Below, one piece after another: positions 1-41,101 of a DNA stretch of 41,101 nucleotides. The stretch is from a virus. Each line of letters starts with the position of its first letter. Positions within the stretch are counted from its first letter, which is position 1. The DNA lies in the IMG/VR virus record IMGVR_UViG_3300046718_000830, positions 1-41,101 of that record; one strand, 5' to 3'. Both the position numbers and the translations under genes were made by a program. The notes below the pieces were generated by a model, which was not told the DNA's origin, made no database searches, and saw nothing but the letters and a program-made list of their open reading frames with translations.

Positions 1-33
1 CGGTAAAATTTCGCTCATAAACAAAATATCTCC

Positions 34-89
34 ATACGCGGGATTATCCGGGATTACGCGGGAATAGCCGGGAACAAGTGGGAATAATT
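34..89. repeat. Left-end array of 10-bp phased repeats
   Basis: Five consecutive 10-bp units, each beginning GGGA (at 40, 50, 60, 70 and 80) and followed by TTA, ATA or ACA, plus a partial sixth GGG at 90. Bases 34-86 match 41044-41096 at 50 of 53 positions in the same orientation. A 10-bp period puts the GGGA blocks on one face of the helix, as expected for a protein-binding array. Given the transposase in this element, it is a candidate transposase or accessory-protein binding region. The direct rather than inverted arrangement is unusual. Confidence 0.75.
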
Positions 90-294
90 GGGCCGCGTCC
101 GTCGGCAACCGCGATTCCCTGAAAGAGCCCGAAGGAGGCCGAAAAAGCCCGAAGCCCAGTTCAAAGACAACGACTTACGAACGGCCAACTCGAAACAGCG
201 CGCTCGGATGCGGGATCAAAGGATGATGGTGAAGGCAATCGAAAGGTTGAAAAATGAAACGAGCGGCGCCGCGGCGAAGCGCCGTCACGCCTAG
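88..294 (+). CDS. Possible small basic protein (doubtful)
   Basis: An open frame of 68 codons from a TTG start inside the left repeat array. The product would be very basic (RARRRPKKPEAQ, then NSKQRARMRDQRMMVKAIERLKN), with a helical, nucleic-acid-binding look. There is no Shine-Dalgarno sequence, the start is uncertain (an ATG at 208 is also possible), and codons 12-23 are the 10-bp repeat array. It could simply be an open frame caused by the repeats. No family is recognised. Confidence 0.25.
   Translation: MGRVRRQPRFPERARRRPKKPEAQFKDNDLRTANSKQRARMRDQRMMVKAIERLKNETSGAAAKRRHA
121..157. repeat. Second left-end 10-bp repeat array
   Basis: Units GAAAGAGCCC, GAAGGAGGCC, GAAAAAGCCC and GAAGCCC follow one another at exactly 10-bp spacing, one base off the register of the 40-89 array. 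The sequence differs from the first array but has the same helical phasing. It lies inside the weak ORF 88-294, so it may be coding, structural or both. No copy is seen at the right end. Confidence 0.45.
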
Positions 295-348
295 CTGCAG
301 CCCCTCCGCAAAAGCGCGGCGGCCGCGATGCAGGGCAAATGCCGAGGG

Positions 349-576
349 TCAATTTCTCTTCGGATCGGCCGCCTGGCAGAAGACCATGCCGGCACGGTTC
401 GCAATACACCAGTCCAGCGCCGCATGCGGATCACTGAAACGCTTGCGGCGCGAGCGAAACTTCGCGCCAGTTCGGACCAATAAAATTCCTTCCTTGCCAG
501 GCGCAACCAGGAAAAGGGTTTTGGGCTGGTTGAAGGGGTCAGCCCCCGGTAAATAATCGGACGGCAAATGGGCCAT
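349..576 (-). CDS. Small conserved-looking hypothetical protein
   Basis: 75 residues, ATG start, no clear Shine-Dalgarno sequence. The centre reads as a compact folded domain: TLFLVAPGKEGILLVRTG, then KFRSRRKRFSDPHAALDWC, then NRAGMVF. The 'xxRRKRFxxxxxALxWC' arrangement resembles small uncharacterised proteins from mobile regions of Verrucomicrobia, by memory only. It is the outermost gene on the left and is separated from the leftward operon by a strong hairpin. Function unknown; an accessory gene at a phage end is plausible. Confidence 0.55.
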   Translation of the reverse strand: MAHLPSDYLPGADPFNQPKTLFLVAPGKEGILLVRTGAKFRSRRKRFSDPHAALDWCIANRAGMVFCQAADPKRN

Positions 577-608
577 TGTATCTTAACGGGTTCATGGTTC
601 GTTTGTCA

Positions 609-636
609 GGGGCCGGCTGCTACAACAGCCGGCCCC
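609..636 (+). terminator. Strong hairpin, probable intrinsic terminator
   Basis: A perfect 11-bp stem (GGGGCCGGCTG / CAGCCGGCCCC) closes a 6-base loop (CTACAA). On the plus strand it is followed by GCTTTATTAAA, a modest U-tract. On the minus strand no U-run follows. It may insulate the phage from rightward host transcription, or end the leftward operon through the stem alone. Direction is therefore uncertain. Confidence 0.6.
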
Positions 637-683
637 GCTTTATTAAACACCAGCTCCCTCGCTCAAAGTCAAGGACGCCGAAT

Positions 684-803
684 CTACTTTTTCGGCGGCG
701 GTGGTGGCGGTGGTGGCGGAATATACCCGCTTCGCTTATCAGGAGATTCAGGTTGCGGTGGCGGTGGTGGCGGTGGTGGCGACGGGCGTGGCTCATTGCT
801 CAT
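684..803 (-). CDS. Polyproline micro-protein
   Basis: A 39-codon frame reading MSNEPRPS, eight prolines, QPESPDKRSGYI, nine prolines, KK, stop. Its ATG lies 2 bases after the stop of the membrane-protein gene to its right, so it would be translated by coupling; no Shine-Dalgarno sequence is visible. The CCN codons account for the striking (GGYGG)n runs on the plus strand at 693-719 and 756-779. Runs of 8-9 prolines are known to stall ribosomes unless EF-P is present. It is probably the last gene of the leftward operon. Function unknown. Confidence 0.5.
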   Translation of the reverse strand: MSNEPRPSPPPPPPPPQPESPDKRSGYIPPPPPPPPPKK

Positions 804-805
804 AA

Positions 806-1255
806 TCAAGGACGATTAAAACAGATGAAGACGATCTGAGAGAATAACCCAATCAAGAAAAGAACTCCTGCAATAACGTTCAGCCATTGCGTCACATAAG
901 CAGCTTTTCCGCCGACCGTCTCCTTCATCAGTTCATTCGCATCATTCTGATGAATAGCCCTGCGGAGCGCCAACGTGCTCGTAAAGAAGGACGCCAGGAT
1001 GCAACCTATGCTAAGAGCCCAACTCACCCAGGATGCGACGAGCCAATCTCGAAAAATCAGGTTTTGACTCGCGACATGGACGTCTTTCAAAAACGTAAAC
1101 GACAAGGCGAGAGCACCACCGGAAAGCGTCATTACAGCTTTGTCGTAAAATAACTGCATCTCCTTCTCTGCCATGACTAAATGCTCACGGTAATCAGCCA
1201 TCGCAGCCTTGTGCTCCTCAACGGCCTTTGCCTGTTCATTGTCTCGGATGCTCAT
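806..1255 (-). CDS. Multi-helix membrane protein of the leftward operon
   Basis: 149 residues. The ATG at 1255 overlaps the stop of the S74 fibre gene as ATGA, which fixes the start. The N-terminal ~45 residues are charged and helical (MSIRDNEQAKAVEEHKAAMADYREH...). Three hydrophobic stretches follow: AVMTLSGGALALSFTFL, LVASWVSWALSIGCILASFF and VIAGVLFLIGLFSQIVFIC. No family is recognised. Its place in a repressor-side operon, which would be expressed in the lysogen, suggests superinfection exclusion, phage defence or surface modification; that is inference. Confidence 0.75.
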   Translation of the reverse strand: MSIRDNEQAKAVEEHKAAMADYREHLVMAEKEMQLFYDKAVMTLSGGALALSFTFLKDVHVASQNLIFRDWLVASWVSWALSIGCILASFFTSTLALRRAIHQNDANELMKETVGGKAAYVTQWLNVIAGVLFLIGLFSQIVFICFNRP

Positions 1256-2835
1256 AATCCCAATTGTCGGGGCGGTCTCCAAAATCTCGACGCAACGGCA
1301 CACACTACACCGGCAAAAAAGAGGAGGCCGAGGATTGCCCGGTTTTTCCATTTCAATTCGCTCGCGAGCGCGTCGACCTTCAGGTTCAAGCCCTGAATCG
1401 CGGCGAGGGCGACGCCTTCTCCGTCAATCGTCGCGATACTCTTGTCGTCGCTTCCCAGGCCGAACGCCGAGCGGAAATCCTGCGCCATTGGCCCGAGGTG
1501 GTCCGCGCCCTGCCCCAGATAATTCCATCGACTCACTGGCATGCCGGCGACCAAAGCCAGGATCGCCGAGCTATCAATCGGCCGGAGGTTCTGCTTTCGA
1601 TTCCGGTCGCTCACCTGGAGGAGCGCCGCGACATGAACAGGCGCATTCGTCATCCAGACTTCCCCATCGTTCTGGTCGAAAATTACCATGTTCTGATTCG
1701 TCGCGTTGGTATAAGAGCCGACGTTTGCAACCATGCGCGGGATCGTGATGCGCTTCGAGAATGGCTCGAACACCATCAACTGATGATTCCCGTTTCCAGG
1801 ATCGTCGCCGGAGACACCAATCGGTGACGTGAAGGCAAAGGGTCCATTCATGGCGATCAACCCCATTCCTCGGGTTGCTTCGCCTTCACCAGCGAGCGGG
1901 CCGCCGACACCGAACGCCAGGTAACTATTGTCCGCGGCATCCCCTATATACGTATCGTTTCCATCCCAACTCAGTTTGGCGACGAAGATTCCGCTGGTGC
2001 GCGTCGGAGCCCAATTGAAAAACCGCGCCGTGGCATCGGCGGAAAATCGATGATTGAGCGGGTCGCGATTGAACGGGTTCCGGTTAATATGAAACTCAAA
2101 CTCATCCCCCGAATAGTTCGGAGCCATCACATGACTACCAAAGCTGCAAATGTCAGGAAAATTGTGCTTCCCCGTCCATGCGCCCAGCGTTGTCCCGGTT
2201 GCCGTCCATTCAAAAGGAATCTTGTTGCCCCACCATGAAATTCCCTGCTGTCCGATGAACGCGGGTGTCGCATTGCTCATGTCCTCGTAACCACTGTTGC
2301 CCCAGGGCGGGGACATTTGGAACAGGCCGACGTTGCGGCCGACATAGCGCGCATCATTGGTTCCGGTCCCGCCCTGATCGATGGTGAGGACGCCCGATCC
2401 GGGAGTCAGCCAGGCGAGGTCAGGCGGCAATTGCGCCGGCGCAATAACTCCAATAATTCCGGCCGCATCGGACTTCGCGGCATGCAGCGCCTCGGGCGTC
2501 GGTGTAATTTGCTGTCGTGGTGAAAGCACCTGGAACGGCTCCAAGCTGCCGGATGGCTTCACGCCGATTTCCAGCCAGCGCGCACCGCCATCGAAGACGT
2601 TTCCAAAGTCCAGCGCGGCATTAAAGTTTCCATCCGAGACCGTGATCGGTGTAGTCAGCTGGCTCGGGGCCAATTCAATTCCGCCGCCGCCCCCGCCAAA
2701 GAGTGTGAACCGGAAATCGAAGCTCCCATTCGCGAGATTGGTGCCGTCTTTAAGATGGCCTTGATAAGTAAATGTAGTTTGCGCCCCGAGGTGCAACGAT
2801 ATCCCCAGAAACAGCAGCAGCCCGATACCCCTCAT
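1252..2835 (-). CDS. Secreted, membrane-anchored tail-fibre-like protein with S74 chaperone domain
   Basis: 527 residues. ATG at 2835 is chosen because it begins a signal peptide (MRGIGLLLFLGISLHLGA) and has AGGAT 6 bases upstream. After the signal comes TFTYQGHLKDGTNLANGSFDFRFTLF, a signature of many secreted Verrucomicrobia-type proteins. A long beta-rich body follows. An intramolecular-chaperone (peptidase S74) domain begins near residue 408 with VSDRNRKQNLRPID; in this family the serine of the SDR motif performs self-cleavage. The C-terminus adds a membrane helix (about 499-515, AILGLLFFAGVVCAVAS). Phage fibres normally lack both signal and anchor, so this looks like a lysogen surface protein. 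Confidence 0.85.
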   Translation of the reverse strand: MRGIGLLLFLGISLHLGAQTTFTYQGHLKDGTNLANGSFDFRFTLFGGGGGGIELAPSQLTTPITVSDGNFNAALDFGNVFDGGARWLEIGVKPSGSLEPFQVLSPRQQITPTPEALHAAKSDAAGIIGVIAPAQLPPDLAWLTPGSGVLTIDQGGTGTNDARYVGRNVGLFQMSPPWGNSGYEDMSNATPAFIGQQGISWWGNKIPFEWTATGTTLGAWTGKHNFPDICSFGSHVMAPNYSGDEFEFHINRNPFNRDPLNHRFSADATARFFNWAPTRTSGIFVAKLSWDGNDTYIGDAADNSYLAFGVGGPLAGEGEATRGMGLIAMNGPFAFTSPIGVSGDDPGNGNHQLMVFEPFSKRITIPRMVANVGSYTNATNQNMVIFDQNDGEVWMTNAPVHVAALLQVSDRNRKQNLRPIDSSAILALVAGMPVSRWNYLGQGADHLGPMAQDFRSAFGLGSDDKSIATIDGEGVALAAIQGLNLKVDALASELKWKNRAILGLLFFAGVVCAVASRFWRPPRQLGL

Positions 2836-2843
2836 AATGTATC

Positions 2844-2984
2844 CTATTCTTCGCCCCGTGAATCGCGATCTCCCCAAATTCCGGGCGAGGCCGAATCCGC
2901 GATGACATAAATCCCTGCAAGGCCAAGTGGCACAAAAAAAAGCAAGCCGACCACAATCATCCAGGATGGAAGCTCTGAATTCAT
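2844..2984 (-). CDS. 46-residue single-helix membrane peptide
   Basis: Starts MNSELPSWMIVVGLLFFVPL and continues through a hydrophobic GLAGIYVIA stretch to a short polar tail with GDRDSRGEE. The ATG overlaps the upstream stop as ATGA and is preceded by GGAGGAA, so translation is well supported. One membrane helix with a charged C-terminus. Holin-, toxin- and exclusion-type peptides share this size and shape, but no family is recognised. It sits between two other membrane or secreted genes of the leftward operon. Confidence 0.65.
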   Translation of the reverse strand: MNSELPSWMIVVGLLFFVPLGLAGIYVIADSASPGIWGDRDSRGEE

Positions 2985-3277
2985 TTCCTCCAATCCCCGC
3001 CCTCGGCCAATTTATTCAGGCGCTCCACCTTTTCTTCCAGTCGCTCGACCTCAGCTTGACGCGCTACTTGCGCCAGCCGATCCAAGCGATCCACGACCAG
3101 GAGAATCGTTCCGATCAAAATCGCGAAGAGACACAAACCCTCCACCGCCATCAAGCCCAAGGCATCCAGGCCCATCTCGCCGAATGCGCGGGTCACGAAG
3201 AAAGTCAGAATACCGAGCGCCAGCCCTCCCATGATGAGCACGCGCGCCAGGGTATGAATGAGGGACAGCTTCATCAT
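2981..3277 (-). CDS. Two-helix membrane protein with coiled-coil tail
   Basis: 98 residues (start at 3277 or the adjacent ATG at 3274). Two hydrophobic segments, roughly residues 10-30 (VLIMGGLALGILTFFV) and 40-62 (LMAVEGLCLFAILIGTILLVV), are followed by a heptad-like charged helix (RLDRLAQVARQAEVERLEEKVERLNKLAE). Hydrophobic hairpin plus cytoplasmic coiled coil. It begins the leftward membrane cluster, about 200 bases after the repressor stop. Function unknown. Confidence 0.7.
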   Translation of the reverse strand: MMKLSLIHTLARVLIMGGLALGILTFFVTRAFGEMGLDALGLMAVEGLCLFAILIGTILLVVDRLDRLAQVARQAEVERLEEKVERLNKLAEGGDWRK

Positions 3278-3479
3278 CTGCTCAGGTTTCGGGTCTGCCC
3301 GTTTTGATCCTATCTATCGGCCGAGGCCCGCAGCCTCTGCCAGTTTCAGTCCTACAAAGTGAGGGCGGGATCGTCTTCCCGCTCCGCAAAACCACGGATG
3401 GCCGACTTATTCACATGGACAGCCAATGTCCAACCACTCAAGTCACCATCAACAAGCAAAAAGGCTAAATTCATGAAAG
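3278..3479. other. Intergenic region between repressor and membrane cluster
   Basis: About 200 bases without a convincing leftward gene. A small hairpin (GCGGGA / TCCCGC, 6-base loop) lies at 3365-3382. No strong sigma70 promoter is visible on the minus strand; TTGGAC with a 17-base gap to ATAAGT is the best candidate and is poor. The start of a weak rightward ORF (ATG at 3473) falls at its end. Confidence 0.4.
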
Positions 3480-3685
3480 TTATTTTGAACTCTTCCCTGG
3501 AACGCGCGGTTTCACACCTCTCACCTTCCCAGCGCCGCCGGGTTTATAAGAAACTCCACCGCCTGCTGAATCAGCTTTACTGGCAGAATGAGATTGAGAC
3601 TCCTCACGCTTCGTCTCTTCAACCACCTCCCCCAGGATTGCTTCGGCCGCCTGGTCCGCCTGGTCCGCCTCTGGATCGGAATTAG
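3473..3685 (+). CDS. Possible antisense small ORF under the repressor 3' end
   Basis: A 70-codon frame with ATG at 3473. The first ~45 residues look protein-like (VILNSSLERAVSHLSPSQRR, then a helix VYKKLHRLLNQLYWQNEIE), and the tail is PPG-rich. It overlaps the repressor gene on the opposite strand, exactly where the repressor turns low in complexity (Ser, Gly, Lys and Pro rich). Only a weak AAGG is seen upstream. Either a real small gene overlaps the repressor tail, or the frame is chance. Confidence 0.25.
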   Translation: MKVILNSSLERAVSHLSPSQRRRVYKKLHRLLNQLYWQNEIETPHASSLQPPPPGLLRPPGPPGPPLDRN

Positions 3686-4040
3686 CCCCAACCACTTTCA
3701 GCATCATCATCGAATCCCCTGCCTCACTCATCGGCGCGACCGCACTGTCATCCAGCGCGCGCCTTAACGAAGCCCGCAATTTCTCCAGCTTTTCTTCCGC
3801 AACTCGCGCCCGATCGCGCCATATTTGCAAATCCCCACGCGGCGCATCTTCCGTCAAGTTTCCCTTGCGACCGAGCAGCTCCGGCTGCTCATGGAACAGC
3901 ACCAGGCGAAAATACTTCACCAGCCTCTTCCCCGGCGGATTCTTGCCAGAGAAGATGTCGCTCACCGCGCCGGGCGTGAGATCGAGCTTCCGCGCCACCT
4001 CGGCCTGATTCTTCCAGCCGGACAGGCGGAAAAGCTCCAT
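3480..4040 (-). CDS. XRE-family repressor, lysogeny control
   Basis: 186 residues from ATG 4040, preceded by GGAAGAG 3 bases upstream; a TTG at 4064 would add 8 residues. An N-terminal helix-turn-helix covers about residues 5-45: GWKNQAEVARKLDLTPGAVSDIFSG, with NPPGKRLVKYF after it. A charged helix follows (IWRDRARVAEEKLEKLRASLRRAL). The C-terminal ~60 residues are low-complexity and basic. It is divergent from the early operon across a 96-bp control region that holds a palindromic operator. This is the arrangement of Mu c and ner. No cleavage or LexA-like peptidase domain is visible. Confidence 0.8.
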   Translation of the reverse strand: MELFRLSGWKNQAEVARKLDLTPGAVSDIFSGKNPPGKRLVKYFRLVLFHEQPELLGRKGNLTEDAPRGDLQIWRDRARVAEEKLEKLRASLRRALDDSAVAPMSEAGDSMMMLKVVGANSDPEADQADQAAEAILGEVVEETKREESQSHSASKADSAGGGVSYKPGGAGKVRGVKPRVPGKSSK

Positions 4041-4072
4041 GAACTCTTCCGTTAAGGGGTCCAAAATAAAAT

Positions 4073-4134
4073 GTTAGATTACTGAACTTTTCCTGTTGAC
4101 AGTGTTAGGAAACTGAATATACAGTTTCCTAACA
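4073..4134. promoter_or_regulatory. Early operator: palindrome plus extra half-site
   Basis: A palindrome at 4103-4134 has perfect 13-base arms (TGTTAGGAAACTG / CAGTTTCCTAACA) around a 6-base AT-rich centre. A third half-site, GTTAGATTACTGAA at 4073-4086, matches the left arm at 11 of 14 positions and lies 31 bp away, about three helical turns on the same face. It is the natural binding region for the divergent repressor and/or the Ner-like protein. Confidence 0.8.
4096..4123 (+). promoter_or_regulatory. Early promoter inside the operator
   Basis: TTGACA (4096-4101), a 16-base gap, then TATACA (4118-4123): a near-consensus sigma70 promoter. The -10 box lies in the centre and right arm of the operator palindrome, so a bound repressor would block it. 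A start 6-7 bases beyond the -10 falls near 4130, only about 7 bases before the ATG at 4137. The first gene has no Shine-Dalgarno sequence, so its message may be nearly leaderless. Confidence 0.7.
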
Positions 4135-4136
4135 TT

Positions 4137-4352
4137 ATGCCAGACGCGGCTGAAATCAAGACCAAAGAAATCAGGGTTAATGCGGAGAACCTCCGCTACA
4201 TCGCCGGCCTCAACGGGCTCCGCGTCGTGGACATTGGCCGCCGCTTCAAATGCTCGGCCGAACAAATCCACCGCGCCGCCAAATTCCCCGAGGATTACCC
4301 CAATCTTTATCGCCGCATCTGCGACTTCCTCCCCAGGAGAACCGTCAATTGA
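4137..4352 (+). CDS. Ner/Cro-like DNA-binding protein, first early gene
   Basis: 71 residues. The size and place match Mu Ner: first gene rightward of the operator, opposite the repressor. The core (ENLRYIAGLNGLRVVDIGRR, then FKCSAEQIHRAAKF) looks like a small helix-turn-helix domain with a predicted recognition helix around residues 38-48. The predicted mRNA 5' end is about 7 bases upstream and no Shine-Dalgarno sequence is seen. It probably turns off early or repressor transcription. The assignment rests on position more than sequence. Confidence 0.6.
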   Translation: MPDAAEIKTKEIRVNAENLRYIAGLNGLRVVDIGRRFKCSAEQIHRAAKFPEDYPNLYRRICDFLPRRTVN

Positions 4353-4594
4353 ACTATCCCGACGTCCAATATCTTTGCCGACACGCCATCGAGACACTAC
4401 CCGATTCCATCCAGGCGCGCCGTCGCGTCCTGCAATCCGTCGTCGCCGTCCTCAAGACCACCGACCCAATCCGCGTCATCGCCCAGACCATCGATCAGCA
4501 CATGGACGCGGCCGACGCCGAGCAGCGGGACCTGCCGAACATCGATGACTCGAAAGGGGACGGTCATCACAGGAAGGGCGGGGACGGCCAATGA
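4349..4594 (+). CDS. Early small hypothetical protein
   Basis: 81 residues from a TTG that overlaps the previous stop (TTGA), with AGGAGA 8 bases upstream. Helical N-terminus (LCRHAIETLPDSIQARRRVL, then VVAVLKTTDPIRVIAQTIDQHM) and a polar, charged tail. No recognised family. The early position suggests a host-takeover or regulatory role. Confidence 0.65.
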   Translation: MNYPDVQYLCRHAIETLPDSIQARRRVLQSVVAVLKTTDPIRVIAQTIDQHMDAADAEQRDLPNIDDSKGDGHHRKGGDGQ

Positions 4595-4806
4595 AAGGAC
4601 TATCCCGTCAGCGCCGCTATCAACTCCGCCACCAGGCCGAGGGCCTATGCCATCTCTGCAGCGAACCCGCCGTCGCCTCCTTCCGCTGCCTCAGACACGC
4701 CATCTACCATCGCGAATTCGCCCGAACCCATCGCGGCGCCATCCGCCGCAACCTCGAATCCCTCACCTACCGCCTGGAGCGCGCCGCGAAAGGAAACCAG
4801 CCATGA
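4591..4806 (+). CDS. Small Cys/His zinc-finger-like basic protein
   Basis: 71 residues, ATGA overlap with the upstream gene. CHLCSEP, then FRCLRHAIYH, gives a C-x2-C-x(11)-C-x2-H metal-binding pattern in a strongly basic helical frame (MKGLSRQRRYQLRHQ at the start, RRNLESLTYRLERAAK at the end). It resembles small phage zinc-ribbon proteins such as endonuclease-like or recruitment factors, but no HNH catalytic residues are evident. Nucleic-acid binding is likely. Confidence 0.65.
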   Translation: MKGLSRQRRYQLRHQAEGLCHLCSEPAVASFRCLRHAIYHREFARTHRGAIRRNLESLTYRLERAAKGNQP

Positions 4807-5054
4807 AGGAACTTTTCGTCCAGCAGCTCGTTCCCGGTCGCGCCGATTCCACGCTCAACGTCGATCCTCGTTTCGCCGCCGCCATCAAGAGCGTGCGCGA
4901 AACCCGCGAGGCCGCCGAGAAATGCTTTGCCGCATGCAAACGCTTGGCCGGCCGGATTCCGCACCATCTCAACGCGCCCTTCGTGCCCGTGCAAGCGATC
5001 CGGCTCGGCCTTCTCTCAACTCTCAACCCTAACCTCCTCGAACGCCGCGCATGA
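4803..5054 (+). CDS. Early small hypothetical protein
   Basis: 83 residues, ATG coupled to the previous gene by an ATGA overlap. A central helix (FAAAIKSVRETREAAEKCFA, then ACKRLAGRIPHHL) and a short leucine-rich end. No domain recognised. It shares operon and spacing with its neighbours, which supports it as a real gene. Confidence 0.6.
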   Translation: MKELFVQQLVPGRADSTLNVDPRFAAAIKSVRETREAAEKCFAACKRLAGRIPHHLNAPFVPVQAIRLGLLSTLNPNLLERRA

Positions 5055-5167
5055 ATAAACAAACTGCGCTAACTGCGCTATGCCAGGGCGGCGTGGCAAT
5101 GCTTCATTTCGCGATAGGCGAAGAAAGTGCGTCAAGCGCGACACCATCGCGGACGTTCACCGCTTAA
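5051..5167 (+). CDS. 38-residue micro-ORF
   Basis: Starts ATGA-overlapped with the upstream stop (MNKQTALTALCQGGVAMLHF...) and ends with TAA 9 bases before the next ATG. Its support is the perfect coupled start and the way it fills the gap between two genes. Product: short, mildly hydrophobic in the middle, polar at the end. Function unknown; it could be a coupling peptide only. Confidence 0.4.
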   Translation: MNKQTALTALCQGGVAMLHFAIGEESASSATPSRTFTA

Positions 5168-5176
5168 ATCACTCAA

Positions 5177-5377
5177 ATGAAATCCACCGCCGGCAACGTG
5201 CCGAACTTCAACGCCGAAGACGACCTCAGCCCCGATCTCTTTCCGAACCGCGCCGCGCTCCGCTGGCCGATTCGGTTCGGTTCCTGGCGCCGCTTTCAAC
5301 CCGCCGCGCGCGCACGCGCACGGGCGCGCGGAGGCCGTGCGCAAGCACTCATAAATCGTAAATCCCTCCAACCATGA
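5177..5377 (+). CDS. Small hypothetical protein upstream of the ParB-like gene
   Basis: 66 residues. Its stop overlaps the next start as ATGA. The N-terminal half is acidic (NFNAEDDLSPDLFPN); the middle carries a low-complexity ARARARARGGRA run, encoded by alternating GC/CG sequence at about 5309-5333. No recognised family. An acidic head and basic tail could suit a small DNA or protein adaptor. Confidence 0.5.
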   Translation: MKSTAGNVPNFNAEDDLSPDLFPNRAALRWPIRFGSWRRFQPAARARARARGGRAQALINRKSLQP

Positions 5378-6276
5378 CCCAACTCGTCACCAGGAATCCG
5401 CTCAAAGATTTGGCGCGCAGCCATACCGCAGCGGCAGCGCTGCCCGTCTTCGATGAATCCGATCCACGCTTCGAAGCCGTCCTCGCGGACGTGCGCGCGC
5501 GCGGGATCGTTCAACCGCTGACCATTGATTCGGAGAACCGCGTTGTCCTCGGTGTTAATCATTGGCGAGCCGCGCGCGCCCTGCACCTCGACGAAGTCCC
5601 GTGCCTGGTCGCGCGCGATGGCGACATCACCAGCCTGATTATCGCCGATCTGATGCATCGGGCGCACCTGACCAAATCCGCCCGCGCTTACCTCATTTAC
5701 CCGCTGCTCAAAGAGGCCCACGAAGAGGCCCGGCAGCGGGCAATCGCCAACCTCAAAAAGGGTAAAACCCCCAATGTTTCTCCGTCCGGCACTGGATGCC
5801 GGACGGCAAAGAACATCCAGGAACTCGCCGCCCAAATCGGCGTCAGCGAGCGATTCTTCCGCGAGGCCGCCGAGGTCCATCGCATCTTCGAGTCCGATGA
5901 AGTTTACAAGACTTTGATGGAGCCGCGCATCATCGCCGAGCCCATCGGCGGCGAGCACGAAGCCGCGCGGCCGGTCGGCCTCGGCGCCGTCATCGCTGGC
6001 CATGCTGGGCGTCGCAATAAAGGCAAGTCCCGGCTGCCCGCCAATCAAATTCGCCTGCTCCGGAAATCCGTTGCCAGCCTTATCGGCCGTTTCTCCGACT
6101 GGTCGCAATTCGACAAATCCGCCCGCGCGGCCGCGCTGGAGGAAATCCGCCAGGTCATCGCCGGCCAGCCGCCCGAGGTCTGCGCCGGCGTCGCCGACTG
6201 GCTGCAGGAACTCCGCAGCGAATTTAAAACGGTGGCAGTCCGCAAGGACCACGCCAAACCGGAGGGCAGGGAATGA
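5374..6276 (+). CDS. ParB-like nuclease-fold DNA-binding protein
   Basis: 300 residues. The N-terminal ~100 match the ParB/Srx fold: VRARGIVQPLTI, then NRVVLGVNHWRAARALHLDEVPCLV, which parallels the 'GERRWRAA...GxxxIPxxV' box. A helix-turn-helix follows at about 145-175 (IQELAAQIGVSERFFREAAE, VHRIFESDE), and there is a helical C-terminal domain. ParB-fold proteins bind CTP and DNA. It lies directly before the transposase with a single small gene between, so it may organise the transposition complex or regulate early genes. That role is inference. Confidence 0.8.
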   Translation: MTQLVTRNPLKDLARSHTAAAALPVFDESDPRFEAVLADVRARGIVQPLTIDSENRVVLGVNHWRAARALHLDEVPCLVARDGDITSLIIADLMHRAHLTKSARAYLIYPLLKEAHEEARQRAIANLKKGKTPNVSPSGTGCRTAKNIQELAAQIGVSERFFREAAEVHRIFESDEVYKTLMEPRIIAEPIGGEHEAARPVGLGAVIAGHAGRRNKGKSRLPANQIRLLRKSVASLIGRFSDWSQFDKSARAAALEEIRQVIAGQPPEVCAGVADWLQELRSEFKTVAVRKDHAKPEGRE

Positions 6277-6488
6277 GGGCTTTTCAAACCCGCTATTTTG
6301 AAGTCAAGGGCGGCTGGGCCAAAGAGCGCCGGCGCTGCGCGAACATTCTGCGCTTCGACCACATTGAGGAATTCCGGCTCACCCTTGCCACGCTAGCCAA
6401 CGGCAAGTTCAAAAAGAAATCCTGCCTCGTCATTTCGCACGAGGTCAGTGCAGGCGTCCCTAATGCATCCAACGCAGTGGAAAACTGA
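6273..6488 (+). CDS. Small hypothetical protein before the transposase
   Basis: 71 residues, ATGA overlap with the ParB-like gene and 3 bases before the transposase ATG. Basic, with RYFEVKGGWAKERRRCANIL and TLANGKFKKKSCLVISHE. Compact alpha/beta look, no recognised family. It is probably cotranscribed with the transposase as a partner or regulator. Confidence 0.6.
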   Translation: MRAFQTRYFEVKGGWAKERRRCANILRFDHIEEFRLTLATLANGKFKKKSCLVISHEVSAGVPNASNAVEN

Positions 6489-6491
6489 ACA

Positions 6492-8627
6492 ATGGATCAA
6501 GCCTCAAACAATTTTGACCGCGCCGCCGATTCGTCTGATTCAAGTCCCGTCCCCCATGGGCATGTAATGACGGCCAGCGCGGTCGGGCCACAAGACCAGA
6601 GTGCGGACCGCGCGAAACCTTTTCCGGTTCCGACTTCATCCGCCGGCAATGAAGCGCGCGCCAACCTGGCCGCCGGCAACAATCTGATTCCGCCGCATGC
6701 TGCGCAGGGAGACCCTGCGAGGGTTTTAATGGCCGACCCGGACACCGGCCAGATCGTAGCTCATGAAACAAAGGCGGAGTCTGATTCCTCAATCCTGAGC
6801 GAGCGCGACAAGGAACTCGGCGCCGAACGCGCGCGCATTCTCAAGGCCGCGCGGCCGCTCATCGAAAAAGGCCATCCCCTGGAAGACATCGCCTTCGCGG
6901 TCGGCACTTCGCTCGCCACGCTCTGGCGGCTCAATAAAACCTTTGGCCATCTCCCGGACGGCGAACTCACGGCCGAACGCCTCGCGACGCGTTTCGGCAA
7001 TTCCGGCCGGACGTCGCCCTGGGCATATCTCGCGCTCGTTCCCGGAATCGAGAAGCGCCTGCAATATCTCTACCTCCTGACCATCGGTTCCTCGTCGGAT
7101 GAGATGGGCAAGGACCGCCGCTCCGGATCGGCCGCGCTCGCCCTCGAACGCTTCGCCGATGACGACCTCTGCCCGCCCGCGCTCAAGCCGTTGCTCCGCG
7201 CCGGAAAATTCCCGAAACCGCTCCTCTCACTCATCCGGAAAATCACACCCGAAATGGAGCAAACCGCGCGCGGTCCTAAACATCAATCGCTCAATGCGAA
7301 CCTTACCGGCCGGCGTGAGCTCGTGGAAATTCTCGCGGATGGTTCCAATCGCCAGATCGCAGCCGGCGACTGGTGGGTTTTCGACGACATGTCGGACAAC
7401 CAGCCCTTCTGGTTCCTCGGTCCCGACGGGAAAAAAATGGTCGGTCGCCAGGGCCTCTACGGCTACGACATCACCCGTCGCTGGCTCGGCGTTGAGCTCG
7501 TCGGCACGTCGCGCGATTCCTACACCGCCGCCATCATCCTTCGCTTCATCCGCCGGCTGATGCAGGCCAAAGGCAAACCGCGCCGCGGAATTGTTTTCGA
7601 GCAATCCGTCTGGAAGGCCAACGTCATCGCCGGCTTCCGCGTCACCACCGCTGGCGAGCTCGTTGAAGAAACGTTCGAGCGCCCGGAGATGGAAGGCCTG
7701 GAGCGCAAGCTGCTCCAGGACGGACTTCGCTCCCTCGGCATCGAGATCATTTACACGCACACACCGCGCGGGAAGGAAATCGAAGGCGCCTTCAATTATC
7801 TCCAGCGCGTCCTGCCGACTTTCTCGCCCGAGCAAATCAATATCGGTCGCCACGCCGGCGAATTCGAAAAGGGCGCCAAGGCACTGCGCCGCGCGCATGC
7901 CGGCAGTCACGATGTCGCGAGCCTTGGCTTTGCCGAGATGGACGCCCGCGCGGACACCCTCACGCGCGCGATGGAATGGATCGACAACCGCGATTTCCCC
8001 TCTTCAGGTTATCCCGTCCTCTCGCCCCTGTCCGCGTCGGACCTGCCCTCGTTCCTGCCTCACAAGCACGAGCTCATGATCCGCGGCGGCCGCGTCACCG
8101 CGACCGTTGACGGCGAGCCCTACGATTTCACAAATCCGACGCTCTTCGCCGCCCTTGGCTCCGGCTACCGGCTTTATGTCAAATTTGATCCGGCCGAGCC
8201 AACCCTCGGCGCGGCCATCTACAACCGAGAAACCTCCAGCGCGAATTGGGAACGCTGGCCCATCGGGCAATTGATCGGCATGGCGGACTTCATGCTGCCC
8301 GCCCCGCGCTTCGATTTCCGCCACCGAGAAGAGCGCCAGGGCGAACCCGGCCTGCAGGCCCGCAAGACTTACAACAAATTTGTCCGGACCGCCTTCCGCG
8401 CGGTCGGCCTCCCTCAGTTCCGCGCCGCCACCGCGCGCGACGGCAAGGGCAATGTAGCCACGGTGGAGGGCAGGGCGGGCTCTCCGCAGCCCGCTGGTGC
8501 CCGTGCGGTAACACCCGCGCCCGCGCGCCCGCGCATGCGCGTGGAGCTTACCGCAGCGCAGCTACAGCAACGCCGCGCCCGTTCCGCCGAAGACGCCGAA
8601 CTCGCGCGCGAGCTTTTGTCCGATTGA
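6492..8627 (+). CDS. MuA-like DDE transposase
   Basis: 711 residues, near Mu A length (663). A helix-turn-helix lies at about 105-155 (IEKGHPLEDIAFAVGTSLAT, LWRLNKTF). The catalytic RNase-H fold starts near 290: WWVFDDMSDNQPF gives D298/D299, and GIVFEQSVWKA puts a glutamate (E370) where the second Asp is expected. GKEIEGAFNYLQ gives E429/E431. The spacing (about 71 and 60) is close to Mu A (67 and 56). A beta-barrel-like part follows (YRLYVKFDPAEPTLGAAIYN), then a basic tail for MuB/ClpX-type contacts. It catalyses strand transfer in integration and replicative transposition. Confidence 0.92.
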   Translation: MDQASNNFDRAADSSDSSPVPHGHVMTASAVGPQDQSADRAKPFPVPTSSAGNEARANLAAGNNLIPPHAAQGDPARVLMADPDTGQIVAHETKAESDSSILSERDKELGAERARILKAARPLIEKGHPLEDIAFAVGTSLATLWRLNKTFGHLPDGELTAERLATRFGNSGRTSPWAYLALVPGIEKRLQYLYLLTIGSSSDEMGKDRRSGSAALALERFADDDLCPPALKPLLRAGKFPKPLLSLIRKITPEMEQTARGPKHQSLNANLTGRRELVEILADGSNRQIAAGDWWVFDDMSDNQPFWFLGPDGKKMVGRQGLYGYDITRRWLGVELVGTSRDSYTAAIILRFIRRLMQAKGKPRRGIVFEQSVWKANVIAGFRVTTAGELVEETFERPEMEGLERKLLQDGLRSLGIEIIYTHTPRGKEIEGAFNYLQRVLPTFSPEQINIGRHAGEFEKGAKALRRAHAGSHDVASLGFAEMDARADTLTRAMEWIDNRDFPSSGYPVLSPLSASDLPSFLPHKHELMIRGGRVTATVDGEPYDFTNPTLFAALGSGYRLYVKFDPAEPTLGAAIYNRETSSANWERWPIGQLIGMADFMLPAPRFDFRHREERQGEPGLQARKTYNKFVRTAFRAVGLPQFRAATARDGKGNVATVEGRAGSPQPAGARAVTPAPARPRMRVELTAAQLQQRRARSAEDAELARELLSD

Positions 8628-8691
8628 GCCGCAACGATTAATCAACCTCCACAACCACAACCTCCCTTCGGGGAAAAACGCAGGCAGCATT

Positions 8692-9825
8692 ATGACCGAA
8701 CAAGAATCCCTCGCCGAAGCCGAAGGCCGGCGCATCATCGGCGGCAAGGACCGCCGGGAAATCCTCCTCGACGTCACCAACCTCAATCTCCGCACCATCG
8801 ATTACCCCGCGGACGTCCGCGACGCCGTCCTGCGCATCGCCGGATTCCTGCGGCGCCGCTGCAACAGCCAGGTCAAACTCCTCGCCGATAAAACCAGCAA
8901 GCTCGGCTTCCCGACCGTTGATTCCAACTTCGCCAAAATCCTCAAAGGCTACCTATACGTCAACGGCAACACCGGAGAACGCCTCGATTCGCCAGTCGTC
9001 AAGGATAAGACCATCATTCAGATCGCCGACGCCCTGGGCAAGGAAGAGGCCCGCATGGATCGCGGCGGTCGCCTCCCCTTCATCGAGCTGGAGACCTGGG
9101 AGGAAACCCGGAACAAGATCGACGCCGTGCGCGCGCCCGGCGCCGTCGCTAAGTTCGCCCTCATCTGGGGACCCACCGGCCGCAGCAAAACCGCGAGCTG
9201 CAAACATTACGTTCACCAGGACGGGCACCGCACCGTCCACCACGTCGAATGCCCCGCCTCGCCCAATCGCGGCGAGTTCCTGAAAGGCATCGCCGAGAAA
9301 TTCTCCAACCGCTGCGCCGGCAACACCGCCCAGCTCCGCGCCCAGATCGCCTCCATGGTCAACGAAACCACCTGCCTTATCCTCGATAATTTCCAGCGCA
9401 TGTATGTTGCCCGCCGCGGCTGGGACCAGGACATCTGGTCGGACATCCAGAAACTCCAGGAGGATACCGATTGCGCCGTCGTCATGGTCGTCAGCGTCGA
9501 ATTCTCCGACCGCATGCGCAACGCCATGAGCAACGGCTACCTCGAACAGTTCACCGGCCGCTGCGGCGGCGCCCACGAATTCCTGCAGGTGCCCGAATAC
9601 ATGAGCCTCGAAGACGCCAAAACCGTTTGCGAATCCATCAAGCTCCCTGAACGCCACGCCGGCGAACTCCTGCAAATCGCGCAACTCCCCGGCCGCGACC
9701 GCGTCCTCTACAGCGTCATCGAAAAAGCCCAGCGCCGCGCCGCGAAACGCAACACGAAACTGAACATGGGCCACCTCCGCGAAGTCCTCGGCACCGCCGC
9801 CGCTCAAATCAAGGAGGTCGAGTGA
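8692..9825 (+). CDS. MuB-like AAA+ ATPase, transposition target selector
   Basis: 377 residues, longer than Mu B (312). An N-terminal ~130-residue part holds helical DNA-binding-like segments. A Walker A motif lies at 160-167 (GPTGRSKT, with Ser where the final Gly usually sits), and Walker B is around 228-233 (CLILDNF, D232). In Mu, B binds target DNA with ATP, recruits A and gives target immunity. It lies right after the transposase, separated by a 64-base leader with a CCC-UUCG-GGG mini-hairpin. Confidence 0.9.
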   Translation: MTEQESLAEAEGRRIIGGKDRREILLDVTNLNLRTIDYPADVRDAVLRIAGFLRRRCNSQVKLLADKTSKLGFPTVDSNFAKILKGYLYVNGNTGERLDSPVVKDKTIIQIADALGKEEARMDRGGRLPFIELETWEETRNKIDAVRAPGAVAKFALIWGPTGRSKTASCKHYVHQDGHRTVHHVECPASPNRGEFLKGIAEKFSNRCAGNTAQLRAQIASMVNETTCLILDNFQRMYVARRGWDQDIWSDIQKLQEDTDCAVVMVVSVEFSDRMRNAMSNGYLEQFTGRCGGAHEFLQVPEYMSLEDAKTVCESIKLPERHAGELLQIAQLPGRDRVLYSVIEKAQRRAAKRNTKLNMGHLREVLGTAAAQIKEVE

Positions 9826-10013
9826 GCGCCAAAGAAGCAGCCGAATGCGTCGGCCATCTTAACGCGGTCGCGTTGGTCCTGATGCGCGACACCAATGCCG
9901 CCAATCCCTTGACCGTGCACTTCCAGGAAAGCTTCCCCGATTCGACACTCGTCAGCGTTGGCACCAAGGAAGTCCGCCAGGACGAATTCATCGCGGAGGA
10001 GGTCACGCCATGA
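9822..10013 (+). CDS. Small hypothetical protein after MuB
   Basis: 63 residues from GTG, overlapping the MuB stop as GTGA and preceded by a full AAGGAGGT ribosome site 3 bases upstream. Sequence such as ALVLMRDTNAANPLTVHFQ and STLVSVGTKEVRQDEF suggests a small beta-rich fold. No family recognised. Confidence 0.65.
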   Translation: MSAKEAAECVGHLNAVALVLMRDTNAANPLTVHFQESFPDSTLVSVGTKEVRQDEFIAEEVTP

Positions 10014-10330
10014 GCCGCCAAATCGAAGACCTCCGCCAGCTCCAACTCGCCCAGCAGAAATGGGCCGAGAAAACCTTCGGCGCTCAGACTGTGCAATCGA
10101 AGATCAAGCACTTCATCCGCGAGGCGCACGAGCTGCTGAAGAATCCCAACGACAAAAGCGAAATGGCTGATTGCTTCCTCCTCCTCCTGGACATCGCCCG
10201 CAAGAGCCAGGTGGACGCCAACATGCTCTTCGAAGCCGCCGTCGCCAAATTCCGGATCAACCAGGCCCGCACCTGGGGACCACCCGATGCCGATGGCGTC
10301 TGCGAGCATATCAGGGAGAACCAGCCATGA
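10010..10330 (+). CDS. DUF550-type (MazG-like) dATP/dGTP pyrophosphohydrolase
   Basis: 106 residues. FIREAHELLKNPNDKSEMADCF, with LLLLDIARKSQ and AKFRINQARTWGPPDADGV, matches the DUF550 pattern: an acidic helix pair for metal and phosphate, then the 'K..IN..R.W' signature. These all-alpha enzymes cleave (d)NTPs to monophosphates. In phages they are thought to adjust nucleotide pools or quench alarmones. Single-domain, about the family's minimal size. ATGA-type overlaps on both sides place it in the early operon. Confidence 0.8.
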   Translation: MSRQIEDLRQLQLAQQKWAEKTFGAQTVQSKIKHFIREAHELLKNPNDKSEMADCFLLLLDIARKSQVDANMLFEAAVAKFRINQARTWGPPDADGVCEHIRENQP

Positions 10331-10539
10331 TCACCGCCGAATACACCTTCTCCTGCGATTTCCCGCGCTGCCCGGAACTTTGGGCCAAGACGGTTTCCAA
10401 TTCGACATGGGAGAGCGTGAACCTCGCCGTCATCGCCGCACGCGACGCCGGTTGGCATATTTCCAAGGGCGGATGCTTTTGCCCCGATCACGCCGATCAC
10501 ATCGTCAAACAACTCATCAAAACCTCGGAGGGCAAATGA
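10327..10539 (+). CDS. Small Cys-rich protein, possible zinc ribbon
   Basis: 70 residues, ATGA start. FSCDFPRCPELW and GGCFCPDHADHI give four or more Cys/His ligands flanking a central helix (WESVNLAVIAARDAGWHIS). It looks like a treble-clef or zinc-ribbon micro-protein common in phage early regions. Function unknown. Confidence 0.65.
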   Translation: MITAEYTFSCDFPRCPELWAKTVSNSTWESVNLAVIAARDAGWHISKGGCFCPDHADHIVKQLIKTSEGK

Positions 10540-10745
10540 CTGTCCGCGAACTCATCTCACAACTAATTCAGGAAGACCTGAACTCCGAGGTTGTCATCAT
10601 CAAAAGCGACCACGCGAGGGATTCGCTGCTCACCCACCAGGATCGTGGTTACGAATATTGCGACATCAAGCAACGTGCGTTCAGCGACAGATCAATCCGC
10701 AGCAAGCCGAGCGTCGTTCTCATCGGCGAGCGAGCCAGGTATTGA
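10536..10745 (+). CDS. Small hypothetical protein
   Basis: 69 residues, ATGA start. The N-terminus TVRELISQLIQEDLNSEVVI resembles the short phage proteins that begin 'TVxELIxxLxxxDxxAxV', sometimes annotated as hypothetical regulators. The end is basic (IKQRAFSDRSIRSKPSVVLI). No catalytic motif is seen. Confidence 0.6.
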   Translation: MTVRELISQLIQEDLNSEVVIIKSDHARDSLLTHQDRGYEYCDIKQRAFSDRSIRSKPSVVLIGERARY

Positions 10746-10747
10746 GC

Positions 10748-10924
10748 ATGAGCACCCTCACCCGAGACAAGAAGCGCGTCCGACGGCATGCGATCCGCGA
10801 GGACGGCCGTCCGCTCTGCGGCGGTGGCCACGGCGCCCGCACGGCTCAATTCCAGGAGGACCTCGCCGACGACATCAACTGCGCCGCCTGCCTGAAAATC
10901 AAGAATGGGGGGGGCAATCCATGA
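10748..10924 (+). CDS. Small CxxC protein ending at a G8 tract
   Basis: 58 residues. It has two possible metal-ligand sites (LCGGGHGA and NCAAC). A run of eight G's at 10907-10914 encodes the Gly triplet just before the stop. That run lies 6 bases ahead of the next ATG and could serve as its ribosome site. Loss of one G would run this frame into the Gam frame. No family recognised. Confidence 0.55.
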   Translation: MSTLTRDKKRVRRHAIREDGRPLCGGGHGARTAQFQEDLADDINCAACLKIKNGGGNP

Positions 10925-11022
10925 AAACAATTTCCACGGAGGAATCAAACCGTCTGTCCCGACTCGAAGTCGGGAAGCCGTCTCCGATCCCGGCCGGGAA
11001 GCAACAGAGGAAAGTAAAATGA
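10921..11022 (+). CDS. 33-residue micro-ORF before gam
   Basis: ATG overlaps the previous stop (ATGA), and its own stop overlaps the gam start (ATGA), so ribosomes can pass through it to gam. Product MKTISTEESNRLSRLEVGKP..., polar and basic at the end. A small hairpin (CCCGACT / AGTCGGG) lies inside. It may be a real micro-protein or only a translational relay. Confidence 0.45.
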   Translation: MKTISTEESNRLSRLEVGKPSPIPAGKQQRKVK

Positions 11023-11552
11023 AGACCATCAAAATCACCAGCCCGGAATCGCTCGATGCCCAGGTCGCCGAGGTCATCCGGCTCAAAGTCGCCATCGTCG
11101 CGAACATGGCGGCCATGGAGCAGCAAAAAGCCGCCGTCGAAAAGCTGTTCGCCGAACCGATTGGCACCCTGCATGAGCAACTCAACGCCGCCGAGAACGC
11201 CGTCCAGGATTATTGCGAAGCCCATCGCGCCGAACTATTCACGGACAAGAAAAGCCGCGACACACTCACGGCGATCATCGGCTATGAATTCACGCCCTGG
11301 CGCGTGGAGACCGGCCGCAAGAAAATCACCTGGAAGGAAGTCATCGGCCGTTTGCAGGACCTCGATTGGGGCGGCACCTATGTCAAGGATGGCGATCCCA
11401 AGCTCGACAAGGAGGCGCTGCTGCGCGACCAGGCCGAACTCGATGACAAAAAACAACTCGCGGCCGGCATCAAATTCGAGCGCGATGAACAATTCTTCAT
11501 CCGCCCCAAATCCAAAATCGCCGACCAAACCGTCGTCAAGGAGGCCGCATGA
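11019..11552 (+). CDS. Mu Gam-like host-nuclease inhibitor
   Basis: 177 residues, close to Mu Gam (174). It begins KITSPESLDAQVAEVIRL and has a long helix pair (NMAAMEQQKAAVEKLFAEPI, GTLHEQLNAAENAVQDYC). TPWRVETGRKKITWKEVIGR and KLDKEALLRD follow, as in the Gam family. Gam is a Ku-like dimer that encircles DNA ends and blocks RecBCD-type exonucleases. AGAGGAAAG precedes the ATG. Its position after A/B and small early genes fits the Mu order. Confidence 0.88.
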   Translation: MKTIKITSPESLDAQVAEVIRLKVAIVANMAAMEQQKAAVEKLFAEPIGTLHEQLNAAENAVQDYCEAHRAELFTDKKSRDTLTAIIGYEFTPWRVETGRKKITWKEVIGRLQDLDWGGTYVKDGDPKLDKEALLRDQAELDDKKQLAAGIKFERDEQFFIRPKSKIADQTVVKEAA

Positions 11553-11782
11553 GTGCTTCCGCACCGGCACCTTTCTCCGCCTTGCTCGCCGCCCTGCAAG
11601 CCGCGCAACCGCTGGACAACTTGCTCGGCATCGAGACGAAGCCCGGCGGTCCCATCCAGGTCCACTATTACCGCGCGACCATCACCTTCAGCACCGTCGA
11701 TCAGCTCGACCGATTCCTAAACCTCAATTGTAGCAGCCGACGTGAGGAGGCTCTGACAATTCCAGCCCCGGAGGCTGCATGA
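11549..11782 (+). CDS. Small hypothetical protein
   Basis: 77 residues, coupled to gam by ATGA. An Ala-rich start (FSALLAALQAAQPLDNLLGI) is followed by a beta-rich piece (GPIQVHYYRATITFSTVDQL) and a polar tail. Unrecognised; part of the middle gene set. Confidence 0.6.
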   Translation: MSASAPAPFSALLAALQAAQPLDNLLGIETKPGGPIQVHYYRATITFSTVDQLDRFLNLNCSSRREEALTIPAPEAA

Positions 11783-12117
11783 GCGAACTCCTCATCACCT
11801 GCCTGCTATGCGGTCGCAGCGGCTTCTCCGCGCGCGGACTGCGCGCGCATCATTGCCGGGCGAATAATCGCGAGCCGCTCTCGGACCATCAACGCGAGCG
11901 CGCGATCCTCGCCGCGGAGCATGGCATCTGGGCTCATCGCGCTTATGCAGGGCAGAAGGTGCCTTGCATCTGTTGCTCCTGCGAAGACCAGGTCTGCACC
12001 GTCGGCGTCTCCAACATCCCGGTCCTCAAACTCATCATTGCAGACGCCTGCACCAAACCGACCGCCCGCAAAGCCGCCGAATCCCGCCTGCGCCGATTGG
12101 AAAAGGAGGCCGCGTGA
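11779..12117 (+). CDS. Zinc-finger protein, two Cys clusters
   Basis: 112 residues. The N-terminus LLCGRSGFSARGLRAHHC is a C2HC/C2H2-like finger (CLLC ... HHC). A second cluster, CICCSCEDQVC, lies near residue 67. The end is a basic helix (ARKAAESRLRRLEKEAA). It probably binds DNA or RNA; phage proteins of this type are uncharacterised. ATGA overlap on the left; AAGGAGG inside its end serves the next gene. Confidence 0.65.
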   Translation: MSELLITCLLCGRSGFSARGLRAHHCRANNREPLSDHQRERAILAAEHGIWAHRAYAGQKVPCICCSCEDQVCTVGVSNIPVLKLIIADACTKPTARKAAESRLRRLEKEAA

Positions 12118-12272
12118 GAATCCTCCTCCTGATTCCAATTTGCATCGTGGGCTTCCTCCTCTGCCTGGTCGCCGCGCTGTTCGATTCGTTGGGCCTGGTG
12201 TGGTTCGCCCATCACATCGAACGCGCCGAGAACTGGCTGGCCCGCATTTTCCTCAAACTCCAATTGCCATGA
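12114..12272 (+). CDS. Small inner-membrane protein
   Basis: 52 residues from GTG, overlapping the previous stop and with AAGGAGG 4 bases upstream. Residues 3-24 (ILLLIPICIVGFLLCLVAAL) form a clear membrane helix. A second amphipathic stretch (LVWFAHHIERAENWLARIFL) ends the protein. It resembles small phage membrane peptides, possibly kil- or holin-like. No family is recognised. Confidence 0.65.
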   Translation: MRILLLIPICIVGFLLCLVAALFDSLGLVWFAHHIERAENWLARIFLKLQLP

Positions 12273-12844
12273 AGTGCTTGCGCACTGCCACCATGAAAAC
12301 ACTCACGTTCAATCCGCTCGAAAATCTCCCGGTTGACAACCGCCGCTTCATCGAGCGCTGCATGAGCAAGGGCCTTTGCGCCGTCCGGCCGGATGCCCAA
12401 TTGCCCGTGCCACAACCCTCCCTCCAGGGGTCCCGGCCCATTCGGCGCGAACTCGATGCGCGCATCCAGAGCCGGCCCCGGCTTAACGAGGGTCAAATGC
12501 AGACCCTCTTCGCGGTCCTGCGTCCGTTGGCGGCGCGGACCTTTGGCGTCGAGGAAACCTGCTTCGATAAAAAGCGCATCGCCGGCCCGTTCCACGATCC
12601 CTGGCTTTGCCTCCTGTTGCTCAGCAAGGAATTCAGCGGCCTGACGAACGATGAACTCGGGATCTCCCTGAAACGCCGCGGCACCTGCGTATCCCATGCG
12701 CTGCGCAACGCGGAATACCGGCTCGTCAATGATCATCGCTTCGCCGACCGCTTCACCGCCCTCCACGCCCGCGCCGAATCCGGCCTCCAGGCCATGGGCT
12801 TGATTCCCAGCTCGCTAACAAATCAACAAACCAAAACATCATGA
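12269..12844 (+). CDS. DnaA-domain-IV-like helix-turn-helix protein
   Basis: 191 residues from an ATGA-coupled ATG; an internal ATG at 12293 is an alternative. The C-terminal ~60 residues (about 108-165) read DPWLCLLLLSKEFSGLTNDE, LGISLKRR, then GTCVSHALRNAEYRL. This parallels the DnaA DNA-binding domain, where '(D)HTTVxHAxRKIE' is the recognition signature. The N-terminal half is unrecognised and has no AAA+ motif, so this is not a DnaA initiator. It may be a middle-gene regulator taking Mor's place, or a competitor for host DnaA boxes. Both are inference. Confidence 0.65.
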   Translation: MKCLRTATMKTLTFNPLENLPVDNRRFIERCMSKGLCAVRPDAQLPVPQPSLQGSRPIRRELDARIQSRPRLNEGQMQTLFAVLRPLAARTFGVEETCFDKKRIAGPFHDPWLCLLLLSKEFSGLTNDELGISLKRRGTCVSHALRNAEYRLVNDHRFADRFTALHARAESGLQAMGLIPSSLTNQQTKTS

Positions 12845-12966
12845 ACGACACCGACATCGTCGCAGTAATGCATCAGCTCCTCGCCAGGCGGACCGCTGAA
12901 CTCGAAGAACTGAAAACCCTCATCGCCAGCGCGGAGAAAATGTTCGGGGGGGGGGCAGCCCATTAA
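12841..12966 (+). CDS. Short coiled-coil ORF ending at a G10 tract
   Basis: 41 residues: MNDTDIVAVMHQLLARRTAE, a leucine-zipper-like helix (LEELKTLIASAEKMF), then GGGAAH and stop. The leader is A/C-rich with no Shine-Dalgarno sequence. The glycines are encoded by the homopolymer at 12946-12955. If one G is lost, or the ribosome slips +1, the frame continues into the DNA-binding ORF at 12974-13423, so this may be the N-terminus of that protein. Confidence 0.55.
   Translation: MNDTDIVAVMHQLLARRTAELEELKTLIASAEKMFGGGAAH
12946..12955 (+). repeat. G10 homopolymer at a gene junction
   Basis: Ten consecutive G's, the longest homopolymer noticed here. It is followed by CAGCCCATTAA. With ten G's the upstream frame stops at TAA (12964-12966); with nine it fuses to the downstream frame. 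It may be a phase-variable switch, a slippage site, a ribosome-binding G-run or a sequencing length error. Confidence 0.7.
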
Positions 12967-12973
12967 CGGCAAA

Positions 12974-13423
12974 GTGAAGACCATCCGCAAATATACTCCG
13001 CGCAAGCACCCGGTCGGCGAACGCGTCAACCATGCCCATCGCCGCGGCCGTCCGCCCAAGGTGCAGACGCCCGCAATCGCTTCAGCGTCGCAGCAAGGTG
13101 GCCGTGCGCAAGCACCCGGCTGGGGCAAGACCCATCCCGAGACCATCCGAATCATGGGCGTCATGGCCAAAATGCCCGAGCCGATCACCGCGCCAGCACT
13201 CGCCCAGGCGGCTGTAGTGTATTTGAAGAAAGCCAGCAATGTGCTCACGCAGCTCTACGGCAAGGGCAAGCTCGAACGGGTTTCGCATGGTCACTTCACC
13301 CGGACCAAACTTTTCGGCCTGGCTGCCACCAAACCGCCCGCCGGCGCCGGCGTCAGCCAGAAGGAAAGCGACTGGCAAAAACTCCGCGGTGAAATCTCCG
13401 TCCCGCGCGATCCAGAAGCCTGA
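12974..13423 (+). CDS. Winged-helix DNA-binding protein, start uncertain
   Basis: 149 residues if started at GTG 12974, where no Shine-Dalgarno sequence exists. An ATT at 12962 (ATTAA overlap with the previous stop, in the place of the usual ATGA) or a frameshift fusion are alternatives. A basic, AT-hook-like linker (HRRGRPPKVQ) is followed by a winged-helix-like part: HPETIRIMGVMAKMPEPITA, PALAQAAVVYLKKASNVLTQ, GKLERVSHGHFTRTK. A candidate middle or late transcription regulator. Confidence 0.6.
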   Translation: MKTIRKYTPRKHPVGERVNHAHRRGRPPKVQTPAIASASQQGGRAQAPGWGKTHPETIRIMGVMAKMPEPITAPALAQAAVVYLKKASNVLTQLYGKGKLERVSHGHFTRTKLFGLAATKPPAGAGVSQKESDWQKLRGEISVPRDPEA

Positions 13424-13426
13424 CCC

Positions 13427-14065
13427 ATGCTCTCGGAATTCCAAACGCCATTGCATTGGAGACTCTGGGGCGAAGTCTGCCGCAAAAATCACTGGCATGA
13501 TGTTGGCGGCCGCGTGGCGGACGAAGCGCAGCTCACGCGCAATACTTCCGATTATCACCGCACCGTCTGGGCCTTCGCCGAGATGCTTGCTCGCCAGGGC
13601 AATAGGCCGGTGGTCGCTGACCACCTTCGCAAAGGCGCTTATTGCGACATGCTCGCCCGGCCCAAGAGCCTCACGCAGTTCGACAACGCCGATCTCGACC
13701 GCGTGCTGGTGCTTTTCCGATTACTCATCGAGCCCGCGGACCTGACGGCCGGGAAGGATTACGCCGCCTACAAGGAATATGACCGCGTCAAAGCCGAGAT
13801 CGCCCGCTGCCGGCATCTCAAAGTTCCCTGCGCGCTCACGCTGCCGGACGATCCGGGCCAGCGCCGGCGCATGCTCAACTCCGTCAAGCATGCGCCGCTC
13901 GCCCTCGTCAATTATTTCCTGCGCCAGGAGACCGAGTATTTCCTGACCATGGACTATGAGTCATTGCCATTGGCGAAACTCCATAGCCTGGTCCGCACGT
14001 TGAAAAACCGCCGCGCCGAGTTCCACCGTCCCGTCCATCACGCCCATGTCGAGGAACCTTTTTGA
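13427..14065 (+). CDS. Hypothetical protein of the middle region
   Basis: 212 residues, ATG 4 bases after the previous stop. Mostly helical: HRTVWAFAEMLARQGNRPVV, FDNADLDRVLVLFRLLIEPA, then KEYDRVKAEIARCRHLKVPC. It ends LPLAKLHSLVRTLKNRRAEF. The place is that of Mu gemA/gp16-type genes, but no clear GemA match is seen. No catalytic motif and no membrane segment. Role unknown. Confidence 0.65.
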   Translation: MLSEFQTPLHWRLWGEVCRKNHWHDVGGRVADEAQLTRNTSDYHRTVWAFAEMLARQGNRPVVADHLRKGAYCDMLARPKSLTQFDNADLDRVLVLFRLLIEPADLTAGKDYAAYKEYDRVKAEIARCRHLKVPCALTLPDDPGQRRRMLNSVKHAPLALVNYFLRQETEYFLTMDYESLPLAKLHSLVRTLKNRRAEFHRPVHHAHVEEPF

Positions 14066-14086
14066 AATGAGGGCGCCACAACCATC

Positions 14087-14339
14087 AACGCAAAGTCGCA
14101 AAGCCGCAAAGACGCAGAGATGATCGGTGAAAAATTCATGGCAGCTTATATCCATCGAGGGATTTGGGAATGGGAAGTCACCTCAGGCCCAACGCGCGCA
14201 CTTGATGGCACCGGGAGAATATTCGTTTGGGCCAAGCCGATCAGATGCATGTCACGCGGAGCCACCTATCGCCGTCCGCCGGAATCCGTGCACTTTCTTG
14301 GTTCCCCTTCGCGTCTCTGCGCCTCTGCGCCTTTGCGTT
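14087..14339. mobile_element. Non-coding inverted-repeat element (8-bp unit)
   Basis: Two 33-bp arms, 14087-14119 and 14307-14339, match in inverted orientation at 27 of 33 positions. Each is made of 8-bp units of the form TTTGCGTC / GCAAAGAC. The ~187 bp between the arms has no convincing gene. Similar 'CTTTGCG' multi-unit repeats are widespread and dispersed in many bacterial genomes, including Verrucomicrobia and Planctomycetes. A MITE- or REP-like insertion between two middle genes is the best reading. The next gene starts 8 bases after its end. Confidence 0.7.
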
Positions 14340-14347
14340 AAAACAAA

Positions 14348-14698
14348 ATGAGCACCGCCCAACAGGAGCTGAACTTCTTCCAGATCGCCGAGGACGATCC
14401 GAACATCGCCTTCCTGGAGAATCTGCTCGCCGGGCGCGACTGGCTCACCGCCGGCCAGATCATCGAGGAAATATTCCAAGCCACGGAAGTGCGCTGGGGC
14501 GACCGAAAAATCCGCGCACTCGCGGCCGCGAGCAAGGGCCGCATCGCCGGCGGCCAGCGCGGCTACAAGCTCATCGGCGAAATGACCCGCGATGAATTCA
14601 ATCACTGGCGCAACTGGATGCTCAGCCAATCCGCTGAAATGGAAGCCCGCGTCGTCGCCGCCGACAAAATCTGGTTCGCCCGCCAACCCGCTGAATGA
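14348..14698 (+). CDS. Small winged-helix-like phage protein
   Basis: 116 residues. QQELNFFQIAEDDPNIAFLE is followed by a helix-turn-helix-like part (GRDWLTAGQIIEEIFQATEV, RWGDRKIRALAAASKGRIAG) and a long terminal helix. The ATG lies just past the inverted-repeat element, which may have displaced the original leader. It probably binds DNA, function unknown. Confidence 0.65.
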   Translation: MSTAQQELNFFQIAEDDPNIAFLENLLAGRDWLTAGQIIEEIFQATEVRWGDRKIRALAAASKGRIAGGQRGYKLIGEMTRDEFNHWRNWMLSQSAEMEARVVAADKIWFARQPAE

Positions 14699-14702
14699 AC
14701 AC

Positions 14703-14948
14703 ATGAGCAAGTTCACCCAACCCAAACCCGCGAACTGTCTCGGCGACGAGGACCCGATGCCGTTCGGCAAACACAAGGGCACACCGATGAGCTTCGTCCC
14801 GCCCGGTTACCTCGACTGGCTCGATGGCCAGGACTGGATCGCCAAATGGCCGAAGATCCACAACTACATCCTCTGGCGCCGCGCCGCGCTCGATGAGGAA
14901 ATGAAACGCGCCGAACGCGGTGCTTCCGCACGGGCACCTCGCCGATGA
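14703..14948 (+). CDS. DUF3820-like protein
   Basis: 81 residues from ATG 14703; a nearer ATG at 14695 hits a stop after three codons. EDPMPFGKHKGTPMSFVPPG, then YLDWLDGQDW, matches the DUF3820 signature ('MPFGKYKGxxxxxLPxxYLxWL'). Such small domains occur beside exonucleases and in phages; the biochemical role is unsettled. ATGA overlap with the next gene. Confidence 0.75.
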   Translation: MSKFTQPKPANCLGDEDPMPFGKHKGTPMSFVPPGYLDWLDGQDWIAKWPKIHNYILWRRAALDEEMKRAERGASARAPRR

Positions 14949-15247
14949 CCCGGAAGGCTTTCAATGATCCCGCCCAGACGCTTCTGTTCGCCGACGTGAC
15001 CGCGAACGGCCTTGGCGGCTTCACCATCACGCCCAGGAAGCCGGTCAACGAGATCACCTCGAAGCAGGCCGCGAAAATCCTAAGCGTCTCCCGCGCGAAC
15101 CTGAACTACATGCTCGATCAACCCCAGGCCCAGCGCATCCTCCGATGGCGCTGGCTCAGCGAAAAGAAGGGCAAGCGTGTCTTCGAGCTGGAATCCGTCA
15201 TCGCCTATCGCGACGCCACCAGGGACCCCGAGTTCGGCGGGGAATAA
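14945..15247 (+). CDS. Excisionase/MerR-type helix-turn-helix protein
   Basis: 100 residues, ATGA start. EITSKQAAKILSVSRANLNY is the usual 'TxxEAAxxLxVSRxTxxxxL' HTH_17 box (about residues 36-56). It is followed by a wing-like part with RWRWLSEKKGKRVFELESVI. It ends the early/middle run of coupled genes, and a promoter-like site follows. A transcription factor for the next block is a reasonable guess. Confidence 0.65.
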   Translation: MTRKAFNDPAQTLLFADVTANGLGGFTITPRKPVNEITSKQAAKILSVSRANLNYMLDQPQAQRILRWRWLSEKKGKRVFELESVIAYRDATRDPEFGGE

Positions 15248-15276
15248 CCCGGTGGAAAACTGTCGGCAATTTGTAA

Positions 15277-15304
15277 TTGAGCCGCGCTTCCCATGGGCTA
15301 AATT
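15277..15304 (+). promoter_or_regulatory. Possible promoter for the isolated membrane gene
   Basis: TTGAGC, a 16-base gap, then TAAATT, in the 65-base gap before the ATG at 15313. Transcription would begin about 15311, almost at the start codon. No Shine-Dalgarno sequence is visible. Chance matches are common, so this is only suggestive. Confidence 0.35.
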
Positions 15305-15312
15305 CGGACACC

Positions 15313-16017
15313 ATGAATCTCGATGCTTTTTTTCAAACGCTGACAGGTGGCGCGATGGTCTTCTTCACGACCTGGTATACATTGAGGCGCGAGAATCAGA
15401 AGGAGCGCATTGCAAGAATAGCCGATATGCGCCGCACCGTTTTCCTGGAGGCTGCCGCCGAAAATAATGAAGCGCTTACCGCGATTCTGCGGATGGCATC
15501 TATCAAGGTGACCGATGAGGAATTATTGGCCATGAGCAAAGGGCACTCCGCGGCTACCATGAAGCTACGGCTCGTCGGCGACGAGGAGACAATCGAGAAG
15601 AGCTATAAATTTGAGCAGGCCCATTTTGCGGCCGCTACCGAGCTCTGGCCAAAACGAATCAATCTTCAGCGGCTCAATGCAGAATGGGAGGCATTGAATA
15701 AGAACATGAACTTCCTAAACGCCAAAATTGCGAATGCACGCGAGACCGGTGATAATCCACCAATCGAGCAGAACCTGTGGATCGAGATGGTGAAGCACCA
15801 TTCAAGCCTTACGAAGCAAATCACGGACGAAGGCATCGCGCTTGCGGATCGGGCACATGCCCTCTGGTCCGAACTCGCCATCCTGGAAACCGCTCTCATT
15901 CTTCCGATGCGAAAGCAATTAGAACTTGGCGATCAGGAGGGCGCGCAACGGGTTTTGAATCGCGAGGAAGAATTGCAGAGAGAAAATCTGAAAAAGGCAA
16001 TGACGCTCAAGCGGTAA
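15313..16017 (+). CDS. Membrane-anchored helical protein, autonomous accessory gene
   Basis: 234 residues. One N-terminal membrane helix (AFFQTLTGGAMVFFTTWYTL, followed by RR) suggests N-out/C-in. About 200 residues of mainly helical, charged sequence follow, e.g. RLNAEWEALNKNMNFLNAKI. It has gaps on both sides and its own promoter-like site, and its sequence is more AT-rich than neighbouring genes. It looks like a 'moron' (defence, exclusion or toxin) rather than a virion gene. No family recognised. Confidence 0.7.
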   Translation: MNLDAFFQTLTGGAMVFFTTWYTLRRENQKERIARIADMRRTVFLEAAAENNEALTAILRMASIKVTDEELLAMSKGHSAATMKLRLVGDEETIEKSYKFEQAHFAAATELWPKRINLQRLNAEWEALNKNMNFLNAKIANARETGDNPPIEQNLWIEMVKHHSSLTKQITDEGIALADRAHALWSELAILETALILPMRKQLELGDQEGAQRVLNREEELQRENLKKAMTLKR

Positions 16018-16092
16018 CAATTCCCTCCATTCCATCCAAACCGTTCAAGGTGACATAGCCCCTTAGTCTTCTTCCTGCGCACTCTCGCTCGC

Positions 16093-16581
16093 ATGTCGAG
16101 TGAGCAGCGCAAATCAAAACTAAAATCCGAATTTGATTCTTTTGGCCGTGACGGCCATCGCTCCTACTTCCCGCGTCCTCACTCGACCGGTTGGTTCCTC
16201 GCGATCCTCACGGCCATTTTCCTTTTAACCCTTGCGGCCCATAACAGCAAGGCGCAAGTCATGCTCCCCGCAGCGCCTCCAGTCCCAGGCAATCTTCAAT
16301 CTTCAATCTTCAGGCCGGAGCTTAGCAGCGCCGCCATTGGCCCCGCGCAAGTAATCACCAACCAGATCGACTGGTTTTTCGTCACCAACCCGAGCCCTTC
16401 GCTTTCGTGGACCGCCTTCATCGAGGTTTCAACCAACATTGCACCGCCGTCGCAATGGGTCCGCATCGCCGCTGCACCTTACCCGCCGGACGGCGGCTGG
16501 CTGCATTCCGCATTCATTTCACGCCCCGGAACTTTCATCAGCACCCGCGCCGGTTACTACCTCAACAACCCCACAAAATAA
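16093..16581 (+). CDS. Membrane or secreted protein of the lysis-position cluster
   Basis: 162 residues. A long charged start is followed by a hydrophobic segment at about 32-50 (TGWFLAILTAIFLLTLAAHN) ending SKAQ, so either signal-anchored or cleaved after Ala. The rest is a Pro-rich exported domain (SWTAFIEVSTNIAPPSQWVR), a small beta-sandwich-like piece seen in verrucomicrobial secreted proteins. It sits where Mu carries lysis genes; a spanin or lysis role is possible but unproven. Confidence 0.65.
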   Translation: MSSEQRKSKLKSEFDSFGRDGHRSYFPRPHSTGWFLAILTAIFLLTLAAHNSKAQVMLPAAPPVPGNLQSSIFRPELSSAAIGPAQVITNQIDWFFVTNPSPSLSWTAFIEVSTNIAPPSQWVRIAAAPYPPDGGWLHSAFISRPGTFISTRAGYYLNNPTK

Positions 16582-16583
16582 AA

Positions 16584-17240
16584 ATGAAAAATTCAAAATT
16601 CCTGGTCGGATTCATTTTAGGTTCCTTCGCCGTGGCCGTCCTGCTCATCGCCGGCTGCGGCCTCATCAACCCGGATCGCCCGCCTTCCGCGACGGAGCAA
16701 CGCTATTTCACCATCACGACGAACGTCACTCCGGTCGCTTCCACCAATGTGCAGGCGCGCGTGACTATTTCCACCAACGCGAATGGAGTCGCGGTCGCCG
16801 CAGTCACCAACTTTGTCGAGGTCCCGGTCGTCGTTTTTAAAACGAATTACGTCATGGTGCCGAACGCGAATGCCGAAGCGACGGCTTCAAATATCGGCAC
16901 GCTTACCAATTATGCGCTGCCTGGCGTCGGCGGCGCAGTCACGCTCGGGCTGCTTGGATTGCTGAAACTCTGGGGCTCGCTCCGCAGCGGCCAGGCCGTG
17001 AGTAAAAACCTCGCGCAGATCGTCGAGACCGCGCGCAGCGTCATCTTCGCGCAACCGAACGGCGCGCAGCTCGCGCTGACGTTCGACAACTGGATGATGA
17101 AACACCAGAACGACGCGCAGCTCGCGAACGAGATTGCGAAGCTCGTGGACGCAACCGTGGACCCGAGCGGCGCTGACCAGACCGCGCAGAACCTTCTGCG
17201 CGACGCCGCCGCTCCACTCACGCCGGCTCCCAAATCCTGA
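16584..17240 (+). CDS. Predicted lipoprotein
   Basis: 218 residues. Signal FLVGFILGSFAVAVLLIAGC with lipobox LIAG-C (Cys near residue 25). A Thr/Val/Asn-rich exported part (TNVTPVASTNVQARVTISTN) leads to a second hydrophobic piece (GVGGAVTLGLLGLLKLW) and a helical end. A lipoprotein next to a membrane protein upstream of DUF2730 recalls a two-gene spanin pair, but it is longer than usual outer spanins (about 60-100 residues). Structural or envelope roles remain possible. Confidence 0.7.
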   Translation: MKNSKFLVGFILGSFAVAVLLIAGCGLINPDRPPSATEQRYFTITTNVTPVASTNVQARVTISTNANGVAVAAVTNFVEVPVVVFKTNYVMVPNANAEATASNIGTLTNYALPGVGGAVTLGLLGLLKLWGSLRSGQAVSKNLAQIVETARSVIFAQPNGAQLALTFDNWMMKHQNDAQLANEIAKLVDATVDPSGADQTAQNLLRDAAAPLTPAPKS

Positions 17241-17264
17241 TCAACCCCAACGAAAGGCAGCGTC

Positions 17265-17492
17265 ATGCACTACAAAAACGGCAGAGAAGCAAAAGTCGGC
17301 GACCAGGTCATTGGCCGCGATTGGAAGGGCCGGATCATTTCCGGAATCCTGATCGCCATCGAACCGGGCAGCACGTCTTGCAATGGCCAGGTCATTCCGG
17401 CGCAGCAATTGCAGAATGCTCCCACTTACACAATCGGCGAAATGCTCCACGCCGAGGATGCATTGGTCCCCGATCCGCCCAAGGCCGCCTAA
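17265..17492 (+). CDS. Small SH3-like hypothetical protein
   Basis: 75 residues. HYKNGREAKVGDQVIGRDWK, GRIISGILIAIEPGSTSCNG reads as a small beta-barrel resembling KOW or 'hypervariable junction' phage proteins of the 'xxNGxxAxxGDxV' type. GAAAGG lies upstream. Role unknown. Confidence 0.65.
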   Translation: MHYKNGREAKVGDQVIGRDWKGRIISGILIAIEPGSTSCNGQVIPAQQLQNAPTYTIGEMLHAEDALVPDPPKAA

Positions 17493-17502
17493 CATTTTTT
17501 TG

Positions 17503-17706
17503 GTGAGAGACACATTCCAAAAAAACGAAAAAGTCCTCGACCAGGCTCCGAAGGGGGAAGTCGAGGCCGGGGACGGCAGCTCGCGAGCTGAATCGCCGCG
17601 TGCAAACGCCCGTCCCCGCCGGCCGAGGCTGGCCTGCATAAGCGAGCCCAAGGATTGGATGCATCTAATGACTGGTGGCTACATGCGACGACGGCACTTC
17701 AACTGA
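17503..17706 (+). CDS. Doubtful small ORF over a structured region
   Basis: A 67-codon frame from GTG. The middle (RAESPRANARPRRPRL) is encoded by strong inverted repeats, so the frame may be a by-product. It ends 2 bases before the DUF2730 gene start. No family, no ribosome site. Confidence 0.25.
   Translation: MRDTFQKNEKVLDQAPKGEVEAGDGSSRAESPRANARPRRPRLACISEPKDWMHLMTGGYMRRRHFN
17535..17624 (+). ncRNA. Structured intergenic region, candidate RNA element or repeat
   Basis: Nested pairings: CCTCGAC / GTCGAGG at 17535-17566. GGGGACGG (17569-17576) pairs with CCGTCCCC (17610-17617) and encloses a perfect palindrome, CAGCTCGCGAGCTG (17577-17590). GGCC flanks both outer sides. The density of pairing is far above nearby sequence. 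It could be a regulatory RNA structure at the head of the late operon, a terminator-like element or a REP repeat. Confidence 0.45.
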
Positions 17707-17708
17707 TT

Positions 17709-18146
17709 ATGAACATCCTCCTCGCCCAACTGCCCGCGCCGACAAGCCATGAAGCCATCGGCTGGCTCGTGGTCGGCTTCGCCGCGCTCTGCGTCGCAGC
17801 CAAACAAATCTTTGGCTTGGTCAAAGATATTCGCGGCAAAGCTCCGCATCCGCCGAACGAGCAGCTCGGCCAATCGCATATGGATTTGACCCGGCGCGTC
17901 GTCCGCGTCGAGCAAAGCGTCGATGACCTGGCCAGGGCGCAGAAGGAGGACATCGAGAACCTGCGCGAGGAAGGCCGCGTCCGCGGCAACGATCTCTACG
18001 AGAAGATCGACAGCGTCCGCCAGGAATTGAAGGGCGACACCATCGCCCAGACGCGTCATATCGAGGACCGGATCGAGAACATGCCCGAACGCGTCATCGC
18101 CACCCTCAAAAACGCCGGCGCATTGGATCGCCACAAGGAACGTTGA
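17709..18146 (+). CDS. DUF2730-like (Mu gp25-type) membrane coiled-coil protein
   Basis: 145 residues from ATG. One membrane helix (EAIGWLVVGFAALCVAAKQI) and then a coiled coil (LTRRVVRVEQSVDDLARAQK, EDIENLREEGRV) ending in a helical tail. It lies just before the winged-helix and DUF3486 genes, the same order as Mu gp25-gp27. The family's role is unclear; it may tie packaging or lysis to the membrane. Confidence 0.75.
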   Translation: MNILLAQLPAPTSHEAIGWLVVGFAALCVAAKQIFGLVKDIRGKAPHPPNEQLGQSHMDLTRRVVRVEQSVDDLARAQKEDIENLREEGRVRGNDLYEKIDSVRQELKGDTIAQTRHIEDRIENMPERVIATLKNAGALDRHKER

Positions 18147-18147
18147 C

Positions 18148-18423
18148 ATGAATCTGGAACCCAAAATGCGCGAGCAGGTCAGGCTCTGCCTCCTGCGTTA
18201 TCTCGATGTGAGCTGGCCCGCGGCAATCCCCCGCATGCTGATCGTTCAATATCTTCGCGGCGACGGCTTCAACCTCGACGCGAGCGGCGTTGCGACGGAA
18301 CTCGGGCAACTGCGCGAGAAGGGCCTGGTCAAGCAGTCGGAGAACAAAATCGCCCGCGAAATGGACCTTTGGGAAATCACCGAGGACGGCCGGGCGCTTT
18401 ATGCCGATCTGGCGAACCGATGA
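18148..18423 (+). CDS. Winged-helix phage protein (VpaChn25_0724-type, Mu gp26 position)
   Basis: 91 residues with AAGGA upstream. Helices with MREQVRLCLLRYLDVSWPAA and ATELGQLREKGLVKQSENKI, ending in a wing (MDLWEITEDGRALYADL), make a compact ArsR-like winged helix. This small family sits between DUF2730 and DUF3486 in Mu-like phages, as here. A DNA-binding role near packaging is likely. Confidence 0.75.
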   Translation: MNLEPKMREQVRLCLLRYLDVSWPAAIPRMLIVQYLRGDGFNLDASGVATELGQLREKGLVKQSENKIAREMDLWEITEDGRALYADLANR

Positions 18424-18954
18424 ATGAATACACCCAAAAAGCCCAACGCGAATTCGCCATTGCAAATGCTGCCGGCGGAACGGCAGGCGCAAATCATCGA
18501 TTGGCTCAACACCCGCAGCATCGAGGAAACGCGCAAGCAGCTTGCGGCCGATGGCTTCCAAACCTCTGCTGGTGCCTTGTCGGAATTTCGCAACTGGTGG
18601 GAAGCGCGCCAGCTATGGAAGCAGGACAAGGAGCTTACCGACCAATTCAAGGAATGGCTGGAGGACTACGATCCGGCGCTTTCCAAGGAGAAGGTCAACG
18701 AAGCTGGCGACCTGATGTTTCTGAAGCTCGCCATCAAACGCCAGGACAACCTCGAATGGGTTCGCATCCGCAGGGAAGGAACACGCGACAGCATGGCCGC
18801 CACGGCGAGGCGTGCGATCAATCGGAAAGAAATCGGGAACTTCATCAAATGGTATTCGGACACGAAGGTCCGGGAAACCCTGGCGGGCGACGACTCGAAC
18901 GATGCCAAGACCGAAGCCCTCGGCCGTCACATTTTCAAGGAGGATTGGGATTGA
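18424..18954 (+). CDS. DUF3486 small terminase subunit (Mu gp27-like)
   Basis: 176 residues. MLPAERQAQIIDWLNTRSIE, then ETRKQLAADGF and SAGALSEFRNWWEAR, form the N-terminal DNA-binding part typical of DUF3486. A helical oligomer-forming domain follows. It recognises phage DNA and hands it to the large terminase during head-full packaging with host flanks. AAGGAGGA within its end serves as the ribosome site for the next gene. Confidence 0.82.
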   Translation: MNTPKKPNANSPLQMLPAERQAQIIDWLNTRSIEETRKQLAADGFQTSAGALSEFRNWWEARQLWKQDKELTDQFKEWLEDYDPALSKEKVNEAGDLMFLKLAIKRQDNLEWVRIRREGTRDSMAATARRAINRKEIGNFIKWYSDTKVRETLAGDDSNDAKTEALGRHIFKEDWD

Positions 18955-20531
18955 GCGCACTCGAAATGCGCCAGGGCCAGCGCCGGTTTTTCAAACTGGT
19001 CGAGGAGCACCGCATCTGTGCCGGCGTCATGCGCCGCCAATACGGCAAGACGACGGTCGTCTCCAAGATCGCGCTCAAGAAAATGATGAAGCGCAAGGAT
19101 CACACCATCATCTTCGGCAGCGCCAAGCTCAACCTCGCGCGTGAAATCGTTCGCAAGGAGGCCTTCGTGATCCAGGAAGGCATTCGCTCCTTCCAGGCCG
19201 AGCTGCAGGCCAACGGCAAACGGCTGCAGGTCGCCCAGGTGGATGTCGAAAAAGTTCCGGACAAGCTCGACGCCGATGCCTTCGCCGAACTTTTCGAGGC
19301 GCAACGCCTGGAATTTCGCTACTACCACACGGCCGGCAGTTATTCCCGGACCAAAGTCGTCGCGCTGCTGCCGGACACGGTCGGCGAAACCGGCGATCTG
19401 ATCTGCGACGAAATCGGCCGGGTTAAAAACTTTCGCGAAGTCTGGGAAGCCATCGAGCCGATCATTGTCAGCAACCGCACTTACCGCTGCATCCTGATCA
19501 CCACGCCGCCGCCCGATGACACGCATTTCTCCTTTGAATTTCTCGCGCCGCCGCCCGGCTCCATTTTTCCAGTGGACCCGGCTGGAAACGTTTATGAGAG
19601 CGAACTCGGAATCACGGTCCTGCGCGTGGACGCATTTGACGCTTTCGCTGACGGCGTCGAGGTTTACGATTCCGACAAGGGCGAGCCACTCACGCCCGCG
19701 GAGCATCGCCGGAGAGCGCACGACAAGGATGCCTGGGACCGCAATTATGGCTGCAAGTTTGTCATCGGCGGGACCGCGGCTTGCGACCTGGCGCTGATGG
19801 GAGTTGCCCAGGAACGCGGAGTCGGCAAATGCGAATGTTTCCAGATCGAGGACGACGCGGATTTTCTGGCCGGGCTCAATTGGCTCGCGAAAAATATTCA
19901 CCCGGCCAACCGCATTGGGCTCGGGCTGGATGTCGCCACGACGACGAACGAGACGAGCAATCCCTCCGCATTTTCCATTGCCGAACAGGAAGGCGCGGAA
20001 ATCCTGGTCCGCGCCATCTTCGCCTGGAAGACGCGCGATCCGGATGTGGCGATGGAACGCATCGAGGCGCTCATTCGCATTGCCTCGGCCCGGCCGGGCG
20101 GCCGGCCGCGCGGCCTGGCGATTGACGCGACCAACGAGAAATACTTCGCCGAGGCGGTTCGCAAAAAGTTTCGGAACATTCTCCCGGTCCATTTGATCGT
20201 CGCCAGCGAGAGCTTTGAAAAACCGGGCCTCGACAAGCCGACGAACTGGAAGGAATACCTCGGCAGCCAATACGTCGGCATCCTCGATGATAACCATCTC
20301 ACGCTGCCGCCTCAATCTTATGTGAAGATGGACCATCGCCTGGTCCGGAAGGATCGCGGGAAGTTTGTTTGCGAACCTTCGCCCGAAGGCTGGCACGGCG
20401 ACACTTTCGACGCGAGCAAACTGGCGGTCCATGAGTTGATCGGTAAGAGCGGCCCATTCACTTATACGCCGGTCATTATTCCCGGCCGCAATCCTTCACG
20501 CATCAACCGAAGACAGGGGCTCCTGGTATGA
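18951..20531 (+). CDS. Large terminase subunit (Mu gp28-like)
   Basis: 526 residues from TTG 18951, chosen because AAGGAGGA lies 5 bases upstream and the start overlaps the previous stop. ATPase motifs: a Walker-A-like MRRQYGKTT (residues 27-35) and Walker B LICDEIGR (D153, catalytic E154). A motif like the SAT coupling box is TTPPP. An RNase-H-like nuclease domain starts around IGLGLDVATTTNETSNPSAF. It cuts and pumps DNA into the prohead. Confidence 0.9.
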   Translation: MSALEMRQGQRRFFKLVEEHRICAGVMRRQYGKTTVVSKIALKKMMKRKDHTIIFGSAKLNLAREIVRKEAFVIQEGIRSFQAELQANGKRLQVAQVDVEKVPDKLDADAFAELFEAQRLEFRYYHTAGSYSRTKVVALLPDTVGETGDLICDEIGRVKNFREVWEAIEPIIVSNRTYRCILITTPPPDDTHFSFEFLAPPPGSIFPVDPAGNVYESELGITVLRVDAFDAFADGVEVYDSDKGEPLTPAEHRRRAHDKDAWDRNYGCKFVIGGTAACDLALMGVAQERGVGKCECFQIEDDADFLAGLNWLAKNIHPANRIGLGLDVATTTNETSNPSAFSIAEQEGAEILVRAIFAWKTRDPDVAMERIEALIRIASARPGGRPRGLAIDATNEKYFAEAVRKKFRNILPVHLIVASESFEKPGLDKPTNWKEYLGSQYVGILDDNHLTLPPQSYVKMDHRLVRKDRGKFVCEPSPEGWHGDTFDASKLAVHELIGKSGPFTYTPVIIPGRNPSRINRRQGLLV

Positions 20532-21298
20532 CGCGCACCAAACCGATCCTTCGCTGGCCCGGCGGCAAGAGCCGGCTGCTGCCGAAGTTGATGCCGCTGA
20601 TCAAACCGCATATCTGTTACGTCGAGCCCTTCGGCGGCGGCCTCGCGCTGCTGCTGGCGAAGGAACGCAGCAAGGTCGAAGTCATCAACGACATCAACGG
20701 TGACCTGATCGCGCTCTATCGCAATGTCCAATATCACCTGCCGGAAATTCTTCGCGAAGTGGATTTCATCCTCGGCTCGCGCAAAAACCTGAGCGACTTC
20801 CTGCAGCAGCCGGGCCTGACCGAAATCCAGCGCGCAGTCCGTTTCCTCGCCCGCAACAAAACCTCCTTCGGTTCGAACATGAAGGATTTTGCCATTTCGA
20901 GGACCGGCGGGGGCGGCGGCGGATTTTCGCGCGAGGGCAACGCGGCCCTTCTCGGCGAGGCACACAAGCGGCTCGACCGCGTGACCATCGAGCATCTGCC
21001 ATACGAACGCATCCTCAAGCTCTATGATTCAGCGGGGACGTTTTTCTTCCTCGATCCGCCCTATGTCGGCTCGAAGCTGAAGACCTACTCGGCTTGGACG
21101 CCCGAGCAAATGAAGGAGCTGCGAGAGCGCCTGGCGGCCGTCCGCGGCAAATGGTTGCTGACGGTGAACGGCAGCGAAGACAATCGCCGGCTCTTCAAAG
21201 GCTGCCGCATACGGGTCACTCAGACCGAAAACCGGGCACTGAATGTCCGCACTCACGGCGGCCAAACCTTCCCCGAGTTCATCATCACCCCGAAATGA
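20528..21298 (+). CDS. D12-class DNA adenine methyltransferase (Dam-type)
   Basis: 256 residues. RWPGGKSRL (9-17), EPFGGGLAL (33-41), VINDINGDLIALYRN, and the catalytic DPPY (176-179) define the MethyltransfD12 family. It transfers methyl from S-adenosylmethionine to N6 of adenine. All key motifs are intact. It is inserted between large terminase and portal, an unusual site, with 4-base overlaps on both sides. It is likely an acquired gene for protecting phage DNA from restriction or marking packaged DNA. No partner endonuclease is seen. Confidence 0.9.
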   Translation: MTRTKPILRWPGGKSRLLPKLMPLIKPHICYVEPFGGGLALLLAKERSKVEVINDINGDLIALYRNVQYHLPEILREVDFILGSRKNLSDFLQQPGLTEIQRAVRFLARNKTSFGSNMKDFAISRTGGGGGGFSREGNAALLGEAHKRLDRVTIEHLPYERILKLYDSAGTFFFLDPPYVGSKLKTYSAWTPEQMKELRERLAAVRGKWLLTVNGSEDNRRLFKGCRIRVTQTENRALNVRTHGGQTFPEFIITPK

Positions 21299-21465
21299 CG
21301 ATTCGCGCACAAATGCCCCAGGACGTAAAAGCTGCGGTCATGCCCGCGTCGGCGACGCAAGATGCCTGCACAATAGGCGCGGCACGGCGCAGCGACCAAG
21401 GATTTGCAAGCCGCGGTCGTCATGATGGGAAATTTTTGCCCGGTTTGGAGGTGCCTCGTGGCTGA
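21295..21465 (+). CDS. 56-residue micro-ORF between methylase and portal
   Basis: ATGA-coupled to the methylase; its 3' end overlaps the portal start by 8 bases and contains that gene's GGAGGTG ribosome site. Product MTIRAQMPQDVKAAVMPASA..., without recognisable domain, ending basic. It may exist only to carry ribosomes to the portal gene. Confidence 0.4.
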   Translation: MTIRAQMPQDVKAAVMPASATQDACTIGAARRSDQGFASRGRHDGKFLPGLEVPRG

Positions 21466-22993
21466 GGCCGCTGTTGCCATCCTGCCGAAGCAATCGGTCG
21501 CCACGCCGGAAAGGGTCCTGCTTTCCATCCGGTCGCGCTTCAACCCGATCCGCAACCTGACGCCGGACCTCCTTTCGCGTTATCTCGACCAATTCCGGCT
21601 TGGTTACTTCCGCGAGCTGGCGATCACCTGGGACGCCATGGAGCGGCGCGACACCCGGTTGCAGACGGTTGCACCGAAACGGAAGAAAGCCGTCGCCCGG
21701 CGCGGCTGGGAGATTTTAGTCACCGACGACACGCCCGAGGCGCAAAAGCAGAAGGAAGTTCTCGAATACTTCTTCAACAACGTCTCGGCGACCTCCGCGC
21801 TCGAACCCAACGAGCAGGGCGGCCTCTCGCTCCTCGTCCGGCAAATGATGGATGCGGTCGGCAAGCGTTACGCCGTCCATGAAATCGTCTGGCAGCCTTC
21901 GCCCAATGGTCTGACCGCGCAATTTGTTTTCTGTCCGCTCTGGTGGTTTGAAGGGACGACCGGCCGGCTGCGTTTTCTCCAACAGGAATTCGCACTGCAA
22001 GGCATCGACATGCCGCCCGAGCAATGGCTCGTCACCGTGGGCGACGGCATCATGGAAGCCTGCTCGGTTGCCTACATCTTCAAGCACATGTCGCTGAAGG
22101 ACTGGGTCGCGTTCTCCGAAAAGTTCGGCCTGCCCGGCCTGCTCGGCAAGACAGATGCCGGCATTGATTCGCCGGAGTGGAACGCGATGAAGGATGCGTT
22201 AGCTGGCTTCGCCACCGATTGGGCGGCCGTCTGCAATTCCTCCGCCTCGATTGACCTGGTCGAGACCAAGACCCAGGGCAATCAGCCGTTCGAACCGCTG
22301 GTCGAACGCATGGATCAGGAGATGACGCGGCTCTGGCGCGGCGGCGACCTCGGCACTTCGTCGCAGAAGGATTCCGTCGGCGCGACACTTCAAGGCGACG
22401 AAACCGCCGTGCTCGAAACCGACGATGCGCAATGGATCAGCGAAACGCTGAACCGCATTTCCGAGCAGGTCCTCGAATACACCTTCGGTCCCGGCGTCGA
22501 ATGCCTGGCTTACCTCAAGATCACGGTCCCCGAGAAAAAGAATCTCGAACTGGAATTGAAGGTGGATGAATTCCTGCTTAGCGCCGGCGCGCCGCTCGCG
22601 TTGCAGAACCGGCTGGAATTCTACGGCCGCCCAGTTCCCGATGCTTCGGACGAACTCCTGCAGGCGCCCGCAGCTCCCGCAGCACCCACCGACCCATCGC
22701 TCGTAAATCCGGTGGCCCTGCGCAAGCAGTCGGAAATCGCAAATGAAGCGGCCCAGGCAGAAGCCCTTGCCAGAGCAGTGGCCTCCGATCTCGAACCACT
22801 GCGCCAGCGCCTCGACGCGGTCCTGCGCATCGCCGATCCGGAGCTGCGCGAAATCAAGCTGCGCAAATTGCTGGCCGATTTCGAGCAGCTCAAGAGCGAC
22901 ATCCTGGCCGATCCAAGTTCCGCCGCCGAAATCAATTCCATCCTCGCCCGCGCCTTCGTCGCCGGCGCGGAAAATAAACCCACGCTCAAATGA
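21458..22993 (+). CDS. Portal protein, DUF935 (Mu gp29-like)
   Basis: 511 residues from GTG 21458, with GGAGGTG 5 bases upstream; a longer frame opens at 21404 but lacks a ribosome site. Family features: RYLDQFRLGYFRELAITWDA, MERRDTRLQTVAPKRKKAVA, then RGWEI, and later FKHMSLKDWVAFSEKFGLPG. Forms the dodecameric ring through which DNA passes. The C-terminus (from about 435) is Ala/Pro-rich, then helical. Confidence 0.9.
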   Translation: MAEAAVAILPKQSVATPERVLLSIRSRFNPIRNLTPDLLSRYLDQFRLGYFRELAITWDAMERRDTRLQTVAPKRKKAVARRGWEILVTDDTPEAQKQKEVLEYFFNNVSATSALEPNEQGGLSLLVRQMMDAVGKRYAVHEIVWQPSPNGLTAQFVFCPLWWFEGTTGRLRFLQQEFALQGIDMPPEQWLVTVGDGIMEACSVAYIFKHMSLKDWVAFSEKFGLPGLLGKTDAGIDSPEWNAMKDALAGFATDWAAVCNSSASIDLVETKTQGNQPFEPLVERMDQEMTRLWRGGDLGTSSQKDSVGATLQGDETAVLETDDAQWISETLNRISEQVLEYTFGPGVECLAYLKITVPEKKNLELELKVDEFLLSAGAPLALQNRLEFYGRPVPDASDELLQAPAAPAAPTDPSLVNPVALRKQSEIANEAAQAEALARAVASDLEPLRQRLDAVLRIADPELREIKLRKLLADFEQLKSDILADPSSAAEINSILARAFVAGAENKPTLK

Positions 22994-24198
22994 AAATTCA
23001 CTTCTTTCCAACCATGGGTCGACGCACCTCCTCGTTCGCGAACACTGATGAATCGATGGCGGTCGCCACGTTCACGAACGAGCTGAGCGTCGGCGCCGAT
23101 GGCTGGGCGCAGCTCGCGCCCTTCGGCGATTATCCCGGCCGCGCGATGCTTCGCCAGGCGGACGGTTCCTGGAAATTGTTTCCAGCGCTCCAGAAGCTCG
23201 ACCGCCCGGCCGCCGAGGCGATGGTCGCGAAGTTCAAAACTCCCTGGCAAACCATCAAGCGTTACGTCACCGGCTGCCCGATCTATGTCGGCCATCCCGA
23301 TGTGCCGGCGTTTGCCAATGAATATCCCGATAAGGTTTCGAAGGGGATGATCACCGACCTGCAGGTCCGCGACGACGGACTTTATTGCAAACCGATTTTC
23401 ACGAATGAAGGCAGCGACCTGGTCGAGAACAAACGCTATCGCGCCTTCTCCGGCTATTGGACCGCTGATGCGACCGGCGATTCCGCCGCTGATGGCAAAC
23501 CGATTTTCCGCCCTGGACTTCTCAAGTCCGCCGGGCTGACCAACAACCCAAACCTGCCCGTTCACCTGATGAACGAGCAACAAACGAAAGCACCCGACAT
23601 GAAGAAAATCATTGCGTGGCTGGGCGGGCACGGGATCACCGTCGCCAACGAAGCCACTGAAGAGCAGGTCGAAGCCGGCCTCAAGCAGCTCGACCCCAAG
23701 ATCGCCAGCATCGCCACACTCAACACCGAGAAGACGACGCTTGCGAATGAACGAGACGGCCTGAAGGTCGCAGTCGCCAACAGGGACACGACGCTCCAGA
23801 CCCTCAATCAACAGGTGGCCGCCGCGCAAGCGGCCTTCGCGAATGAGCGCAAGGCGCGGATCGACGGAATCCTGGATACCGCCGTCACAGCCGGCCGCAT
23901 CACACTGGCGCAACGTCCCGAGTGGGCGACGAAGCTCGCAGTCGAAACCAACTTCGCGAATGAGTCCGACGCGCTCTCCAAGCTCGCGCCGGCGATGAAC
24001 ACCACCTCGAAGACGCTGCAGATGGGCGACCGCAAGGTGAGCATCGCGAATGTGTCGGATCGCCGCGAGGCGGTGCAGACGCTCGTAAAGACGGAAATGG
24101 AAAGCAGCAAAAGCGATTACGACACCGCCTTCGCCCGCGTCCAGAAAAACAACCCGGCCCTCTTCGAGGCCATGAAACCCGCGGCTGCGACCGCCTGA
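22990..24198 (+). CDS. Mu I-like prohead protease with scaffold domain
   Basis: 402 residues, ATGA start. The N-terminal half carries the protease-family pattern (WKLFPALQ, YVGHPDVPAFANEYPDKVSK, GMITDLQVRDDGLYCKPIFT, NKRYRAFSGYW, FRPGLLKSAGLTNNPN). From about residue 205 the protein becomes helical with a coiled coil (TLNTEKTTLANERDGLKVAV), like a scaffold. In Mu the scaffold Z is made from an internal start of gene I; in-frame ATGs at 23569 and 23599 lie at the right junction here, though neither has a good ribosome site. Confidence 0.85.
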   Translation: MKIHFFPTMGRRTSSFANTDESMAVATFTNELSVGADGWAQLAPFGDYPGRAMLRQADGSWKLFPALQKLDRPAAEAMVAKFKTPWQTIKRYVTGCPIYVGHPDVPAFANEYPDKVSKGMITDLQVRDDGLYCKPIFTNEGSDLVENKRYRAFSGYWTADATGDSAADGKPIFRPGLLKSAGLTNNPNLPVHLMNEQQTKAPDMKKIIAWLGGHGITVANEATEEQVEAGLKQLDPKIASIATLNTEKTTLANERDGLKVAVANRDTTLQTLNQQVAAAQAAFANERKARIDGILDTAVTAGRITLAQRPEWATKLAVETNFANESDALSKLAPAMNTTSKTLQMGDRKVSIANVSDRREAVQTLVKTEMESSKSDYDTAFARVQKNNPALFEAMKPAAATA

Positions 24199-24244
24199 AC
24201 GCCCTCAACCACCGACGACAAAAACAACTGACCGATTCCAAATT

Positions 24245-24751
24245 ATGAACTTCACGCTCACTCAAATCATCGTGGCCTGCCTATTGCTGGCCTCCATTGC
24301 GCTGCTGGCCTGGCGCGCGCGCAAACCGAAAGTCCACTTCGCGAACATTGCGGAGGGGAGGCGCGCGACCGGCAATCGCAGTTACCTGGCTGATGCCGCC
24401 ATCGCGACGCGTTTCTTCGTCGTGAAACAGGGCAGCGACGCCGATCACATCGCCGCCTCGGCCGCGAACACCGACATTCCGCTCGGCGTTTGCACTGATG
24501 AACCCACTGCGGCCGAGGAATCCGCCAACGTGGCGATCTTCGGCGCCGCCCAGGGGACGATCAAGGTCGTCGCCCAGGCGGCCATCACCGCCGGCGCTCT
24601 CGTCCAGAGCAACGGCGATGGCAAGATCATCACCCTCAAGGCGACGACCGGCACCTGGTATATCCTCGGCCGCGCCATCACGGCCGCAGCCGCGGACGGC
24701 GATGTCATCGAAATCGCCCACTGCGTCCCGGTCCAGCGCGTCGTTCCCTGA
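24245..24751 (+). CDS. Head decoration/capsid-cement protein with N-terminal membrane helix
   Basis: 168 residues. Residues ~30-168 look like the DUF2190/cement fold (ADAAIATRFFVVKQGSDADH, IPLGVCTDEPTA, VVAQAAITAGALVQSNGDGK). The N-terminus adds LTQIIVACLLLASIALLAWR, a clear membrane segment or signal anchor absent from usual cement proteins. The leader is A/C-rich without a Shine-Dalgarno sequence. It directly precedes the capsid gene, the usual place. Confidence 0.7.
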   Translation: MNFTLTQIIVACLLLASIALLAWRARKPKVHFANIAEGRRATGNRSYLADAAIATRFFVVKQGSDADHIAASAANTDIPLGVCTDEPTAAEESANVAIFGAAQGTIKVVAQAAITAGALVQSNGDGKIITLKATTGTWYILGRAITAAAADGDVIEIAHCVPVQRVVP

Positions 24752-24806
24752 TCCGCAACCCTGAGCCCAAACAATCAACCAACAATTCCCGATCCAAACA
24801 CTGAAC

Positions 24807-25802
24807 ATGAAAAATTCCACAATCATAACCGCCGAGCCGGACTTGATCCTGCCCGACCGCGGCGCCGGCTATCAGGCCGGGCAAATCCTCTTCGCGAACG
24901 ACTCGCGTTTCGTGGGGACTTACTTCTCCGAACCGCTCACGACTTACGCCGTGGGCTGGCGGGACCCCAACGACATCGAGGCCACGCTCAACTTCATCGC
25001 CCCGCCGGTGAACGTCGGCCGCCGCTTCGAATGGAAGAAGGCGAATAACGCCGAGGAATTCCTGTCGGAGACCATTGACGACGAGCGCGCCATCGGCTCG
25101 GACTTCAAGGCGGTCGAATACACGCAGACCGACGTCACGGACAAGACCCTCAACAAGGGCCTGACCTACATCGCGGACCTCGACAACGTCACCGGCAACT
25201 GGCAGGCGGATAAAACCGCGAAGCTGATCCGCCGGCTCTACCGCAATGAGCTGCGCCGCGGTTTCACGGCCCTGCTCGCCGCCGCCACCAACCAGGCTTT
25301 GACCTGGGACACCAGCTCCGGAAAGAATCCGGACCGCGACCTGCTGACCGATCTGATCACCGCGACGACCGCGACCGGCGTCCGGCCCAATCGCGTCATA
25401 TATGGCGACACGGCCTTCAACAAGCGCGGGCTGAGCTATGAAGCCCAGACGACCTCGACCGCCTTCGGCCAGATCGCCGCGTTGAGCATCGAACAAATCG
25501 CCCAGCGATTGATGGTGGACCGCGTGTTGGTCAGCAAGGAGCGCTACCAGAGCGGCGCCGCGGCCAAGACTGAAATCCTGTCGAACCTGGTCATTGCCTT
25601 CTTCGCCCAGGACGGCGTGGACACCGAGGACCCCTCGCACATCAAGCGCTTCCGTTCCGCATTCGATGCCGAACAGGGCGGCGGCTTCCTCCGCGTTTAT
25701 GTCCAGCAGATCAGCAGCAAGCTGGTCGCCATCACCATCGAGCATTACTCGAAGATCGTGGTGACGTTCTCCACCGGCATCCGGAAGTGGACGATTAGCT
25801 AA
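24807..25802 (+). CDS. Major capsid protein (Mu gene T position)
   Basis: 331 residues. It follows protease and decoration genes and begins the head-shell block. Sequence such as GWRDPNDIEATLNFIAPPVN, NRVIYGDTAFNKRGLSYEAQ and the C-terminal ITIEHYSKIVVTFSTGIRKW suits the HK97-fold capsid of Mu-like phages. The leader (aacaatcaaccaac...) is G-poor with no ribosome site, which may be a way to reach high expression. Confidence 0.82.
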   Translation: MKNSTIITAEPDLILPDRGAGYQAGQILFANDSRFVGTYFSEPLTTYAVGWRDPNDIEATLNFIAPPVNVGRRFEWKKANNAEEFLSETIDDERAIGSDFKAVEYTQTDVTDKTLNKGLTYIADLDNVTGNWQADKTAKLIRRLYRNELRRGFTALLAAATNQALTWDTSSGKNPDRDLLTDLITATTATGVRPNRVIYGDTAFNKRGLSYEAQTTSTAFGQIAALSIEQIAQRLMVDRVLVSKERYQSGAAAKTEILSNLVIAFFAQDGVDTEDPSHIKRFRSAFDAEQGGGFLRVYVQQISSKLVAITIEHYSKIVVTFSTGIRKWTIS

Positions 25803-25821
25803 GCGGTTCGACGAGCTCACC

Positions 25822-26007
25822 GTGCTAACAGCACAACAACGTTCCGCCCGTGCCAGGGTCGCGCGACAGGTAAAAGTCGCGCGGCTCTGCACGCGGCTGG
25901 ACCGGCATGTCATCGCCGCCGAGAAATTCAAACGCGGCGCCACTAAGGCTGCGCACCTCGCGGCGGCGGAACAAACGCGCCAGGAACTTCGAGCCATCGA
26001 TCACTGA
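25822..26007 (+). CDS. Small basic head-region protein
   Basis: 61 residues from GTG. Very basic and Ala-rich: RSARARVARQVKVARLCTRL, HVIAAEKFKRGATKAAH. It lies between capsid and adaptor genes, so it could be a DNA-binding head protein or an unremarkable filler. Start and function uncertain. Confidence 0.5.
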   Translation: MLTAQQRSARARVARQVKVARLCTRLDRHVIAAEKFKRGATKAAHLAAAEQTRQELRAIDH

Positions 26008-26010
26008 CGC

Positions 26011-26472
26011 ATGCCCGCCTGGATCACCATCACGCTCGCTGACCTGAACGACTACCTGGTCGGCGCGCAGGTCACGGCCATCAACACGGCCGCGCGGGCC
26101 TCGGGGCAGACGGACCGCTTCACCGGCGCGATGACGGATGCCGTCAACCGCATCCGGCTCAAGATCGCGAGCTGCAAGACGAACCAGTTGAGCGCGACGC
26201 CGCTCACGGTCCCGCCCGAGCTGAAGATGGCGGCCTGCTATTTCACCATCGAGAGCATGCAGGCGGCGATCCCCGGCCTGAAGCTGACCGACGACCAGAA
26301 GAAGAAGATCGAGGTCCTCAACACGGACCTGAACCGGATCGCCGATTGCAAGGATGTCGTCTCGAAACCTGAGGACCCGGAGAACCCGAGCGAGGCGCAA
26401 CGCGGCGCGTCGTTTGAGAAGGTGAGCGGAGAAACGCGGCGCGCAACGCGCGGCAAGCTGAGCGGATTGTAA
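26011..26472 (+). CDS. DUF1320/gp36-like head-tail adaptor
   Basis: 153 residues. WITITLADLNDYLVGAQVTA, TDAVNRIRLKIASC and PPELKMAACYFTIESMQ follow the layout of DUF1320 adaptors: a helical bundle beginning 'xxxDLxxYL'. A charged Pro/Glu tail follows (KPEDPENPSEAQRG). Adaptors join the portal to the tail. The order after the capsid fits Mu gp36. Confidence 0.72.
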   Translation: MPAWITITLADLNDYLVGAQVTAINTAARASGQTDRFTGAMTDAVNRIRLKIASCKTNQLSATPLTVPPELKMAACYFTIESMQAAIPGLKLTDDQKKKIEVLNTDLNRIADCKDVVSKPEDPENPSEAQRGASFEKVSGETRRATRGKLSGL

Positions 26473-26735
26473 TGTTTATGCAGCAACAACGCATAATGCC
26501 AGGGCGAATATTCGCCGCCCTGCAATTTCTCGACTATACGCGCGTCGTCACTGCCGGCTATGGCGATGAAACCGTTCCAGGCAAGGGCACACGCGAACTG
26601 CATGAGAAGGAAAAGCGAGTCAAGGACGCCGCACTGCAGGTGCTGCTGGAATATTTCCAGGCTGATGGCGATGACGATGCGGCCGGCGCCGCGGGCGATC
26701 CCGCTCCAAATCCACAAGTCCCCGTTCCCAAATGA
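26472..26735 (+). CDS. Small head-tail region protein
   Basis: 87 residues. The start overlaps the previous stop (TAATG). A helical middle (RELHEKEKRVKDAALQVLLE) and an acidic, Pro-rich tail (ADGDDDAAGAAGDPAPN). No family recognised. Confidence 0.6.
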   Translation: MFMQQQRIMPGRIFAALQFLDYTRVVTAGYGDETVPGKGTRELHEKEKRVKDAALQVLLEYFQADGDDDAAGAAGDPAPNPQVPVPK

Positions 26736-27532
26736 ACTTTTTCGCGGAAGCATTGAAGCACCTGATCAGCAAAAAGATTCTGCCGACTGATTTGTCATCA
26801 GCCGAGGTCCGCCAGATCGATGCTTCATTGCGCCGGCAATCGCTATTTTCCGCGCGGACGACGCTCACGGATTATCTGGAGGACATCAAGGCCTCGGTCG
26901 AAAGCCTGGTCAACCCGAAGACGAACACGCGCGAGGATCGGAAGACGGCCGCTAACCCGGAGGGCAAGGTCACCGAGGGGCTGAACCCGGCGACGGCGCG
27001 TGAAACTTTGCGGGACAGCTTGAAGAGCCGCGGTTACCTGGCCGGCGAGGACCTCGGGACAATCAAGGACCTGGCGAGCGACGCGCGGCTCAATCTCATC
27101 ATCAAGACCAACACCGAGCTTGCCCAGGGCGCGGGTCATTTCGCGCAGCAGAATTTGAATGACGACGTCGTGGACCTTTACCCGGCGCTGGAGCTGGTCC
27201 GCTTCGAGGACCGCAAACAGCCGCGTGATTGGGAAACGCGCTGGAACCTGGCCGCGCAGGTTGCCAACGACCCCGCTGCAGCCGGGGTGCTGGAACGCAG
27301 CGGCCGCATGGTCGCGCTCAAATCCTCCGGCATTTGGGACGCCCTCGGCGATGGTGCCGGCGGATACATGGACACGCTCGGCAATCCTTATCCGCCTTTC
27401 GCCTTCAATTCCGGGATGTGGACGCAGGACGTTTCCCGCGCGGACGCCGAGGAACTCGGCTTGCTCGACCAGGGCGAGGAAGCGAAACCCGCCGCTTTTG
27501 ATTTAGGCAGTCTTTTTTCCATCAGCACATGA
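26732..27532 (+). CDS. Minor head protein (Mu F / SPP1 gp7-like)
   Basis: 266 residues, ATGA start. LNLIIKTNTELAQGAGHFAQ, then ALELVRFEDRKQPRDWETRW, parallels the head-morphogenesis domain ('xxxDxNTxxAxAxGxxxQ ... R.TxxxxP...H'). In Mu, F lies next to the portal; here it is displaced past the capsid and adaptor genes. It probably sits in the head near the portal. Confidence 0.68.
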   Translation: MNFFAEALKHLISKKILPTDLSSAEVRQIDASLRRQSLFSARTTLTDYLEDIKASVESLVNPKTNTREDRKTAANPEGKVTEGLNPATARETLRDSLKSRGYLAGEDLGTIKDLASDARLNLIIKTNTELAQGAGHFAQQNLNDDVVDLYPALELVRFEDRKQPRDWETRWNLAAQVANDPAAAGVLERSGRMVALKSSGIWDALGDGAGGYMDTLGNPYPPFAFNSGMWTQDVSRADAEELGLLDQGEEAKPAAFDLGSLFSIST

Positions 27533-27756
27533 CCAACAAAACACAATTCAACGGGACGGTGAAAATGTTCAACGAGCTGAAGGGCTTCGGCTTCATCGAA
27601 TGCAAGGAGCGGAGCGGCGATACCTTTGTTCACATGTCCCAGATCCGGGGAGCAGGAGGGAAGGTCCTCCACAAGGGCGATCAGGTCTCCTTCACAGTCG
27701 GTCAGGGCCGCAAAGGTCCCGAGGCCCAAAACGTCACCGTCAATTTGCGCGCATGA
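27529..27756 (+). CDS. Cold-shock-domain protein (CspA-like)
   Basis: 75 residues, ATGA start. A full cold-shock fold: FNGTVKMFNELKGFGFIE with RNP1 (KGFGFIE, 18-24) and RNP2 (TFVHMS, 32-37). The conserved Trp in 'KWFN' is Met here (M13). It ends EAQNVTVNLRA, the usual terminus. CSPs bind single-stranded RNA or DNA and melt structure. It is locked between a minor head gene and a tail-completion gene by 4-base overlaps, so it is made with the virion proteins. Confidence 0.9.
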   Translation: MTNKTQFNGTVKMFNELKGFGFIECKERSGDTFVHMSQIRGAGGKVLHKGDQVSFTVGQGRKGPEAQNVTVNLRA

Positions 27757-28367
27757 TTGCCTACGACGCCAGCGTCAAGGACGGAGCCACGCCGAGTATC
27801 CGGCGCCTGGCGTCCGCGCTGACGCCGCGTCGTCTCAATGCCACGGTCGGCCCGGCCGCAACGAAGCTCACGCAAAAGCATTTGCTCGCCAATCCGCCGA
27901 ATAAGCGGGGATTTCCCACGACGAACTTTTGGTCGCGCGCTGCCAAGGCGACGAACTGGGCGGAGACGAACGAAGGCCCGCGGGTCTCTATCGCGCAGAT
28001 CGGCATGCGCCAGCGTTATCACGGCGGCGTCATCAAACCTGTCAATGCGAAGGCGCTGACGATTCCCGTCGCGGCCGAGGCTTACGGCAAAACGGCGGCG
28101 GATTTCGGCGGGCAATTGAAACTGGTTGTCATTCCCGGCAAGGGCGCATGGCTGGCGAAGGCGAGTTTCGAGGACCGTTCGACGGGCTCACAGCGGGGAC
28201 GCAAGAAACTGCAAGGGCCGGGCCTTTCCACGGTTCGCCAGCGGTTGAAGTTCCTTTTCCGATTGAGCGCCGGCGTCAACCAGGATGCCAACCCGCAAAT
28301 CATCCCGACCACCGATGAATATGGCGACACCGGCATCAAGGCCATCCAGGAGGCGCTGCCAACATGA
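27753..28367 (+). CDS. Tail-completion/virion-morphogenesis protein (Mu gpG-like)
   Basis: 204 residues from the ATG at 27753 that overlaps the cold-shock stop. It begins with SIRRLASALTPRRLNATVGP, then LTQKHLLANPPNKRGFPTTN and IGMRQRYHGGVIKP. This follows the pattern of Mu gpG-type proteins, which have a basic helical start and the 'xxIGMRxxxHxGG' box. It likely joins the tail tube to the head connector. Confidence 0.7.
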   Translation: MIAYDASVKDGATPSIRRLASALTPRRLNATVGPAATKLTQKHLLANPPNKRGFPTTNFWSRAAKATNWAETNEGPRVSIAQIGMRQRYHGGVIKPVNAKALTIPVAAEAYGKTAADFGGQLKLVVIPGKGAWLAKASFEDRSTGSQRGRKKLQGPGLSTVRQRLKFLFRLSAGVNQDANPQIIPTTDEYGDTGIKAIQEALPT

Positions 28368-29059
28368 CCACCGGTATCCTTGATTCCATTCAGCAGGAAA
28401 TAGCCGATTTGATTCTGGCCGATCCTTTCTTTGAGGACATCGCGGTCCTGACCGAGCATACGAAGGAAATCGAGAGCGAGATCAATCGCGCGCTCGGGCC
28501 GCTGAACGAAAGAGGCGGCAAGATCGGCGCCGTCGTCATCGTGCTCACGCCCCAGGCCAAGATCAGCTTCAAGGACGTGTTCGGCCCGTTCTTTGACGAC
28601 ATCAAAGTCGTCGCCCTGGTGAGCGTGAATCCGACCGTCAATAACGACGCGAGCGGCACGGGCAAGACCGCCTCGGCCATCGCCGAAAAAGTCGCGACGG
28701 TGGTCCACCAGCAAACGGTCAATTCCTCGAACGGTCCCGTCGTGGCGGATGATCCAGGCATTACCACGATTGAAGACGAGTTCGATTCGCGCAACGTGCA
28801 TTTCCGGACTGCCGGCGGCGTGGCTACCGCGCCGCCGCAGGTCGCAACGCCGATCATCGCCGAAGACCACGGCGCATTTACGATCACCTGCGCCACGCCT
28901 GGCGCGGCCATCTTCTACACTTTGAACGGCAAGAACCCGGTCCCGCGCGTCGGGACATTTTACTCCGCGCCATTTTCCGCGGGCAGTGACCTCACCCTCA
29001 AGGCCCGCGCCTGGCTCGCTGGATACATCGCCTCTGAAACCGCCCAAACCACCACCTGA
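28364..29059 (+). CDS. Tail terminator/gp37-like protein with chitobiase-like C-terminal domain
   Basis: 231 residues. The first ~150 suit DUF1834-type tail-terminator proteins (IQQEIADLILADPFFEDIAV; KEIESEINRALGPLNERGGK; KVVALVSVNPTVN). From about residue 165 a small beta domain reads CATPGAAIFYTLNGKNPVPR, then FSAGSDLTLKARAWLAGYIA: the chitobiase/hexosaminidase C-terminal motif ('IYYTxDGxxP...Y..Pfxl...xxxkArAf..G'). That extra domain probably decorates the virion or binds sugars. Confidence 0.72.
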   Translation: MTTGILDSIQQEIADLILADPFFEDIAVLTEHTKEIESEINRALGPLNERGGKIGAVVIVLTPQAKISFKDVFGPFFDDIKVVALVSVNPTVNNDASGTGKTASAIAEKVATVVHQQTVNSSNGPVVADDPGITTIEDEFDSRNVHFRTAGGVATAPPQVATPIIAEDHGAFTITCATPGAAIFYTLNGKNPVPRVGTFYSAPFSAGSDLTLKARAWLAGYIASETAQTTT

Positions 29060-29061
29060 TT

Positions 29062-30006
29062 ATGCCCACTCCAGTTCTCCCCACCCTCATCATCGGCCCG
29101 GCCATCATCCTTCACAACGGCAAGGCGTTTTATTCGAAGGACGGATTGAAAGTTGAGAACAAACGCGAGACGTTCAACATCGAAACCGACTTCGACGGCA
29201 AGATTGATGAGCGCATGAAGTCGCAGATGACCGAGCTAACCTGGACTCCCGATGGCCAGGTCTCGGACCTGAATAAATATTTTCCCTACGCCGTCGCGGA
29301 CGTGGGCTCCTCGATCTTCGGCGCGTCGCCAAAGACCGTCGTCATCCACACGAAGGCCGGGCAGACCATCACCTTCCCGCGCGGCGCGATCTCCAAGCTG
29401 CCGCAACTTCGATTGAAACCGACCGACACGCTCTTTGGCGACATGACGATCACCTGTCTCGGGGTCCCGAGCGTGCAGCCGGCCGCCGCGAATACCTGGA
29501 AGACGATTGCCAGCGCCAGCTTCACCGACGCGAGCTTCGATGAAACCAAGATTGTCACGGATATTTACCGCGCGGCCTATGGCTCGACGCCTTACGACGT
29601 CATCGGTTCGCTGGCCGGCTTCGAGATCGACATCGCGATGGACTGCGAAACAATTGACTCGGACGATTTCGGCCACACCGAAATGGTCCTCAAGTCGTTG
29701 ACGGCCTCGGCGAAGTTCGCGCCGAACAACCTGACCGAGGCGCAGGTGGACACGCTGCTGAACTTTCAATCCACCAACTTCGTCTATCCCGGCCAATCGC
29801 TCTCGAAGTCGAACACGGACCTGGTCATCGCCGGCAGCGGCAATAACGGCCTGACGCTCACCGCCACCATCAAAAAGGCCGGGCCGAAAGGTTACACGTT
29901 CATGTATTCGACCGGGAAGCATCGGCACGACGCGGTCGAGTTCAGCAGCAAGCGGACGTGGACCGCCGGCGTCGCGAACGAGCTTTTCACCCTGGCGATC
30001 ACCTAA
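29062..30006 (+). CDS. Major tail tube protein
   Basis: 314 residues. A beta-rich pattern with paired domains: FNIETDFDGKIDERMKSQMT, ELTWTPDGQVSDLNKYFPYA, later SLTASAKFAPNNLTEAQVDT and YTFMYSTGKHRHDAVEFSSK. The place just after the terminator and before small tail genes, with no sheath gene nearby, suggests a siphovirus tube. The length is near double the common tube size, as if it contained an extra domain. Confidence 0.68.
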   Translation: MPTPVLPTLIIGPAIILHNGKAFYSKDGLKVENKRETFNIETDFDGKIDERMKSQMTELTWTPDGQVSDLNKYFPYAVADVGSSIFGASPKTVVIHTKAGQTITFPRGAISKLPQLRLKPTDTLFGDMTITCLGVPSVQPAAANTWKTIASASFTDASFDETKIVTDIYRAAYGSTPYDVIGSLAGFEIDIAMDCETIDSDDFGHTEMVLKSLTASAKFAPNNLTEAQVDTLLNFQSTNFVYPGQSLSKSNTDLVIAGSGNNGLTLTATIKKAGPKGYTFMYSTGKHRHDAVEFSSKRTWTAGVANELFTLAIT

Positions 30007-30009
30007 TCA

Positions 30010-30411
30010 TTGAAGATCACCCTGAATACTTTTGTCCTGGCCGATTCGCCGGACCCGATTCCGATGGTCAACCTACGGATCAACGGTTCGCGCATTGTCC
30101 AGGAGGCAAGTTTCCTGCGGGCCGTAGCGCGCGGGGAATTCGACCGCGGCAATCGGCGGACGGAAGTCACCTTTGACACGACGCGGCTCTTCAAAACGCA
30201 GCTCGAAGCGGAGACGTTTCTCCTGGAACACGAGACGAACATCCAGGGCTCGGGCCTGCTGACCTTCATCGCCGGCCAGAAGGGTAAGCAGACGTCCACG
30301 CGCTATATCAAGAATGCGGTTGTGGAATCTGTTTCGAGCGCCACCAGCGGCTGCACGACGCGGCACAGTTACCGGATCATCGGTGGAATTGTCAAAATCA
30401 ACCAGACCTGA
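30010..30411 (+). CDS. Minor tail protein
   Basis: 133 residues from TTG. RAVARGEFDRGNRRTEVTFD, TTRLFKTQLEAETFLLEHET and CTTRHSYRIIGGIVK look like a beta-rich tail protein. It lies between tube and fibre genes. No named family. Confidence 0.62.
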   Translation: MKITLNTFVLADSPDPIPMVNLRINGSRIVQEASFLRAVARGEFDRGNRRTEVTFDTTRLFKTQLEAETFLLEHETNIQGSGLLTFIAGQKGKQTSTRYIKNAVVESVSSATSGCTTRHSYRIIGGIVKINQT

Positions 30412-30413
30412 CC

Positions 30414-32384
30414 ATGGAAGTCACGAACCAACGAATTCGCCTGGCGATTGACACGGCCAGGATGGAGCCGATCAACGACGTATTGACCGGGAATTCGCCG
30501 CAATTCTGGAATGGCGTAGACCTGCAGTTCGAGCTCGCGCTCTTCCGCAGCAGTGCGCTCGTGGACATCGGCAACATCGATTCCATCACGGTTGAGCTGA
30601 AGACGGCCGATTCGCGGACCGGCCTTCCGCTAATGTCGCAGATCATTGCAAGCGCGGACCTGAATGCGGGGTTGACGCTCGAAGACTGGCAGGCGGGCGA
30701 TCCGGATGATTGCCATGCCAAGGTCCAGTTCACTAACGGGGAAACGAATCTTTACCTGATTGATGACCAGGTCACCTTCTGGCTCGTCATCAGCGCGCTG
30801 ACCAACGACGCGCCGGCGCACAAGATTACCCTGGGCGCGACGCCTTTGATTGTCATCGAGGACGGCGCGGGAGTTGAGCCGCCGGCCACGGTCATTACGC
30901 CGACTTACTACACGGCCGCGCAAAGCGATGCGCGTTACACGCTCGCGGTGGACCTCAGCAGCATCAACGCGCACCTGGCGACGCTCGACAGCCAGGTCGC
31001 TGCCGCCCAGGCGACGGCCACGGCCGCATTACCAAAAGCGGGCGGAACATTGAGCGGCGCGCTGACGATCACCGGCTTGAGCGGAGTTTTGAAGGCGACG
31101 GCCGGGCTGATTTCCGGAAGCGCGACGACATCCGACCTGACCGAGGGCTCGAATCTCTATTTCACGAACGCGCGGGCAGATGCGCGCATCACCGCCGCGC
31201 GCGGGGCGGCCAGCGGGATTTGTCCTTTGGACGGCAGCAGTCTAATTCCGACCGCTTACCTGCCGCCACTGGCGATCAGCTCGGTCTCGGTCGTCGCCAG
31301 CCAGGCCGCGATGCTCGCCTTGACGGCCGAGCAGGGCGACGTCGCAATCCGCACCGACCTGAACAAAAGCTTCATCCTCTCGACCAACTCGCCTTCGACC
31401 CTGGCGGATTGGAAGGAATTGCTCACACCGACCAGCGCGGTCACGAGCGTCAACAGCCAGACCGGCGCGGTCACCTTGACGACCGCGAACATTTCGGAGG
31501 TGACGAATCTTTATTACACGACCGCCCGCGCGAAGGCGGATGCGATTGCAGCGTTACTGACCGGCTTCAGCTCGGCGAGCGGCGGGACCGTCAGCTCGGG
31601 CGACAGCATTTTGTCCGCGCTCGGCAAGTTCGAGAACCGCATGGCGCTCAATGACGCGAAGGTGACCGGCTCCGACCGCGTCAAGACCGATGGCACCATC
31701 GCGATGACCGGGCTGTTGAATTTCTCCGGCACGGGCCACGCGGGCATCAAGCTCAACAACCTCACCTCGACGCAGGTCACCGCCTTGACGCCGGCAGCCG
31801 GGATGCTGGTTTACAACACGACGACTTCGACGGTGCAGGTTTACAACGGCACCTGGCAGAACATCACCGGCGCCGGCGCGAGTGGGACCACCTGGCTGAA
31901 CGGCAGCGGCGCGCCTTCAGGCGGGACCGGCAGCAACGGGGATTACTATCTCGATACCTCGAACCAGGACGTTTACCTGAAGAGTGGCGGTTCCTGGAGC
32001 ATCGTCCTCAATCACGGCCTCTCCTCCGCGGGCGGGACCATGACGGGCACGCTGACCTTTGCTGCGAGCCTGAATCCGGCGATCAGCTTCACGCCGGGCT
32101 ATTCGCTGCGCGTCTGGGGTTCTGATTTGAACATCGGCTTCAAGGCCGGGACCGATGAGCTGGCTTATTCGGGCTTCGAGAACTCGACGCACCCGGCCGG
32201 TTATCATTGGTTCATACCCATTGGCGGAGTGGATTGCCGCGACGGCATCTGGATCGGCGGCACACTTTGCCTCAACGGCCAGGGCGGCGCGGTCACCGAC
32301 GCCAGCGGAACATTGGGCAGCGCGACCTCACAGCTCAACGGGCTCCTCGCGCAATTGCGCGCCATCAAAATACTCGCTCCATGA
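30414..32384 (+). CDS. Tail fibre / receptor-binding protein 1
   Basis: 656 residues. The N-terminal ~150 form a virion-attachment-like domain (QFWNGVDLQFELALFRSSAL; LKTADSRTGLPLMSQII). Fibre repeats follow: EGSNLYFTNARADARITAAR and TNLYYTTARAKADAIAALL. Further features are SVNSQTGAVTLTTANI and a C-terminal glycine-rich tip (GGTMTGTLTFAASLNPAISF). Trimeric fibres with this repeat are common. ATGA overlap to the next fibre gene. Confidence 0.78.
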   Translation: MEVTNQRIRLAIDTARMEPINDVLTGNSPQFWNGVDLQFELALFRSSALVDIGNIDSITVELKTADSRTGLPLMSQIIASADLNAGLTLEDWQAGDPDDCHAKVQFTNGETNLYLIDDQVTFWLVISALTNDAPAHKITLGATPLIVIEDGAGVEPPATVITPTYYTAAQSDARYTLAVDLSSINAHLATLDSQVAAAQATATAALPKAGGTLSGALTITGLSGVLKATAGLISGSATTSDLTEGSNLYFTNARADARITAARGAASGICPLDGSSLIPTAYLPPLAISSVSVVASQAAMLALTAEQGDVAIRTDLNKSFILSTNSPSTLADWKELLTPTSAVTSVNSQTGAVTLTTANISEVTNLYYTTARAKADAIAALLTGFSSASGGTVSSGDSILSALGKFENRMALNDAKVTGSDRVKTDGTIAMTGLLNFSGTGHAGIKLNNLTSTQVTALTPAAGMLVYNTTTSTVQVYNGTWQNITGAGASGTTWLNGSGAPSGGTGSNGDYYLDTSNQDVYLKSGGSWSIVLNHGLSSAGGTMTGTLTFAASLNPAISFTPGYSLRVWGSDLNIGFKAGTDELAYSGFENSTHPAGYHWFIPIGGVDCRDGIWIGGTLCLNGQGGAVTDASGTLGSATSQLNGLLAQLRAIKILAP

Positions 32385-35347
32385 CGACCATCACCGGAAT
32401 CCTGGAAAATGCCGCGGGCGAAGTGCTGCACGCGCGGATCGATTTCATTTCGAAATCCACGCCGCTCGTCGGCGCCGGCGTCATCACCGCGAACACAGAC
32501 AAATCGATCAAGACCAATCCCGAGACCGGCGAATTCTCCATTCAACTCGTCGCCGGAAATTATCGCGTCGAAATCAACGCCGACGGTCTCTCGACCTCGT
32601 TCGATATTGCGGTCCCCGAAGGCAGCGACACGCTCAGCATCGAGGAAATCACTTCCACGCCGCTCACATTCACCTTCGCCGCGCCGAACACAGTTTGGAA
32701 CGGCGTAAGGCCGGGACAAATTACCTTCGACCCAATTGATGATCCACCCGCGCCAACGGCGCAGGCGATCACGGTTTCTCCGGGCATCGGCCATCAGACC
32801 GGCGAATCCGCCAGTTACAAGGTGGTCTGGATCGATGCGGACCAGAATCACACGCTGCCGAGCGACCCTGTAAGCCAGGCTGTTGTTGGGCCAAATAACG
32901 CGATTCGCGTTTTCCTGCCGACCGCTCCCAGCGGAGTCACCAACGCATACGTCTATCGCGTCGCGCTCGATGGGAATTATTATCTGCACACGACCGTCTC
33001 GGCACTGACAACCCTTATCGACGATGGATTGAGCAGCGCGCAATGGGAATCCTTCCTCAACACCGACCAGATCGCGCCGGTTTACAACAACACGGCCGGG
33101 CAAATCATCCCCGTCATCGCTGGCGACGCTCAGATTATTTTCTCGAACGAAGGCCTGGTCATCCCCGGCGGCGCCGGCGATGGAAAAGTCCTGACCAGCG
33201 ACCGCTATGGTTTCGCGACCTGGCAAAGCACGCCGGCCGTCAATGCGGTGGACGCGAAGGAATCCGTCCGCGTGGCCACGACCGCGAACGTCGCGCACTC
33301 CGGTTTGCTGACGATTGACGGCGTCACCCTCGTCGATGGCAACCGCGTGCTCGACAAGGACAACTCGACGGCGGCGAATCGCGGCATCTGGATCGCGCAT
33401 TCCGGCGCATGGATTCGCGCGGTGGACGCGGACTCGGACGCGGACGTCACCAGCGGCCTGTTTGTTTTCGTGGAGGAAGGCACGGTCAACGCGGACAAGG
33501 GTTTCATCCTCACGACGCATAACCCGATTACACTTGGCTCGACCGGCCTGACCTTCTCGCAGTTCAACGTCAATCCCGGCGGCACAGTGACGAGCATTGC
33601 CGCCACAGTTCCAAGCTGGCTTTCAATTTCCGGCTCGCCAATCACTTCGAGCGGCACACTGGCCATCACCGCGGCGAGCGGCCAGACTGCCAACCGGGTC
33701 CTGGCGACGCCGGATAGCAGCACCGGCGCAGTGACGCTGCGGCAGATCGTCAGCGGCGATATTTCCGGGCCGCTCACCGTGGCGGTCGGCGGCACAAATG
33801 CCAGCACGGCGCGCGCGGTCGGCGCGAACGTCGGCATCTATCAATTGTCAGCCGGAGGCGGCGGAAGCGGTGAAGGGGATTACTCCGGCAAGACGCCGGC
33901 ATTCGAAGGTCAGCTCGGCGTGGCCTACTATGGAGGCAAGGCTCCGTTCTTTTATTTCTCCGGCTCAACGACGACCAGCGACTGGAAACACGAATTCAAT
34001 TTCCCGACGGGCGTCAAGCAGGTCGGCAGTGTTGGCACGATGGCGGACGTGGACGGCACGCATGGAATGTATCGGCTCGATTTCCATTTCAACGGCAGCA
34101 CGATTGGATACCAGACCCAAAGTGATGACGGAATCTGGGTCCGGACCTGGTCGATCCATACAAACAATTCTGGAGCGAGCATTGGCCATGTCGTAACTGG
34201 CGGCGATGATGGCAGCGGCAAGGCGACGATTATCGACCTGGTCGGCTCTTCCTTCACTTACGTTCCGGCGAACCGGATCGCCTCAGTCATTCCCGGCAAC
34301 TCGCTGCTGATCTTCAACAGCGATTCGACAAACCTGAAGGGGCTCGCCATCGCTTCGACGAATTGCACCGGCGCTTTTGGGGGCGGAGCCGCGGGCAACT
34401 ACAGCCTAGCTTACTTCGATTTCAAGAATGGCCTTTTCCGCGTGCCACGATTCGTCGCCAGCAAATTCCAACCTGATGATTCCGGCTGGCTCGATTCATT
34501 CACCGTGAATCCTTCGACCGGCGCAGTCGCGGTCGGCGCGAGTGGCTCATTTACAACCGGCGCGAGCACAAGCATCACGATGCAGCCCGTCGCGAGCACA
34601 GGCATTTCCATCAGCAGCGCCGGCAACGTCACCGTCTGCGCAAATAATGCCAATACCGGGACATCCTCCTGGTCGCGCGTCATCGTCAACACCGACGCGG
34701 CCGCTGCTTCACCGGGTGTGACCGTCGGCATCAACGGCGGCGGACATGGCGTCTACTGCTCGACGGATGGATTGACCATCGGCATCACGAATTGCGGCAG
34801 CTCGGCCGCCAAATGGTATGACGGCGGCGCCGGCGCGAACACGAGCAAGGGTAATTACTCGCATACGCCGACGTGGAATTCCTCGGGCACGACGTTCACC
34901 GGCCATCTCTTCAATGTCACCAATACCGCGAGCGCGGCCGGGAGTTTGATTTTCGATTGGCAGATCGGCGGGACCTCAGTCCTGAAGCTTTCGAAGGCGA
35001 GCGTTCTCACGATGACCGGCTCGCTCACGGTCACGGCCGCCATCACCGGCGCCATCTTCATCGGCTCGACGGCCACGATCTCTGCATCTGACATCGATTG
35101 GACCGTCGCCGAATATCGCTACAAAACCCTTGGAGCGAACACGACGCTCACCTTCAGCAACGTCACCGAGGGCGAGACGATTTACGTCGGGATCACGAAT
35201 ACCGCGAGCAACTGGACCCTGACCTGGCCGGCGATGAGCTGGGTGGGCGGCATCACGCCGGTCCAGACCATCGGCGCGAAGACGGATTGGTATGCCATCT
35301 GGCGCGTCAACGGGATCACCTGGGGCTCCTACCTTCAGGGCTATTAA
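32381..35347 (+). CDS. Large tail fibre protein 2
   Basis: 988 residues from the ATGA-coupled ATG at 32381. The N-terminal part (TITGILENAAGEVLHARIDF) is a carboxypeptidase-like beta sandwich. A widespread fibre domain lies at about 290-390: VRVATTANVAHSGLLTIDGV, TLVDGNRVLDKDN, NADKGFILTTHNPITLG. Long repeats follow, then a tip with ISASDIDWTVAEYRYKTLGA and GETIYVGITNTASNWTLTWP. No self-cleaving chaperone is seen here, although one occurs in the leftward fibre at 1252-2835. Host recognition. Confidence 0.8.
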   Translation: MTTITGILENAAGEVLHARIDFISKSTPLVGAGVITANTDKSIKTNPETGEFSIQLVAGNYRVEINADGLSTSFDIAVPEGSDTLSIEEITSTPLTFTFAAPNTVWNGVRPGQITFDPIDDPPAPTAQAITVSPGIGHQTGESASYKVVWIDADQNHTLPSDPVSQAVVGPNNAIRVFLPTAPSGVTNAYVYRVALDGNYYLHTTVSALTTLIDDGLSSAQWESFLNTDQIAPVYNNTAGQIIPVIAGDAQIIFSNEGLVIPGGAGDGKVLTSDRYGFATWQSTPAVNAVDAKESVRVATTANVAHSGLLTIDGVTLVDGNRVLDKDNSTAANRGIWIAHSGAWIRAVDADSDADVTSGLFVFVEEGTVNADKGFILTTHNPITLGSTGLTFSQFNVNPGGTVTSIAATVPSWLSISGSPITSSGTLAITAASGQTANRVLATPDSSTGAVTLRQIVSGDISGPLTVAVGGTNASTARAVGANVGIYQLSAGGGGSGEGDYSGKTPAFEGQLGVAYYGGKAPFFYFSGSTTTSDWKHEFNFPTGVKQVGSVGTMADVDGTHGMYRLDFHFNGSTIGYQTQSDDGIWVRTWSIHTNNSGASIGHVVTGGDDGSGKATIIDLVGSSFTYVPANRIASVIPGNSLLIFNSDSTNLKGLAIASTNCTGAFGGGAAGNYSLAYFDFKNGLFRVPRFVASKFQPDDSGWLDSFTVNPSTGAVAVGASGSFTTGASTSITMQPVASTGISISSAGNVTVCANNANTGTSSWSRVIVNTDAAAASPGVTVGINGGGHGVYCSTDGLTIGITNCGSSAAKWYDGGAGANTSKGNYSHTPTWNSSGTTFTGHLFNVTNTASAAGSLIFDWQIGGTSVLKLSKASVLTMTGSLTVTAAITGAIFIGSTATISASDIDWTVAEYRYKTLGANTTLTFSNVTEGETIYVGITNTASNWTLTWPAMSWVGGITPVQTIGAKTDWYAIWRVNGITWGSYLQGY

Positions 35348-35350
35348 CCT

Positions 35351-35995
35351 ATGCGGCCTTTACTTGCGGCTCACATCCGCCCATCGGCCCTTTCGCTTCC
35401 ATCGCTGGCGAAATGGTGGGACGCGCGCTTTGTGGATGGCTCGAACAACGCCCTCGACCGCAGCGGCAATGCGAAGACGGGGACTAATGCCAATGCAACT
35501 ATTCAAACGAACATTGATCGCGGTCGGCCAATCTTCCGCTTCAATGGCACGACGGCTAGGCTGACTTTTTCCTCGCTGATCACTGGCACAAGCTTCAGCG
35601 CATTTGTGCGCATGAAGACGACCAACTCGACGACGGCCGCCGGATTGATTCTTTGGATCAATGGAGCGGCGGATCACCAGGTCCTTTGCGGCGCGGCCGG
35701 CCCGGTGATTTCCTGCTACGCCGGCGCATCCAATTACCCGAAGTCCAACACCATCGACAACTATACCAATTTCTCCACCATCGGCGTTGTCTGCACTTCA
35801 GGCACTTGTGTTTTCTACCAGGATGGCGCCTCTATCGGGACCGGAGCGCAAACCATCAGCAGCCGCACACTGACCAACTTCGGCGGGTCCACCTCCTTTT
35901 TCTCGGCCTTCGATTTGACCGCCTGCCTCCTGGCCACGGCCGCCTTCAATGCCAACCAGATCGCGCTGGCGACGCATATTCTCACCAACCAATAA
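35351..35995 (+). CDS. LamG/concanavalin-like lectin-fold tail protein
   Basis: 214 residues. LAKWWDARFVDGSNNALDRS, IFRFNGTTARLTFSSLITGT, SFSAFVRMKTT, VFYQDGASIGTGAQTISSRT and AAFNANQIALATHILTN follow the laminin-G-like sandwich used in phage tail and secreted proteins. A likely third receptor- or glycan-binding part of the tail. Confidence 0.7.
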   Translation: MRPLLAAHIRPSALSLPSLAKWWDARFVDGSNNALDRSGNAKTGTNANATIQTNIDRGRPIFRFNGTTARLTFSSLITGTSFSAFVRMKTTNSTTAAGLILWINGAADHQVLCGAAGPVISCYAGASNYPKSNTIDNYTNFSTIGVVCTSGTCVFYQDGASIGTGAQTISSRTLTNFGGSTSFFSAFDLTACLLATAAFNANQIALATHILTNQ

Positions 35996-36003
35996 ATCAA
36001 CGC

Positions 36004-36621
36004 ATGAAAACACCAACGCAGAAACGCAGCTCAAAAACCAACGGCAAAATCACCTTGAAGCTCGGCGACCTCGTCGCCGGCGCGCAACGTCACAATCTCC
36101 AGGGGCGGACCATCGTTTCCTATCCCTTCATCGAGGCGCTGCGGAAACTTTCCGCCGACCCCATGCCGGTCCGGGAACGTTACGCGGCCGGCCGCACGCT
36201 GAAGGAAGTCATCGAGCTGGTGACTGAATACGAGAAGCGCCAGGGCGAGCTGATCAAACAGTTCGGCCGGAAACAGTCGGAGCTGCTCAAGGAGGAGATT
36301 GAGCGCCAGAAGGCGGAATTGAAACCGGAGATGGGCGGCTCCCTCCGCCGGGCGCTGGAGAAATCCATCGCGGACAATGAAATCGCGTTGAAGAAATTCA
36401 ACGACAACCCGGACCTCGATGGCCACGCCATCGCCGCCACCGACACGGCCGCCATGAAACTGCTCAACGAGGCGCTCGACAAGGAAGTCGAAGACACAAT
36501 CTCGCTGACCTACCTCGATCATCGCATCGCGCTTGCGCTCGAAGAAGAGGGCAAGCCCGGCTCCGCCTTGACCGGCTCGGAGATGATCCTCCTCGATGCG
36601 CTGATCGAAACCCCCGCCTAA
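36004..36621 (+). CDS. Tail-assembly protein upstream of the tape measure (chaperone-like)
   Basis: 205 residues. KITLKLGDLVAGAQRHNLQG and ALRKLSADPMPVRERYAAGR are followed by a long charged helix (YEKRQGELIKQFGRKQSELL) and a helical end. Its place right before the tape measure fits a tail-assembly chaperone. No slippery site for a G/GT-type frameshift was noticed. Confidence 0.6.
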   Translation: MKTPTQKRSSKTNGKITLKLGDLVAGAQRHNLQGRTIVSYPFIEALRKLSADPMPVRERYAAGRTLKEVIELVTEYEKRQGELIKQFGRKQSELLKEEIERQKAELKPEMGGSLRRALEKSIADNEIALKKFNDNPDLDGHAIAATDTAAMKLLNEALDKEVEDTISLTYLDHRIALALEEEGKPGSALTGSEMILLDALIETPA

Positions 36622-36624
36622 CCC

Positions 36625-37968
36625 ATGGCTGACGCCGACAAATCGCTGGACATCCTGATCCGCCTCCGCGCCGAGGTGGATGGGGCAATCAAGGCCACGC
36701 AGGCGACCGGCGAGCTCAAGGAGGAATTGAAGGGCGCGGGTGAGGAGGCGAAAGACGCCACGGCCAAGAGCAAGCCCTTCACCGGCCATCTCGGCGAAGT
36801 CAAGAAAGCGGTCCGTGAACTCGGCAAGGAATTTCCCGTCGCCGGCTTCGCGCTGAAGGCTTTCCTGAATCCCATCGGCGCGGCGCTGACCATCGCCATT
36901 GGTTTCTTCGCCAAGGCCAAGAGCGCCATCGACGACATGAACAAGTCGTCGGAGGAGATGATTTCCCTCGCGCAGAATCCGACCTTCGCCGCCGGCATCG
37001 CCGCGCACGCGGCCGCGCTCGATAAGGCGAAGCAATCCGCCCAGGATTACCGGACCAAGATCGAGGCGCTGATGAAGCCGATCCAGAGCTTCGGCGAATT
37101 CATCAATGCCACACTGAGCACGATGACGGCCGGCAACCAGGCACAGCAGAACCTGGCCGAGGCGCAGTATAATTTCGAGAAGGCCCGGCTTGATGAAGCG
37201 CACAAGCGCAAGTTGGTGAGTGAGGAGCAATACCAGCTGGCTCTGGCCACAATGGAGCAGGCGCGCAACGATGCGCGGCTCAAGGCCCAGGAGGATTTCG
37301 AGAACAAGCAGGTCGCTCTGCGCCGCGCGGCCGTCGAGGAGATGAAGAAAATCCAGGTCGAGCTGGATGCCATCGTTGCCGGCCGTCAAAAGCAGGCGGA
37401 GGCCTCGGCCGCGAAGGCGGAAACCGACGCGGCGAACCTTGACGCGCTGAAAGCCGAGTTGAAGGATTTAACGAAGCTGGAGGAGGACCGGCGCAAGAAG
37501 GTCGAAGACTACGGCAACTTTGATTACGCCAAGTCGAGCTTTGAAAAAGGACTCGGCGGCCGCGGGGCGAATCTCTATCGCGAATACGCTGAGGCGCATG
37601 ACGCCGTCGAGGCGCAGCGTCGCGCCATCGCACAACAGGCTGGGCAGGTTGGCCGCGACAAGGTCGCCGCCGGCGCCGATGCCCGCAGCCTTGGCAATGT
37701 CCAGGATCAGGCGCTGAAGAACGCTGGCGATACAACGGCGATGATAAAGGCACTGGCGGATTTGACCGAGCAGCTCAAGGTCACCCGCGAAGCGAGCCGC
37801 GGCGCCGCGGGATTTGCCAGCGCGCAGGCCGGTCTGCCGGTGGCGCAGAACGGCACCATCGCCAGCATGAATTCCAACATGGGCACCGCATTTCAAATCC
37901 TGGAGCAGATCAAGCGGGACCAGGTCGAATTCGCAGCCCAACTCAAGCGGCTATTGAACGGCCGATAA
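36625..37968 (+). CDS. Tape-measure protein (short)
   Basis: 447 residues, almost wholly helical: IRLRAEVDGAIKATQATGEL, EARLDEAHKRK-type heptads, and KAETDAANLDALKAELKDLT. One hydrophobic piece (LKAFLNPIGAALTIAIGFFA, about 77-96) is typical of tape measures. At the usual ~1.5 Angstrom per residue this predicts a tail of roughly 65 nm, short for a siphovirus. Confidence 0.72.
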   Translation: MADADKSLDILIRLRAEVDGAIKATQATGELKEELKGAGEEAKDATAKSKPFTGHLGEVKKAVRELGKEFPVAGFALKAFLNPIGAALTIAIGFFAKAKSAIDDMNKSSEEMISLAQNPTFAAGIAAHAAALDKAKQSAQDYRTKIEALMKPIQSFGEFINATLSTMTAGNQAQQNLAEAQYNFEKARLDEAHKRKLVSEEQYQLALATMEQARNDARLKAQEDFENKQVALRRAAVEEMKKIQVELDAIVAGRQKQAEASAAKAETDAANLDALKAELKDLTKLEEDRRKKVEDYGNFDYAKSSFEKGLGGRGANLYREYAEAHDAVEAQRRAIAQQAGQVGRDKVAAGADARSLGNVQDQALKNAGDTTAMIKALADLTEQLKVTREASRGAAGFASAQAGLPVAQNGTIASMNSNMGTAFQILEQIKRDQVEFAAQLKRLLNGR

Positions 37969-39990
37969 ATGAACTGGACACTCGATCTCGATGGTGATGA
38001 ACGGACCTTCGCGGAATGGGGCTTCAGCCAGCTCCAGCGCAAACGCGTTTCCCAGGGCACGGATGAAGTGACTTTTGTTGCAGACGCCCGCAACGTCGAT
38101 GCGGCGGACCTCTTCACGCCCTTCGAGGACACATTGATCATCCGGCGCGACCGGATTCGCGATAGCGGTGGGGTTTGGAGCGGTGGCACGAAATGGTTTG
38201 AGGGAATCGTCATCCAGATTCCCCGGCGCGGATCGCCGAACGAGGAGAGCAATTCCTACGTCCTCGCCGGTCCCTGGTGGTATCTCGACAACCTGGTCTT
38301 CGAGAAGACCTTCAACATCCTCGATCACTACGCCACGCCCGGCGATCCGACGAGCGACAAGGTTTATCGGCAGGAATATGTGAGCCATTGCTTCCTGAAT
38401 CTGGCGTCCACCGCGCCGGAAACGCCGCTCGGGAAACAGACGACCGGCCAGCAAATAATTGAGGCGCTGAATTGGGCCTTAAAGCCTTTCGTGGACGTGA
38501 GCGCATCGCCACCTTTCCAGATCGGGACAATCACACCGGACGTGGACCCGCCTTTTGACGAGGTTCGCGACATCACCTGCGCCGAGGTGATCCACAAGAT
38601 GCTGCGCTTCTCGCCGGATGCAGTTACCTGGTTTGACTACGCGACCAGCCCGCCGACCTTTCATTGCAAACGCCGCGCCGATCTGGCCGAGGTCAACCTG
38701 GCTTTCGCGGCTGGAAACTTGATCGCCGATCTAAGCATCAATGCGCGCTACGACCTGCAGTCTTCCTACGTGCTCATCCGCTACGAGCAGAATAATACAG
38801 TGGACGGCGTCTCCTGGATGGGCGTCGCGGTTGACCAATACCCGGACCCATTGCCGACCGATCCGCGGGCGAACTTCTCCGCGCTGCGTTTCACGGTGGA
38901 CCTGCAGGGCCAGCAATCGAGCAACACGCGCGCGAGGCTGGCGGTGCAGGCTTTTGATACTTCCAACCCGCAATGGTGGCTGGCGCGGCATCCGCAATAT
39001 CGGCCTTTCGGCGCTTCGAGCGATTACACCGACGCCGACCCGACCAATCCCATCGCGAGCTTTGAAATTGTAGGCGGCACAGTGCAGCGCCAGCCTTCCA
39101 CGCCGGGCGATACGGATCACGCCTATCCGCGCGAGTTGATTGACGGCCAGATCGCTGATTGGATGGGCTTTAACGAACAGCGGCTTACTTTCACTTGCCG
39201 CGCGAACATTGTCTTTCGGAACGGTCACTCAGTTCGCAATCATACCGTTTCCGTTCCCGCGCGATCCACGAACGCGACCAGCGGCTCTTTCCAGACTTCG
39301 CAGGTCACGACGCAAGCTGAACCAATCCCTGTCGGCTTGGCGCGAAAACTTTACGACGCCATCAGCGTGCTTCAATTCGAGGGCTCACTGACGCTTCAGG
39401 AAGAGGAGGTGACCGGACAGCTTTCCATTGGTCAGCTCTTCAACATCCTCGGCAGCGACCAAACCGCCTGGGCCACGATGAAGGGCATGGTGCAGCAAGT
39501 CACTGAGAACGTGGATGCCGGGACGACGACTATTGAGTTCGGTCCACCACATGACCTTGGCGCGAATGATTTGGTGGAGCTGCTCCGGATCAATCGCAAT
39601 CGCTTGATTCATTATTCACCCGGCGTCGCTATCAGCGGGTCGGCGACGGCCGCGACCGAAGTCGGCCTCGGCACGGCGATGCCGATAAATAATTCTCCGA
39701 GCACGCCCGGCTTCATGAATCAAAGTGTCGTGTCCGAAGATGTCATAGGCGCCGGCGCACAGAAGGTAACCGGCGCGGACAGTGGCGCGAGCTTCAGTTA
39801 TTGGACGCCGCAAGGCCCGGCGAACCCCGGTGCGCCGGTCGGCGGATCGGTCCTGATTAACACGAATGACATCGCGCCGGCGGACAAGGCTGCCGGGCGT
39901 TTCCTTCGAATCCGCAAGCTGAACGTTTGCCAGGACGGCGCTCCAGGCACTATTTACGTTCTCTGTTCGCAATTCGTTCCCGACCCATGA
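37969..39990 (+). CDS. Tail hub/baseplate protein
   Basis: 673 residues, ATG directly after the tape-measure stop. LDGDERTFAEWGFSQLQRKR, VSQGTDEVTFVADARNVDAA and FEGIVIQIPRRGSPNEESNS recall the N-terminal ring of phage hub proteins (gp27/distal-tail superfamily). The middle has ITCAEVIHKMLRFSPDAVTW, and the C-terminus is a small beta domain (FLRIRKLNVCQDGAPGTIYV). Likely the tail hub that the fibres attach to. Confidence 0.65.
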   Translation: MNWTLDLDGDERTFAEWGFSQLQRKRVSQGTDEVTFVADARNVDAADLFTPFEDTLIIRRDRIRDSGGVWSGGTKWFEGIVIQIPRRGSPNEESNSYVLAGPWWYLDNLVFEKTFNILDHYATPGDPTSDKVYRQEYVSHCFLNLASTAPETPLGKQTTGQQIIEALNWALKPFVDVSASPPFQIGTITPDVDPPFDEVRDITCAEVIHKMLRFSPDAVTWFDYATSPPTFHCKRRADLAEVNLAFAAGNLIADLSINARYDLQSSYVLIRYEQNNTVDGVSWMGVAVDQYPDPLPTDPRANFSALRFTVDLQGQQSSNTRARLAVQAFDTSNPQWWLARHPQYRPFGASSDYTDADPTNPIASFEIVGGTVQRQPSTPGDTDHAYPRELIDGQIADWMGFNEQRLTFTCRANIVFRNGHSVRNHTVSVPARSTNATSGSFQTSQVTTQAEPIPVGLARKLYDAISVLQFEGSLTLQEEEVTGQLSIGQLFNILGSDQTAWATMKGMVQQVTENVDAGTTTIEFGPPHDLGANDLVELLRINRNRLIHYSPGVAISGSATAATEVGLGTAMPINNSPSTPGFMNQSVVSEDVIGAGAQKVTGADSGASFSYWTPQGPANPGAPVGGSVLINTNDIAPADKAAGRFLRIRKLNVCQDGAPGTIYVLCSQFVPDP

Positions 39991-40847
39991 TTAGCTTTTG
40001 CACACCTTGCATGCGGTGGAAATTCGCGCTCTTCTCGAAGGCGCAATTCGGCTTCAACGGATTCGTCGCGCCCTACCGGACCAAATGGTTGAGTTCTATC
40101 GCCACCGCACAAAGCGATTTCTATTCACCAGGCGGGACGATCCTGTTCACCATTACCGCAGCCGGCGTTGACAACATCAATCGGCTCACTGGCGACATCA
40201 CGCATACCGGCGACGTCATGCCGCTGCCGGCCGGGCTCGGCTTCGCGCATCCTGATTGGGTTATTAGCGACACCTTTGCCCGCCAGATTACTGGAACTCC
40301 AGGTCCGAACGCCGTCGTCACCCGGCGCGACTGGCTCCTTTCGAATCAATATGCCGTCGGCGCTGTTGAAGCCGACGTGGACGCGCAGATCGCGCTCTAT
40401 CGGCCAGACACGCTCGCCTGGTTCAAGCTTGATGCGACGCCGTCCGAAGATTTCGATTACCCGCCATTTCCGAATGGCGATGTCCTCGATCACCGGCTGC
40501 CGCCGGCCGTCGTCTATACTTGCCCGGCCGAGCAGATCAGCGACGTTCCGGACCTCCGCGCGGCGTCATGGTATGTCTTCGAGCCCTCGAACATTACGGG
40601 CTTCTTCACGCCGAATATTGGCGGCGGATTCCTGGGCTATTTCTTGAAGCTCGTTGGCTGGTTTGCCTTGCAGGGAAACTACTGCGAGAAGACGTTCTAC
40701 GTGGACCCGGCCGCCGCCCCCGTTGGCACGCCCGGCTGCGTTTCGGGAAGCGGCGGCTGCAGCGGCTCAATCCGTATCGATCCGCCGCCCTACATGGCCG
40801 GCGAGAACGCCTACAAACTCATCGTGCCGAATTGCCAATGCACCTGA
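39987..40847 (+). CDS. Terminal tail protein, Cys-rich ends
   Basis: 286 residues, ATGA start (the frame is open upstream). CTPC near the N-terminus, CVSGSGGCSGS near residue 253 and CQC at the end suggest disulphides or metal sites. The middle is beta-rich (SPGGTILFTITAAGVDN; VFEPSNITGFFTPNIG). It is the last gene before the right end. No family recognised; a tail-tip or glycan-binding protein by place. Confidence 0.6.
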   Translation: MISFCTPCMRWKFALFSKAQFGFNGFVAPYRTKWLSSIATAQSDFYSPGGTILFTITAAGVDNINRLTGDITHTGDVMPLPAGLGFAHPDWVISDTFARQITGTPGPNAVVTRRDWLLSNQYAVGAVEADVDAQIALYRPDTLAWFKLDATPSEDFDYPPFPNGDVLDHRLPPAVVYTCPAEQISDVPDLRAASWYVFEPSNITGFFTPNIGGGFLGYFLKLVGWFALQGNYCEKTFYVDPAAAPVGTPGCVSGSGGCSGSIRIDPPPYMAGENAYKLIVPNCQCT

Positions 40848-41034
40848 GCTGCAGGACCACCACAGCTGCGCCGCTGAGCCAGAGCATTGGCGAGTTTTAG
40901 CGCCCGTCCTGCACTCAATGCCGGCCGGAACAGGCCCTCTTACGCGCCGCCGTTTACGCAGAAAAACCACCCTTTTCGCACTCAAAAACCACCCTTTTCA
41001 ATCTTTCCGCGCTCTTACATTCCTCCCAAAAAAA
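40848..41034. other. Right-end non-coding region with 22-bp-spaced direct repeat
   Basis: No convincing gene from the last stop to the end. Two exact copies of AAAAACCACCCTTTTC lie at 40962-40977 and 40984-40999, exactly 22 bp apart (two turns). Mu transposase sites are about 22 bp and side by side at the right end (R1/R2), so this pair is a candidate. No good copy was found at the left end. Confidence 0.6.
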
Positions 41035-41048
41035 CATATTCGAATATG
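41035..41048. promoter_or_regulatory. 14-bp perfect palindrome next to the right array
   Basis: CATATTCGAATATG is perfectly self-complementary and touches the first unit of the right-end array. The left array has no such palindrome in front of it (CTCCATAC instead). It may be a dimer-binding site marking the right end. Confidence 0.5.
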
Positions 41049-41097
41049 CGGGATTATCCGGGATTAAGCGGGAATAGCCGGGAATAAGTGGGAATTT
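41044..41097. repeat. Right-end array of 10-bp phased repeats
   Basis: Five units starting GGGA at 41050, 41060, 41070, 41080 and 41090. Direct copy of the left array (50 of 53 bases over 41044-41096). It ends 4 bases before the window edge, which reads TCCA, so the final dinucleotide is CA as in Mu-type ends. A candidate terminal transposase- or accessory-protein site. Confidence 0.75.
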
Positions 41098-41101
41098 TCC
41101 A

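Follow-up and report, generated by a model that had tools for sequence, protein, structure and literature searches.

The best-described counterparts of the locus reported here are the pilin loci of B. breve, in which G-tracts lying between two ORFs vary in length by replication slippage (bbr_0113, bbr_1889; PMC9187656). In particular, one of these loci was found as 93.4% G10 and 6.5% G9 and the other as 37% G11, 59% G12 and 3% G10, and the deposited tract length can be the minority one (PMC9187656). Intragenic G or C homopolymers also shift the reading frame in the contingency loci of Neisseria and Campylobacter, mostly surface or modification genes, and prophage-related genes and transcription factors are among the new phase-variable candidates in Neisseria (PMC5084427, PMC6321876). 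A different way of joining two frames is the programmed frameshifting of phages, as in the tail assembly chaperones (PMC5009743). No phage regulator under homopolymer phase variation was found in the open-access literature searched. The locus described here, from an uncultured Mu-like virus of Verrucomicrobia, is nearest to the B. breve loci: there 10-11 Gs separate two ORFs that give one protein at the right length, and both genomes are GC-rich. It differs in that the B. breve product is a bacterial surface pilin whose tract was measured to vary, whereas here a phage probable DNA-binding protein is concerned and the tract is present at one assembled length. With Neisseria and Campylobacter it shares the frame-shifting homopolymer inside a gene, although the variation of those loci is seen from strain to strain and in deep reads (PMC5084427, PMC6321876); with the tail assembly chaperones it shares two frames, a possible joined product and a location in a phage operon.

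The window, i.e., the whole stretch of DNA analysed, is an IMG/VR virus record of 41,101 bases. By gene content it is a Mu-like transposable phage, as it encodes a Mu-type portal (Portal_Mu, E 8e-62), a Mu-type I protease (Mu-like_Pro, E 2e-16), a Gam-like protein (Phage_Mu_Gam, E 2e-17) and a transposition ATPase (AAA_22/TniB match) whose gene is placed after a transposase-like gene. The 711-aa transposase-like protein had no match in Pfam; the transposase profile had none in genomes, and its matches in IMG/VR were L002, L003 and L004. Relatives of the portal in genomes belong to Verrucomicrobiota-type bacteria, the closest being Pedosphaera MAGs (63-66% identity). Two short contigs of IMG/VR (L006, L007), recovered from other metagenomes (3300046529 and 3300046517), are 100% identical to window positions 19776-25520 and 20049-29109; thus the virus recurs and has been sampled at least three times. 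Both contigs end short of the tract discussed below. The window also carries an early gene matching dATP/dGTP pyrophosphohydrolase (10010-10330; PF04447, E 5e-17) and a D12-class adenine methyltransferase gene between the terminase and portal genes (20528-21298). Between two early genes lies a 46-nt inverted repeat of the CGCAAAG/CGCAGAG type (14087-14132/14294-14339), whose arms are 161 nt apart and 74% complementary; it may be a small repeat element that was inserted there.

In the early region, a run of ten Gs, a slip-prone length, lies between two ORFs in such a way that one base switches the frame (Table 1). As the preliminary description had stated, the run as assembled stops ORF1 after 41 codons, and with nine Gs the frame continues into ORF2: deletion of one G by script yields a single open frame of 193 aa (...EKMFGGGQPINGKVKTIRK...), the ORF2 frame being open from the tract onward. 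Equally borne out was the statement that ORF2 has no ribosome site of its own, since no Shine-Dalgarno-like sequence is found at the usual distance from its GTG. The tract itself is Shine-Dalgarno-like, although its 18-nt distance from that GTG exceeds what a normal start allows; an ATT codon lies 6 nt from the tract.

Table 1. Features at and around the G10 tract (positions in the window).
Feature	Position	Strand	Basis or remark
Upstream gene, same operon	12293..12844	+	stop overlaps ORF1 start (ATGA)
ORF1, putative N-terminal half, 41 aa, predicted helix 3-35, ending ...EKMFGGGAAH-stop	12841..12966	+	open frame
GGAG (12933-12936) and ATG (12940, ORF1 frame), just ahead of the tract	12933..12942	+	sequence only
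G10 homopolymer at the putative hinge, frame break	12946..12955	+	sequence
ORF2, putative C-terminal half, 149 aa from GTG, RRGRPP then winged-helix-like domain	12974..13423	+	open frame
Downstream gene, same operon, beginning 3 nt past ORF2	13427..14065	+	alignment

Runs of this kind are rare. Under a first-order Markov model, 0.03 G runs of at least 10 are expected in the window, and a set of 79 related loci from Verrucomicrobial phages and prophages (1.21 Mb) contained no G or C run of at least 10 and twelve of 8 or 9. Of the Gly codons in the main genes of the window, 12.5% are GGG, which makes three in succession expected about 0.2% of the time. When the tract and its flanks were searched in IMG/VR with variable length, no other contig was found to carry them. 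A 58-aa zinc-ribbon-like protein of the window (10748-10924) has a shorter run close to its end, the in-frame G8 at 10907-10914, and the ATG (10921) of the next small ORF follows this run at six nt; the relative of this protein in L003 has an in-frame G9 (10497).

Two lines indicate that ORF1 and ORF2 are, with high probability, the halves of one gene. The first is codon preference: ahead of the tract the ORF1 frame scores +0.48 per codon, past it the ORF2 frame scores +0.35, and the other frames are negative. The second is a homologue encoded in one frame, which the preliminary description had proposed as a check. A search of 320 genomes, from the order of a Pedosphaera MAG, returned L099:1195-1986, a single ORF of 263 aa in a related Mu-like prophage; this is a distant homologue and not the same virus, on a contig where the ParB-like and ATPase genes of the window have relatives as well. 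Residues 2 to 159 of the joined product could be aligned (29% identity, E 7e-6), and the alignment crosses the tract, with FGGGQP in the joined product opposite FGAGGNP in L099. Past the tract, L099 has the same RRGRPP motif and the same winged-helix-like end, while the ORF1 part scored 40 against its N-terminus, a value reached by none of 500 shuffles (mean 19.4, sd 4.1). L098, likewise encoded in one frame, also has the RRGRPP motif and the C-terminal domain, but with a different N-terminus. The switch of the coding signal at the tract, together with L099, thus favours the split-gene reading and sustains the earlier proposal that the two ORFs form one coiled-coil, AT-hook-like and winged-helix-like protein: very probably one ancestral gene is present here with one base too many at the tract. 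No homologues of ORF2 were found in the IMG/VR, phage and plasmid collections, and the family profile had no match in 384 genomes of the class or, with two different lead sequences, in IMG/VR. A helix-plus-winged-helix-like ORF of L003, taken up as a homologue from its position, was not supported as such by profile and pairwise scores and is an analogue only, and most matches among L086-L097 and L100-L105 were judged to be due to chance (internal stops, low-complexity matches).

The joined product is probably a DNA-binding protein, in which a dimerising helix would be followed by a Gly-rich hinge, then by an AT-hook-like linker (RRGRPP) and finally by a winged-helix-like domain. This architecture is read from the sequence and the homologue, as the N-terminal helix alone was modelled with fair confidence: a single-sequence AlphaFold model gave helix 3-35 (pLDDT 72-82) and little else (mean pLDDT 53.9), and was poor across the winged-helix-like part. 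The modelled input skipped one base at CATT, which makes residues 39-42 slightly unlike the G9 product. ORF2 matched no named Pfam or PHROG family, and its winged-helix label is owed to weak matches, namely MarR-type chains (E 0.8), HTH_Crp_2 (E 0.005, with L098) and a PHROG transcriptional regulator (E 0.002, with L099).

The layout of the start signals bears on two ways in which the ten Gs could be part of normal expression. In one, the G run would act as a ribosome site for coupled re-initiation, so that ORF2 is translated alone and two proteins are made. Shine-Dalgarno-like G runs do occur in these phages, e.g., the G8 of the window ahead of ATG 10921 and, in the prophage contig L109, both a G8 and a G10, which lie three nt upstream of ATG 8492 and four nt upstream of GTG 8583, respectively. 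Here, however, the distance to the GTG is long and a suitable distance offers only the rare ATT codon, and the homologue is one protein with an N-terminus matching ORF1, which makes re-initiation very improbable. In the other, RNA polymerase or ribosomes would slip on the run and some joined protein would arise from the G10 gene. Frameshifting on G runs is known, for instance on seven Gs in the herpesvirus thymidine kinase (PMC5009743). In the present case a +1 (or -2) shift would be required, and the RNA fold of 12930-13040 is no better than that of shuffled sequences (z = -0.19). Known sites of +1 frameshifting have a short spacing from a Shine-Dalgarno-like sequence, unlike the GGAG here, which ends 9 nt ahead of the run. 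Unlike the tail assembly chaperones, the locus has no recognisable stimulator and no conserved two-ORF layout, L099 and L098 each being in one frame. Programmed slippage, which the preliminary description had entertained, is thus weakly disfavoured, as L099 needs no shift to make the whole protein, and slippage during expression is altogether improbable.

A further explanation is that the tract was miscounted, i.e., that the true DNA has nine Gs and an intact gene, the extra G having been introduced in sequencing or assembly. Short-read data are prone to error at G runs of at least 8, and database G-run lengths are often wrong (PMC11140927, PMC9187656); moreover, singletons whose relatives are fused are expected, according to a survey of frame breaks across prokaryotes, to result from sequencing errors (PMC3711429). 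The sole full-length homologue, L099, is intact, and implausibly long C runs occur in other Verrucomicrobial assemblies (G228, G004). On the other side, the 18.9 kb of the window for which homologues exist showed no other gene split between frames, and the frame is kept through the G8 at 10907-10914; both points are weak, as an error would be confined to the longest run. The lack of other split genes therefore argues against decay in general or an assembly that is poor throughout, and not against a local miscount, which we consider unlikely while taking it seriously. Two multi-frame queries within the 18.9 kb were explained, one by an antisense match and one by a terminase-portal joined ORF in L002. 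In the latter record (IMGVR_UViG_3300022237_000016), one ORF of 1141 aa covers relatives of the terminase (18369-20531) and portal (21404-22993), which are separate genes in the window, unlike in L002.

The split gene sits in the early operon, downstream of the TniB/MuB-like ATPase and the Gam-like gene. Its upstream neighbour had no family match; the downstream one has distant relatives in L002, L003 and L004 (18-27% identity by alignment), with no family match and none when used as an IMG/VR probe. Given this position, and as nothing was found tying the gene to the lysis/lysogeny decision, the earlier suggestion of a lysis/lysogeny switch found no backing. L002, L003 and L004 each have a different gene at the position of the split gene, which means that the gene is dispensable in the group and is compatible with plain loss of function, i.e., a one-base insertion that became fixed in such an early gene on its way to decay. 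Yet both codon preference and motifs are preserved past the tract and no premature stop interrupts ORF2, so that the break would be recent or tolerated, and a G run is readily reversible. Loss of function is quite unlikely on this evidence.

The best reading, to which we give a probability of about 0.48, is that the ten Gs are a naturally slip-prone tract of variable length, joined at G9 and split at G10. The phase variation suggested in the preliminary description is compatible with the data. It is based on the one-frame homologue, the switch of the coding signal, the lack of any other split gene and a tract that is long, pure and rare, as well as on the G10 and G11 runs between two ORFs in B. 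breve, which vary in DNA (PMC9187656). Under the variable-tract reading, the codons of the hinge would have been turned into a pure G run, and runs this long gain or lose a base at a high rate in DNA replication. Virus and prophage copies would then be a mixture, G9 being joined and G10 or G11 split. G9 copies would make the whole protein, and G10 copies, the split state represented by the assembled copy, would make only the 41-aa helix peptide, the DNA-binding part being made poorly or not at all. In the G9 form only, the GGAG and ATG just ahead of the tract might provide an internal start for a short product lacking the helix.

A related lead comes from L109, the contig of the prophage in which the L099 homologue is encoded. 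Its early region (L109:8481-10165) holds a G8 (8481), a G10 (8569) and a C9 (10157) within 1.7 kb. The G10 lies between MSILAAISPTARELL...SGGG and ...HHHALKVHVKLTDTKTLCG...IGPANCKRC, again with one G too many, and the two flanking frames correspond to one ORF in L004 (...AISPTARQLLL...HHKVHAERQDGQPLCGGG...IGPVNCAACLGI). The L109 run may therefore split a second gene. It may also be only a start site, as the stretch beside the run is non-conserved and a GTG with an overlapping stop follows 4 nt after it. The implausibly long C runs of G228 mean that its tract lengths need care. It would be a speculative and rather unlikely generalisation at this point that Mu-like phages of Verrucomicrobiota turn early DNA-binding genes on and off heritably by slippage on G runs.

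Collectively, these data make the split phage gene a new candidate case of homopolymer phase variation, a process well known in bacteria. If the tract does not vary, the locus illustrates how a single miscounted base in a homopolymer leads to a false gene pair in viral databases. If it does vary, a phage would carry a contingency switch of its own, placed in a regulator-like gene, and the phylum concerned is one with few studies of such loci.
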